Shown here: positions 1 through 36,785 of the stretch, piece after piece
Numbering within the stretch: position 1 is the stretch's first letter
Layout: every line of letters starts with the position of its first letter
Source: Acidobacteriaceae bacterium
GTDB lineage: Bacteria; Acidobacteriota; Terriglobia; Terriglobales; Acidobacteriaceae
Reading direction: 5' to 3'
Length of the DNA: 36,785 nt
Assembly: GCA_003156805.1 (NCBI GenBank)
Contig: PMHV01000044.1
Span: 1 to 36,785 of the forward strand
The notes under the pieces: model-generated
The model's database searches: none
The model's input: the letters and a program-made list of their open reading frames with translations, nothing else
What the model was told of the DNA's origin: nothing
Program-made: the position numbers and the translations under genes

Positions 1-2
1 TG

Positions 3-2852
3 CACCGCCCCGATCTTTCGGTTGGCAATGGTATCTATAAATCGACGGACGCTGGAAAAACCTGGACTCATCTCGGCTTGCGCGATAGCCAGCAGATTCC
101 CGCACTCGCCATCGATCCTCGCGATTCGAATCGAGTATTTGCCGCGGTGCTTGGACACCCCTACGGGCCGAGCGAAGAACGCGGGCTGTTCCGTTCCGCG
201 GATGGCGGACAGAGTTGGCAAAGAGTCCTTAACAAAGACGAGAACACAGGCGCCTCGGACGTGCAGATCGATCCTACAAATCCCGATGTGATTTACGCTT
301 CGATGTGGGAAGCGCGAGAAGGGCCGTGGGAGGACAACAACGAGGTTAACGGCGCCGGCGGCGGATTGTTCAAATCCACCGACGGTGGAAACACCTGGCG
401 TCCTCTGAGCAACGGCCTGCCCAAGGAGCTGGCACAGATCTACGTGGCGATTGCTCCCAGCGATCCTCGCCGAATTTATGGCACGCTCGGTACCGCCTCG
501 GGCACGCTGGCGGTCTACCGCTCGGACGACGGCGGAGAAAGCTGGTCGCACATTACCGACGACCCGCGCCCATCCGGACGAATCGGCGGCGGCGATTTGC
601 CTGTGCCGAAAGTGGACCCAAAGAATGCGGACGTGGTTTATGTCGCAAGCACCGTAACCATGAAATCGGCCGACGGCGGAAAAACCTGGTCCGGTTTCCG
701 CGGTGCGCCTGGCGGCGACGATTACCAGAATCTCTGGATCAATCCAAACGATCCGAACATTATTCTTCTCGTCAGCGATCAGGGCGCGCTGGTGAGCGTG
801 AATCGCGGCGCAACCTGGAGTTCGTGGTACAACCAGCCCACTGCTCAGATTTACCACGTCTCGGTGAGCGACACATTTCCGTATCGCGTCTGCGGAGGAC
901 AGCAGGAGAGCGGATCGGTCTGTATCGCCACCCGCGGCAATGACGGCGCAATCACCTATCGCGAATGGCATCCTGTGGGTGCGATTGAGTATGGCTATGT
1001 GACGCCTGATCCGACTGACCCCGACGTCGTGTACGGCGGAGGCAGAAGCGAAGTCTCAAAGTTCCACTGGTCCACAGGCCAGGTGCAGAATGTCACGCCG
1101 ATTCCTTTGCGCACAGGGAAGTACCGCACCGATCGCACAGAACCATTGATGTTTTCGCCGATTGATCCGCATGTTCTCTATTACGCGTCAAATGTGTTGT
1201 TCAAGACGGTCGACGGCGGGAATTCGTGGCGGACGATCAGCCCCGATCTGACACGGGAAAAGCCGGAAATCCCGGCCAGCGTGGGCAATCTCATTCCCAA
1301 AGGCGCCGAGAAGCAGCGGGGTGTGATCTATGCGCTCGCGCCTTCGTTCAAGAATATCAATAAGCTATGGGCGGGTACAGATGATGGCCTGATCTGGTTG
1401 ACTCGCGATGGCGGTAAAAAGTGGGACGAAATCACTCCCAAAGAATTAACGCCGTGGAGCAAGGTCACGCAGATCACGGCGTCGCATTTCGACGACGAGT
1501 CAGCCTATGCATCGGTGAGCCGCTTCCGCATCAACGATCTACGGCCTTACATCTATCGCACGCACGACGGCGGCAAGACCTGGAAGCTGATTACTGCCGG
1601 ATTGCCGGATTTCGGGCCGGTGGATACGGTACGCGAAGATCCTGTGCGCAAGGGTTTGCTGTTTGCCGGCACGGAAAATGCAGTGTGGGTTTCGTTCGAC
1701 GACGGCGAGCACTGGCAGCCGCTGCAACTGAATCTTCCGCATACTGCGGTGCGCGATCTCTGGATTCACAACGACGACTTGATTGCAGCCACGCACGGCC
1801 GGTCGTTCTGGATTCTGGATGATATTGCGCCGCTGCGGGAGGCTGCGGAATTGTGGGCCAAGGCGGACGCTCACCTCTTCACTCCCGCGCCAGCATACCG
1901 CGTGCAGCGGGACACGTACACGGACACGCCTCTTCCGCCCGACGAGCCGGCCGCCGCTAATCCGCCCGATGGCGCGATGATCGACTATTATCTCGCGCAG
2001 GCTGCGTCCAGCCCGATCACGCTGGAAATCTTGGATGCCCGGGGACAACTGGTGCGGCGATTCTCCAGCGCGGACAAGCCCGACATCAGCGAAGAGGATC
2101 TGCGGAAACAACTGATCCCGCTCTACTGGATGCGACCGTTTCAATCGCTCTCTGCCGAAGCGGGCATGCATCGCTGGGTTTGGGATCTTCACTATCGCAC
2201 GCCTGTTGCTACGCGTCACGAGTACCCAATTGCCGCGATTCCTCATGACACTCCACGCTTGCCTCTCGGCCCTACCGCGCTGCCCGGCAAATATACCGTC
2301 CGCCTCACGATGAATGGCAAGACTTACTCTGCGCAGGTCACGGTAAAGATGGACCCTCGCGTAAAAACATCTGCCGCCGGGCTGGAGAAAAAATTCCAGG
2401 CCGAAACGCAATTGGCGTCACTCCTGACCCAAACTTCACAAGCGCTCCTGCAAGGGCAATCCTTACTCGACCAATTACACGAGTTGAGTGAGCGAGCCAG
2501 TGGCGCCACCAAAGATTCTGTTGAGGGTTTTCGAAAAAAACTCGCATCGATTGTTGGAGTGGCGGCGGCCTTTCCGCCGCCCGCGTCTGAGGAAGTTACA
2601 TTGACGCGCGCTAACTCGCAGGTGTCCACGCTTTACGGCCAGGTTTGGCAGGTTGACGACGAACCAACCGTAGCGCAGTCGGAGGCTATGGCCGCTAGCC
2701 GGAAGGCTGCCGGTGAAATAACGAAACGTTGGGAAACTTTCAAGGCGCTCGATCTGCCCGCGCTCAATCATCTGCTCGGTGCCGCAAGCTTGCCGGAATT
2801 GCAACTCAACATCGATTCGCAAGAAGACGAAGGAATGATCGACGAGGAATGA
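3..2852 (+). CDS. BNR/sortilin-like beta-propeller exoprotein, 5'-truncated by window edge
   Basis: The reading frame is open from the first bases, and the residues encoded before the first ATG (position 78) already form a BNR repeat (GIYKSTDAGKTW), so the true start lies outside the window. At least eight S-x-D-G-G-x-T/S-W type Asp-box repeats run through the first two thirds (for example FRSADGGQSW, FKSTDGGNTW, YRSDDGGESW, FKTVDGGNSW). This is the hallmark of VPS10/sortilin-like and glycosyl-hydrolase-like propellers. The C-terminal third carries a beta-sandwich-like stretch (LPGKYTVRLTMNGKTY) followed by a helical segment. Proteins of this kind are usually exported and about 1,000-1,100 residues long; the substrate is unknown. 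No catalytic residues can be assigned. The acidic C-terminus (EDEGMIDEE) is created by a 14-bp tandem repeat that runs across the stop codon. Confidence 0.85.
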   Translation, partial: HRPDLSVGNGIYKSTDAGKTWTHLGLRDSQQIPALAIDPRDSNRVFAAVLGHPYGPSEERGLFRSADGGQSWQRVLNKDENTGASDVQIDPTNPDVIYASMWEAREGPWEDNNEVNGAGGGLFKSTDGGNTWRPLSNGLPKELAQIYVAIAPSDPRRIYGTLGTASGTLAVYRSDDGGESWSHITDDPRPSGRIGGGDLPVPKVDPKNADVVYVASTVTMKSADGGKTWSGFRGAPGGDDYQNLWINPNDPNIILLVSDQGALVSVNRGATWSSWYNQPTAQIYHVSVSDTFPYRVCGGQQESGSVCIATRGNDGAITYREWHPVGAIEYGYVTPDPTDPDVVYGGGRSEVSKFHWSTGQVQNVTPIPLRTGKYRTDRTEPLMFSPIDPHVLYYASNVLFKTVDGGNSWRTISPDLTREKPEIPASVGNLIPKGAEKQRGVIYALAPSFKNINKLWAGTDDGLIWLTRDGGKKWDEITPKELTPWSKVTQITASHFDDESAYASVSRFRINDLRPYIYRTHDGGKTWKLITAGLPDFGPVDTVREDPVRKGLLFAGTENAVWVSFDDGEHWQPLQLNLPHTAVRDLWIHNDDLIAATHGRSFWILDDIAPLREAAELWAKADAHLFTPAPAYRVQRDTYTDTPLPPDEPAAANPPDGAMIDYYLAQAASSPITLEILDARGQLVRRFSSADKPDISEEDLRKQLIPLYWMRPFQSLSAEAGMHRWVWDLHYRTPVATRHEYPIAAIPHDTPRLPLGPTALPGKYTVRLTMNGKTYSAQVTVKMDPRVKTSAAGLEKKFQAETQLASLLTQTSQALLQGQSLLDQLHELSERASGATKDSVEGFRKKLASIVGVAAAFPPPASEEVTLTRANSQVSTLYGQVWQVDDEPTVAQSEAMAASRKAAGEITKRWETFKALDLPALNHLLGAASLPELQLNIDSQEDEGMIDEE

Positions 2853-2889
2853 TCGAAGCGGAACGATCGAAGAGCAACGATCGACGAGG
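2834..2889. repeat. Four tandem 14-bp repeats across the stop codon
   Basis: Four head-to-tail 14-bp units (AATGATCGACGAGG, AATGATCGAAGCGG, AACGATCGAAGAGC, AACGATCGACGAGG) occupy exactly 56 bp. The first unit and the start of the second encode the end of the BNR protein, and the stop codon (2850-2852) lies in the second unit. Because 14 is not a multiple of 3, a change of copy number would shift the frame and alter the protein end. Confidence 0.85.
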
Positions 2890-2892
2890 AGT

Positions 2893-2930
2893 TGCAAGAT
2901 CTTGCAGCGCGATGATTGCAATTTCTTGCA
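2893..2930. promoter_or_regulatory. Two tandem TGCAA-N4-TTGCA palindromes
   Basis: TGCAA-GATC-TTGCA (2893-2906) and TGCAA-TTTC-TTGCA (2917-2930) have the same half-sites and the same 4-bp spacer, with centres 24 bp apart. They lie in the 282-bp gap before the Kelch-like gene. They look like paired operator sites for a dimeric regulator; the regulator is not known. Confidence 0.45.
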
Positions 2931-3009
2931 CTCCTTTTCAAACCTGCGCCCTTCGAAAAATTAATTGTCAAATCTGCCTGCGCATGGCCGAAAGTGCTGG
3001 CCACCACGT

Positions 3010-3015
3010 TATAAT
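3010..3015 (+). promoter_or_regulatory. Possible -10 box for the Kelch-like gene
   Basis: A perfect TATAAT lies 120 bp before the chosen start of the Kelch-like gene. No convincing -35 box is present at the usual distance. A TGGCC/GGCCA inverted repeat (2985-3003) sits immediately upstream, where an activator could bind. This is a weak call. Confidence 0.3.
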
Positions 3016-3134
3016 TCTCCTCGCTTCAGATTTCCTTGACCCCGGGGGCCCTTCCCTCCGTCGCATTCCACGTTTAGGAAGCTGTGTTAGAAATCACGTT
3101 TTTGATAAACCAAAATAAAATGCGAGGCCAATCA

Positions 3135-4601
3135 ATGAAAGTTTTCCGGACCATCGGAATTGCGCTACTTACTTTTCTGGCGGGTTTAGGTATCGCCAGC
3201 TCTCAGGAACCGACCAGCTCGAAGTGGCAGAAACTCACGAACGTACCCACCTTCCAAACTGATACTGCTCTCCAGCTTACCGACGGGACCATCATGGTGC
3301 ACCAATACCTGAGCGCGGCTTGGTGGAGGCTGACGCCGGACATTACAGGAAGCTACCTTAACGGCACGTGGACGCAGTTAGCCTCCATGCCGTCGGGCTA
3401 TGCGCCGCTCTACTTCGGATCCGCCGTGCTTGCCGACGGCCAGGTGGTCGTCGAGGGCGGAGAGTACAACGGTGGTACCGATGATGAAACCAATCTGGGC
3501 GCGATCTACAACCCAACCACCAACGCGTGGACCTCGATTAAGGCCCCTTCGGGCTGGACCCACATTGGAGATGCATCGAGCGCCGTCCTGCCGGACGGAA
3601 CCTTCATGCTGGGAAACTGCGGCTCCTGCGGCCCGTTTGAACTGGCGCAAGCGTTGCTCGATGAGACCACCTTGACTTGGACCATAACCGGCACCGGCAA
3701 AGCCGACCAAAACTCCGAAGAGGGCTGGACCTTGCTGCCCACCGGAGACGTGCTCACCGTGGATGTGTGGAACGGCACGGAGTCGGAACTCTACAATCCA
3801 AACACGGGAGACTGGACTCTCGCTGGCAGCACGGTCGCGAAGTTGGTGAATGTCCCCTGTTCTGAGATCGGACCGGCGGTGTTGCGGCCCGACGGCACTG
3901 TATTCGCCGTCGGAGGCACCAGTAACACGGCAATCTACGACTCGTCTACGGGTGTATGGACGGCAGGCCCGATCTTCTCCGGCAAATTGGGCTCGGTCGA
4001 CGGACCGGCAGCCATCCTGCCCGACGGCAACGTTCTGGTGGACGTGGGTCCCATCTCCCCCTGCTACGCTTCCGGCAGCAAATTCTTTGAGTTCAACGGT
4101 ACAACCCTGACTGCAGTTACCGCCCCCGCCAATGCCGCGGACGATCCCTCCTACGTTGGACGCTTGCTGGTGCTTCCGACGGGGCAGGTTCTTTTCACCG
4201 ACGCCGACGGCACCGTGAAGAACGCGGAAATCTACACGACGACTGGGACCTACGAAAGCGCCTGGCAGCCGACCATCACCTCGGTGGCCACGACGCTGAG
4301 CCCAGGGAGCACGAATAACCCCATCGAGGGAACGCAATTCAACGGTCTGTCGCAAGGTGGGATGTATGGAGACGATGCCCAGATGGCGACTAACTATCCG
4401 CTGGTGCGCATCGAAAACAAAGCAACCAGGCATATCTTCTACGCCCGCACGCACGGCCACAGTACCATGGGCGTCGCGACGGGCAGCACAATCGTCTCCA
4501 CCACGTTCGATGTCCCCGCGGACATCGAAACCGGGGCGAGCGCGATCTTTGTCGTGGCCAACGGGATTCCGTCAGCTGCGAAACCCGTAACTATTGAGTA
4601 A
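3135..4601 (+). CDS. Secreted Kelch-like / galactose-oxidase-type propeller protein
   Basis: The 488-residue product starts MKVFRTIGIALLTFLAGLGIA, a typical Sec signal peptide with probable cleavage near ASS-QE, so it is exported. The start at 3135 is preferred over in-frame ATGs at 3084 and 3120 because it puts the signal peptide at the N-terminus and has GAGG 8 nt upstream. The mature part has repeated LPDG/LADG...NVLVVGG-like blades (LADGQVVVEGGEY, LRPDGTVFAVGG, LPDGNVLVDVG) typical of Kelch repeats and galactose-oxidase-like propellers. The C-terminal part (about 380-488, FDVPADIETGASAIFVVANG) resembles the Ig-like domain that ends galactose oxidase-like proteins. The Cys-Tyr cofactor of true galactose oxidases cannot be identified, so no enzyme activity is claimed. 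Confidence 0.75.
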   Translation: MKVFRTIGIALLTFLAGLGIASSQEPTSSKWQKLTNVPTFQTDTALQLTDGTIMVHQYLSAAWWRLTPDITGSYLNGTWTQLASMPSGYAPLYFGSAVLADGQVVVEGGEYNGGTDDETNLGAIYNPTTNAWTSIKAPSGWTHIGDASSAVLPDGTFMLGNCGSCGPFELAQALLDETTLTWTITGTGKADQNSEEGWTLLPTGDVLTVDVWNGTESELYNPNTGDWTLAGSTVAKLVNVPCSEIGPAVLRPDGTVFAVGGTSNTAIYDSSTGVWTAGPIFSGKLGSVDGPAAILPDGNVLVDVGPISPCYASGSKFFEFNGTTLTAVTAPANAADDPSYVGRLLVLPTGQVLFTDADGTVKNAEIYTTTGTYESAWQPTITSVATTLSPGSTNNPIEGTQFNGLSQGGMYGDDAQMATNYPLVRIENKATRHIFYARTHGHSTMGVATGSTIVSTTFDVPADIETGASAIFVVANGIPSAAKPVTIE

Positions 4602-4650
4602 GAGGTCTCATCCGCTTCAATGGAGTGAGTAGCGGACGGCCAAACCCAAG

Positions 4651-4690
4651 GGCGCTGCGATCGGTGGCGCAAGCCACCGCTTGCGGCGCC
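4651..4690. terminator. GCAA-tetraloop hairpin between convergent genes
   Basis: The core CGGTGGC-GCAA-GCCACCG (4662-4679) is a perfect 7-bp stem closed by a GCAA (GNRA) tetraloop. Outer arms 4651-4660 and 4681-4690 pair through about ten further positions with two G-U pairs. It lies between the end of the Kelch-like gene (plus) and the end of the acyltransferase fusion (minus), whose TAG begins inside the right arm. It probably serves as a bidirectional terminator or RNA stabiliser. There is no U-tract, so the terminator role is inferred from position. A sister hairpin lies at 14621-14640. Confidence 0.5.
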
Positions 4691-7242
4691 TAGAGTTCCT
4701 TCACTTTTTCTTGCAGGGTGCGCGCGATTTCTTCAGGATCGGTTCCAGGGGCGAATTTGATCGGCTGGCCGATGCGCACGCAAATCTTCCATGGTGCGGC
4801 GAACCTTTTGCCCGCCCGCTTCACTTCGAACAATCCGAGAATCCGCATAGGGAGAACGGGAAGACCCAGATTCTTCGCCAGCAACCCAACCCCGGCTCGA
4901 AATGGATTCATCTTGCCGTCCGTCGTATGCCGCCCTTCGGGAAAGACCAGAATGCTGTAGCCGCGATCCACTGCTTCTCCCGCATAAGTAAAGCTCTTGA
5001 GGAATCCGGCCGCGCGCGGAAGTGGAAACAAATTCAACAGGGAGACGCCGAGAATCCATTGCATCCGGTCGTAGATTCTTCCGAAGATCCCTCTACCGGC
5101 AGAAGGTGTGCGTAACGCCTCCAGCGCTTCTCCGCCAGCGGCCGTTGCCAGCCGATGCCGGAAACGTGCGGGCAACGCCGTCAGAATGAACCCCACGTCC
5201 ACGTCATCAATATGATTGGACACAACCAGCAGAGGCCCGTTCACTCCTCGCAGATTTTCCCGCCCCTCGATCCGTGGCCAGCCCAGCAGCATGATGGCCG
5301 GCCTTAACAACAGGTAATGCGCAGGCACGCGCAGCCAAGTCACGGGCCAGTGCAGCACCCAAGTGGGATAGTGATATACGGCGCGGTGCACATCTTCACC
5401 GCGTAACATCCGCTCCAAATCGCCCACCGTGTGCGCTGCGCCAAAACTGGTCTCACCGAGATCCATCTGGTACCGGTCTTGCAGCGCGCTGAGCAGTTCA
5501 ACTCGGTCAAGCGAACTTAGGCCGAGATCGGAATCAAGACTCGCATCAGGATTCAATCTGCCCATTTTTCGTCCAGTGATGCGCGCAATCAGCCCCGCAA
5601 GCGGGCTCTCACCAGTGCTTGCATCTTCGCCAGGCGATTGCAGAAGCTGCCGCTGAGCGATCTCCTGAATCACGTTGCGGCGCGGTTTTTGCGTATTCGT
5701 CCGCGGAAAATCTTCGTGCGGCCACAGCAGCCACATGTGCATGCGCTGATATTCGGCCAGCGACTGATTTGCCCGCTCCACAACAGCTTCGACTGTGGCG
5801 CTGCCGCCCACAATCACTACCGCGCAGGACTCGGCATTCCCGCCGCGCTCGATTCCCACCACCACGCAGTCTTTGACGTCTGGTTGGCGTCGTAAAGCGG
5901 ATTCCAGGTCTTCTGGATAAATATTCAATCCGCCGGCCGTTACGATCACTTCCTTCTTGCGGCCCTTGAAATACAGGTTGCCGCTTTCATCGAGCTCGCC
6001 GACGTCACCGGTGCGATACCAGCCTTCGCCATCTCCAATCTTCTCCGCAACGTTATGTTGACCGCGGCCATCCCAGTAGCCGCTGGTTACGCCGGCTCCG
6101 CGCACCAGAATCTCGCCATCTTCCGCCAGTTTTACTTCGCGCCCCGGCAGCACTTTTCCGATCGATCCTTTCCCTAACTTGAATGGATGGTTCACGCTGA
6201 TGAGCGAGGTCGTTTCCGTCAGCCCGTAGCCTTGAACCACCGCATAGCCTAAACGTCCCCAAAACTCTTCCGTAGCGCCATCGAGCGCAGCGCCGCCGCA
6301 GAGGAAAGCCAAGAATTTCCACCCGAATTTGCGGTGAATGCGACGGAACGTCCACCAACGGCGAAGAAAATGCTCGCCCGCCGCAGCGCGGTAACGCTCG
6401 CGAAAAACCGCGAGTCCGCCGGAGTCCTCCCAGTCACGTTCTATCTTCTGCTTCAACGACTGCAAAACTCGCGGTACGCTCACCAGAACCGAGACTCTTT
6501 CGCGCCGGATGGTGTCAATGATCCCGGCGGGCTGCAGCTCTTCCTGAAAAATGACGGTGCCTCCCAGTAGAGGCGGCAGAAACATGCCAAGAAATTGGCC
6601 GAACACGTGGCTGAGTGGCAGCAGATTCAAGAATCGCACCGGATGTACGAAACGCTCATATTTCAAATATCGTTGCATCTCCTGTTCGAGCGGCGCGATA
6701 TTTGCCAGCACGTTGCCGTGCGTGATCACCACACCTTTGGGATCGGCCGTGGTGCCGGACGTAAAAACGATCTGCAGAATGTCGTCGGGGTCGATCGTAG
6801 GGCAGGAAATTGAAATGGCGGGGTGATGACCCAGCGTTCGCGCCAGATTTTCAAGAATCAAAGAGGATGATTCGAGTTCGCTAGCGCCGGAGAGATCGGC
6901 GTGTTCCCGTGAGCAGACCAGCAGTTTCGCCCCAACCTGGTGCGAAACGCGCATCGCGAAATCGGCGGATGCCGCGTGATCCATGGGCACAACCACCGCG
7001 CCCGTCATCGCACAGCCAAAGAAGGCCGCAACCCACTCGGCCGAGTTCCTGCCCCACAGCATCACGCGCTCGCCCTTGCCAACTCCCCGCGCGTCCAACT
7101 CCCGGCAGAACCGAGATGCCATCTCCATGACCTGCCCATACGTGAACCATTCCATGCGGTAACCGCATCGCTGCCCGTAGGCACGCTCACGGAAATGCGC
7201 CTGGAAATTCCTGGTCAGGAAGTCGCCCAATGATTCGGACAT
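4690..7242 (-). CDS. Fused acyl-CoA/ACP synthetase - acyl carrier - PlsC acyltransferase
   Basis: The 850-residue product has three domains. Residues about 10-500 are an AMP-forming acyl-activating enzyme: P-loop FTSGTTADPKG, YGLTETTS, YRTGDVGEL and the hinge/C-terminal GRKKEVIVTAGG. Residues about 540-620 are an acyl-carrier domain with DSDLGLSSLDRVEL, where the second serine of LSS is the probable phosphopantetheine site. Residues about 640-850 are a PlsC-type lysophospholipid acyltransferase with the catalytic H-x4-D (NHIDDVD) and the FPEGR motif. It resembles Aas (acyl-ACP synthetase plus 2-acyl-GPE acyltransferase) in combining these activities, but the domain order is reversed and a carrier domain is built in. 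The inferred role is to activate a fatty acid, hold it on the internal carrier and transfer it to a lysophospholipid or related acceptor at the membrane. It is transcribed alone. Confidence 0.85.
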   Translation of the reverse strand: MSESLGDFLTRNFQAHFRERAYGQRCGYRMEWFTYGQVMEMASRFCRELDARGVGKGERVMLWGRNSAEWVAAFFGCAMTGAVVVPMDHAASADFAMRVSHQVGAKLLVCSREHADLSGASELESSSLILENLARTLGHHPAISISCPTIDPDDILQIVFTSGTTADPKGVVITHGNVLANIAPLEQEMQRYLKYERFVHPVRFLNLLPLSHVFGQFLGMFLPPLLGGTVIFQEELQPAGIIDTIRRERVSVLVSVPRVLQSLKQKIERDWEDSGGLAVFRERYRAAAGEHFLRRWWTFRRIHRKFGWKFLAFLCGGAALDGATEEFWGRLGYAVVQGYGLTETTSLISVNHPFKLGKGSIGKVLPGREVKLAEDGEILVRGAGVTSGYWDGRGQHNVAEKIGDGEGWYRTGDVGELDESGNLYFKGRKKEVIVTAGGLNIYPEDLESALRRQPDVKDCVVVGIERGGNAESCAVVIVGGSATVEAVVERANQSLAEYQRMHMWLLWPHEDFPRTNTQKPRRNVIQEIAQRQLLQSPGEDASTGESPLAGLIARITGRKMGRLNPDASLDSDLGLSSLDRVELLSALQDRYQMDLGETSFGAAHTVGDLERMLRGEDVHRAVYHYPTWVLHWPVTWLRVPAHYLLLRPAIMLLGWPRIEGRENLRGVNGPLLVVSNHIDDVDVGFILTALPARFRHRLATAAGGEALEALRTPSAGRGIFGRIYDRMQWILGVSLLNLFPLPRAAGFLKSFTYAGEAVDRGYSILVFPEGRHTTDGKMNPFRAGVGLLAKNLGLPVLPMRILGLFEVKRAGKRFAAPWKICVRIGQPIKFAPGTDPEEIARTLQEKVKEL

Positions 7243-7620
7243 GAAAATTGCCGCAGCCTCTCTCCACCAAGTCTAGTGGCACAGCTTCCACGTGTCTCGG
7301 CGGTTCCTTAGTTTTTTGTCCCACGATGCTGACAACTCTTGGGAATCTTGGTACACCACCTCCCCTCGATCCTTAATTATTGAGGCCGCAGTGGTGTAAC
7401 CAACAGCTTTGTCTGCAGATTCCCTTGGTAACCCATTCGTACACTCCCTTCTGGTAACCCTTAGTAACCATGCGATTCTCACTGGCCAGCCGTACAATTG
7501 GCGTTGTCCGAAAGGCCATCTCCGAACATGTCCGGAGGTCGATTTCGGATGTTCTCCGGGAGCACTTCCAGAGTTACGCAGTGTCCCGGTCAAAACCAGG
7601 TTGCTGGAGCTCGTACACAT
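7243..7620. promoter_or_regulatory. 378-bp divergent intergenic region with four GTAACC boxes
   Basis: This gap separates the minus-strand acyltransferase fusion from the plus-strand TPR gene and should hold both promoters. Four GTAACC hexamers in the same orientation lie at 7396-7401, 7428-7433, 7454-7459 and 7464-7469. Further down, GAACAT (7524-7529) and ATGTTC (7549-7554), with inner CCG/CGG, can form an imperfect hairpin in the TPR leader. No clear sigma-70 promoter and no small gene could be supported. Confidence 0.35.
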
Positions 7621-10600
7621 ATGGCGTTTGGTTTCGGCTTCAACAAACAGAAGGTCCTGAACACGGCGGAGAAGTATGTCCAGCAGGGCAAGCTGCCGAA
7701 CGCTATTTCCGAGTACGAGAAAATTCTCAAGAACGATGCCAAAGATCTCACGGTGACCAACACCGTCGGCGATCTCTACTCGCGCCTCGGCGAAGCCAAC
7801 AAAGCTACCGAATGCTTCAAGATTGTAGGCGATGCTTATGCCACCCAGGGGTTCACCGTCAAGGCTATCGCTATGTACAAAAAAATCAGCAAGCTCAAGC
7901 CCTCGCTTGAAAGCGTGCTGAAACTGGCCGAACTCTATACCCAGCAGGGACTGTTCAACGATGCTCGCGCCCAGTACCTGCAGGTGGCCGAAGAATTTCT
8001 GAAGACGGGCGACCTCGAGAATGCTGTCCGCATCTTCCAGAAGATTCTGGAAATGGATCCGGAGAACACCACCATGCGCGTCCGTCTGGCGGAGGTGTAC
8101 ATCCGCCTGGGCAAGAAAAACGATGCCTGGCAGATTTTCACCGCCGCTGCCGAGGCCCTGCGCTCCAAAGGCTCATTAAGCGGCGCGGATGAAATCCTGC
8201 AGCGCATGCTCTCTCTTGACCCCGGCAACAGTTACGCGCTGCTGATGCAGGGCCGCAATCTTATCGAGGCTGGCAATTCCCAGGCAGCCATTGTCTCGCT
8301 CGAGAAAGTCGCCGACCTGGATTCCAACCCGGAGGGCTTGCGCGATCTGCTCAAGGCTTATCTCAGCGCCGGGCGGCTCTCCGATGCCGGAACTCTGGCC
8401 GGCAAACTTCTCAGCGTCCACAACGACCTGGCGGCCATCTCCAACTTCGCCGAAGCCCTTATGCAGGCCGGCCAGTACGAAAACGCGCTCCAGGTCTACG
8501 ACCAGCACTCCGAGCGCCTGCTGGCCGCAAATTCCGAAAAAGTTCTGCAAAATCTTCACACCATCATCGGCCATGTGCGCGAGAATCCCGCTTCTCTCGA
8601 GAAGCTCCTTGCTCTCTTTCACAAAGCGGGCGACACCTCGCACACCACCGAGGTCATCGAGCTCCTGGCCCATGCCTGTGTGCAATCCGGCGATCTGCCT
8701 CGCGCTCGCGATCTGTATCAAAAGCTGGCCACACTTGAGCCCGGCAACCCGCTGCACCTTAAGAATTTCCAGCAGATGGTCAGCCAGCTCGGCGGTGACC
8801 CCGGCGCGAAGCTCATTACCAGCGAAGAAGCCGCCGTGATCGTCGATGAGTTAGAGGCCACGGCTCCTTCCATTCACCAACACTATTCGGATGCCGTCGC
8901 CCTCGCAGTGCGTTCCGCTCTTACCGACGCCGAACTTTTTATTTCCTACAACATGCCCGCCAAGGCTCTGGGGCCTTTGGCCGCTACGCTGCCGCAGGCG
9001 CCGCACGATCAGCGTCTTAACCAGCGCTTAGCTGCACTGCACACGCGCGCAGGACGTTTCGCCGAAGCTGCAGTCTGCTGTCGAACTCTTCAGAACATCT
9101 ATTCCGAAGGTGGATATCCAGACGAAGCCACGCGCTACGGCGAACTGGCCGATCGCTATGAAGAGCGCTCTGCCGCTCCTGAGCCTTCGCTTGCCGAGCA
9201 GGACGCTTCGCCCGGGCAATCCACCGGCGACCTGGCGATTGCCGCGGCTGGATCGGCTCCTTGGCCCGCGGCAGCGTCCCATGCCGTCGCCGAGACCTCT
9301 TCCGCCGCGGAAGAAGACGAAATTACCCTGGTCGAGGAATCGCCGGAAGATGCGCTCCCGGCAGCGCCCGCGCCCGCGGAAATCGATCTCTCCTCCGAGT
9401 GGGAGGACGCTACTTCCGTTGACACGAACGCGACTGTCGAGGAGGCTCCCGAGGTTGAAATCACCGATGTTGTCGGTGACCATGAAGTTCCCGCCGGGAA
9501 GGCCGACGAGGCGATTGAGGAGATTCGCTTTTACATGGAGCATGGTATGCCCGAACAGGCATGGGCAGCCCTGGCCAAGCTCCAGACTCGTTCTCACGAC
9601 GAAGCCGAAGTGGCGGCCATCCGCGCCGAGCTGGAAGCTATTTCGCAGCTTCCCTCCACGCCGGAAGAGACGAGCGTGGCGGAACCTGCCGCGGAATTGG
9701 CCGTCGAAGAGCCCGAGATGCAAGCGCTCGTCGAAGAAATTCCCGCTGCCGCCGTGCAATCGCCGGTCGCAGCCGAACCAGCTCCTGTGGCCGAAGCCCC
9801 AACCGCGGATGCGGAAATTTCGCCCGCGCCGGCGGCCGAGCCTGCTGTTCCCCAGCCTGAACCCGCCGTCCTCAATCGATTTGTTGCCGACCTCGAAAGT
9901 TCTTTGGGAGAAGCCTTTCTGCCAGGCACGGTCGCCCGTGAAGTTGAACCCGCTACAGCTCGGGAAGAAAAAGTTGAGACGCAAGCTCAGAGGCAAGCGG
10001 AGCCAGCACTTGACCCTGTGGCACACGCCGAGCCCGTGGTCGCCGGCGAGTCCAATACTCCCGCGTTGGGAGAGTTTGTTGCCGATCTCGAATCTTCGCT
10101 CGGCCAGGATTTCCTGAAGCAGGTGCCTGTGCCGCAGCCTGCGCCAGTCGCTGCTGCGCCACCGCAGCCGTCTTTGTCTGTGTCTGTGCCAACTCCGATT
10201 GCCGCTCCCTCCGTCCACGCGCCCCTTGCCGCAAGTGCCGCTGCGGCCGCTGCAGCCACAGCGAGCCCAGCGTTTCCTCCGCAAATTCCAGTTGCAATTC
10301 CCGAGTCCGCCGCACTCGTGGCCGAGACTCCCAAGCCCCAAGTTTCTCCAGTTCTGCCTGCCGTCGCTCCGCCTGCTCCTGCCGCATCTTTGCCCTTCGG
10401 GGAAGAAGCCGGAATTGATCTCGCCGAGATGTTCGGCGAACTTAAGCACGACCTCGAATCCGGCGTTTCTTCCGCCGATGAGGATCCCGAGAGCCATTAC
10501 AATCTGGGCATCGCGTTCCGGGAAATGGGCCTGCTGGATGAGGCCATCGGCGAGCTGCAGAAGACCTGCCAGGCGGTCGATCACGGCCATCCTTTCTCGC

Positions 10601-10860
10601 AGATCATGCAGACCTATACGTGGCTGGCGCAGTGCTTCATCGAAAAAGGAGTGCCCGAGGCCTCCATTCGGTGGTACGAAAAGGCCTTGGCCATCCCCAC
10701 AATCGACGAGGAGACGCGCATCGCTCTGAATTATGAACTGGCCGCTGCCTATGAAACCGCCGGCGATAGGCCTTCGGCCTTCAGGCACTTCATGGAAGTC
10801 TACGGCCGCAACATCGATTATCGCGACGTTGCCGAGCGTATCAAGGCCCTGAAGTCGTAG
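7621..10860 (+). CDS. Large TPR-repeat protein with Ala/Pro/Glu-rich linker
   Basis: The start at 7621 (MAFGFGFNKQKVLNTAEKY) is chosen because the TPR array begins at once and GGAG lies 11 nt upstream; the frame is open further upstream but that stretch has no domain character. The 1,079-residue product has about a dozen TPR units in residues 10-500 (AISEYEKIL, DLYSRLGEANKATECF, ARAQYLQVAEEF). A low-complexity Ala/Pro/Glu linker follows (about 520-930), then a second TPR block (about 955-1070, ESHYNLGIAFREMGLLDEAI). The linker holds two near-identical motifs, FVADLESSLG, at residues 754-763 and 819-828, and a related FGELKHDLESG at about 937-947. TPR arrays are protein-binding scaffolds; similar C-terminal blocks occur in TPR proteins of other soil bacteria. 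No signal peptide or membrane segment is seen. The partner is unknown. Confidence 0.85.
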   Translation: MAFGFGFNKQKVLNTAEKYVQQGKLPNAISEYEKILKNDAKDLTVTNTVGDLYSRLGEANKATECFKIVGDAYATQGFTVKAIAMYKKISKLKPSLESVLKLAELYTQQGLFNDARAQYLQVAEEFLKTGDLENAVRIFQKILEMDPENTTMRVRLAEVYIRLGKKNDAWQIFTAAAEALRSKGSLSGADEILQRMLSLDPGNSYALLMQGRNLIEAGNSQAAIVSLEKVADLDSNPEGLRDLLKAYLSAGRLSDAGTLAGKLLSVHNDLAAISNFAEALMQAGQYENALQVYDQHSERLLAANSEKVLQNLHTIIGHVRENPASLEKLLALFHKAGDTSHTTEVIELLAHACVQSGDLPRARDLYQKLATLEPGNPLHLKNFQQMVSQLGGDPGAKLITSEEAAVIVDELEATAPSIHQHYSDAVALAVRSALTDAELFISYNMPAKALGPLAATLPQAPHDQRLNQRLAALHTRAGRFAEAAVCCRTLQNIYSEGGYPDEATRYGELADRYEERSAAPEPSLAEQDASPGQSTGDLAIAAAGSAPWPAAASHAVAETSSAAEEDEITLVEESPEDALPAAPAPAEIDLSSEWEDATSVDTNATVEEAPEVEITDVVGDHEVPAGKADEAIEEIRFYMEHGMPEQAWAALAKLQTRSHDEAEVAAIRAELEAISQLPSTPEETSVAEPAAELAVEEPEMQALVEEIPAAAVQSPVAAEPAPVAEAPTADAEISPAPAAEPAVPQPEPAVLNRFVADLESSLGEAFLPGTVAREVEPATAREEKVETQAQRQAEPALDPVAHAEPVVAGESNTPALGEFVADLESSLGQDFLKQVPVPQPAPVAAAPPQPSLSVSVPTPIAAPSVHAPLAASAAAAAAATASPAFPPQIPVAIPESAALVAETPKPQVSPVLPAVAPPAPAASLPFGEEAGIDLAEMFGELKHDLESGVSSADEDPESHYNLGIAFREMGLLDEAIGELQKTCQAVDHGHPFSQIMQTYTWLAQCFIEKGVPEASIRWYEKALAIPTIDEETRIALNYELAAAYETAGDRPSAFRHFMEVYGRNIDYRDVAERIKALKS

Positions 10861-10949
10861 AATAGGCCGATGGGCTTTGTCCCTCACTTTTTCAGCCGGG
10901 CGTGTGGTCGCTCCGCCGTTTTCTGTAACTCGCATCTGTGGAGCGCCCA

Positions 10950-11336
10950 ATGACGCTCGATCCCAATTTTCCTTTGGAGAGCGTCCCGGCCGCCTCTGCC
11001 CAGCCGGCTCCACCCCAGACCGAAACGCAAGCCGCGCTGTTGGATCCGCCGCCGCCAGCGCCCCTGCCTCGCCAGCACTCCCGGCTGCAGCTCTGGCTGC
11101 ACCGCATCTCGGTTTTCCTGTTCGTGCTGATCAGTGCTGTGGCCGGCGTGCTACTGGTCATCCTGCCCTGGACGCCGCAGTGGACTGACAACTATCTCCT
11201 GCTTTCGTTTCCCTGGCTTCGCGACTTTATCTCCAGCGGATTTTTTCGCGGCCTGTGCGCCGGCATGGGCCTGCTTGATATCTGGATCGGCTTCTGGGAG
11301 GCGCTCCACTACCACGAGCCCGGGGACCCGAAGTAA
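10950..11336 (+). CDS. Small membrane protein, two predicted TM segments
   Basis: The start at 10950 has GTGGAG 6 nt upstream; an in-frame GTG at 10938 overlaps that ribosome-binding site and is less likely. The 128-residue protein has a proline-rich N-terminal tail of about 45 residues, then hydrophobic segments at about 52-74 (ISVFLFVLISAVAGVLLVIL) and about 92-112 (ISSGFFRGLCAGMGLLDIWI). It ends in a short polar tail with no known motif. It lies 89 bp after the TPR gene and about 100 bp before the LOG-family gene, so it may be cotranscribed with them. I do not recognise the family. Confidence 0.7.
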   Translation: MTLDPNFPLESVPAASAQPAPPQTETQAALLDPPPPAPLPRQHSRLQLWLHRISVFLFVLISAVAGVLLVILPWTPQWTDNYLLLSFPWLRDFISSGFFRGLCAGMGLLDIWIGFWEALHYHEPGDPK

Positions 11337-11433
11337 TGGGCCGCAGTGATTCCCATCGCCGCAGTGACTGGAACTTCGATATTCTGAGTGTCTGAGCTAA
11401 CCGACCCCGATTCCACCGAATGAGACCGATCGC

Positions 11434-12312
11434 ATGTCTGACCAGCTAAAATCCGCTCCCTTGGCTTATCGCAACGAACCTTTTTTGAACAGTCCCGATG
11501 GCCGTGTTCTCCGCATTCTTTCTGAGTATCAGGAACCCCTGGCGCGTTTCCGCCGCGAGGAGATTCAAGACACCGTTGTCTTTTTCGGTTCGGCTCGCTT
11601 TCAAGGCCGCGCCGCTGCCGACAAAAACCTCACCGTCGCCGAGAAAAACCAGTCCGCGGCCCCGAAGCCGCAGCAGGAACAGGACCTCAAGCGCGCTGTG
11701 GCGGCCGTGGACATGGCCCGTTACTACGAAGACGCCCGCCGCCTGGCTTTCCTTCTCACCGAGTGGTCCATCCAGATTCCCGCTCGCCGTCACCGCTTCG
11801 TGGTCACCACCGGCGGCGGTCCCGGCATCATGGAGGCTGCCAACCTCGGCGCTCACCAGGCCGGCGGAAAGACCATCGGCCTCAACATCAATTTGCCTTT
11901 CGAGCAGAATCCCAACCAGTACATCACGCCCTCGCTCAACTTCGAGTTCCACTATTTCTTCATGCGTAAGTTCTGGTTCGCCTACCTGGCCAAGGGATTG
12001 GTGATTTTTCCCGGCGGCTTCGGCACCATGGATGAACTTTTCGAAATCCTCACCCTTGCCCAAACCGACAAGCTTGCCAAGAAAATTCTGGTCGTCATCT
12101 ACGGCAGCGAATACTGGAACCGCATTATCAACTTCCAGGCCTTCGTCGATGCCGGTACCGTCTCGCAAAAAGACCTCGACCTGCTCAAGATCGTCGACTC
12201 TCCCGAAGACGCCTTCAACTTCCTCCGCGACGGCCTCACCCAATACCACCTCGGTGGCCAGCTAAAGAAAGAACGCGAAGTCCTTCCCGAAATCGCTAAG
12301 ACTCGCCCATAA
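11434..12312 (+). CDS. LOG-family (TIGR00730-type) Rossmann-fold protein
   Basis: The 292-residue product has the LOG/lysine-decarboxylase-like Rossmann signature: VVFFGSARF near the N-terminus, TTGGGPGIMEAANLGA in the nucleotide-binding loop, and PGGFGTMDELFEI, matching the PGGxGTxxE motif that carries the catalytic Glu. Family members act as cytokinin riboside-monophosphate phosphoribohydrolases or, more generally, nucleoside-monophosphate N-glycosidases. This is the longer bacterial form with about 100 residues before the GGGPG motif, so the exact substrate is uncertain. It is probably cytoplasmic. The downstream 94-bp gap contains a perfect 7-bp stem-loop and then thiE. Confidence 0.85.
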   Translation: MSDQLKSAPLAYRNEPFLNSPDGRVLRILSEYQEPLARFRREEIQDTVVFFGSARFQGRAAADKNLTVAEKNQSAAPKPQQEQDLKRAVAAVDMARYYEDARRLAFLLTEWSIQIPARRHRFVVTTGGGPGIMEAANLGAHQAGGKTIGLNINLPFEQNPNQYITPSLNFEFHYFFMRKFWFAYLAKGLVIFPGGFGTMDELFEILTLAQTDKLAKKILVVIYGSEYWNRIINFQAFVDAGTVSQKDLDLLKIVDSPEDAFNFLRDGLTQYHLGGQLKKEREVLPEIAKTRP

Positions 12313-12345
12313 GTTAGCCGCCCGCCTGTGTGCTGGCGCCGTCAG

Positions 12346-12364
12346 CTTGACTTGGCCAGTCAAG
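12346..12364. terminator. Perfect 7-bp stem-loop between LOG-family gene and thiE
   Basis: CTTGACT-TGGCC-AGTCAAG is a perfect 7-bp inverted repeat with a 5-nt loop, 33 bp after the LOG-family stop. There is no U-tract, so it may be a factor-assisted terminator or an operator for thiE. No TPP riboswitch-like sequence (CTGAGA...ACCTGATC) is present before thiE. Confidence 0.35.
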
Positions 12365-12406
12365 AAACTCCGCGACCGGACCCCGATCGCACTACACTGA
12401 AAGTCG

Positions 12407-13228
12407 ATGCCCGGCCGCAGCCTGCTTTACTACGTCACGGATCGCAAATCGTTAGCAGACGACGAACCAACCCGCCGCCGTCGTCTCCTGGGGAAAATCG
12501 CCGAAGCCGCGCGGTGTGGCGTCGATTACATTCAGCTCCGCGAAAAAGATTTGTCCACGCGCGGACTGGAACAACTAGCCCGCGAAGCCTTGAACATCAT
12601 CCGCGAAAATTCTCCATCGAGAACCGAGAGCGGAGAACAAGAAACTGAGAACCGAGAACCGGGAACCGAGAACGATGCACTGGCAACTGGCAACTGGCAA
12701 CCGCCAACTGCTCTTCTAATCAACTCTCGCACCGATGTCGCCCTTGCCGCCGGAGCCGACGGCGTCCACCTACGCTCCGACGATGTTTCCCCAGCAGAAG
12801 TCCGAATAGCCTGGAAGTGCGGCGCGGATGAAAAGTATGGCGCGGGCGCCCCTTCGGCAGGCTCAGGGCAGGCTCTCGCCCGCGAAAACTCACCACCGTC
12901 TCCAATCGTTGCCGTCTCTTGTCACTCGTCGGCAGAAGTTGCCCAAGCCGCTTCGAGCGGCGCAAACTTCGCCGTCTTCGCCCCCATCTTCGAAAAGCTC
13001 GCCTTAGAAAAGAAAGAAGCGCCCGGAACTCGCTCCGTCGCCCTTGCCGCGCTCGAACAAGCATGCCGTGCCAAAATCCCAGTGCTGGCCTTGGGCGGAA
13101 TCACTCTGGAAAACGCTCAGTCCTGTCTCGAAGCCGGAGCCGCCGGCATCGCCGCCATCCGCCTGTTTCAGGAGAACAATATCGCCGAGGTTGTCTACAG
13201 ACTCCGTGCTGAAGGCCGCTTCGCTTAA
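12407..13228 (+). CDS. thiE: Thiamine-phosphate synthase with two repeat-derived insertions
   Basis: ThiE joins HMP-pyrophosphate and thiazole phosphate to make thiamine phosphate in the cytoplasm. The family motifs are present: YYVTDR at the N-terminus, YIQLREKDL (Gln/Arg/Lys for pyrophosphate), INSRTDVALAAGADGVHL, a Ser-Cys-His segment, and LALGGIT near the C-terminal phosphate loop. At 273 residues it is about 60 longer than usual. The excess lies in two surface-loop insertions: residues about 71-104, made of short tandem repeats, and about 142-165, made by a 44-bp palindromic element. Both leave the frame open, so the protein is probably functional. A TACACT at 12394-12399 lies only 7 bp before the ATG, which suggests a very short or absent leader. 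The stop overlaps that of the convergent gene by the palindrome TTAA. Confidence 0.85.
   Translation: MPGRSLLYYVTDRKSLADDEPTRRRRLLGKIAEAARCGVDYIQLREKDLSTRGLEQLAREALNIIRENSPSRTESGEQETENREPGTENDALATGNWQPPTALLINSRTDVALAAGADGVHLRSDDVSPAEVRIAWKCGADEKYGAGAPSAGSGQALARENSPPSPIVAVSCHSSAEVAQAASSGANFAVFAPIFEKLALEKKEAPGTRSVALAALEQACRAKIPVLALGGITLENAQSCLEAGAAGIAAIRLFQENNIAEVVYRLRAEGRFA
12619..12700. repeat. Short tandem repeats inside thiE
   Basis: Positions 12619-12673 are degenerate copies of GAGAACCGA-like units, and 12680-12700 are three exact CTGGCAA units. They encode a Glu/Asn/Arg/Thr-rich stretch absent from normal ThiE, between the helix ending in IREN and the strand ALLIN. Confidence 0.8.
12841..12884. 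repeat. 44-bp palindromic element, copy 1 (in thiE)
   Basis: The element has perfect 8-bp inverted ends, CGCGGGCG (12841-12848) and CGCCCGCG (12877-12884), around a core TTCGGCAGGCTCAGGGCAGG. Copy 2 (33430-33473) is the same length and matches 40 of 44 positions. Here it is read from codon position 3 and adds APSAGSGQALA-type residues to ThiE. Confidence 0.85.
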
Positions 13229-13698
13229 CCCATCCACTTCGCTCCCGTTTTCAGCACCTTCATTACTTTGGCCAGACGCCGCACCCGCGTCTCTTCCTGC
13301 TTCGCCTCACGAATCGAAAGAGCCATTTCTTTCTTGTGCGAAAACGAGAACTTTTCCCATCTCTCCTGCGTTTTTTTATTTTTCGCCAGTTCTTTCTTGA
13401 GCTGCGCTGGAGCTTCCACTGTGCGCGCTTCTTCGTCCCGTTCCATCACCACTTCCACAATGTCACCCGGCTTTACTCCCGCGCCCTGGCACAAAGTTTT
13501 GTTCACCGGCATCATGCGGCGCCCGCCGCACGGCATTAGCGACGAGCGAAACGGAAAGCCGTTGATCGTGCCGCGTATGGGGACCCGGGCACGCGTCCCA
13601 AACATCTCCGGCACGTCAACCGGCGGAGTGATCGCGGCTACCACGCCCGCCTCTTTCCCCTCGATCTTTGCTTTGAAGGACAGCCTTTGCTGCGCCAT
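13225..13698 (-). CDS. YdeI/OmdA-like protein with DUF1905 domain
   Basis: The 157-residue product has an N-terminal DUF1905-like beta domain (about 1-90), with the typical ITPPVDVPEMFGTRARVPIRGTI and FRSSLMP...MMPVNK. It ends in a YdeI/OmpD-associated helical tail rich in Lys/Arg/Glu (about 95-157). The molecular function is not established. It is convergent with thiE, and the two stop codons overlap in TTAA (13225-13228). Upstream is a 99-bp divergent gap shared with the FGE-like gene. Confidence 0.75.
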   Translation of the reverse strand: MAQQRLSFKAKIEGKEAGVVAAITPPVDVPEMFGTRARVPIRGTINGFPFRSSLMPCGGRRMMPVNKTLCQGAGVKPGDIVEVVMERDEEARTVEAPAQLKKELAKNKKTQERWEKFSFSHKKEMALSIREAKQEETRVRRLAKVMKVLKTGAKWMG

Positions 13699-13797
13699 CG
13701 CAGACCTCCGTGGCTGGACATGCTGCTAAACTCTAACTCGGTACGGAGCGCTCGGCAACACCGTCCCTGAACCACATTTCTGAACCATTTCCGAACC

Positions 13798-14580
13798 ATG
13801 GCTCCAACTCAATTACGCGCACACGCGGCGGCTTCGGCTGCGATCGAGCCAGCCCTGGTCTCGATTCCAGAAGGGTGGTATCTCATGGGTTCCGGCTCCG
13901 GCCAGGACTGTGAACGTCCCATTCACCGCGTCTGGGTCGACGCCTTTCTGCTCGCCGCCACGCAAGTCACTAACGCCGATTACGCGCGCTTCCTCCGCGC
14001 CACTTCCTCTCAACCGCCGCCATTCTGGCAAGATCCCAACTTCAACCATCCCCGGCAGCCCGTGGTCGCAGTCTCCTGGTTCGACGCCGACCGATACTGC
14101 CAGTGGCTCAGCGCGCAAACGCAACGCTCCTACGGTCTCCCCACCGAAGCCGAATGGGAGCGCGCCGCCCGCGGCGGCGTCGAACAAAAAACTTTTCCCT
14201 GGGGCGACGATCCTCCGCAATCTCTCCCCGACTACGAAAAGCGATGGCAAACCAGTCCCGAACCCGTCGCCCGCTTCGCGCCCAACGCCTTCGGCCTCTA
14301 CGATATCTGCGAGAACGTCCACGAGTGGTGCAGCGATTGGTACGACGCCAACTACTACGCGACTTCGCCCGAGCGCAATCCGCGCGGTCCCGCAGAAGGC
14401 CAGCGCAAAGCCTCGCGGGGCGGATCGTGGCGCCATCATGTCAAAGCGTCGCGCTGCTCCGCCCGCTCCAGTATCCCTCCCGAATTTCAATACGCCGACT
14501 ACGGTTTCCGCGTAGCCTGTGCTCTTCCGCATTTACTTGCTGGGGCGGATCAAAACGGCAAACTACACGATGGCGGTTGA
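13798..14580 (+). CDS. Formylglycine-generating-enzyme-like (SUMF1 fold) protein without the usual Cys pair
   Basis: The 260-residue product follows the FGE-sulfatase fold: IPEGWYLMGSGSGQDCERPIHRVWVDAF, TQVTNADYARF, PVVAVSWFDADRYCQWL, GLPTEAEWERAARGG, FPWGDD, FGLYDICENVHEWCSDWY, and a C-terminal RGGSW...GFRVA. True aerobic FGE has two cysteines just after GGSW/Y; here that stretch reads RHHVKASRCSARSS, with one cysteine in a different place. Formylglycine formation on a sulfatase is therefore doubtful, and no sulfatase gene is nearby. It is more likely a member of the broad FGE-like family with another oxidase or binding role. No signal peptide is seen. Confidence 0.8.
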   Translation: MAPTQLRAHAAASAAIEPALVSIPEGWYLMGSGSGQDCERPIHRVWVDAFLLAATQVTNADYARFLRATSSQPPPFWQDPNFNHPRQPVVAVSWFDADRYCQWLSAQTQRSYGLPTEAEWERAARGGVEQKTFPWGDDPPQSLPDYEKRWQTSPEPVARFAPNAFGLYDICENVHEWCSDWYDANYYATSPERNPRGPAEGQRKASRGGSWRHHVKASRCSARSSIPPEFQYADYGFRVACALPHLLAGADQNGKLHDGG

Positions 14581-14620
14581 GGCCTGACTCCGCCAGCCGC
14601 GAAGCGGCGCAAGAATGCAG

Positions 14621-14640
14621 CCCACGGCGCAAGCCGTGGG
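14621..14640. terminator. GCAA-tetraloop hairpin between convergent genes
   Basis: CCCACGGC-GCAA-GCCGTGGG is a perfect 8-bp stem with a GCAA tetraloop, between the ends of the FGE-like gene (plus) and the DUF2905 gene (minus). A smaller GCCGC-GAA-GCGGC hairpin precedes it (14596-14608). It shares the GGC-GCAA-GCC core and the convergent position with the hairpin at 4651-4690. Confidence 0.5.
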
Positions 14641-14654
14641 TAGAAAGCTCGTAT

Positions 14655-14882
14655 CTACCGCTTCAGCCGTCCAATCACATACAGCACGATCGACAACACC
14701 ACGCTCAACACAATCGAAGTCGCCAGCGGAAAATAAAACGTCGTGTTCTTGCCGCGATACAGAATGTCGCCCGGCAGCCGCCCCAGCGGCAGACCTGTCC
14801 GCCCCAGCAGCACCAGGACGATCCCCGCGACAAAAATCACAATCCCCAACCCGATCAGCAGCTTTCCCAACTCCGCCATCAT
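14655..14882 (-). CDS. DUF2905 small membrane protein
   Basis: The 75-residue protein has two hydrophobic helices (about 8-25, LLIGLGIVIFVAGIVLVLL, and about 52-70) joined by GRTGLPLGRLPGDILYRGKN. That loop matches the DUF2905 family pattern, including the LPGDI turn. These are inner-membrane proteins of unknown function found widely in bacteria. It is transcribed alone and convergent with the FGE-like gene. Confidence 0.85.
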   Translation of the reverse strand: MMAELGKLLIGLGIVIFVAGIVLVLLGRTGLPLGRLPGDILYRGKNTTFYFPLATSIVLSVVLSIVLYVIGRLKR

Positions 14883-15042
14883 CAGAGTCTATCTCGAACG
14901 TCTATCTCTCGGGCGAGAGTAACAAATTCCATCTTGCATCCGGCAGAACTCTGCTACAACATGCGTGTGGGGCCCGTTGCTTTGCGCGTTCCACAATCGT
15001 TGGCGCGAGAACATCCGCTCACGCTACCCAGGGGGAGGACAT

Positions 15043-15459
15043 ATGGCCATCGACATTCGCGGCCTCGCTCCGCTGCTTCAGGTTTTCGACATGCCAACCT
15101 CGATCCGTTTCTATCGCGATCTGCTGGGCTTCGAAATCGTCAGCACCTCTCGTCCGGGAGATCGCTTCGATTGGGCGCTGCTTCGTCTGAATAGCGTGGA
15201 ACTGATGCTCAACACCGCCTACGAGGAGGACGCCCGTCCGCCAAATCCCGATCCCGTGCGGATCGCAAGCCACGCCGATACCGCGCTCTTCTTCGGCTGC
15301 CCGAATGTAGATGAAGTCTATAGACAACTCCGTGTCAAAGGCCTCGACGTGAAGGAGCCGGTCATTCAGCACTACGGCATGAAGCAGCTTTACGTCGCCG
15401 ATCCCGACGGGTATAACTTGTGCTTTCAGTGGCCGGCCACGGAGCGGACTCGCGCGTAG
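15043..15459 (+). CDS. VOC superfamily (glyoxalase/bleomycin-resistance-like) protein
   Basis: The start at 15043 is set by a strong GGGGGAGGAC just upstream. The 138-residue product has two beta-alpha-beta-beta-beta modules: APLLQVFDMPTSIRFYRDLLGFEIV at the front and VDEVYRQLRVKGLDV...YVADPDGYNLCFQWP at the back, the standard VOC layout. Metal ligands cannot be assigned with confidence; the glutamate usual in YxxDPDGxxxEF is replaced by Cys (LCF), which argues against classical glyoxalase I. The substrate is unknown. Confidence 0.8.
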   Translation: MAIDIRGLAPLLQVFDMPTSIRFYRDLLGFEIVSTSRPGDRFDWALLRLNSVELMLNTAYEEDARPPNPDPVRIASHADTALFFGCPNVDEVYRQLRVKGLDVKEPVIQHYGMKQLYVADPDGYNLCFQWPATERTRA

Positions 15460-15563
15460 TGGCGTGCTTGGCACGGGGCCGGGGTCGTTTGATTCGATTC
15501 CCGGCTGTACTTGAAGACATTCGGCCCGCCCGTAACAAATCCAAGCGCGATTCCCCGTGGCAA

Positions 15564-15578
15564 CTTTGTATCACAAAG
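15564..15578. promoter_or_regulatory. CTTTGT-ATC-ACAAAG palindrome
   Basis: A perfect 6-3-6 inverted repeat lies 42 bp before the likely start of the membrane protein that is coupled to a winged-helix regulator. It is a good candidate for that regulator's own operator; this is inferred from position and symmetry only. Confidence 0.4.
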
Positions 15579-15620
15579 AACTCGACACATCGCACTCGCC
15601 TGTGGCATTCTTCTTCTCGC

Positions 15621-16286
15621 ATGTACGAACCGCGCCAGCATCGCCTCCGCCGCTCGCATCGCGCAGCCCGTCCTTTGCTCACGCGCGCCGCACCGGATGT
15701 GACCGATTCAGTGCCGGACGCAGTACCGAATCCAGCCGAAGACCTCCGCTTCATCCGCGAAACCATGGAGCGCTCCGCCTCCTTTACCGCCGTCCCCGGC
15801 TGGGGACAGGTCATCCTCGGCGTCACCGCTCTGGCTGCAGCCAGGCTGGCGTTGCTCCAGCCCAATCCGGCCGCGTGGCTGAAAGTTTGGCTCGGTGAGG
15901 CGTTTCTCGCCGTCATCATAGCGTTCGTGGCTATTCGCTGGAAGGCCAACCGCAGCGGCCTTCCGCTGTTCACTGGCCCGGGACGCAGAGTCGCGCTCGG
16001 CCTGTTTCCCCCGTTCGCGGCCGGCGCGCTTCTCACTTTCCTGCTTTATCGCGCCGGCCTCACCGCCGCGCTTCCGCCCGCATGGCTCCTTCTCTACGGC
16101 GCTGGCATCATCACCGGAGGCGCTTATTCCGTCGCCATCGTTCCTGTCATGGGCATTTGTTTTATGGCCGTCGGCGGCCTCGCGGTCGTCAGTCCCGCCG
16201 CATGGGGCGATTGGTTTCTCGCCGCCGCTTTCGGCGGCCTGCATATCGTCTTCGGATTCCTCATCGCCAGGAGGCACGGTGGCTAG
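15621..16286 (+). CDS. Multi-pass membrane protein coupled to winged-helix regulator
   Basis: The start is uncertain: the ATG at 15621 lacks a good ribosome-binding site, and a GTG near 15697 is possible. The conserved part begins at DLRFIRETMERSASFTAVPGW, followed by about six hydrophobic segments to the C-terminus (for example GQVILGVTALAAARLALL, LGLFPPFAAGALLTFLLY, LLLYGAGIITGGAYSVAIV). I believe this arrangement (short RETMER-like motif, then membrane segments, then a downstream regulator gene) recurs in Acidobacteriota, but this is from memory. The last 8 bp overlap the regulator gene, so the two are translationally coupled. The function is unknown; a membrane sensor or partner of the regulator is plausible. 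Confidence 0.65.
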   Translation: MYEPRQHRLRRSHRAARPLLTRAAPDVTDSVPDAVPNPAEDLRFIRETMERSASFTAVPGWGQVILGVTALAAARLALLQPNPAAWLKVWLGEAFLAVIIAFVAIRWKANRSGLPLFTGPGRRVALGLFPPFAAGALLTFLLYRAGLTAALPPAWLLLYGAGIITGGAYSVAIVPVMGICFMAVGGLAVVSPAAWGDWFLAAAFGGLHIVFGFLIARRHGG

Positions 16287-16710
16287 AACGTTCGCACAAT
16301 CCCGAAAGCGCGCCCATGTCCGAACCGAAGTCCGGGTCGAAGCCCGGCCCGAAGCCCAGGCAAAGTCAAAAGCCCGCGCACACGCACACCCGCCTCCGGC
16401 GCCCACGCTGCAATTGCCCGAACTCGACCGCCTGATTCACGAGCGTATTCGCCTCGGCATCGTTAGCGCTCTCGCCACCAATCCGTCGCTGAGCTTCAAC
16501 GATCTCAAACGCATTCTCAAGACCACTGACGGCAATCTCAGCGTGCACGCCCGCAAGCTCGAGGAAGCGCAGTACATCTCATGTCTGAAATATTTTGAAG
16601 GACGCGTGCCGCGCACCGAATACCGCTTGACCGCCGCCGGCCGCCGCGCCCTCGCCGAATATCTCGACCAAATGGAGCGCTGGATACGCCTTACCCGCGA
16701 AGAAGATTAG
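16279..16710 (+). CDS. Winged-helix transcriptional regulator (MarR/HTH_34-like)
   Basis: The GTG start at 16279 is chosen for AGGAGG at 16269-16274 and the 8-bp overlap with the membrane-protein gene. The 143-residue product has an Arg/Ala-rich N-terminal tail of about 45 residues, then a winged helix: LDRLIHERIRLGIVSAL, NPSLSFNDLKRIL, TDGNLSVHARKLEEAQYI (recognition helix), and the wing FEGRVPRTEYRLTAAGRRAL. This matches the small single-domain regulators related to MarR/HTH_34. It probably controls its own operon through the palindrome at 15564-15578. Confidence 0.85.
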   Translation: MARTFAQSRKRAHVRTEVRVEARPEAQAKSKARAHAHPPPAPTLQLPELDRLIHERIRLGIVSALATNPSLSFNDLKRILKTTDGNLSVHARKLEEAQYISCLKYFEGRVPRTEYRLTAAGRRALAEYLDQMERWIRLTREED

Positions 16711-16832
16711 TTCAGCGTCCGATTCGTTCGGCGAATTCAAGCAGAGGCCACTATCTGTACGTCCTTCGCGGAACCCTTGGCGCCCTTTGCGGTCAAAAGC
16801 TTTCGCCGGCTAATTGGAGATGCCATTTTCTA

Positions 16833-16844
16833 TACCACATGGTA
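16833..16844. promoter_or_regulatory. TACCA-CA-TGGTA palindrome, probable antitoxin operator
   Basis: A 5-2-5 inverted repeat lies 12 bp before the AbrB-type antitoxin start, in an AT-rich patch (TTTTCTATACC...GGTAAAATAA) that probably contains the -10 region. Antitoxins of this type usually repress their own operon by binding such a site. Confidence 0.4.
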
Positions 16845-16855
16845 AAATAAGTGGC

Positions 16856-17116
16856 ATGAAGCTGCAGCTCGATACGTCAGGCCGGGTGGTCCTTCCGAAG
16901 CCGCTCCGCCAACGCCTCGGCCTGAGGCCCGGCACCACGTTCGAAGTGACGGAAGCCGCCGGGGGACTCTTGCTGCAGCCGGTCACCGAGCGGCCGTCGC
17001 TGGTCGAACGCGGCGGATTCCTGGTACATACTGGCCAGGCAACTCGTGCTTTCGACTGGCAGCAACTCTCCCGCGACCTGGAGCAGGAACGGCTGCGCGA
17101 CATCTTCGGCAAATGA
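16856..17116 (+). CDS. AbrB/MazE-type antitoxin of a VapBC-like pair
   Basis: The start at 16856 (MKLQLDTSGRVVLPKPLRQRL) gives the standard swapped-hairpin AbrB domain at the N-terminus (about 1-45, GLRPGTTFEVTE). A C-terminal tail (about 50-86), with DWQQLSRDLEQERLRDIF, would wrap the toxin. The toxin gene follows 24 bp later on the same strand. The stop region is duplicated (TCGGCAAATGA at 17106-17116 and 17120-17130). The predicted role is to neutralise the PIN RNase and repress the operon. Confidence 0.85.
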   Translation: MKLQLDTSGRVVLPKPLRQRLGLRPGTTFEVTEAAGGLLLQPVTERPSLVERGGFLVHTGQATRAFDWQQLSRDLEQERLRDIFGK

Positions 17117-17140
17117 TGCTCGGCAAATGACACGCGAAGA

Positions 17141-17575
17141 ATGAAAGTCTATTGCGACACTTCCGTGCTCGTCGCGGCCTCGGTTCAATCTCATCCTCAC
17201 CATGCCCAGTCCCTGGCCCTGTTCAAGCAGTTGCGCTCAGGGAAACTGGAGGCGATGATCAGCGCACATGGCACCGCCGAGTTCTATGCCGTGCTCACAA
17301 GGGCCCCGCTGACTCCGCCTGTCTATCCGAGCGAGGCCTGGCGGCTGCTCACGGAGAACATTCTGCCCCACTTCCATGTCGCTGCGCTCAGCGTCCCGCA
17401 ATATACGTCCGTGTTGCGGCAGGCGGCAGAAAAGGGATGGACCGGAGGCCTCGTCTATGACGCCCTTCACCTCGCGGCCGCCACCAGCAACCACTGCAAG
17501 CGAATCTACACCTTCAATCTCCGCCACTTTCTCCAACTCGCACCGCACCTGCAAGACATCATCTGCAGCCCCTAA
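17141..17575 (+). CDS. PIN-domain toxin (VapC-like RNase)
   Basis: The 144-residue PIN domain begins MKVYCDTSVLVAA, with the first metal-binding Asp at residue 6. HGTAEFYAVLTRAP supplies the conserved Glu near residue 46, YDALHLAAA the third acidic residue near 107, and IYTFNLRHF the last PIN motif. Such proteins are Mg2+-dependent RNases that cut tRNA or rRNA and are held inactive by the antitoxin encoded upstream. All acidic positions appear intact. Confidence 0.85.
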   Translation: MKVYCDTSVLVAASVQSHPHHAQSLALFKQLRSGKLEAMISAHGTAEFYAVLTRAPLTPPVYPSEAWRLLTENILPHFHVAALSVPQYTSVLRQAAEKGWTGGLVYDALHLAAATSNHCKRIYTFNLRHFLQLAPHLQDIICSP

Positions 17576-17694
17576 CGCAGCATGGAGTGGACATTCCCTT
17601 CAGCTTTCTTTGCTCACGGCAGGCTCTACGCGCTGCCCTTGACCTTGATCTCGTTCAACTGATGCTGGGTGTCAAAACGGAACCGGCTGCCGCA

Positions 17695-17795
17695 GATTTC
17701 CGCGGATCAACGCAGATATTCATCCGATCACTGCTAGCCTTCCAAATGCAGATGCTCACGGCCTCTCACGCGAGCCCCGTTGATCCGCGGAAATC
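17695..17795. repeat. 17-bp inverted repeat upstream of GxxExxY gene
   Basis: GATTTCCGCGGATCAAC (17695-17711) and its exact reverse complement (17779-17795) enclose 67 bp. The 276-bp gap from the PIN toxin to the next gene contains no other gene I can support. Confidence 0.75.
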
Positions 17796-17810
17796 GTTCG
17801 ACTTGCTCAC

Positions 17811-17838
17811 AATCTGCGTTCATCTGCGAAATCTGCGG
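17811..17838. repeat. CTGCG-rich repeat, 5' border of GxxExxY cassette
   Basis: This 28-bp run holds three ATCTGCG-type units immediately before the GxxExxY gene. A closely matching 29-bp run lies at 18248-18276, overlapping the gene's 3' end, so the gene is bracketed by direct repeats. Confidence 0.75.
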
Positions 17839-17851
17839 CACCGGGGACTTT

Positions 17852-18268
17852 ATGACTTGGGATCCGCAGGAGTACAAACATCAGGAACTCACCCAGGCAA
17901 TTATTCAGGTCTTCTATGAGGTGTATAACGAACTGGGGCATGGTTTTTTGGAGAGCGTCTACGAGCAAGCTATGGCAATTGCGCTCACACAAAATGGAAT
18001 CAGGGCGGCACGCCAGCATCCTCTGCCAGTTTGGTTCCGTGGTCAGCAGGTCGGCGACTTCCGGGCCGACCTGGTGGTAAACGATTCTGTGATTGTCGAA
18101 CTGAAGGCCGCCCATTGCCTGGAGCCGGTCCACGAAGCGCGGCTGTTGAATTATCTGAGAGCTTCGAACATCGAAGTTGGCCTGCTGCTGAACTTTGGCC
18201 CAACCCCGAAGATCAAACGAATGGTTTTCGGGAATGAGAAAAAGATCCATCTGCGTTTAACTGCGTAA
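17852..18268 (+). CDS. GxxExxY protein (PD-(D/E)XK-like)
   Basis: The 138-residue product has the name-giving motif in NELGHGFLESVYEQAMAI, then a PD-(D/E)XK-like core, VGDFRADLVVNDSVIVELKA (Asp...Glu-x-Lys), and the usual LLNYLRASNIEVGLLLNFG and KIKRMVF segments. The family is found in many environmental bacteria and its function is not known; a nuclease-like fold is inferred. The start at 17852 follows the 5' border repeat, and the 3' border repeat contributes the last codons and stop. murJ begins 11 bp after the stop, which suggests insertion directly in front of murJ. Confidence 0.85.
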   Translation: MTWDPQEYKHQELTQAIIQVFYEVYNELGHGFLESVYEQAMAIALTQNGIRAARQHPLPVWFRGQQVGDFRADLVVNDSVIVELKAAHCLEPVHEARLLNYLRASNIEVGLLLNFGPTPKIKRMVFGNEKKIHLRLTA

Positions 18269-18276
18269 ATCTGCGG
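18248..18276. repeat. CTGCG-rich repeat, 3' border of GxxExxY cassette
   Basis: This 29-bp run matches the 5' border repeat (17811-17838) with a few substitutions and one extra base. It spans the GxxExxY stop codon and ends 3 bp before the murJ start. Confidence 0.75.
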
Positions 18277-18279
18277 CTC

Positions 18280-19914
18280 ATGAACAGACTGCTGCGGTTC
18301 TTCCGTCCGTCGCATCAGCACACGGCATTTTCGGCCACGCTGCTGCTGATGGGGACGGTGATGGCGTCGCGGGTGATTGGCTACATCCGCGAGGCCTACA
18401 TCGCCTACGCCTTCGGCGCGGGCGGGCAGACCGACGCTTACGTCGCCGCTTTTACCTTGCCCGATTTTCTCAACTACATTGTGGCCGGAGGCGCGGCCTC
18501 GATTACGTTTATCTCGATCTACACGCGCTTTCTCGCGGAGAAGCGCGACGCCGACGCACAGAAGACTTTTTCCATCGTCATTACGGTGATGACCGCGGTG
18601 ATGGTGGCGGGCACGATCCTCGCGGAAATCTTTACGCCGCAGTTCGTCCGCTGGTTCGTGAAGGGGTTTTCGCCGGATCAGATTGACCTTTGTGTCCACC
18701 TCACGCGCATTCTGCTCCCGGCGCAAATCTTTTTCTACGTTGGCGGAGTCGTCTCCGCGGTCTTGCTCTCGCACCGGCTGTTCCTTCTTCCGGCGTTTGG
18801 GCCGCTGATCTACAACGTGTTCATCATTCTCGGCGGCGTGCTCGGCGGAAGGCATTTCGGCATCGCGGCGCTGGCTTATGGGGCGGTGGTGGGGAGTTTG
18901 GCCGGTCCGTTCTTGGCTAGCGTGATTGGCGCGGCTCGCATCGGCACGGGTTACCGGCCGTCGTTCGACGTGACCAATCCTGCGTTCCGGGAGTGGGTGC
19001 GGCTCTCGATTCCGCTGATGCTGGGCGTTTCGCTGGTGACGGCGGACGACTGGATTCTGCGGCACTACGCTGCCGGTGGAGTGGGAGATATTTCGCACCT
19101 CAATTTCGCCAAGCGCCTTTTCGCTGTGCCCATCGCAGTTCTGGGACAGGCGACGGGACAGGCGTCGCTGCCTTTTTTTGCGCGGCTGTTCAATGAAAAA
19201 CGGCTGAAGGAATTTGCCGCCACGGTGAACGATTCGGTGTACCGGGTTTCGGCGGCATCGTTTCTGGCCACGGGATGGATGATGGCGGCGGCGCTGCCGC
19301 TGGTCGATCTGGTCTACCGGCGGGGAAGGTTTCTGCTTTCCGACACGCAGACGACCGCGATTTATTTTTTCTGGTTCTCGCTGTCGCTGGCGCTGTGGGC
19401 GGCGCAGGGTCTTTATGCGCGAGCGTTCTACGCGGCGGGCGATACGTGGACTCCCATGGTTGCCGTGACCGTAATTACGGCGTCGTCGCTGCCGATTTAT
19501 TCGTTGCTGTTCCACAGGCTGGGCGTGGTGGGGCTGGCGTTCGCCTCCGATATTGGGATTGGGGCGAACCTGCTGGCGCTGGCCTTGCTGCTGCACTATC
19601 GCAAACTGGTTTCGTTGCGGGAGTTGCGCTGGGGCGAACTGGCGAAAGCGGCGCTGGCCGCGGCAGTTGCGGGAGGGATCAGCTTTGCTGTGGCGCGCGC
19701 TGCTCCGGCATCGAGCGCGGAACATGGAAGCCGGTTGGGCGATGTACTGCAACTGGCTCTGATTACCGTGACCTGGGCCGCGGCCACGGCTGCCGGATTG
19801 TGGCTGCTGCGCTCACAGTTGCCGGGCGATCTGCGGCGGCGCAGGGCGACGGCGTATCCCGGCGTGGCGGAGGCGGAAGGAAAAGAGATTTTGGGATCGG
19901 GGACGCAGCCGTAG
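18280..19914 (+). CDS. murJ: Lipid II flippase MurJ (MviN family)
   Basis: The 544-residue membrane protein has about 13-14 hydrophobic segments and the MurJ/MOP-superfamily pattern: MGTVMASRVIGYIREAYIAYAFGAG at the N-terminus, TDAYVAAFTLPDFLNYIVAGGA, RILLPAQIFFYVGGVVSAVLLS, and ARAFYAAGDTWTPM in the second half. MurJ moves lipid II across the inner membrane for peptidoglycan synthesis. There is no clear ribosome-binding site before 18280; the leader is formed by the CTGCG-rich repeat, so expression may depend on transcription through the GxxExxY gene. Confidence 0.85.
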   Translation: MNRLLRFFRPSHQHTAFSATLLLMGTVMASRVIGYIREAYIAYAFGAGGQTDAYVAAFTLPDFLNYIVAGGAASITFISIYTRFLAEKRDADAQKTFSIVITVMTAVMVAGTILAEIFTPQFVRWFVKGFSPDQIDLCVHLTRILLPAQIFFYVGGVVSAVLLSHRLFLLPAFGPLIYNVFIILGGVLGGRHFGIAALAYGAVVGSLAGPFLASVIGAARIGTGYRPSFDVTNPAFREWVRLSIPLMLGVSLVTADDWILRHYAAGGVGDISHLNFAKRLFAVPIAVLGQATGQASLPFFARLFNEKRLKEFAATVNDSVYRVSAASFLATGWMMAAALPLVDLVYRRGRFLLSDTQTTAIYFFWFSLSLALWAAQGLYARAFYAAGDTWTPMVAVTVITASSLPIYSLLFHRLGVVGLAFASDIGIGANLLALALLLHYRKLVSLRELRWGELAKAALAAAVAGGISFAVARAAPASSAEHGSRLGDVLQLALITVTWAAATAAGLWLLRSQLPGDLRRRRATAYPGVAEAEGKEILGSGTQP

Positions 19915-19985
19915 GGCGGTCGTTGGCCGTTCGTCGTTGTCCGTGCGTCATTGGCCGTTCGCGAATCCGCGCGTGACCCGGCTAA

Positions 19986-20027
19986 TGTTCCCATGGGAAC
20001 ATTGCGCTGAGTGTTCCCATGGGAACA
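19986..20027. promoter_or_regulatory. Two identical TGTTCCCATGGGAACA palindromes
   Basis: Perfect 16-bp palindromes at 19986-20001 and 20012-20027 have centres 26 bp apart. The second has perfect 9-bp arms (GTGTTCCCA/TGGGAACAC). Two identical, long, perfect palindromes strongly suggest operator sites for a dimeric repressor or activator. The regulated gene may be the ferritin-like gene 330 bp downstream or an unseen transcript. GTTC-N6-GAAC differs in spacing from the GAAC-N4-GTTC LexA box. Confidence 0.55.
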
Positions 20028-20110
20028 CCTTTGTAATGATGTCGGTGTATGTACAACGACCTGTGGAAAACGCTGTAAGTGGAACTAGTGGCGGGGGTTA
20101 AGGTAGTCTC

Positions 20111-20145
20111 GCCCAATCTTGAGTACGGAACGCTCAAGTCTGGGC
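20111..20145. promoter_or_regulatory. 35-bp hairpin GCCCA..CTTGAG / CTCAAG..TGGGC
   Basis: The outer 5-bp arms (20111-20115, 20141-20145) and inner 6-bp arms (20118-20123, 20133-20138) are separated by 2-nt internal loops. It could be an operator or a leader RNA structure for the ferritin-like gene. The role is unknown. Confidence 0.3.
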
Positions 20146-20357
20146 ACCTCGGTGGCATGGCCGTTCGTCTCGGAGTAGGGTGACCACCCATCAAATGGCT
20201 CTAGCATCGGCGGCGGTGGTACCCGCCCGCCGAAAAAATCGCGGCGAGCGGGGCAGTCTCAAGTTTATACGGCGCCGGCATGAAAGCAAGAACGGAGGAG
20301 TGGGCCAAGCGCCCTATTCCCAATCTATACTGAAGGAAATCTCTTTGGAGGGTACAC

Positions 20358-20819
20358 ATGGCTTCTGCAAGTCCCAAGAAAGTGTCGCGATCGGAACTGA
20401 TCGAGTTGCTGAATCAAGACTTGGCGCGCGAGTATCAGGCGATCATCGCCTACGTGGTTTATTCGCAGGTGTTGAAGGGCGCCGAGTACATGAACATCGC
20501 CGGCGAACTTGAAAAGCACGCTGCGCAAGAACTGAGCCATGCCCTGATCATCGCCCAGCAGATCGATTATCTGGGTGGTATGCCGACAGTTGAACCCAAG
20601 CGCGTGCGAACATCGGAAGAAGCCAAAGAGATGCTGCAGTTCGATCTCGACAACGAAACGGAAACGATTCGAAATTATCGCGAACGAGTCCGCCAGTGCG
20701 AGGAGCTGGGTGAATATGCCATGAGCGAACAAGTTCGCGAGATCCTGATCGACGAACAAGACCATCAAATTGCGCTGGCGACTGCGCTGGGCAAGAGCGT
20801 GCCAGACCCCAAGCGGTAA
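20358..20819 (+). CDS. Ferritin-like (bacterioferritin-type) four-helix protein
   Basis: The 153-residue protein is nearly all helical and has the paired E...ExxH pattern of ferritin-like di-iron proteins: LNQDLAREYQAIIAYVVYS, LEKHAAQELSHALIIAQQIDYLGG, and in the second half NETETIRNYRERVRQC and REILIDEQDHQIAL. Glutamates and histidines fall where a di-iron site is expected. GGAGGG lies 9 nt before the ATG. Likely roles are iron storage or oxidation and protection from peroxide. It differs from classical bacterioferritin in lacking an obvious haem-ligand Met, so the generic name is kept. Confidence 0.8.
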   Translation: MASASPKKVSRSELIELLNQDLAREYQAIIAYVVYSQVLKGAEYMNIAGELEKHAAQELSHALIIAQQIDYLGGMPTVEPKRVRTSEEAKEMLQFDLDNETETIRNYRERVRQCEELGEYAMSEQVREILIDEQDHQIALATALGKSVPDPKR

Positions 20820-20906
20820 ACGCCTGGCGGCAGTATTTCCACGTGAAAATCGCGGTAATCTGCTGCGGGCGGAAGTCGACCTTTCGGTGGCAATTGACCC
20901 ATTGAC

Positions 20907-20928
20907 AGACTAGTTGGTAGACTAGTTG
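20907..20928 (+). promoter_or_regulatory. Direct repeat AGACTAGTTG x2 at antitoxin promoter
   Basis: Two exact 10-bp copies (20907-20916, 20919-20928), each containing the palindrome ACTAGT, end one base before the antitoxin ATG. They overlap a possible -10 (TAGACT, 20918-20923) with TTGACC (20894-20899) as -35. This arrangement suggests autorepression and a very short leader. Confidence 0.45.
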
Positions 20929-20929
20929 T

Positions 20930-21181
20930 ATGAAAACAGTGGGAGCCTTTGAAGCCAAGACGCATTTGAATCAACTGCTGACCCAGGTTTCCGAGGGAGA
21001 GAGCATCCGCATCACGCGGCGCGGAATTCCGGTGGCCAAGCTGGTTCCTGCCGGCGAAGGCGAGCGGAAGGACTTCAAAGAGGTCGTGCGTGAAATCCGC
21101 AAAATCCGCAAAATCCGCGAAGGAGCGAGTTTGCGAGGACTCACCATACGCGAGTTGATCGATGAAGGCCGCCGCTACTAA
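20930..21181 (+). CDS. Phd/YefM-type antitoxin
   Basis: The 83-residue product has the Phd/YefM N-terminal DNA-binding fold (MKTVGAFEAKTHLNQLLTQVSEGESIRITRRGIPVAKLVP) and a charged C-terminal toxin-binding tail. The tail contains a tandem 9-bp repeat (AAAATCCGC-type, 21091-21117) encoding REIRKIRKIRE. The toxin gene overlaps its end by 20 bp, so translation is coupled. The predicted role is to bind the PIN toxin and repress the operon through the AGACTAGTTG repeats. Confidence 0.85.
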   Translation: MKTVGAFEAKTHLNQLLTQVSEGESIRITRRGIPVAKLVPAGEGERKDFKEVVREIRKIRKIREGASLRGLTIRELIDEGRRY

Positions 21182-21593
21182 AAACCGACTGGTGCTGGAT
21201 GCGTCCGTGGCGCTGGCGTGGTGCTTTCCCGATGAGGGCACAGAATATGCCGAAAAAATGCTGGACCGGCTGGCGAGCGGCTCCGCCGCTCTGGTTCCTG
21301 CCATCTGGCCCTTTGAGGTGGCCAATGCTCTGCTGGTGGGGGAAAGGCGCAAGCGGATCACGGTTGCGCAAGTAACCTCTCTGCTGCAGCGTATTGCCGA
21401 CCTGCCGATTACAGTCGAGCCTATACGGGTGGGAGGGGCGTTCGGCGACATTCTGGCGGTAGCCCGACGGGAACAGTTGAGCGAATACGATGCCGCCTAC
21501 CTCGAACTCGCGCTGCGCGAGGCCCAGCCCTTAGCGACGGTGGATGATCGGTTGCGACGGGCCTGCGGGAATGCCGGGGCCGCTTTGGTGTGA
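21162..21593 (+). CDS. PIN-domain toxin (VapC-like RNase)
   Basis: The 143-residue PIN domain has the first acidic residue in LVLDASVALAWCF, the conserved Glu in WPFEVANALL, the third acid in YDAAYLELALREAQPLAT and the last in VDDRLRRA. All catalytic acids appear present, so it should be an active Mg2+-dependent RNase. It overlaps the antitoxin gene by 20 bp. It differs clearly from the PIN toxin at 17141-17575 and belongs to the subgroup usually paired with Phd-type antitoxins. Confidence 0.85.
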   Translation: MKAAATKNRLVLDASVALAWCFPDEGTEYAEKMLDRLASGSAALVPAIWPFEVANALLVGERRKRITVAQVTSLLQRIADLPITVEPIRVGGAFGDILAVARREQLSEYDAAYLELALREAQPLATVDDRLRRACGNAGAALV

Positions 21594-21661
21594 ACGGGGC
21601 ACACGGCAGTGGCGGCGCAAGGGCGAGCCGCGTTTCCTGATACCCTCAAAGGTAAGGATAG

Positions 21662-23503
21662 TTGGGAGACTGCAAGCCGTTGCCGCCGATCATCAATGTT
21701 CAGGGAATCTCGAAGACCTTCGGAGCGAATCCGCTCTTTCAGGAAGTTTCCTTTACCGTTTCCGAGGGGGACCGCATTGGACTCATTGGGCCGAACGGCT
21801 CGGGAAAGTCCACGCTGCTGCGGATTCTGGCCGGCATCGTGGATGCCGACGAGGGAGAAATCGCACTGCGAAAGAGGGCGCAGGTCAGCTATGTCGAGCA
21901 GGACTCGAAATTCAAAGCCGAAGACACGGTGCGGTCGGTGGTCGAGAATGCAATGGAGCGCGCCCGCGTGCCGCAATCGGAGCGGGGAACGCGCTTTGCC
22001 GAGACCCTGGGCCGGGCTGGTTTTGAAGAACTCGAAGCGCAGGCGACGGCATTGTCGGGAGGCTGGCAGAAACGGCTGGCGATGACCGAGGCGCTGGTGC
22101 AGTCGCCGGATATCCTGCTGCTCGATGAGCCTACAAATCATTTAGACCTTGCGGGGATTGAGTGGCTCGAAGGCCTGCTGCGAGCGGCGGCGTTCGCCTG
22201 CGTGGTGGTGAGCCACGACCGCTACTTTCTGGAAAACATTGCCACGGGGATGGCTGAACTCAACCGGATCTATCCCGCTGGGATTCTGCGGGTTTCGGGC
22301 AACTACACTACGTTCCTGGAGAAAAAAGAAGAGTTTCTGCACGCGCAATCGAAGCGGCACGAAGCGCTGGAAAATCTGGTTCACAACGAGATCGAATGGC
22401 TGCGCCGCGGGGCGAAGGCGCGGACGCGGAAGTCCAAGGCGCGCATTGGCAAGGCGAACGAACTCATGGCGGACCTCGCCGACCTGAATGTACGAAGCCG
22501 ATCCGAGACTGCGCAAATCGATTTCTCGGCGAGCGACCGGAAGACGAAACGGCTGGTCGAACTGGAAGACGTCGCATACGAAATCGGAGATCGAACTCTG
22601 TTCGACAAGCTTAATTTCGTCGTCACCGCGCGGCTGCGGGTGGGCCTGGTGGGAGCGAACGGAAGCGGCAAAACGACCTTGCTGCGGCTTTTGCGCGGAG
22701 AGTTGACGGCGACCAGCGGAGAGATTCGGCGGGCGGAGTGGCTGCGCATCGTCTACTTCGACCAGAGCCGCGAACTCGATACGAATGTTACTTTGCGCCG
22801 CGCCCTTGCGCCGGAAGGCGATTCGGTGGTTTATCAAGACCGGCAGATTCACGTGGCATCCTGGGCCGCGAGATTTCTGTTTACCGGGGAGCAACTCAAT
22901 CAACCGGTGGAGCGGCTTTCCGGGGGGGAACGGGCGCGCGTTCTGATCGCACAGCTTATGCTGCAGCCCGCCGATGTGCTCCTGCTCGATGAACCCACGA
23001 ACGACCTCGACATTCCCACGCTCGAAATACTAGAGGAAAGCTTGCTTGAGTTTCGTGGGTCGCTGGTGCTGGTCACGCACGATCGCTACATGCTCGATCG
23101 CGTATCGAACATCGTGCTTGGGCTGGACGGCAAAGGCCGCGCGGAAAGCTTTGCCGACTATTCGCAATGGGAGGCATGGCAGGCTGAACGCAAGGAGCCG
23201 ACAAAGGCAAACACTCGAGCGGTTGCTTTTACTCCAGCCGCTTTTACTTCGGGCGCTTCGGGGACGGCGACTGCGGCAAAAGGGAAACTTCCATACCTTG
23301 AGGCTCGGGAATATGCCGGTATTGAGCAGCGTGTGGAAGACGCCGAACAAGTAGTGCAGACCAAACGAGCCCAGATGGAAGATCCGGCGATTGCCAGTGA
23401 TGGTCCGCGTCTGGTGGCCGCACATGCCGAAATGGAGGCGGCGCAAGAGGAATTGGACCAGCTTTATGCGCGGTGGGCGGAGCTCGAGAAAAAGAAAAGC
23501 TGA
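21662..23503 (+). CDS. uup: ABC-F family ATPase, Uup-like
   Basis: The 613-residue soluble protein has two ABC cassettes: GPNGSGKST, LSGGWQKR and LLLDEPTNHLDL in the first; GANGSGKTT, LSGGERAR and LLLDEPTNDLDI in the second. His switches (VVSHDRYFL, VTHDRYML) are present, with a charged linker between. There are no membrane segments. A C-terminal coiled-coil (about 540-613, IEQRVEDAEQVVQ...AELEKKKS) is typical of Uup rather than EttA. ABC-F proteins act on the ribosome; Uup is linked to ribosome rescue/assembly and transposon precise excision. The start is a TTG at 21662 or 21680; 21662 has AAGG a few bases upstream. Confidence 0.85.
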   Translation: MGDCKPLPPIINVQGISKTFGANPLFQEVSFTVSEGDRIGLIGPNGSGKSTLLRILAGIVDADEGEIALRKRAQVSYVEQDSKFKAEDTVRSVVENAMERARVPQSERGTRFAETLGRAGFEELEAQATALSGGWQKRLAMTEALVQSPDILLLDEPTNHLDLAGIEWLEGLLRAAAFACVVVSHDRYFLENIATGMAELNRIYPAGILRVSGNYTTFLEKKEEFLHAQSKRHEALENLVHNEIEWLRRGAKARTRKSKARIGKANELMADLADLNVRSRSETAQIDFSASDRKTKRLVELEDVAYEIGDRTLFDKLNFVVTARLRVGLVGANGSGKTTLLRLLRGELTATSGEIRRAEWLRIVYFDQSRELDTNVTLRRALAPEGDSVVYQDRQIHVASWAARFLFTGEQLNQPVERLSGGERARVLIAQLMLQPADVLLLDEPTNDLDIPTLEILEESLLEFRGSLVLVTHDRYMLDRVSNIVLGLDGKGRAESFADYSQWEAWQAERKEPTKANTRAVAFTPAAFTSGASGTATAAKGKLPYLEAREYAGIEQRVEDAEQVVQTKRAQMEDPAIASDGPRLVAAHAEMEAAQEELDQLYARWAELEKKKS

Positions 23504-23737
23504 AATTATCGGATGTCAGAGGTGTGTCGCGCCATCGCACCAGACAGAATGCCACGATTGTGCCGTGCCTAACTTGGCCGAGGTCCTCAAGCAGAGGTGG
23601 GCTGGCGGCCAAGATATCCCAAAAAAACAAAGCGGCGGAGATTCGCATTTTCTGCGAACTCCACCGTTGGTCTTTGTGCTTTGTCTCTTCCTTCTGCTTC
23701 CTTTGCTTCTGCCGCTACGCTGCCGTAGGTGGCGACT

Positions 23738-24676
23738 CTACCGGTGGTGGCGCTCTTCCGGGCGGGCGCGGCCTTCGCGCGGGGCGCGACGTTCTTCTGG
23801 GCTGCGTCCGATCAGTCGGTGGCCTTCGGTGCGAGGTCCGGGGCCCCAGCGGTGAACGCCGGCGTAGGGATGAGCATAGTAGCCGCGGTTGGCCCAGGTG
23901 CGTCCCCAGGGCGCGTTGTTGATGAATAATGCGTGTGCGCCCCAGTCAAAGCGAACGAAGCCCCATCCCCAGGGACGAAAGGCCAGGCCAATGTTGAGGC
24001 CGAAGCCCCAGCCGATAGCGCCGCCTACGAAAAATCCCGGGTGCGGCGGCCAAAAAACAATCAGCGGGTCGTAGACCGGCACGCAGATAAAAGCCGGATC
24101 GACTGGGTCGATGTCGATGTAAGGACCACCGCTGACGGCGATGGTATCGTTGCTGCGCAGATAGCCATAATCCTTGGCCTTTTGGCGCATGCGCTGCACC
24201 GCGTCCATTACATCCTGACGCTGCGCGAGAAAAGCGTCGCCGAGATTTGTGGTCCAATCCATGTCCGAAGCCATCGTCTCCAGCACGGACGGGAAGGGCA
24301 GCAAGGCCTGCACGCTGGGATCCCAGGGCAGCTGGTCGGCGGTAATGGCTTTGGCGAGCTCGTCGCCGGTCAGATAGTGATGCTCGTCGGCCCACTTGGC
24401 GGCGTCGGGAATCTGGTCGGAAAAAGTTGCGGCGGCGAGAACCTGCGCCAGAAGCGGGTCGGGATAGAGCGCGACCCGCGAGACCAGCTTATCGAGCTGA
24501 TCGGGTGAATAAGAAGGCGGCGCTTGCGCTGGAGCCTGGGCTGGCGTTTGGTCTGGCGGAGGAGGCGGCGCCTGGTCCGGCGCCTGGGCCAGCGCTGTGC
24601 TGGCTGACCATGCAATCAAGAGCGCTGCGGCGAGAATAGCCGTCGTGAATTTCATTTTTCGTTGTGAATGGGGCAT
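23738..24676 (-). CDS. Exported DUF3300 protein
   Basis: The start at 24676 is chosen because GTGAGG lies 6 nt upstream; in-frame starts at 24688, 24682 and 24655 are possible. The 312-residue product has a signal peptide (KFTTAILAAALLIAWSASTALAQA), a Pro/Gln/Ala-rich spacer, then the DUF3300 core: LDKLVSRVALYPDPLLAQVLAAATFSDQI, WADEH, LPWDPSVQALLPFPSVLETM and AVQRMRQKAKDYGYL. Tryptophan/glycine/phenylalanine-rich segments follow, with a basic Arg/Glu/Pro tail. The family is periplasmic or outer-membrane-associated and of unknown function. It is convergent with the Uup gene. Confidence 0.8.
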   Translation of the reverse strand: MPHSQRKMKFTTAILAAALLIAWSASTALAQAPDQAPPPPPDQTPAQAPAQAPPSYSPDQLDKLVSRVALYPDPLLAQVLAAATFSDQIPDAAKWADEHHYLTGDELAKAITADQLPWDPSVQALLPFPSVLETMASDMDWTTNLGDAFLAQRQDVMDAVQRMRQKAKDYGYLRSNDTIAVSGGPYIDIDPVDPAFICVPVYDPLIVFWPPHPGFFVGGAIGWGFGLNIGLAFRPWGWGFVRFDWGAHALFINNAPWGRTWANRGYYAHPYAGVHRWGPGPRTEGHRLIGRSPEERRAPREGRARPEERHHR

Positions 24677-24789
24677 TCGCATCCTCACTTTTTGACTGCG
24701 GATTATACATCGTGGATAGATGCTTTTGCCCGTCTGCGCGTTGCGCGAAACTGTAAGGGGTAGAGAGGCGAAATCGGAAGGAAGAAATC

Positions 24790-24818
24790 GCGGGCTCCGG
24801 GCCTACGCAGGAGCCCGC
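24790..24818 (-). terminator. 9-bp stem-loop downstream of bactofilin gene
   Basis: GCGGGCTCC (24790-24798) and GGAGCCCGC (24810-24818) form a perfect 9-bp stem with an 11-nt loop, about 80 bp beyond the bactofilin stop on the minus strand. Only a weak pyrimidine run (GATTTCTTCC) follows, so it is a probable but not classical terminator. Confidence 0.5.
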
Positions 24819-24900
24819 AACAATTTCTCAGAACTTTTTCGACCGACCCGTGTTGCTGCGATCCGTGTTACGAAATCCCGCGCCGCTGCCGAAACGCTGG

Positions 24901-25446
24901 CTACGCTCTGGCGCCGACGGCTACGGTTTCGGGGACGGGAACGCTCTTATCCTCGCCGTTGACTTTCGGTTGGCCCGACTGGCCGGCCTTGCGAATATCG
25001 ATGCCGCCCTTGAAGTAAGCGCCGTCTTCAATGGAGATGCGCGCGGCCACGACGTCGCCGGTAAGGGAACCGTCGCTGCGGATATCGACGCGGTCGCTGG
25101 CGGTGAGGTTGCCGCGCACTTTGCCCAGCACCACGATCTCGCGGGCATTGATGTTGGCGGCGACTACGCCGTTGCGGCCGACGGTGACGCGATTGCCGGA
25201 AAGATTGATGGAACCTTCCACGCGGCCGTCAATGTAAAGCGATTCGGAACCGGTGACTTCGCCCTTGATCACCAGGGACTTGCCGATAGTGGCCTGGTCG
25301 GCGGTGGTGGTTGTGGCGGGCGGACGCGGCGCCGGAGTAGGTTCATTTGCGGCCACAAGGGGCACGATCGGAGTGTGCATGACAGGACGCTCCGGTTCGG
25401 CCGGTCGGCCGGGGGTAGTCGTAGGCTGATTGGTCGGCTTCCACAT
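24901..25446 (-). CDS. Bactofilin (polymer-forming cytoskeletal protein)
   Basis: The start at 25446 (MWKPTNQP) follows AAGGAAAGGA; the frame is open upstream but that sequence looks non-coding. The 181-residue protein has a Pro/Thr-rich disordered N-terminal tail (about 1-50) and a right-handed beta-helix core (about 55-150): IGKSLVIKGEVTGSESLYIDGRVEGSI, NRVTVGRNGVVAANI, VVLGKVRGNL and VDIRSDGSLTGDVVAARISIEDGAYFKGGI. A short polar tail ends it. This is the bactofilin pattern. These proteins polymerise without nucleotide and act in cell shape, polarity or envelope assembly. The gene is divergent from the first DinB-like gene. Confidence 0.9.
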   Translation of the reverse strand: MWKPTNQPTTTPGRPAEPERPVMHTPIVPLVAANEPTPAPRPPATTTTADQATIGKSLVIKGEVTGSESLYIDGRVEGSINLSGNRVTVGRNGVVAANINAREIVVLGKVRGNLTASDRVDIRSDGSLTGDVVAARISIEDGAYFKGGIDIRKAGQSGQPKVNGEDKSVPVPETVAVGARA

Positions 25447-25821
25447 GGGGTTGCAAATCCTTTCCTTGTTGGGATTAGGGTCACTACCCGCATTTCCGTG
25501 ACCAATGGCATTGTACTCTGGCATCTCAAAATGAGAGCTGTGGAAAAGTGCTTTATTTTCAACAACGTTTCCTAGTGTGGTACATATTTTTTTAGTGCCG
25601 GGAGCGGGATGCAAGTGGCGCACAGCGGGGCTGAGTCTCAAATCGGGCAAAGCTTTCGGGAAAAAATTCCCATCTTGATCCCCAATCCACAAGGTCCAGG
25701 AGTATGCTCTGGGGGCCGAAGATTTATCGAAAGTCCAATCTTAATTTTTTCCAAGTTTGGTGGGCAGGTTTTGGGCTGCCGGCTTCTTGTTGGCAGCTTT
25801 TCATTGGTGGAAGGAGCAGAC
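25447..25821. other. 375-bp divergent gene-free region
   Basis: The region lies between bactofilin (minus) and a DinB-like gene (plus). For bactofilin, TACAAT on the minus strand (about 25513-25518) is a possible -10 box. For the DinB-like gene, a GCTGCC/GGCAGC hairpin followed by TTTT lies at 25775-25801. I see no gene. Confidence 0.5.
25775..25801 (+). terminator. Terminator-like hairpin 20 bp before DinB-like gene
   Basis: GCTGCC (25775-25780) and GGCAGC (25792-25797) with an 11-nt loop are followed directly by TTTT. It lies in the leader of the next gene, so it may act as an attenuator; the stem is short. Confidence 0.3.
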
Positions 25822-26382
25822 ATGCTGGAATCAGCGGTGGTCAGTCCTGTGGGAGTGGCGATTGAGCCACCCCAGCCGGGCGAATACGCGCCTTATTACG
25901 AGCGCTACATTTCATTGGTGGCGGGAACCGACGTCCTGGCGGCGCTGGACCAGCAGCGGCGGCGGACGGTGCTGCTGCTCTCCGGACGCAGCGATGCCGA
26001 CGGCGACTTCCGTTATGCGCCCGGGAAGTGGAGCGCGAAAGAAGTGATTGGCCACGTCTGCGACACCGAGCGCATCTTCGCCTACCGCGCGCTGCGCGTT
26101 GCGCGCGGCGACGCCACGCCGATCGAAGGATTCGAGCAGGACGATTACGTGCGCAATGGGCCATTTGCGGGGCGTGCGCTGGGTGATTTGATTGAGGACT
26201 ACATCGCCGTGCGCCGGGCTACGCTGGCGCTGCTGCGCAATCTCGACGAGGCGGCGTGGATGCGTCGCGGCATCGCCAACAAGAATGAAGTCAGCGTGCG
26301 GGCGCTGGCTTATATCATCGCGGGGCATGAGTTGCATCATCGCAGGATTCTGGAAGAGAAGTATTTTGGGGCGCAGCGCTAG
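25822..26382 (+). CDS. DinB-like four-helix protein (first of two adjacent)
   Basis: The start at 25822 has AAGGAG 8 nt upstream. The 186-residue product shows the DinB/YfiT-like four-helix pattern: APGKWSAKEVIGHVCDTERIFAYRALRVARG (first His ligand) and RALAYIIAGHELHHRRILEEKY (paired His). The His residues are placed for a Zn/Ni-binding site as in DinB-superfamily enzymes. Some members are thiol transferases using bacillithiol or similar thiols, but the specific role is unknown. A second DinB-like gene starts 11 bp later, so the two form an operon. Confidence 0.85.
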   Translation: MLESAVVSPVGVAIEPPQPGEYAPYYERYISLVAGTDVLAALDQQRRRTVLLLSGRSDADGDFRYAPGKWSAKEVIGHVCDTERIFAYRALRVARGDATPIEGFEQDDYVRNGPFAGRALGDLIEDYIAVRRATLALLRNLDEAAWMRRGIANKNEVSVRALAYIIAGHELHHRRILEEKYFGAQR

Positions 26383-26393
26383 AGACCGGCGCC

Positions 26394-26897
26394 ATGTCCC
26401 AACGCGCACTGATTGAACTGCTGCACGGCAAGGGCGCTCACGCCGATCCCATCGCGTGCGTGGAAGATCTTTCCGCCGAATTGGCGGCGCGGCAGGTCGC
26501 GGGATTTCCGCACTCGATTGGGCAACTCGTCTTCCACATGAATTACTGGATGGACTACGAACTGCGCCGCATTCGCGGCGAGCGGCCGGCGTATCCGGAA
26601 CATGCGTCGGAAAGCTGGCCGGCAGCGGCGTCGCCGGCCGATGAGTTGGAGTGGAATCGTCTGAGAAAACATCTCGCTGCCGTGCTGGCGGATTTTGCCG
26701 TGCTGGCGAATTCTTCGATGGAAGAAATACAGCGGCAGATCGAAACCGTGCATGAAGGCGACAAGAAAGTGGCAGGCACGCTTGAGGCCGTGCTGTGGCA
26801 AATGGTCGCTCATAATAGTTATCACGCCGGACAGATTGCGGTGATCCGTCGTGTGCTGGGCGCGTGGCCGCCGCGCGGCGGCGGGGATACGTGGTAG
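26394..26897 (+). CDS. DinB-like four-helix protein (second of two adjacent)
   Basis: The 167-residue DinB-superfamily protein has FPHSIGQLVFHMNYWMDYELRRIRG (first His segment) and LWQMVAHNSYHAGQIAVIRRVLG (H-x3-H pair), matching the metal-binding helices. It starts 11 bp after the preceding DinB-like gene. The two share the fold but are clearly diverged. The function is unknown; divalent metal binding is expected. The 108-bp gap before RNase R contains short CTGACGGCTGATCGCTGACAG-like repeats. Confidence 0.85.
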   Translation: MSQRALIELLHGKGAHADPIACVEDLSAELAARQVAGFPHSIGQLVFHMNYWMDYELRRIRGERPAYPEHASESWPAAASPADELEWNRLRKHLAAVLADFAVLANSSMEEIQRQIETVHEGDKKVAGTLEAVLWQMVAHNSYHAGQIAVIRRVLGAWPPRGGGDTW

Positions 26898-27005
26898 GGA
26901 GAAAACCTTCGTTGATCGCTGGTCGTTCGTCGTTAGTTCGTTGGCAGTGCGGGCGTGCTCGTGGGTTATGCTGAGAGCTGACGGCTGATCGCTGACAGCT
27001 TCCCC

Positions 27006-30000
27006 ATGCTTTCCGATTCCACCATCCTGAAACACATTGCGCGGCAGCCCAAGCGGGCGGCGGGATTCAAGCAACTGGTGCGCGAACTTGGGCTGCACGG
27101 CGCCGCGCGCGGAGATCTCGACGCGCATCTTCAAAAACTCGTCGCCAGCGGCGCGCTCCTGGCGGCTGGTTCCGATCGCTATGTGCTTCCGCAAGCCGCC
27201 GGCGATAAGAATGCGGACAAAAATCTGGTCGCGGGACGGCTTACCATGCATCGCGACGGATTCGGATTCGTCATCCCCGATGCGAATTCGCTCAGTCCGC
27301 AATTCAAGGCGCGCCTGGCGGGAGATATTTTCATTCCGCCGCATCTGATCGGCAACGCCATGCACGGCGACCAAGTGCTGGTTGACGTCAGCGCGATTCG
27401 TCCCGATGGCCGGGCTGAAGGACGCATCGTGAGGCCGGTGGCGCGGGCGCATCCCACCGTGGTGGGGGTGTTTCACTACGGCAGCCGCGGCAATTCCGTC
27501 ACGCCCATTGACACCAAGATTACGCAGGAGATTTTGATTCCGCCGGGAATGGAAATTCTCAATGGTAGCGTAGCGCCGCCGTCCCCCGCGGCTGTCGCGG
27601 GGGCGTCTCGTCCCCGCGGCCGAGGCAAGGATGCCGGCGAGGCGCCGGCGCTACGGAAGAAATCCGTCGATCGCGTGCTGGGCGAGGAAGCTGCGCCCCG
27701 CGCGGAGTGGGACGACCTCGAAGGAGTGGTTGTCGATGTGGAGATTACGGATTGGCCCACGTCGACGCAGAATCCGCGCGGACGCGTGATTGAAATTCTT
27801 GGCCGGGAAGATGATTTCGGAGTGGACGTGGAAATCACGATCCGCAAATTTCATCTGCCGCACCACTTTCCGGCGGCAACGCTGCGGGAAGCGCAGGATG
27901 CGCCGGCAATTATTTCCGAACACGACCTTCGGCGGCGCCGCGATTTTCGCGCGCTGCCGATCGTCACCATCGACGGCGAAACGGCGCGCGATTTCGACGA
28001 CGCGGTTCTCGTGCGCACGCTGGCGAACGGCAACTTTGAATTGCAGGTTCACATTGCCGACGTGGCCCATTACGTCACACTCGGAAGCGCGCTTGATCAG
28101 GAAGCGCGGCTGCGCGGCACCAGCGTTTATTTTCCCGACCGCGCCGTACCCATGCTGCCGCTGGAACTTTCCACCGACATTTGCAGCTTGCGCCCGCAAG
28201 TGGAGCGGCTGGTGCTCTCGTGCGTGATGGAGATCGACCACCGGGGCGAGATTGTAGGCTATGAATTGTGCGAAGGCGTGATTCGCTCAGCAGAGCGCAT
28301 GACGTATACCGCGGTGAATGCCGTGCTCGAAGGCGATGCTGCCGCGCGTGGGCGCAACGGGCCGCTGGTGGCCGGTTTTGAGCGGATGCGCGACCTGGCC
28401 ATGATTTTGCATCGCAAGCGGGAGCGGCGCGGCTCGATTGATTTCGATCTGCCCGAGGCGGTGATCGAGTTCGACGAGTTTGGGATGATGAAGAGCATTG
28501 CGCGCTCGGAGCGCAACATGGCACACCGGCTCATCGAGGAATTTATGCTCTCGGCCAACGAGTGCGTCGCGCAGTATCTGGAATCGAAGCGCGTCGCGTC
28601 GTTGTATCGAATTCACGAGAAGCCGGACGCCAAGCGCGTCTACGACTTTGAAGTGATTGCCGCAACGTTTGGATACTCGCTCGGCGTGGGAGCGTTGCCG
28701 ATTCATCGCGTGCAGCTCAAAACCGACCGCCGCGCCGCTTACGGAACCGGCAAGCGGGTGCGCGAGATCGAAGTGCCGAAAGAAGTTCACATCACGCCGC
28801 GCATGTATCAGAAGCTCACCGAGAAAATTGCGGGCAAGCCGGAAGAACGCATCCTGAGCTACCTGATGCTGCGGTCGCTGAAGCAGGCGCGCTATTCAGA
28901 GGAGAATCTCGGCCACTTCGCGCTGGCGGCCACGAGCTACACGCATTTTACTTCGCCCATCCGCCGTTATCCGGATTTGATCGTGCATCGGATTTTGAAA
29001 GATGTGCTGCGCGAGTCGGCCGAGCGGCATGATGGCGCGACTCCGATCGGAGTTTTTCCGGCACCTTCCGCCGATGTGAGAGACGGCCGCCTGTTGAAAG
29101 TATTCATCCAGAATGAAGCTGGCTCATTTGTTAAGCACATCCACAACGAAAAAACACTTGCGTTAACCGGAACAACCCAAGTCTCGCGAGCCTATCCATT
29201 TCCCTACGGATTCGTTCTCAACACAACCGCTGACGACGGTCTCAACGTAGACTGCTTCGTGATCACGGAAACGCCCTTACGCACAGGAGAAATCGTCGAG
29301 TGCCAACCGATCGCGCTCGCCGAACAAGTTGAAGATGGCCAGGAAGATCACAACGTTGTGGCGGTGATCCCGGGAGAAAAATCTCGTCTTGACCAGCGGG
29401 CACAGCGCAAGATCAGCGACTTCGTCACCCACGTATTCGACAATGTCGCGGGCAAAACGATCCGGGTCGGCGAGTTTCTTGGAAAGGAAGCAGCTGTTAG
29501 CTACCTGTCGCGACACGAAGACAACAGGGATCCTGGGCCAAATCTCTCGCAAGTGGGACGCCCCACGGATGTGCCTTCTCCGTGGTCGAAGCGCCGCGAC
29601 CACGCCGCGCACCGCGAAGCTCTCGAGCCTCTGGGCGGGCCGATCATGATCGACGAACTGCATGATATAGCCGACGAATCGAGCCAGTCCGAGCGGCGCG
29701 CCGACGACGCCGAGCGCGAACTGATGGCGTGGAAGAAGGTCAAGTTCATGCAGGACCGCGTGGGCGACGACTTTGACGGCCTTATCACCAGCGTGACCAA
29801 GTTCGGCTTCTTTGTCGAGTTGACCGATCTTTTTGTGGAAGGGTTGGTGCCGCTGGATACGCTGACCGACGACCGCTACGTCTATCACGAGAACACGCGC
29901 GAGATCATCGGCCAGCGCTCGCGCAAAACGTACCGCATGGGACAAAGGATTCGCGCGCTGGTGGACCGCATCGATCCGGTGGAAAAGAAAATCCAGTTCG

Positions 30001-30083
30001 CGGTACTCGATGAGAGCAGGCCGCTGCCTCCGCTATCCCGCATTACGCAGCCTACGCGCAAGTCGAAGCGCAGACGAAAATGA
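27006..30083 (+). CDS. rnr: RNase R with inserted pyrophosphatase-like domain
   Basis: RNase R is a 3'-5' hydrolytic exoribonuclease that degrades structured RNA to 5'-monophosphates. Domains: N-terminal helical/cold-shock region (about 1-300), RNB catalytic domain with DGETARDFDD at 323-332 (catalytic Asp cluster) and FTSPIRRYPDLIVHR near 655, S1 domain from about 919 (FDGLITSVTKFGFFVEL), and a basic tail ending KSKRRRK. The product is 1,025 residues; E. coli RNase R is about 813. Two insertions explain the excess: residues 189-217, encoded by an 85-bp palindromic element, and about 697-840, a family-I pyrophosphatase-like domain (KVFIQNEAGSFVKHIHNEK, YPFPYG, DDGLNVDCFVI, EDGQEDHNVVAV). In the latter, the middle Asp of DGDxxD is Leu746, and the usual YK pair near its end is not visible. 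Its DNA looks less GC-rich than its flanks. Confidence 0.9.
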   Translation: MLSDSTILKHIARQPKRAAGFKQLVRELGLHGAARGDLDAHLQKLVASGALLAAGSDRYVLPQAAGDKNADKNLVAGRLTMHRDGFGFVIPDANSLSPQFKARLAGDIFIPPHLIGNAMHGDQVLVDVSAIRPDGRAEGRIVRPVARAHPTVVGVFHYGSRGNSVTPIDTKITQEILIPPGMEILNGSVAPPSPAAVAGASRPRGRGKDAGEAPALRKKSVDRVLGEEAAPRAEWDDLEGVVVDVEITDWPTSTQNPRGRVIEILGREDDFGVDVEITIRKFHLPHHFPAATLREAQDAPAIISEHDLRRRRDFRALPIVTIDGETARDFDDAVLVRTLANGNFELQVHIADVAHYVTLGSALDQEARLRGTSVYFPDRAVPMLPLELSTDICSLRPQVERLVLSCVMEIDHRGEIVGYELCEGVIRSAERMTYTAVNAVLEGDAAARGRNGPLVAGFERMRDLAMILHRKRERRGSIDFDLPEAVIEFDEFGMMKSIARSERNMAHRLIEEFMLSANECVAQYLESKRVASLYRIHEKPDAKRVYDFEVIAATFGYSLGVGALPIHRVQLKTDRRAAYGTGKRVREIEVPKEVHITPRMYQKLTEKIAGKPEERILSYLMLRSLKQARYSEENLGHFALAATSYTHFTSPIRRYPDLIVHRILKDVLRESAERHDGATPIGVFPAPSADVRDGRLLKVFIQNEAGSFVKHIHNEKTLALTGTTQVSRAYPFPYGFVLNTTADDGLNVDCFVITETPLRTGEIVECQPIALAEQVEDGQEDHNVVAVIPGEKSRLDQRAQRKISDFVTHVFDNVAGKTIRVGEFLGKEAAVSYLSRHEDNRDPGPNLSQVGRPTDVPSPWSKRRDHAAHREALEPLGGPIMIDELHDIADESSQSERRADDAERELMAWKKVKFMQDRVGDDFDGLITSVTKFGFFVELTDLFVEGLVPLDTLTDDRYVYHENTREIIGQRSRKTYRMGQRIRALVDRIDPVEKKIQFAVLDESRPLPPLSRITQPTRKSKRRRK
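27570..27654. repeat. 85-bp palindromic element in RNase R gene
   Basis: The ends GTAGCGCCGCCG (27570-27581) and CGCCGGCGCTAC (27643-27654) are inverted with 11 of 12 matches. Inside is a perfect hairpin, CCCCCGCG-GCTGT-CGCGGGGG (27583-27603). The element is read in frame and encodes a Pro/Ala/Arg/Gly-rich loop (residues 189-217) in the second OB region of RNase R. Confidence 0.75.
29094..29526 (+). other. Pyrophosphatase-like domain inside RNase R
   Basis: This segment (residues about 697-840 of RNase R) aligns by eye with family-I inorganic pyrophosphatases, especially short members that begin xVFIQNEAGS. Matching elements are K710, YPFPYG (730-735), D744-G-L746-N-V-D749, LRTGEIVEC (758-766) and E776-D-G-Q-E-D781. 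Codon 697 is TTG followed by AAA GTA TTC, which could be the remnant of an original start codon. Base composition is visibly poorer in GC than on either side. Its two ends fall where the RNB domain joins the S1 domain in normal RNase R. Confidence 0.8.
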
Positions 30084-30196
30084 AGGCTTTCGCTTTCCAA
30101 GTCTTTTCCCCTGGGGCGAAACTGCGCCGCTGGTGGTAAAATTCTTTGGTGAAACCCCATCCGCGGCGGATGTGAAGCGGCGGATTCCTTCCTTGT

Positions 30197-30273
30197 CGGG
30201 ACGTGGCTCAGCCTGGTAGAGCACTCGCTTGGGGTGCGAGGGGTCGGCAGTTCAAATCTGCCCGTCCCGACCA
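30197..30273 (+). tRNA. tRNA-Pro(GGG)
   Basis: This 77-nt cloverleaf has acceptor CGGGACG/CGTCCCG, D-arm GCTC/GAGC, anticodon arm CTCGC-TTGGGGT-GCGAG (anticodon GGG, codon CCC), T-arm GGCAG-TTCAAAT-CTGCC, discriminator A and encoded CCA. TAAAAT at 30137-30142 is a possible -10. Its last 50 bp (30224-30273) are repeated at 31421-31470 with one difference, which marks the tRNA as an integration target. Confidence 0.95.
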
Positions 30274-30322
30274 ATTCCTCTTTCAAGCCGTTGCGCGCAA
30301 TTGCTTCCGATGGCGCAGTCTG

Positions 30323-30604
30323 TTAGTAGCCCCAGAGCGACCCACGGCCGGGCCGAGGTCTTGCCCTTCTGCGAATGGCTCGAACGACGTGCCTCGGTTC
30401 CTCTGTCTGCACTTCCACCCCTGTCAACCCCATTTTTCCCAGCAGGCGATCTAGCTCGTGCACCTGAGCGTGAGTGGCCTTCTCATTGTCGAACACCAGG
30501 GAAATAATCGTGCGATTCGGGCATCCGATGAGCAGGGCCTGATCCCGCGAGCCGTCGTCGAGACACTTTGTGTCCCCGACCTCAAACCTCTTGACAGTTG
30601 TCAT
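30323..30604 (-). CDS. Unrecognised 93-residue island protein A
   Basis: The start at 30604 has a perfect AAGGAGG 9 nt upstream. I do not recognise the family. The sequence begins MTTVKRFEVGDTKC and continues with a beta-like stretch, ALLIGCPNRTIISLVFDNE. A helix follows (HAQVHELDRLLGKMGLTGVEVQTEEP), and the tail is Arg/Pro-rich (RAIRRRARPRPGRGSLWGY), which suggests nucleic-acid contact. It lies 23 bp after gene B on the same strand, so the two are an operon. The stop is 49 bp from the tRNA end. Confidence 0.65.
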   Translation of the reverse strand: MTTVKRFEVGDTKCLDDGSRDQALLIGCPNRTIISLVFDNEKATHAQVHELDRLLGKMGLTGVEVQTEEPRHVVRAIRRRARPRPGRGSLWGY

Positions 30605-30627
30605 TGCAAGAAACCTCCTTTGTGTTG

Positions 30628-30858
30628 TCAGCTCAACACATCGAGAAGAATCTCATCAAGTTGAGCGTCCGTGATGTGGCGCTTCTCGCAGAGAGCTTTG
30701 AAGAGTAGTGCAATTGCCTTACTGTTGCGGTGCGCCTGCAATTTTTCTCGATGCGGGTTACCTTGTTCCGCAATCAGCGTGTAGAAAACACGCTGCCCCA
30801 CATCCAAGCCACCCTGCTTGTATGTTTCCTCAGCTAGTACGTCCTCGATCATTGGCAT
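30628..30858 (-). CDS. Unrecognised 76-residue island protein B
   Basis: The ATG at 30858 is chosen because GGAGGAG lies 6 nt upstream; a TTG at 30876 overlaps that site. The small protein is acidic and mostly helical: MPMIEDVLAEETYKQGGLDVGQRVFYTLIAEQG, then KAIALLFKALCEKRHITDAQLDEILLDVLS. The last helices resemble small regulatory or adaptor folds, but no family is recognised. It is the first gene of a two-gene minus-strand operon with gene A. Possible promoter elements upstream are weak. Confidence 0.65.
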   Translation of the reverse strand: MPMIEDVLAEETYKQGGLDVGQRVFYTLIAEQGNPHREKLQAHRNSKAIALLFKALCEKRHITDAQLDEILLDVLS

Positions 30859-30973
30859 AGCGTTCTCCTCCAACAATTAGAGTGCACTCAGGCCGGGAAA
30901 CCAAAGTAACTATGCGAGGGACGTTTTTTGTTGACGCTGCCTTACGGCTGCTGGCAGCGATGCTTAGGAGACG

Positions 30974-31414
30974 GTGAAAAATAAATGGCTATTACTGTGC
31001 TATAAATTTCAAAGCATGGCGCCCGCCAAGAAGAGAACGCGAGAAGAACTTATTGCGGGCGGTTACTGCCCCGTCTGCAGCAAATGCACGGCCTCGCTCG
31101 GCGGCGGCTTACGGCACTGCGGGGCGCTGTATGGGTGCCGTAGGTGCGGGACCCTTCTGCTCGAATTGAATTACGCTTACGACGACCCTACCTTCAGCAT
31201 CCTGCCCCATTTTGTCGACGTGACAGAGCATTGGCCGGAAATTCGAGATTGGTACGACAAGCGGCGTGAAGAGATTGAAGCCCACACCTCCGAGCTTGAA
31301 ATGAGGCTCCTAGCAGAGGTGCCCGGAGTAATTACAGCGATGCTCGCCAGGACGAGAGCGGATTCCACTGGCGCAGCCCGCTCCTCTAGGAGATTAACTC
31401 TCGTGAAGAGCTAG
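30974..31414 (+). CDS. Zinc-ribbon-like island protein C
   Basis: The GTG at 30974 has AGGAG close upstream (3-nt spacing); the ATG at 31016 (MAPAKKRTREEL) is the alternative and has a TATAAA at 31001. The core carries two Cys pairs, CPVC-x2-C and C-x2-C (GCRRCGTLLLEL), with an HCG between them, a zinc-ribbon-like pattern. It is followed by a helical region (WPEIRDWYDKRREEIEAHTSELEMRLLAEV). A short zinc ribbon plus helix suggests nucleic-acid or protein binding. The stop is 6 bp before the downstream tRNA-derived repeat. Divergent from genes A and B. Family not recognised. Confidence 0.65.
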   Translation: MKNKWLLLCYKFQSMAPAKKRTREELIAGGYCPVCSKCTASLGGGLRHCGALYGCRRCGTLLLELNYAYDDPTFSILPHFVDVTEHWPEIRDWYDKRREEIEAHTSELEMRLLAEVPGVITAMLARTRADSTGAARSSRRLTLVKS

Positions 31415-31420
31415 CCTCCG

Positions 31421-31470
31421 CTCGCTTGGGGTGCGAGGGGTCGGCAGTTCAAATCTGCCTGTCCCGACCA
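31421..31470 (+). repeat. tRNA-Pro 3' fragment (downstream att-like repeat)
   Basis: This is a 50-bp copy of tRNA-Pro from anticodon stem to CCA, with a single C-to-T change (31460, equal to 30263). That change would turn the last acceptor-stem pair into G-U. There is no D-arm or 5' acceptor strand, so it is not a functional tRNA. In the usual model this is the displaced original 3' end of the tRNA gene. Confidence 0.9.
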
Positions 31471-31790
31471 TTCAGCTCTCAGCTCCCAGCCGTCGGCGCG
31501 CTGAAAAAATCGGCCGCCCGAACCATCGATCCCCCAGCATTTGACTCGCAAAACCCCGAGCACCCCGAACCAAGAGAATCACTTTGAGGCGAGGCTGCGC
31601 TCTCCGACAATGGAGGGAAAGCTCCACCTGCGTCATGCTTAGCAACGCCGCCTCGTCGCAAATGGATGCCGCAGATTCCGCGATCAGACTTGGCGATCGA
31701 AGGTCAGAGCATTTGAGCTTAGAACCTTAGAACCTTAGAACCTTAGAACGTTTTACTTCAGGGCGTTTTAGTAAGACCAGGGAGAATTCT
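31471..31790. other. 320-bp gene-free region downstream of island
   Basis: No gene is supported. It begins with CAGCTCTCAGCTCCCAGC-like short repeats right after the tRNA fragment and ends with four tandem TTAGAACC units (31719-31750). Confidence 0.5.
31719..31750. repeat. Four tandem 8-bp repeats TTAGAACC upstream of 67-residue gene
   Basis: Three exact TTAGAACC units and one TTAGAACG are arranged head to tail, ending 40 bp before the next start codon, where promoter elements would be expected. Copy-number change could alter promoter spacing. Confidence 0.7.
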
Positions 31791-31994
31791 ATGGCGGGGC
31801 AAGTCGTTTTATATTTCGAGGATCAGGCCGACGCGCTGCGTTTCGCTCTGGCTGCAGGCTCGGTGATGGCGGGCGAGAGCGCCAGCGCCCCCGGCGAGCT
31901 GGTGCAGGAAACCACGCGCGTCACCCGCATCCGGCTCGACGCAACCAACGCCGCAGAAACCAGGAAACCTTCCCCGCCCGAACGCGCCGCTTAA
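31791..31994 (+). CDS. Small hypothetical protein, 67 residues
   Basis: The ATG at 31791 has CAGGGAGA 6-7 nt upstream. The product begins MAGQVVLYFEDQADALRFALAAGSVMAG, a plausible beta-alpha unit, and ends in a Thr/Arg/Pro/Glu-rich polar tail. I do not recognise a family. GC-rich codon use resembles that of neighbouring genes. It is convergent with the MerR-like gene across a 134-bp gap holding paired GTAACC/GGTTAC boxes. Confidence 0.6.
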   Translation: MAGQVVLYFEDQADALRFALAAGSVMAGESASAPGELVQETTRVTRIRLDATNAAETRKPSPPERAA

Positions 31995-32017
31995 TTATCG
32001 GGAACCAGTCACCGTGC

Positions 32018-32073
32018 GGTTACATTATTTTCGTAACCCGAAGGCTACACTTATCCTGTAACCTGGCGGTTAC
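32018..32073. promoter_or_regulatory. Paired inverted GGTTAC/GTAACC boxes
   Basis: Four boxes lie in 56 bp: GGTTAC (32018-32023), GTAACC (32033-32038), GTAACC (32058-32063) and GGTTAC (32068-32073). The outer pairs form two inverted repeats with 9-nt and 4-nt spacers. They lie downstream of both converging genes, so they could be a terminator-like structure or binding sites. The same hexamer is clustered at 7396-7469. Confidence 0.4.
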
Positions 32074-32128
32074 GTGTTTTCCAACTCTTCTTGCGGAGGA
32101 CATGCGCGCCACGAACCCTGCCGCGCAT

Positions 32129-32533
32129 TTATCCCGTGCGTCGCGTAGAGAGCAAATCCAGAATCTCGCGCAGGCCCTGGCGGATGCTGCGAAGCTCGGC
32201 GGACGATTGCGCCGGAAACGGAATCGCGGCCTGCCCGCGGCCGGCTTTGGTTTCGGAGCGCAGTTGCTGGCGCGCGCCGGCGATGGTGAATCCCTGTTCG
32301 TAGAGCAGTTGCTTGATGCGCAGCACGTTCTCCACGTCGCGGCGGCGATACATGCGTTGTCCGGTGCTGCCTTTCACCGGCTTCAGTTGCGGGAATTCGG
32401 TTTCCCAGAAGCGCAGCACGTAGGCCGGCAAGCGGCACAGGCTGGCGACCTCGCCGATGCGGAAGTAGAGCTTGTCGGGAATCAGCACCTCAGCGTGGTC
32501 GTTTTTGTTGCCGTTTTTTTTTCTCGCAGCCAT
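32129..32533 (-). CDS. MerR-family transcriptional regulator
   Basis: The 134-residue product has a MerR winged helix-turn-helix: [52 protein letters not shown], then the dimerisation helix ([15 protein letters not shown]). There is no C-terminal effector domain, so the inducer, if any, is unknown. Codons 4-7 contain a run of nine A (minus strand, 32514-32522), where slippage could occur. GGGAG lies 11 nt before the start. Confidence 0.85.
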
Positions 32534-32729
32534 TTGCCGTAGGCTCCCGCCAAATGCGGTGTGGTTTGCCTATTGTGACACAGCTTGGAAAACTGGAAGA
32601 GATGATTTTCGCGGGCGTTCGGGAAGCGGGAGGGCGTGCGGGGGTCGAACGTCTGGCCCAGGGTGCGGAACGGCGAACCCGCATCGCCGAAACCGCTCGG
32701 CCGAACCCGCTCCGGCAACCAAGGGAAAA

Positions 32730-32759
32730 GCCTCTCAAGAGGTGCTTCTCCTGAGAGGC
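32730..32759 (-). terminator. Intrinsic terminator for the small lysine-rich peptide gene
   Basis: On the minus strand GCCTCTCA pairs with TGAGAGGC (8 bp, 14-nt loop), and the stem is followed directly by TTTTCCC. It lies 38 bp after the peptide stop codon. Confidence 0.6.
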
Positions 32760-32797
32760 CGGTGAAATTCCTGTGCGAGGTATCGACTCGCTGGCGG

Positions 32798-32836
32798 TTA
32801 GTGTTTCTTCTTTTTTGCCTTCTTCTTCGTTGCCAT
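32798..32836 (-). CDS. Possible 12-residue lysine-rich peptide
   Basis: The frame reads MATKKKAKKKKH and then TAA. GGAGGAA lies 7 nt before the ATG, one of the best ribosome-binding sites in the window. A terminator hairpin follows at 32730-32759, and a possible promoter (TTGGGT, 18 bp, TATATG) lies near 32910-32945 on the minus strand. With eight Lys or basic residues in twelve, it could bind RNA, DNA or the ribosome. No annotation tool would call it by length. The transcript may instead be a small RNA. Confidence 0.5.
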   Translation of the reverse strand: MATKKKAKKKKH

Positions 32837-32982
32837 TGAAGGTTCCTCCGTGAACGATTTTCCCTTGCAAGGGGTTCTACTACAGGGCCCGAAAGCAAAA
32901 ACGCCACCAACATATAGCGTGGGCAGCGCCCTTAACCCAACATATTGCGGCATGATGAATGCAGTGTCAACAAAATTCGGTA

Positions 32983-33000
32983 GTGTCCTAAATAGGACAC
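32983..33000. promoter_or_regulatory. GTGTCCTA-AA-TAGGACAC palindrome
   Basis: A perfect 8-2-8 inverted repeat lies 102 bp before the hydantoinase B start codon. It is a probable operator for an unknown dimeric regulator; the target could be the hydantoinase B gene (plus) or the peptide gene (minus). Confidence 0.45.
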
Positions 33001-33102
33001 AGCTCAGAATTTACGGACTCCGAGGGATTTGCTGACAGCACCGGCCACAAACGGCTGACGACGAACGGCAAGCGGCAAACGGCTGGTAGTAAACTGCGTG
33101 GG

Positions 33103-34752
33103 ATGCGGCGCGATCCCGTCGAACTGGAAATCTTCAAGAATCTCTACCACTCGATTGCCGAGGAGATGGGCGCGGCGCTGCGGCGCACCGCATTTTCTCC
33201 CAACATCAAGGAGCGGCGGGATTACTCGTGCGCGGTTTTCGCCGGCGATGGCGAAGTGATTGCCATGGGCGACCACATGCCGGTTCACTTGGGCTCGATG
33301 CCCATGTCAGTGCGGGCGGCAATCGCCACATGCAAAATGCAGCCCGGCGATGTGGTGATGCTGAACGATCCCTTTCGCGGGGGCACGCATCTGCCGGATA
33401 TCACGCTGGTGGCGCCGGTGTATGTGGGGCGCGGCCGCCCATTCGGCAGGCTCAGGGCAGGCCCTCGTCCGCGAAAAGCCGGGAAGCGGCCTGACTTCTA
33501 CGTAGCTTCGCGCGCGCACCATGCCGATGTGGGAGGAGCTTACGCAGGATCGATGGGACTGTGCCGTGAGATTTATCAGGAAGGATTCCGCATTCCTCCG
33601 GTGAAGCTTGTGCGGGCGGGTGTGACCGACGGCGATGTGCTCGCGCTGCTGCTGAACAACGTGCGCACGCCCGAGGAGCGCGAGGGTGATTTGAGTGCGC
33701 AGCTCGCGGCTTGCCATACCGGTGCGGAGCGGCTGCGGGAAGTTTGCGCACGTTATGGAATCGAGCGCGCCAAGCGCGCCGCGCGGGATTTGCTGGAGTA
33801 TTCCGAAGAACTGATGCGCGCCTTTTTGCGGCGCGTGCCGGCGGGGACTTATGCGGCAGAAGATTTTCTCGATAACGACGGTGTGAGCGATAAGCCGGTG
33901 AAGATCGCGGTGACCGTAAGCGTTCGCCAGAATCAACGGCCGCGCGGGCGAGCCGCCCGCGGCCACATTGTCACTGTAGATTTTTCCGGCAGCGATCCGC
34001 AAGTGGAAGGCAGCGTGAATGCGGTCGAGGCAATTGCATACTCGGCTTGCTTCTATGTGTTTCGTTGCCTGCTGGCGGAAGACGTTCCCGCGACTGCCGG
34101 ACTGATGCGTCCGATCCAGGTGATCACGCGCGAGGGAACCGTGGTCAATGCGCGGCCTCCGGCAGCGGTGGCGGGAGGGAACGTGGAAACTTCGCAGCGC
34201 ATTGTCGACGTTCTGTTGCGAGCGCTGGCGCAGGCCATTCCGGATCGGATTCCAGCGGCGGCTTCCGGCACGATGAACAATCTCACCATCGGAGGCGTCG
34301 ATCCGCGCACGGGCGCGGCCTTCGCTTATTACGAAACGATTGCCGGTGGAATGGGAGCGCGTCCGGACAAAGCGGGCGTTTCCGGCGTACACACGCACAT
34401 GACCAATTCGCTGAACACTCCGGCGGAAGCGCTGGAGTATGCGTATCCGCTGCGGGTGCGGCGCTATTCGCTGAGGCCGGGCAGTGGCGGCCGGGGGAAA
34501 CATCGGGGCGGGGATGGAATTATCCGCGAGATCGAAGTGCTGACGGATTGCGACGTGACCCTGCTCTCGGACCGGCGCACGCGCGGGCCGTGGGGTCTGG
34601 CCGGCGGGAGCGAAGGTTCGGCGGGAACCGCGAGCACCATGCGGAATGACGGATCAAATGAATCGATGCCGGGCAAATTCAGCGCGAGCCTGCGCAAGGG
34701 CGAGCGTATCAGGATTGAGACGCCCGGCGGCGGCGGCTGGGGAGCGGAGTGA
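33103..34752 (+). CDS. Hydantoinase B/oxoprolinase family protein
   Basis: The 549-residue product shows the HyuB pattern: DPVELEIFKNLYHSIAEEMGAALRRTAFSPNIKERRDYSCAVF at the N-terminus, MPVHLGSMPMSV, GDVVMLNDPFRGGTHLPDITLVAPV, and NNLTIGG, YYETIAGGMGARP, GVHTHMTNSLNTPAEALE, GSGGRGKHRGGDG and TPGGGGWG near the end. HyuB is one subunit of ATP-dependent N-methylhydantoinase/5-oxoprolinase-type enzymes and normally works with HyuA. No HyuA is in the window. A 44-bp palindromic repeat (33430-33473) adds about 15 residues (RGRPFGRLRAGPRPRK) between PVYVG and the FYVASRAHHADVGG motif. Confidence 0.85.
   Translation: MRRDPVELEIFKNLYHSIAEEMGAALRRTAFSPNIKERRDYSCAVFAGDGEVIAMGDHMPVHLGSMPMSVRAAIATCKMQPGDVVMLNDPFRGGTHLPDITLVAPVYVGRGRPFGRLRAGPRPRKAGKRPDFYVASRAHHADVGGAYAGSMGLCREIYQEGFRIPPVKLVRAGVTDGDVLALLLNNVRTPEEREGDLSAQLAACHTGAERLREVCARYGIERAKRAARDLLEYSEELMRAFLRRVPAGTYAAEDFLDNDGVSDKPVKIAVTVSVRQNQRPRGRAARGHIVTVDFSGSDPQVEGSVNAVEAIAYSACFYVFRCLLAEDVPATAGLMRPIQVITREGTVVNARPPAAVAGGNVETSQRIVDVLLRALAQAIPDRIPAAASGTMNNLTIGGVDPRTGAAFAYYETIAGGMGARPDKAGVSGVHTHMTNSLNTPAEALEYAYPLRVRRYSLRPGSGGRGKHRGGDGIIREIEVLTDCDVTLLSDRRTRGPWGLAGGSEGSAGTASTMRNDGSNESMPGKFSASLRKGERIRIETPGGGGWGAE
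33430..33473. repeat. 44-bp palindromic element, copy 2 (in hydantoinase B gene)
   Basis: The ends CGCGGCCG and CGTCCGCG are nearly inverted, and the core TTCGGCAGGCTCAGGGCAGG is identical to copy 1. It is read from codon position 1 here, a different frame from that in thiE, and both copies are followed by AAAA. Confidence 0.85.
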
Positions 34753-34861
34753 GAGTGGTTTCACTGCGATGTGCGATCGAAGTTCGATTGATGCTCGATT
34801 CGCCGATTGACCTCGATTGCCCGGTCATGCGAGGGTTAAGAATCGGAATGGAGAGCAGCTC

Positions 34862-35206
34862 ATGCACATCGTAAAATCCGTTGGAGTCATGTCGGTTGCC
34901 AAAATTATGGGCCTGATCTATGCCTGCCTCGGACTGTTGTTCGCTCCTTTGTTTCTGCTGATCGGATTGCTGGGTTCATTGGCAGGTCAGCAGAAAAGTC
35001 CGTTCGCCGGAATCTTCGGCGTATTTTTTGCGCTTCTCATGCCGGTGCTCTATGGGGTGATGGGATTCGTCATGGGCGCGATTGGTTCGTTGCTCTACAA
35101 TCTGTTCGCGCGATTGGTGGGCGGCTTTGAAGTTGAGGTGGAACTGCAGCCGGCGATGTTGACGGCTCCTTATCCCATCATTCCGCCACCGACCCCCAGC
35201 GTTTGA
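34862..35206 (+). CDS. DUF3566-like small membrane protein
   Basis: The start at 34862 has GGAGAG about 9 nt upstream. The 114-residue protein has two or three hydrophobic helices (about 13-38, VAKIMGLIYACLGLLFAPLFLLIGLL; about 50-85, IFGVFFALLMPVLYGVMGFVMGAIGSLLYNLF). It then has GGFEVEVEL and a short proline-rich tail. The pattern VxSxAKIMG...LLYNLxAxxVGGxExE is like that of DUF3566-type membrane proteins; the function is unknown. It is followed closely by a DinB-like gene. Confidence 0.65.
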   Translation: MHIVKSVGVMSVAKIMGLIYACLGLLFAPLFLLIGLLGSLAGQQKSPFAGIFGVFFALLMPVLYGVMGFVMGAIGSLLYNLFARLVGGFEVEVELQPAMLTAPYPIIPPPTPSV

Positions 35207-35224
35207 ATGAATGCAGGACCGGAC

Positions 35225-35788
35225 ATGACTTCCATCGATCTCGCTGCCCACTATCTCGACGAGGCGCGTCGCCAATTTCGCGGTCACAAACGCATGGCCG
35301 AGAGTGCGATGGAGCAACTGAGCGACGCTGAGTTTTTCGCGACGATCGATCCGGAATCGAATTCCGTCGCCATTCTTGTCAAGCATCTGACGGGGAACAT
35401 GCGCTCGCGTTTTACCGACTTCCTCACCAGCGACGGCGAAAAGCCCAACCGCTTTCGCGACCAGGAGTTTGAACTGGCCGCATCAACCACGCGCGAGGAA
35501 GTGATGAGGTCGTGGGAAGATGGCTGGGCGCGCGTGTTTGCGGCGCTAGAGTCGATGAAGCCGGAAGACGTGATGCGCACGGTGACGATCCGCGGCGAAC
35601 CGCATACCGCGTTGCAGGCCATCAACCGGCAGATTGCGCACTACGCGCAGCACACGGGACAAATCGTGTTCCTGGCAAAGCATCTGCGGTCGAGCGAATG
35701 GAAGACGCTAAGCATTCCGCGCGGCAAGTCGGAAGAGTTTAAGGTGGCGGCGCCAAAGTCTGACAGAAGATTGCCGAAGGAGAAGTGA
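35225..35788 (+). CDS. DUF1572 / DinB-like protein (third in window)
   Basis: The start at 35225 (MTSIDLAAHYLDEARRQF) has AGGA 7 nt upstream; an ATG at 35207 directly after the previous stop is also possible. The 187-residue product has the DUF1572 pattern of the DinB superfamily: SNSVAILVKHLTGNMRSRFTDFLTSDGEKPNR with a conserved His, and QAINRQIAHYAQHTGQIVFLAKHL with the H-x3-H pair. These residues would bind a divalent metal. The exact role is unknown. Confidence 0.85.
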   Translation: MTSIDLAAHYLDEARRQFRGHKRMAESAMEQLSDAEFFATIDPESNSVAILVKHLTGNMRSRFTDFLTSDGEKPNRFRDQEFELAASTTREEVMRSWEDGWARVFAALESMKPEDVMRTVTIRGEPHTALQAINRQIAHYAQHTGQIVFLAKHLRSSEWKTLSIPRGKSEEFKVAAPKSDRRLPKEK

Positions 35789-35892
35789 GCCGTCGTTCCG
35801 ATTCGCCGCGGCGAGAACGCACCACGATTCTCCACGGTGCTAGAATCATACGTTTTCTGTGTATCCGATCCGAATTCCTAAGGTAGCCGTCA

Positions 35893-36785
35893 ATGCCATC
35901 CAAGATGTTCGCTGTGGTTAAGCCGGAAGCTGCGCCGGGTGCGGAGGTTCGCGAAGTAAAGATCCCCGCTTTTGGACGGAGTGATGTGCTGGTCAAGGTA
36001 AAAGTTGCGTCCATCTGCGGCACCGACCTGCACATCTACAACTGGGATCGCTGGGCGCAGAACCGCATTCATCCGCCGCTGATTCCCGGTCACGAGTTCT
36101 GCGGCGAGGTGGCGGCGTTCGGCGACGAAGTTACCAGCGTCAAGGAAGGCGATTTCGTTTCCGCGGAAATGCACGTGGCCTGCGGCAAGTGCCTGCTGTG
36201 CCGCACCGGCGAGGCGCACATTTGCCAGAACGTGAAGATAATCGGCGTGGACGCCGACGGCGCATTCGCTGAGTACGTGGTGATTCCGGAATCGAATATC
36301 TGGAAACTCGACCCGGCGATTCCCCTCGACTACGCCTCGATTCTCGATCCGCTCGGCAACGCCGTACATACCGTGCTGGCCGGTGAGATCGCAGCCAAAA
36401 GCGTCGCCATCACGGGATGCGGGCCGATTGGGCTGTTTGCCATTGCGGTTGCCAGGGCCGTGGGCGCAACCAGCGTTTTTGCGATTGAGGTGAATGAGCA
36501 TCGGGCTGCAATTGCGCGCGCTATGAAGGCCGACTACGTGCTCAATCCGGCGAAAGAAAATGTGCGCGCCGTGATTGCCGAGCAAACAGGCGGCCTGGGC
36601 GTGGACGTGGTGCTCGAAATGGCAGGGCATCCGGATTCGATTCGAACCGCATTCGACATCGTGCGGCGCGGCGGAAGAATTTCTCTTCTCGGCCTGACCT
36701 CGAAGCCTATCTCGCTGAACTTTTCCGAAGACATTATTTTCAAAGGCATCACCGTGCAGGGCATCAACGGACGCCGCATGTACCA
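35893..36785 (+). CDS. tdh: L-threonine 3-dehydrogenase, 3'-truncated by window end
   Basis: This zinc-dependent medium-chain dehydrogenase oxidises threonine to 2-amino-3-ketobutyrate with NAD+. The visible 297 residues include the catalytic zinc site CGTDLHIYNWDRWA (Cys near 43) and GHEFCGEV. The structural zinc loop is HVACGKCLLCRTGEAHICQN and the NAD-binding Rossmann motif is ITGCGPIGLFAIAVARAVGA. The NWD...W and H-E pattern matches Tdh better than alcohol or sorbitol dehydrogenases. E. coli Tdh is 341 residues, so about 45 are missing beyond the window. TAGAAT near 35842 is a possible -10 box. Confidence 0.85.
   Translation, partial: MPSKMFAVVKPEAAPGAEVREVKIPAFGRSDVLVKVKVASICGTDLHIYNWDRWAQNRIHPPLIPGHEFCGEVAAFGDEVTSVKEGDFVSAEMHVACGKCLLCRTGEAHICQNVKIIGVDADGAFAEYVVIPESNIWKLDPAIPLDYASILDPLGNAVHTVLAGEIAAKSVAITGCGPIGLFAIAVARAVGATSVFAIEVNEHRAAIARAMKADYVLNPAKENVRAVIAEQTGGLGVDVVLEMAGHPDSIRTAFDIVRRGGRISLLGLTSKPISLNFSEDIIFKGITVQGINGRRMY

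Follow-up and report, generated by a model that had tools for sequence, protein, structure and literature searches.

The window, that is, the whole stretch of 36,785 nucleotides that was analysed, comes from a soil acidobacterium and encodes an RNase R of 1025 aa that carries a family-I inorganic pyrophosphatase (PPase)-like domain between its RNB and S1 domains. The fusion is a variant of RNase R and not a separate kind of system. The anatomy of the gene, the homology of the insert and its predicted fold, the insert-free linkers of relatives and a second fused protein were all observed directly. As a whole, these observations are best explained by the in-frame capture of a gene whose product, although now tethered to RNase R, is kept by selection for the same role as in its standalone relatives, an explanation that we favour with moderate confidence. 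The features are listed in Table 1.

Table 1. Features of the fused RNase R gene, with positions in the window
Feature	Position	Strand	Basis
RNase R gene with inserted domain, 1025 aa	27006..30083	+	TIGR02063, 725 bits (cut-off 597.85); ORF list
OB/cold-shock domain 1, residues 77-144	27234..27437	+	PF08206, 59.4 bits
Cold-shock domain 2 (CSD2), residues 239-289	27720..27872	+	PF17876, 80.6 bits
RNB catalytic domain, residues 311-670, with DGETARDFDDA	27936..29015	+	PF00773, 369.5 bits
RNB-S1 linker, upstream part, residues 671-696	29016..29093	+	DNA homology to relatives ends at or before 29073
Stretch without DNA match in relatives: inserted gene and fast-evolving linker	29074..29566	+	blastn
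Pyrophosphatase-like domain, residues 697-839	29094..29522	+	TTG at 29094 corresponds to Met of standalone relatives
Downstream linker (842-878 at low confidence), then a predicted long helix, 882-919, ahead of S1	29523..29753	+	Structure model; PSPWSKRRD
S1 RNA-binding domain, residues 917-999	29754..30002	+	PF00575, 47.4 bits
C-terminal K/R-rich tail	30003..30080	+	Sequence

The host protein exceeds the NCBIfam cut-off for assignment to the RNase R equivalog family, and its reading frame is uninterrupted along all 1025 aa. The Asp residues of the RNB motif DGETARDFDDA, which we take to be catalytic, are intact, and residues 323-333 did not vary across the 43 RNase R rows aligned. The full-length structure model was poor (mean pLDDT 60.6, pTM 0.32, large parts of RNB below 50) except in the insert, the N-terminal region and S1; because of this, the low pLDDT of the linkers (below 50 at residues 678-692, with RNB poorly modelled as well) is weak evidence for disorder. 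Compared with typical RNase R (TIGR02063; RNB family exoribonucleases), the protein is alike in the N-terminal region, the cold-shock domains, the RNB Asp motif, the S1 domain and the K/R-rich tail, and differs by the separate domain of ~143 additional residues that lies between RNB and S1. In passages of PMC12320835, such a K/R-rich tail is described for RNase R and the active-centre aspartates are mentioned without positions.

A preliminary description, made from the sequence alone, had placed a PPase-like domain at 29094..29526, and profile search located it there: PF00719 matched residues 714-814 of the full 1025-aa protein (50.0 bits, E 3.7e-13, cut-off 23.5), and the score was 55.2 bits with the insert alone as query. 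Supportively, structure modelling predicted a family-I PPase fold for the insert. In the model, the domain comprises 149 residues, compared with 160-180 in most of the soluble family-I PPase chains listed, and unlike these enzymes it is fused inside another enzyme. The catalytic set of E. coli PPase, presumably E20, K29, Y55, D65, D67, D70, D97, D102, K104, Y141 and K142, is incomplete in the domain. K29, Y55, D65, D70 and D102 are kept, whereas E20 is replaced by Gln, D67 by Leu, K104 by Asn and Y141/K142 by Val/Phe, and D97 is Glu. As had been read beforehand, Leu746 stands in the alignments at D67, the middle Asp of the metal motif. The further claim that E31, R43 and the YK pair are not conserved proved right for E31 (I712) and for Y141/K142 (V810/F811), while the place of R43 was ambiguous in the alignments. 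Positions of E20, K29 and E31 were taken from a profile alignment containing two canonical PPases besides that of E. coli (the filter kept 2 of 29 loci); the MAFFT alignment to E. coli PPase misplaces N-terminal residues. The putative ligand positions K710, D744, N747, D749, E776, D781 and H782 are retained. Because the acidic metal positions and one lysine are kept and other PPi-site residues are gone, a nucleotide-like phosphate ligand seems likelier than PPi.

The insert was delimited by comparing the DNA with that of 29 relative loci, of which L075 is a fragment. Upstream matches stop at or before 29073, downstream matches restart at or after 29567, and no blastn match at E <= 1e-3 was found over 29074-29566 in these loci. 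The predicted location of the insert was confirmed, and the unmatched DNA, at least 29074-29566, is slightly wider than its predicted extent. The sequence TTG AAA GTA TTC at codon 697, previously interpreted as an old start, was found at 29094. The TTG codon of Leu697 is one base from ATG, Met occupies its position in 101 of the 120 listed standalone relatives, and 84 of the 120 have no residue aligned immediately before it. At the other end, the alignment of the 120 listed standalones frays right after residue 839, and the downstream linker resumes with PSPWSKRRD, a motif common to insert-free relatives. In relatives, the RNB-S1 linker, parsed by pattern in 116 of 119 proteins, spans 54-125 aa (median 77) without the domain. 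The proposed in-frame capture of a whole gene is supported by both ends of the standalone alignment, with Met at the named codon, and by these domain-free linkers.

The insert is also less GC-rich than the rest of its gene, as it had appeared beforehand. Its G+C content is 52.4% and its GC3 58.7%, against minima of 57.3% and 65.0% in 598 overlapping 143-codon windows of the gene not touching the insert. Because CSD2 in the same gene, a shorter stretch of 51 codons, is equally low in GC3 (58.8%), the low G+C is suggestive only. For the genus, the word foreign was supported, with the family in 0 of 44 other genus genomes at E <= 1e-20. Certain peptides recur among the RNase R linkers that relatives have (P0122-P0240; loci L049-L077), AGVPPA-type in 17, VEER-type in 8 and RRDAGA-type in 6 of 116, which suggests short repeat elements that may insert in frame. 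Since the linker is variable and carries such recurring peptides, the site seems tolerant of insertions.

A search with the insert returned 458 proteins at E <= 1e-10. The 120 of these that were listed (P0002-P0121), short proteins termed inorganic pyrophosphatase, are separate proteins of 141-207 aa that share the signature of the domain at 58-69% identity. Named organisms among these 120 are Acidiferrales (3) and Angelobacter (1), all four acidobacterial, and the nearest hit of a genome scan was a standalone gene with 64% identity in the acidobacterium palsa_278; eight more distant standalones (42-51% identity) are labelled as other groups. Because both the named standalones and the nearest genome hit are of this kind, the donor was probably another acidobacterium. 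The replacements at the E. coli site are widespread among the 120 listed standalones: Leu at D67 in 87, Asn at K104 in 102, Gln at E20 in 101, Val at Y141 in 118 and Phe at K142 in all 120. Of the eight relatives with labels of other groups, six were tabulated; Asp is present at D67 in five of these and Lys at K104 in two. Given the prevalence of the replacements in the listed standalones, the classic PPase site was mostly lost before capture. The earlier expectation that the domain may be inactive or reduced therefore describes mainly a trait of the standalone subfamily, with Leu at D67, rather than decay after fusion. By eye, no common partner gene was found beside the standalones in the ORF lists of nine loci.

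Other sources were considered. A viral-contig scan with alignment A2, weak in that it used two short patterns only, gave 44 pattern matches, 0 of them confirmed, and a viral source was rejected. A viral structure library gave one match at E <= 0.001 (best E 7e-4); the top matches had probability 1.00 and TM below 0.5, and some were named phage inorganic pyrophosphatase domain proteins, which fits the InPase domains of phages being distant kin, rather than the source, of the domain. A plasmid source was likewise rejected: tblastn found 23 records (20 listed) at 28.8-31.5% identity, and the annotated genes there are ppa. The InPase (PF18823) of phage polyvalent proteins is similarly a PPase-type module within large multidomain proteins, for which Iyer and colleagues suggested nucleotide-like substrates or PPi clearance (PMC5512222). 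The fused domain of the window had no PF18823 match at E <= 0.01, 25 of 66 members of alignment A2 did match, and several phage proteins named inorganic pyrophosphatase domain match the domain model weakly. In that paper, InPase is described as lacking the beta-hairpin after strand 1, whereas the domain model has, after strand E2-7, the two strands E13-17 and E24-29.

The fusion is very rare. Among the 120 top-ranking of 7998 scored RNase R hits (database: 5.8 billion proteins), one, P0001, carries PF00719; a search with the insert region, covering 912 candidates of suitable length, likewise gave P0001 as its only hit at E <= 1e-3. The search proposed beforehand for RNase R homologues of about 1,000 residues with the same insertion thus found one: P0001, a different protein of 1100 aa from a metagenomic relative, with the same RNase R-PPase fusion, is 84% identical to the window protein in RNB and 63% in the insert. 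At genome level, the family was found at E <= 1e-20 in 1 of 45 genomes of the genus sample, the own one; in at least 2 of 399 class genomes, own included, a lower bound with nine candidates per genome scored in nearly all rows shown; and, at E <= 1e-25, in 2 of 396 phylum genomes, own included, with all candidates scored in the rows shown. An RNase R core was present in 52 of 61 genomes, own included, and all of these except the own one had open frames of at most 935 aa. Among the nearest RNase R proteins, some carry names that indicate Candidatus Sulfotelmatobacter. No report of an RNase R fused in this way was found in the titles, abstract beginnings and selected passages of the open-access literature.

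Next, the relation between the two fusions was evaluated. Both have Ala770, which is present in 21 of 120 standalones, and in both the insertion lies in the same region; both also lack His813, with Asn or Ser there, residues seen in 0 of 120 listed standalones. In the free insert tree, the two fusions fell into different groups (SH-aLRT 81 and 85), whereas the tree in which they were held together had a higher likelihood. A sister relation was not shown by the trees, but neither was it rejected on the insert (p-AU 0.83, 122 rows) or on the RNase R core (p-AU 0.49 with 30 rows, one row dropped; p-AU 0.71 with 58 rows). The 58-row core tree was built from every fourth of 119 RNase R proteins, with three loci left out, under a simpler model, and its free form placed P0001 on a long branch at the base of the genus. 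Full-length matches in insert-free genus genomes are 85-91% identical, compared with 84% for the RNB of P0001. These sequences would be compatible with several losses, with one transfer, with a sister that evolves fast or with two captures. Should the fusions not be sisters, fusion may be recent, and less could be read from the conserved columns.

Constraint was judged from protein columns. At the 50 columns with conservation of 95% or more among the 120 standalones, P0001 differs at one and the window at three, more than the standalone median of one; over all 142 columns, differences from the majority numbered 42 in the window and 49 in P0001, compared with a standalone median of 36 and a maximum of 55. 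Because differences at conserved columns are few and overall divergence lies within the standalone range, the fused domain resembles a protein under constraint, and decay after fusion is unsupported by the conserved columns. The place of His813 (His in 118 of 120 standalones) is the sole column of this conservation changed in both fusions, which fits relaxed or changed function.

Under the favoured explanation, a complete acidobacterial-type family-I-PPase-like gene of ~150 aa would have entered, in frame, the length-variable RNB-S1 linker of a Candidatus Sulfotelmatobacter-like lineage. The insert would fold independently and hang off the nuclease via flexible linkers, and with this arrangement RNase R presumably remains active. 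Selection would keep the domain for the function of its standalone relatives, which is probably to bind or hydrolyse a nucleotide-like phosphorylated ligand at the remaining metal site and not to hydrolyse PPi in bulk, a task that the cell's membrane H+-PPase could cover. Tethering would put this activity where RNase R works on RNA and ribosomes. Such a capture would be a clean natural example of a whole gene taken up inside a major nuclease that is not visibly broken, and one in which donor family, start codon and sites lacking the insert can all be seen; it also draws attention to a soil-bacterial family of short PPase-like proteins that lack several PPase residues. If the domain acts with RNase R, a new activity in RNA or ribosome turnover would follow. 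A more specific reading, that the tethered domain is a metal-dependent phosphohydrolase or a sensor of a nucleotide-like ligand working with RNase R and that the same linker was entered twice, is a long shot; if true, example targets would be the short 5'-triphosphorylated end products left by a 3'-5' exonuclease, or a nucleotide alarmone.

The main rival is that the domain is a nearly neutral passenger in a tolerant linker, useless to RNase R and conserved since misfolding inside RNase R would be harmful. The high variability of the linker with its recurring peptides, the very rare distribution of the fusion and the loss of His813 in both fusions agree with such a passenger, whereas the retained putative ligand positions and the divergence of both fusions inside the standalone range argue against it, and we regard it as unlikely, though to be taken seriously. 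An active pyrophosphatase clearing PPi at sites of RNA turnover is improbable. It would account for the retained fold and four acidic positions and for the lack of any other PF00719 protein found in the own genome, and PPi clearance is one role proposed for the phage InPase domains in PMC5512222; against it stand the replaced D67, E20, K104, Y141 and K142, together with an H+-PPase in the own genome (one) and in 26 of the 27 genus genomes that are at least 90% complete. RNase R, moreover, yields NMPs and not PPi, and the earlier remark that a catalytic partnership with RNase R is not obvious still stands. To an assembly chimera we give hardly any credence: the genome is a draft (5.03 Mb, 75 contigs, 95% complete), but the frame is open throughout, the PSPWSKRRD motif of the lineage resumes downstream, and the same fusion occurs in P0001, a second, different protein, for which reason this explanation was set aside.

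The co-occurrence of H+-PPase with the domain in 11 of 11 carriers was discarded as having little meaning, since nearly all genus genomes have H+-PPase anyway. Apart from the fused domain, no PF00719 PPase was found in the own genome, nor in 5 of the 26 other genus genomes that are at least 90% complete; these five include G007 and G011, which have an RNase R close to that of the window. One genus genome has two PF00719 matches, G441:C372:49157-49591 and G441:C463:63426-63866, with one and three internal stop codons, respectively, which are possibly pseudogenes. The own genome encodes a second RNB-domain protein in an open frame of 503 aa (G000:C74:44637-45626), and RNase R is followed closely by a tRNA-Pro (ggg) gene, at 30197-30273 of the window.
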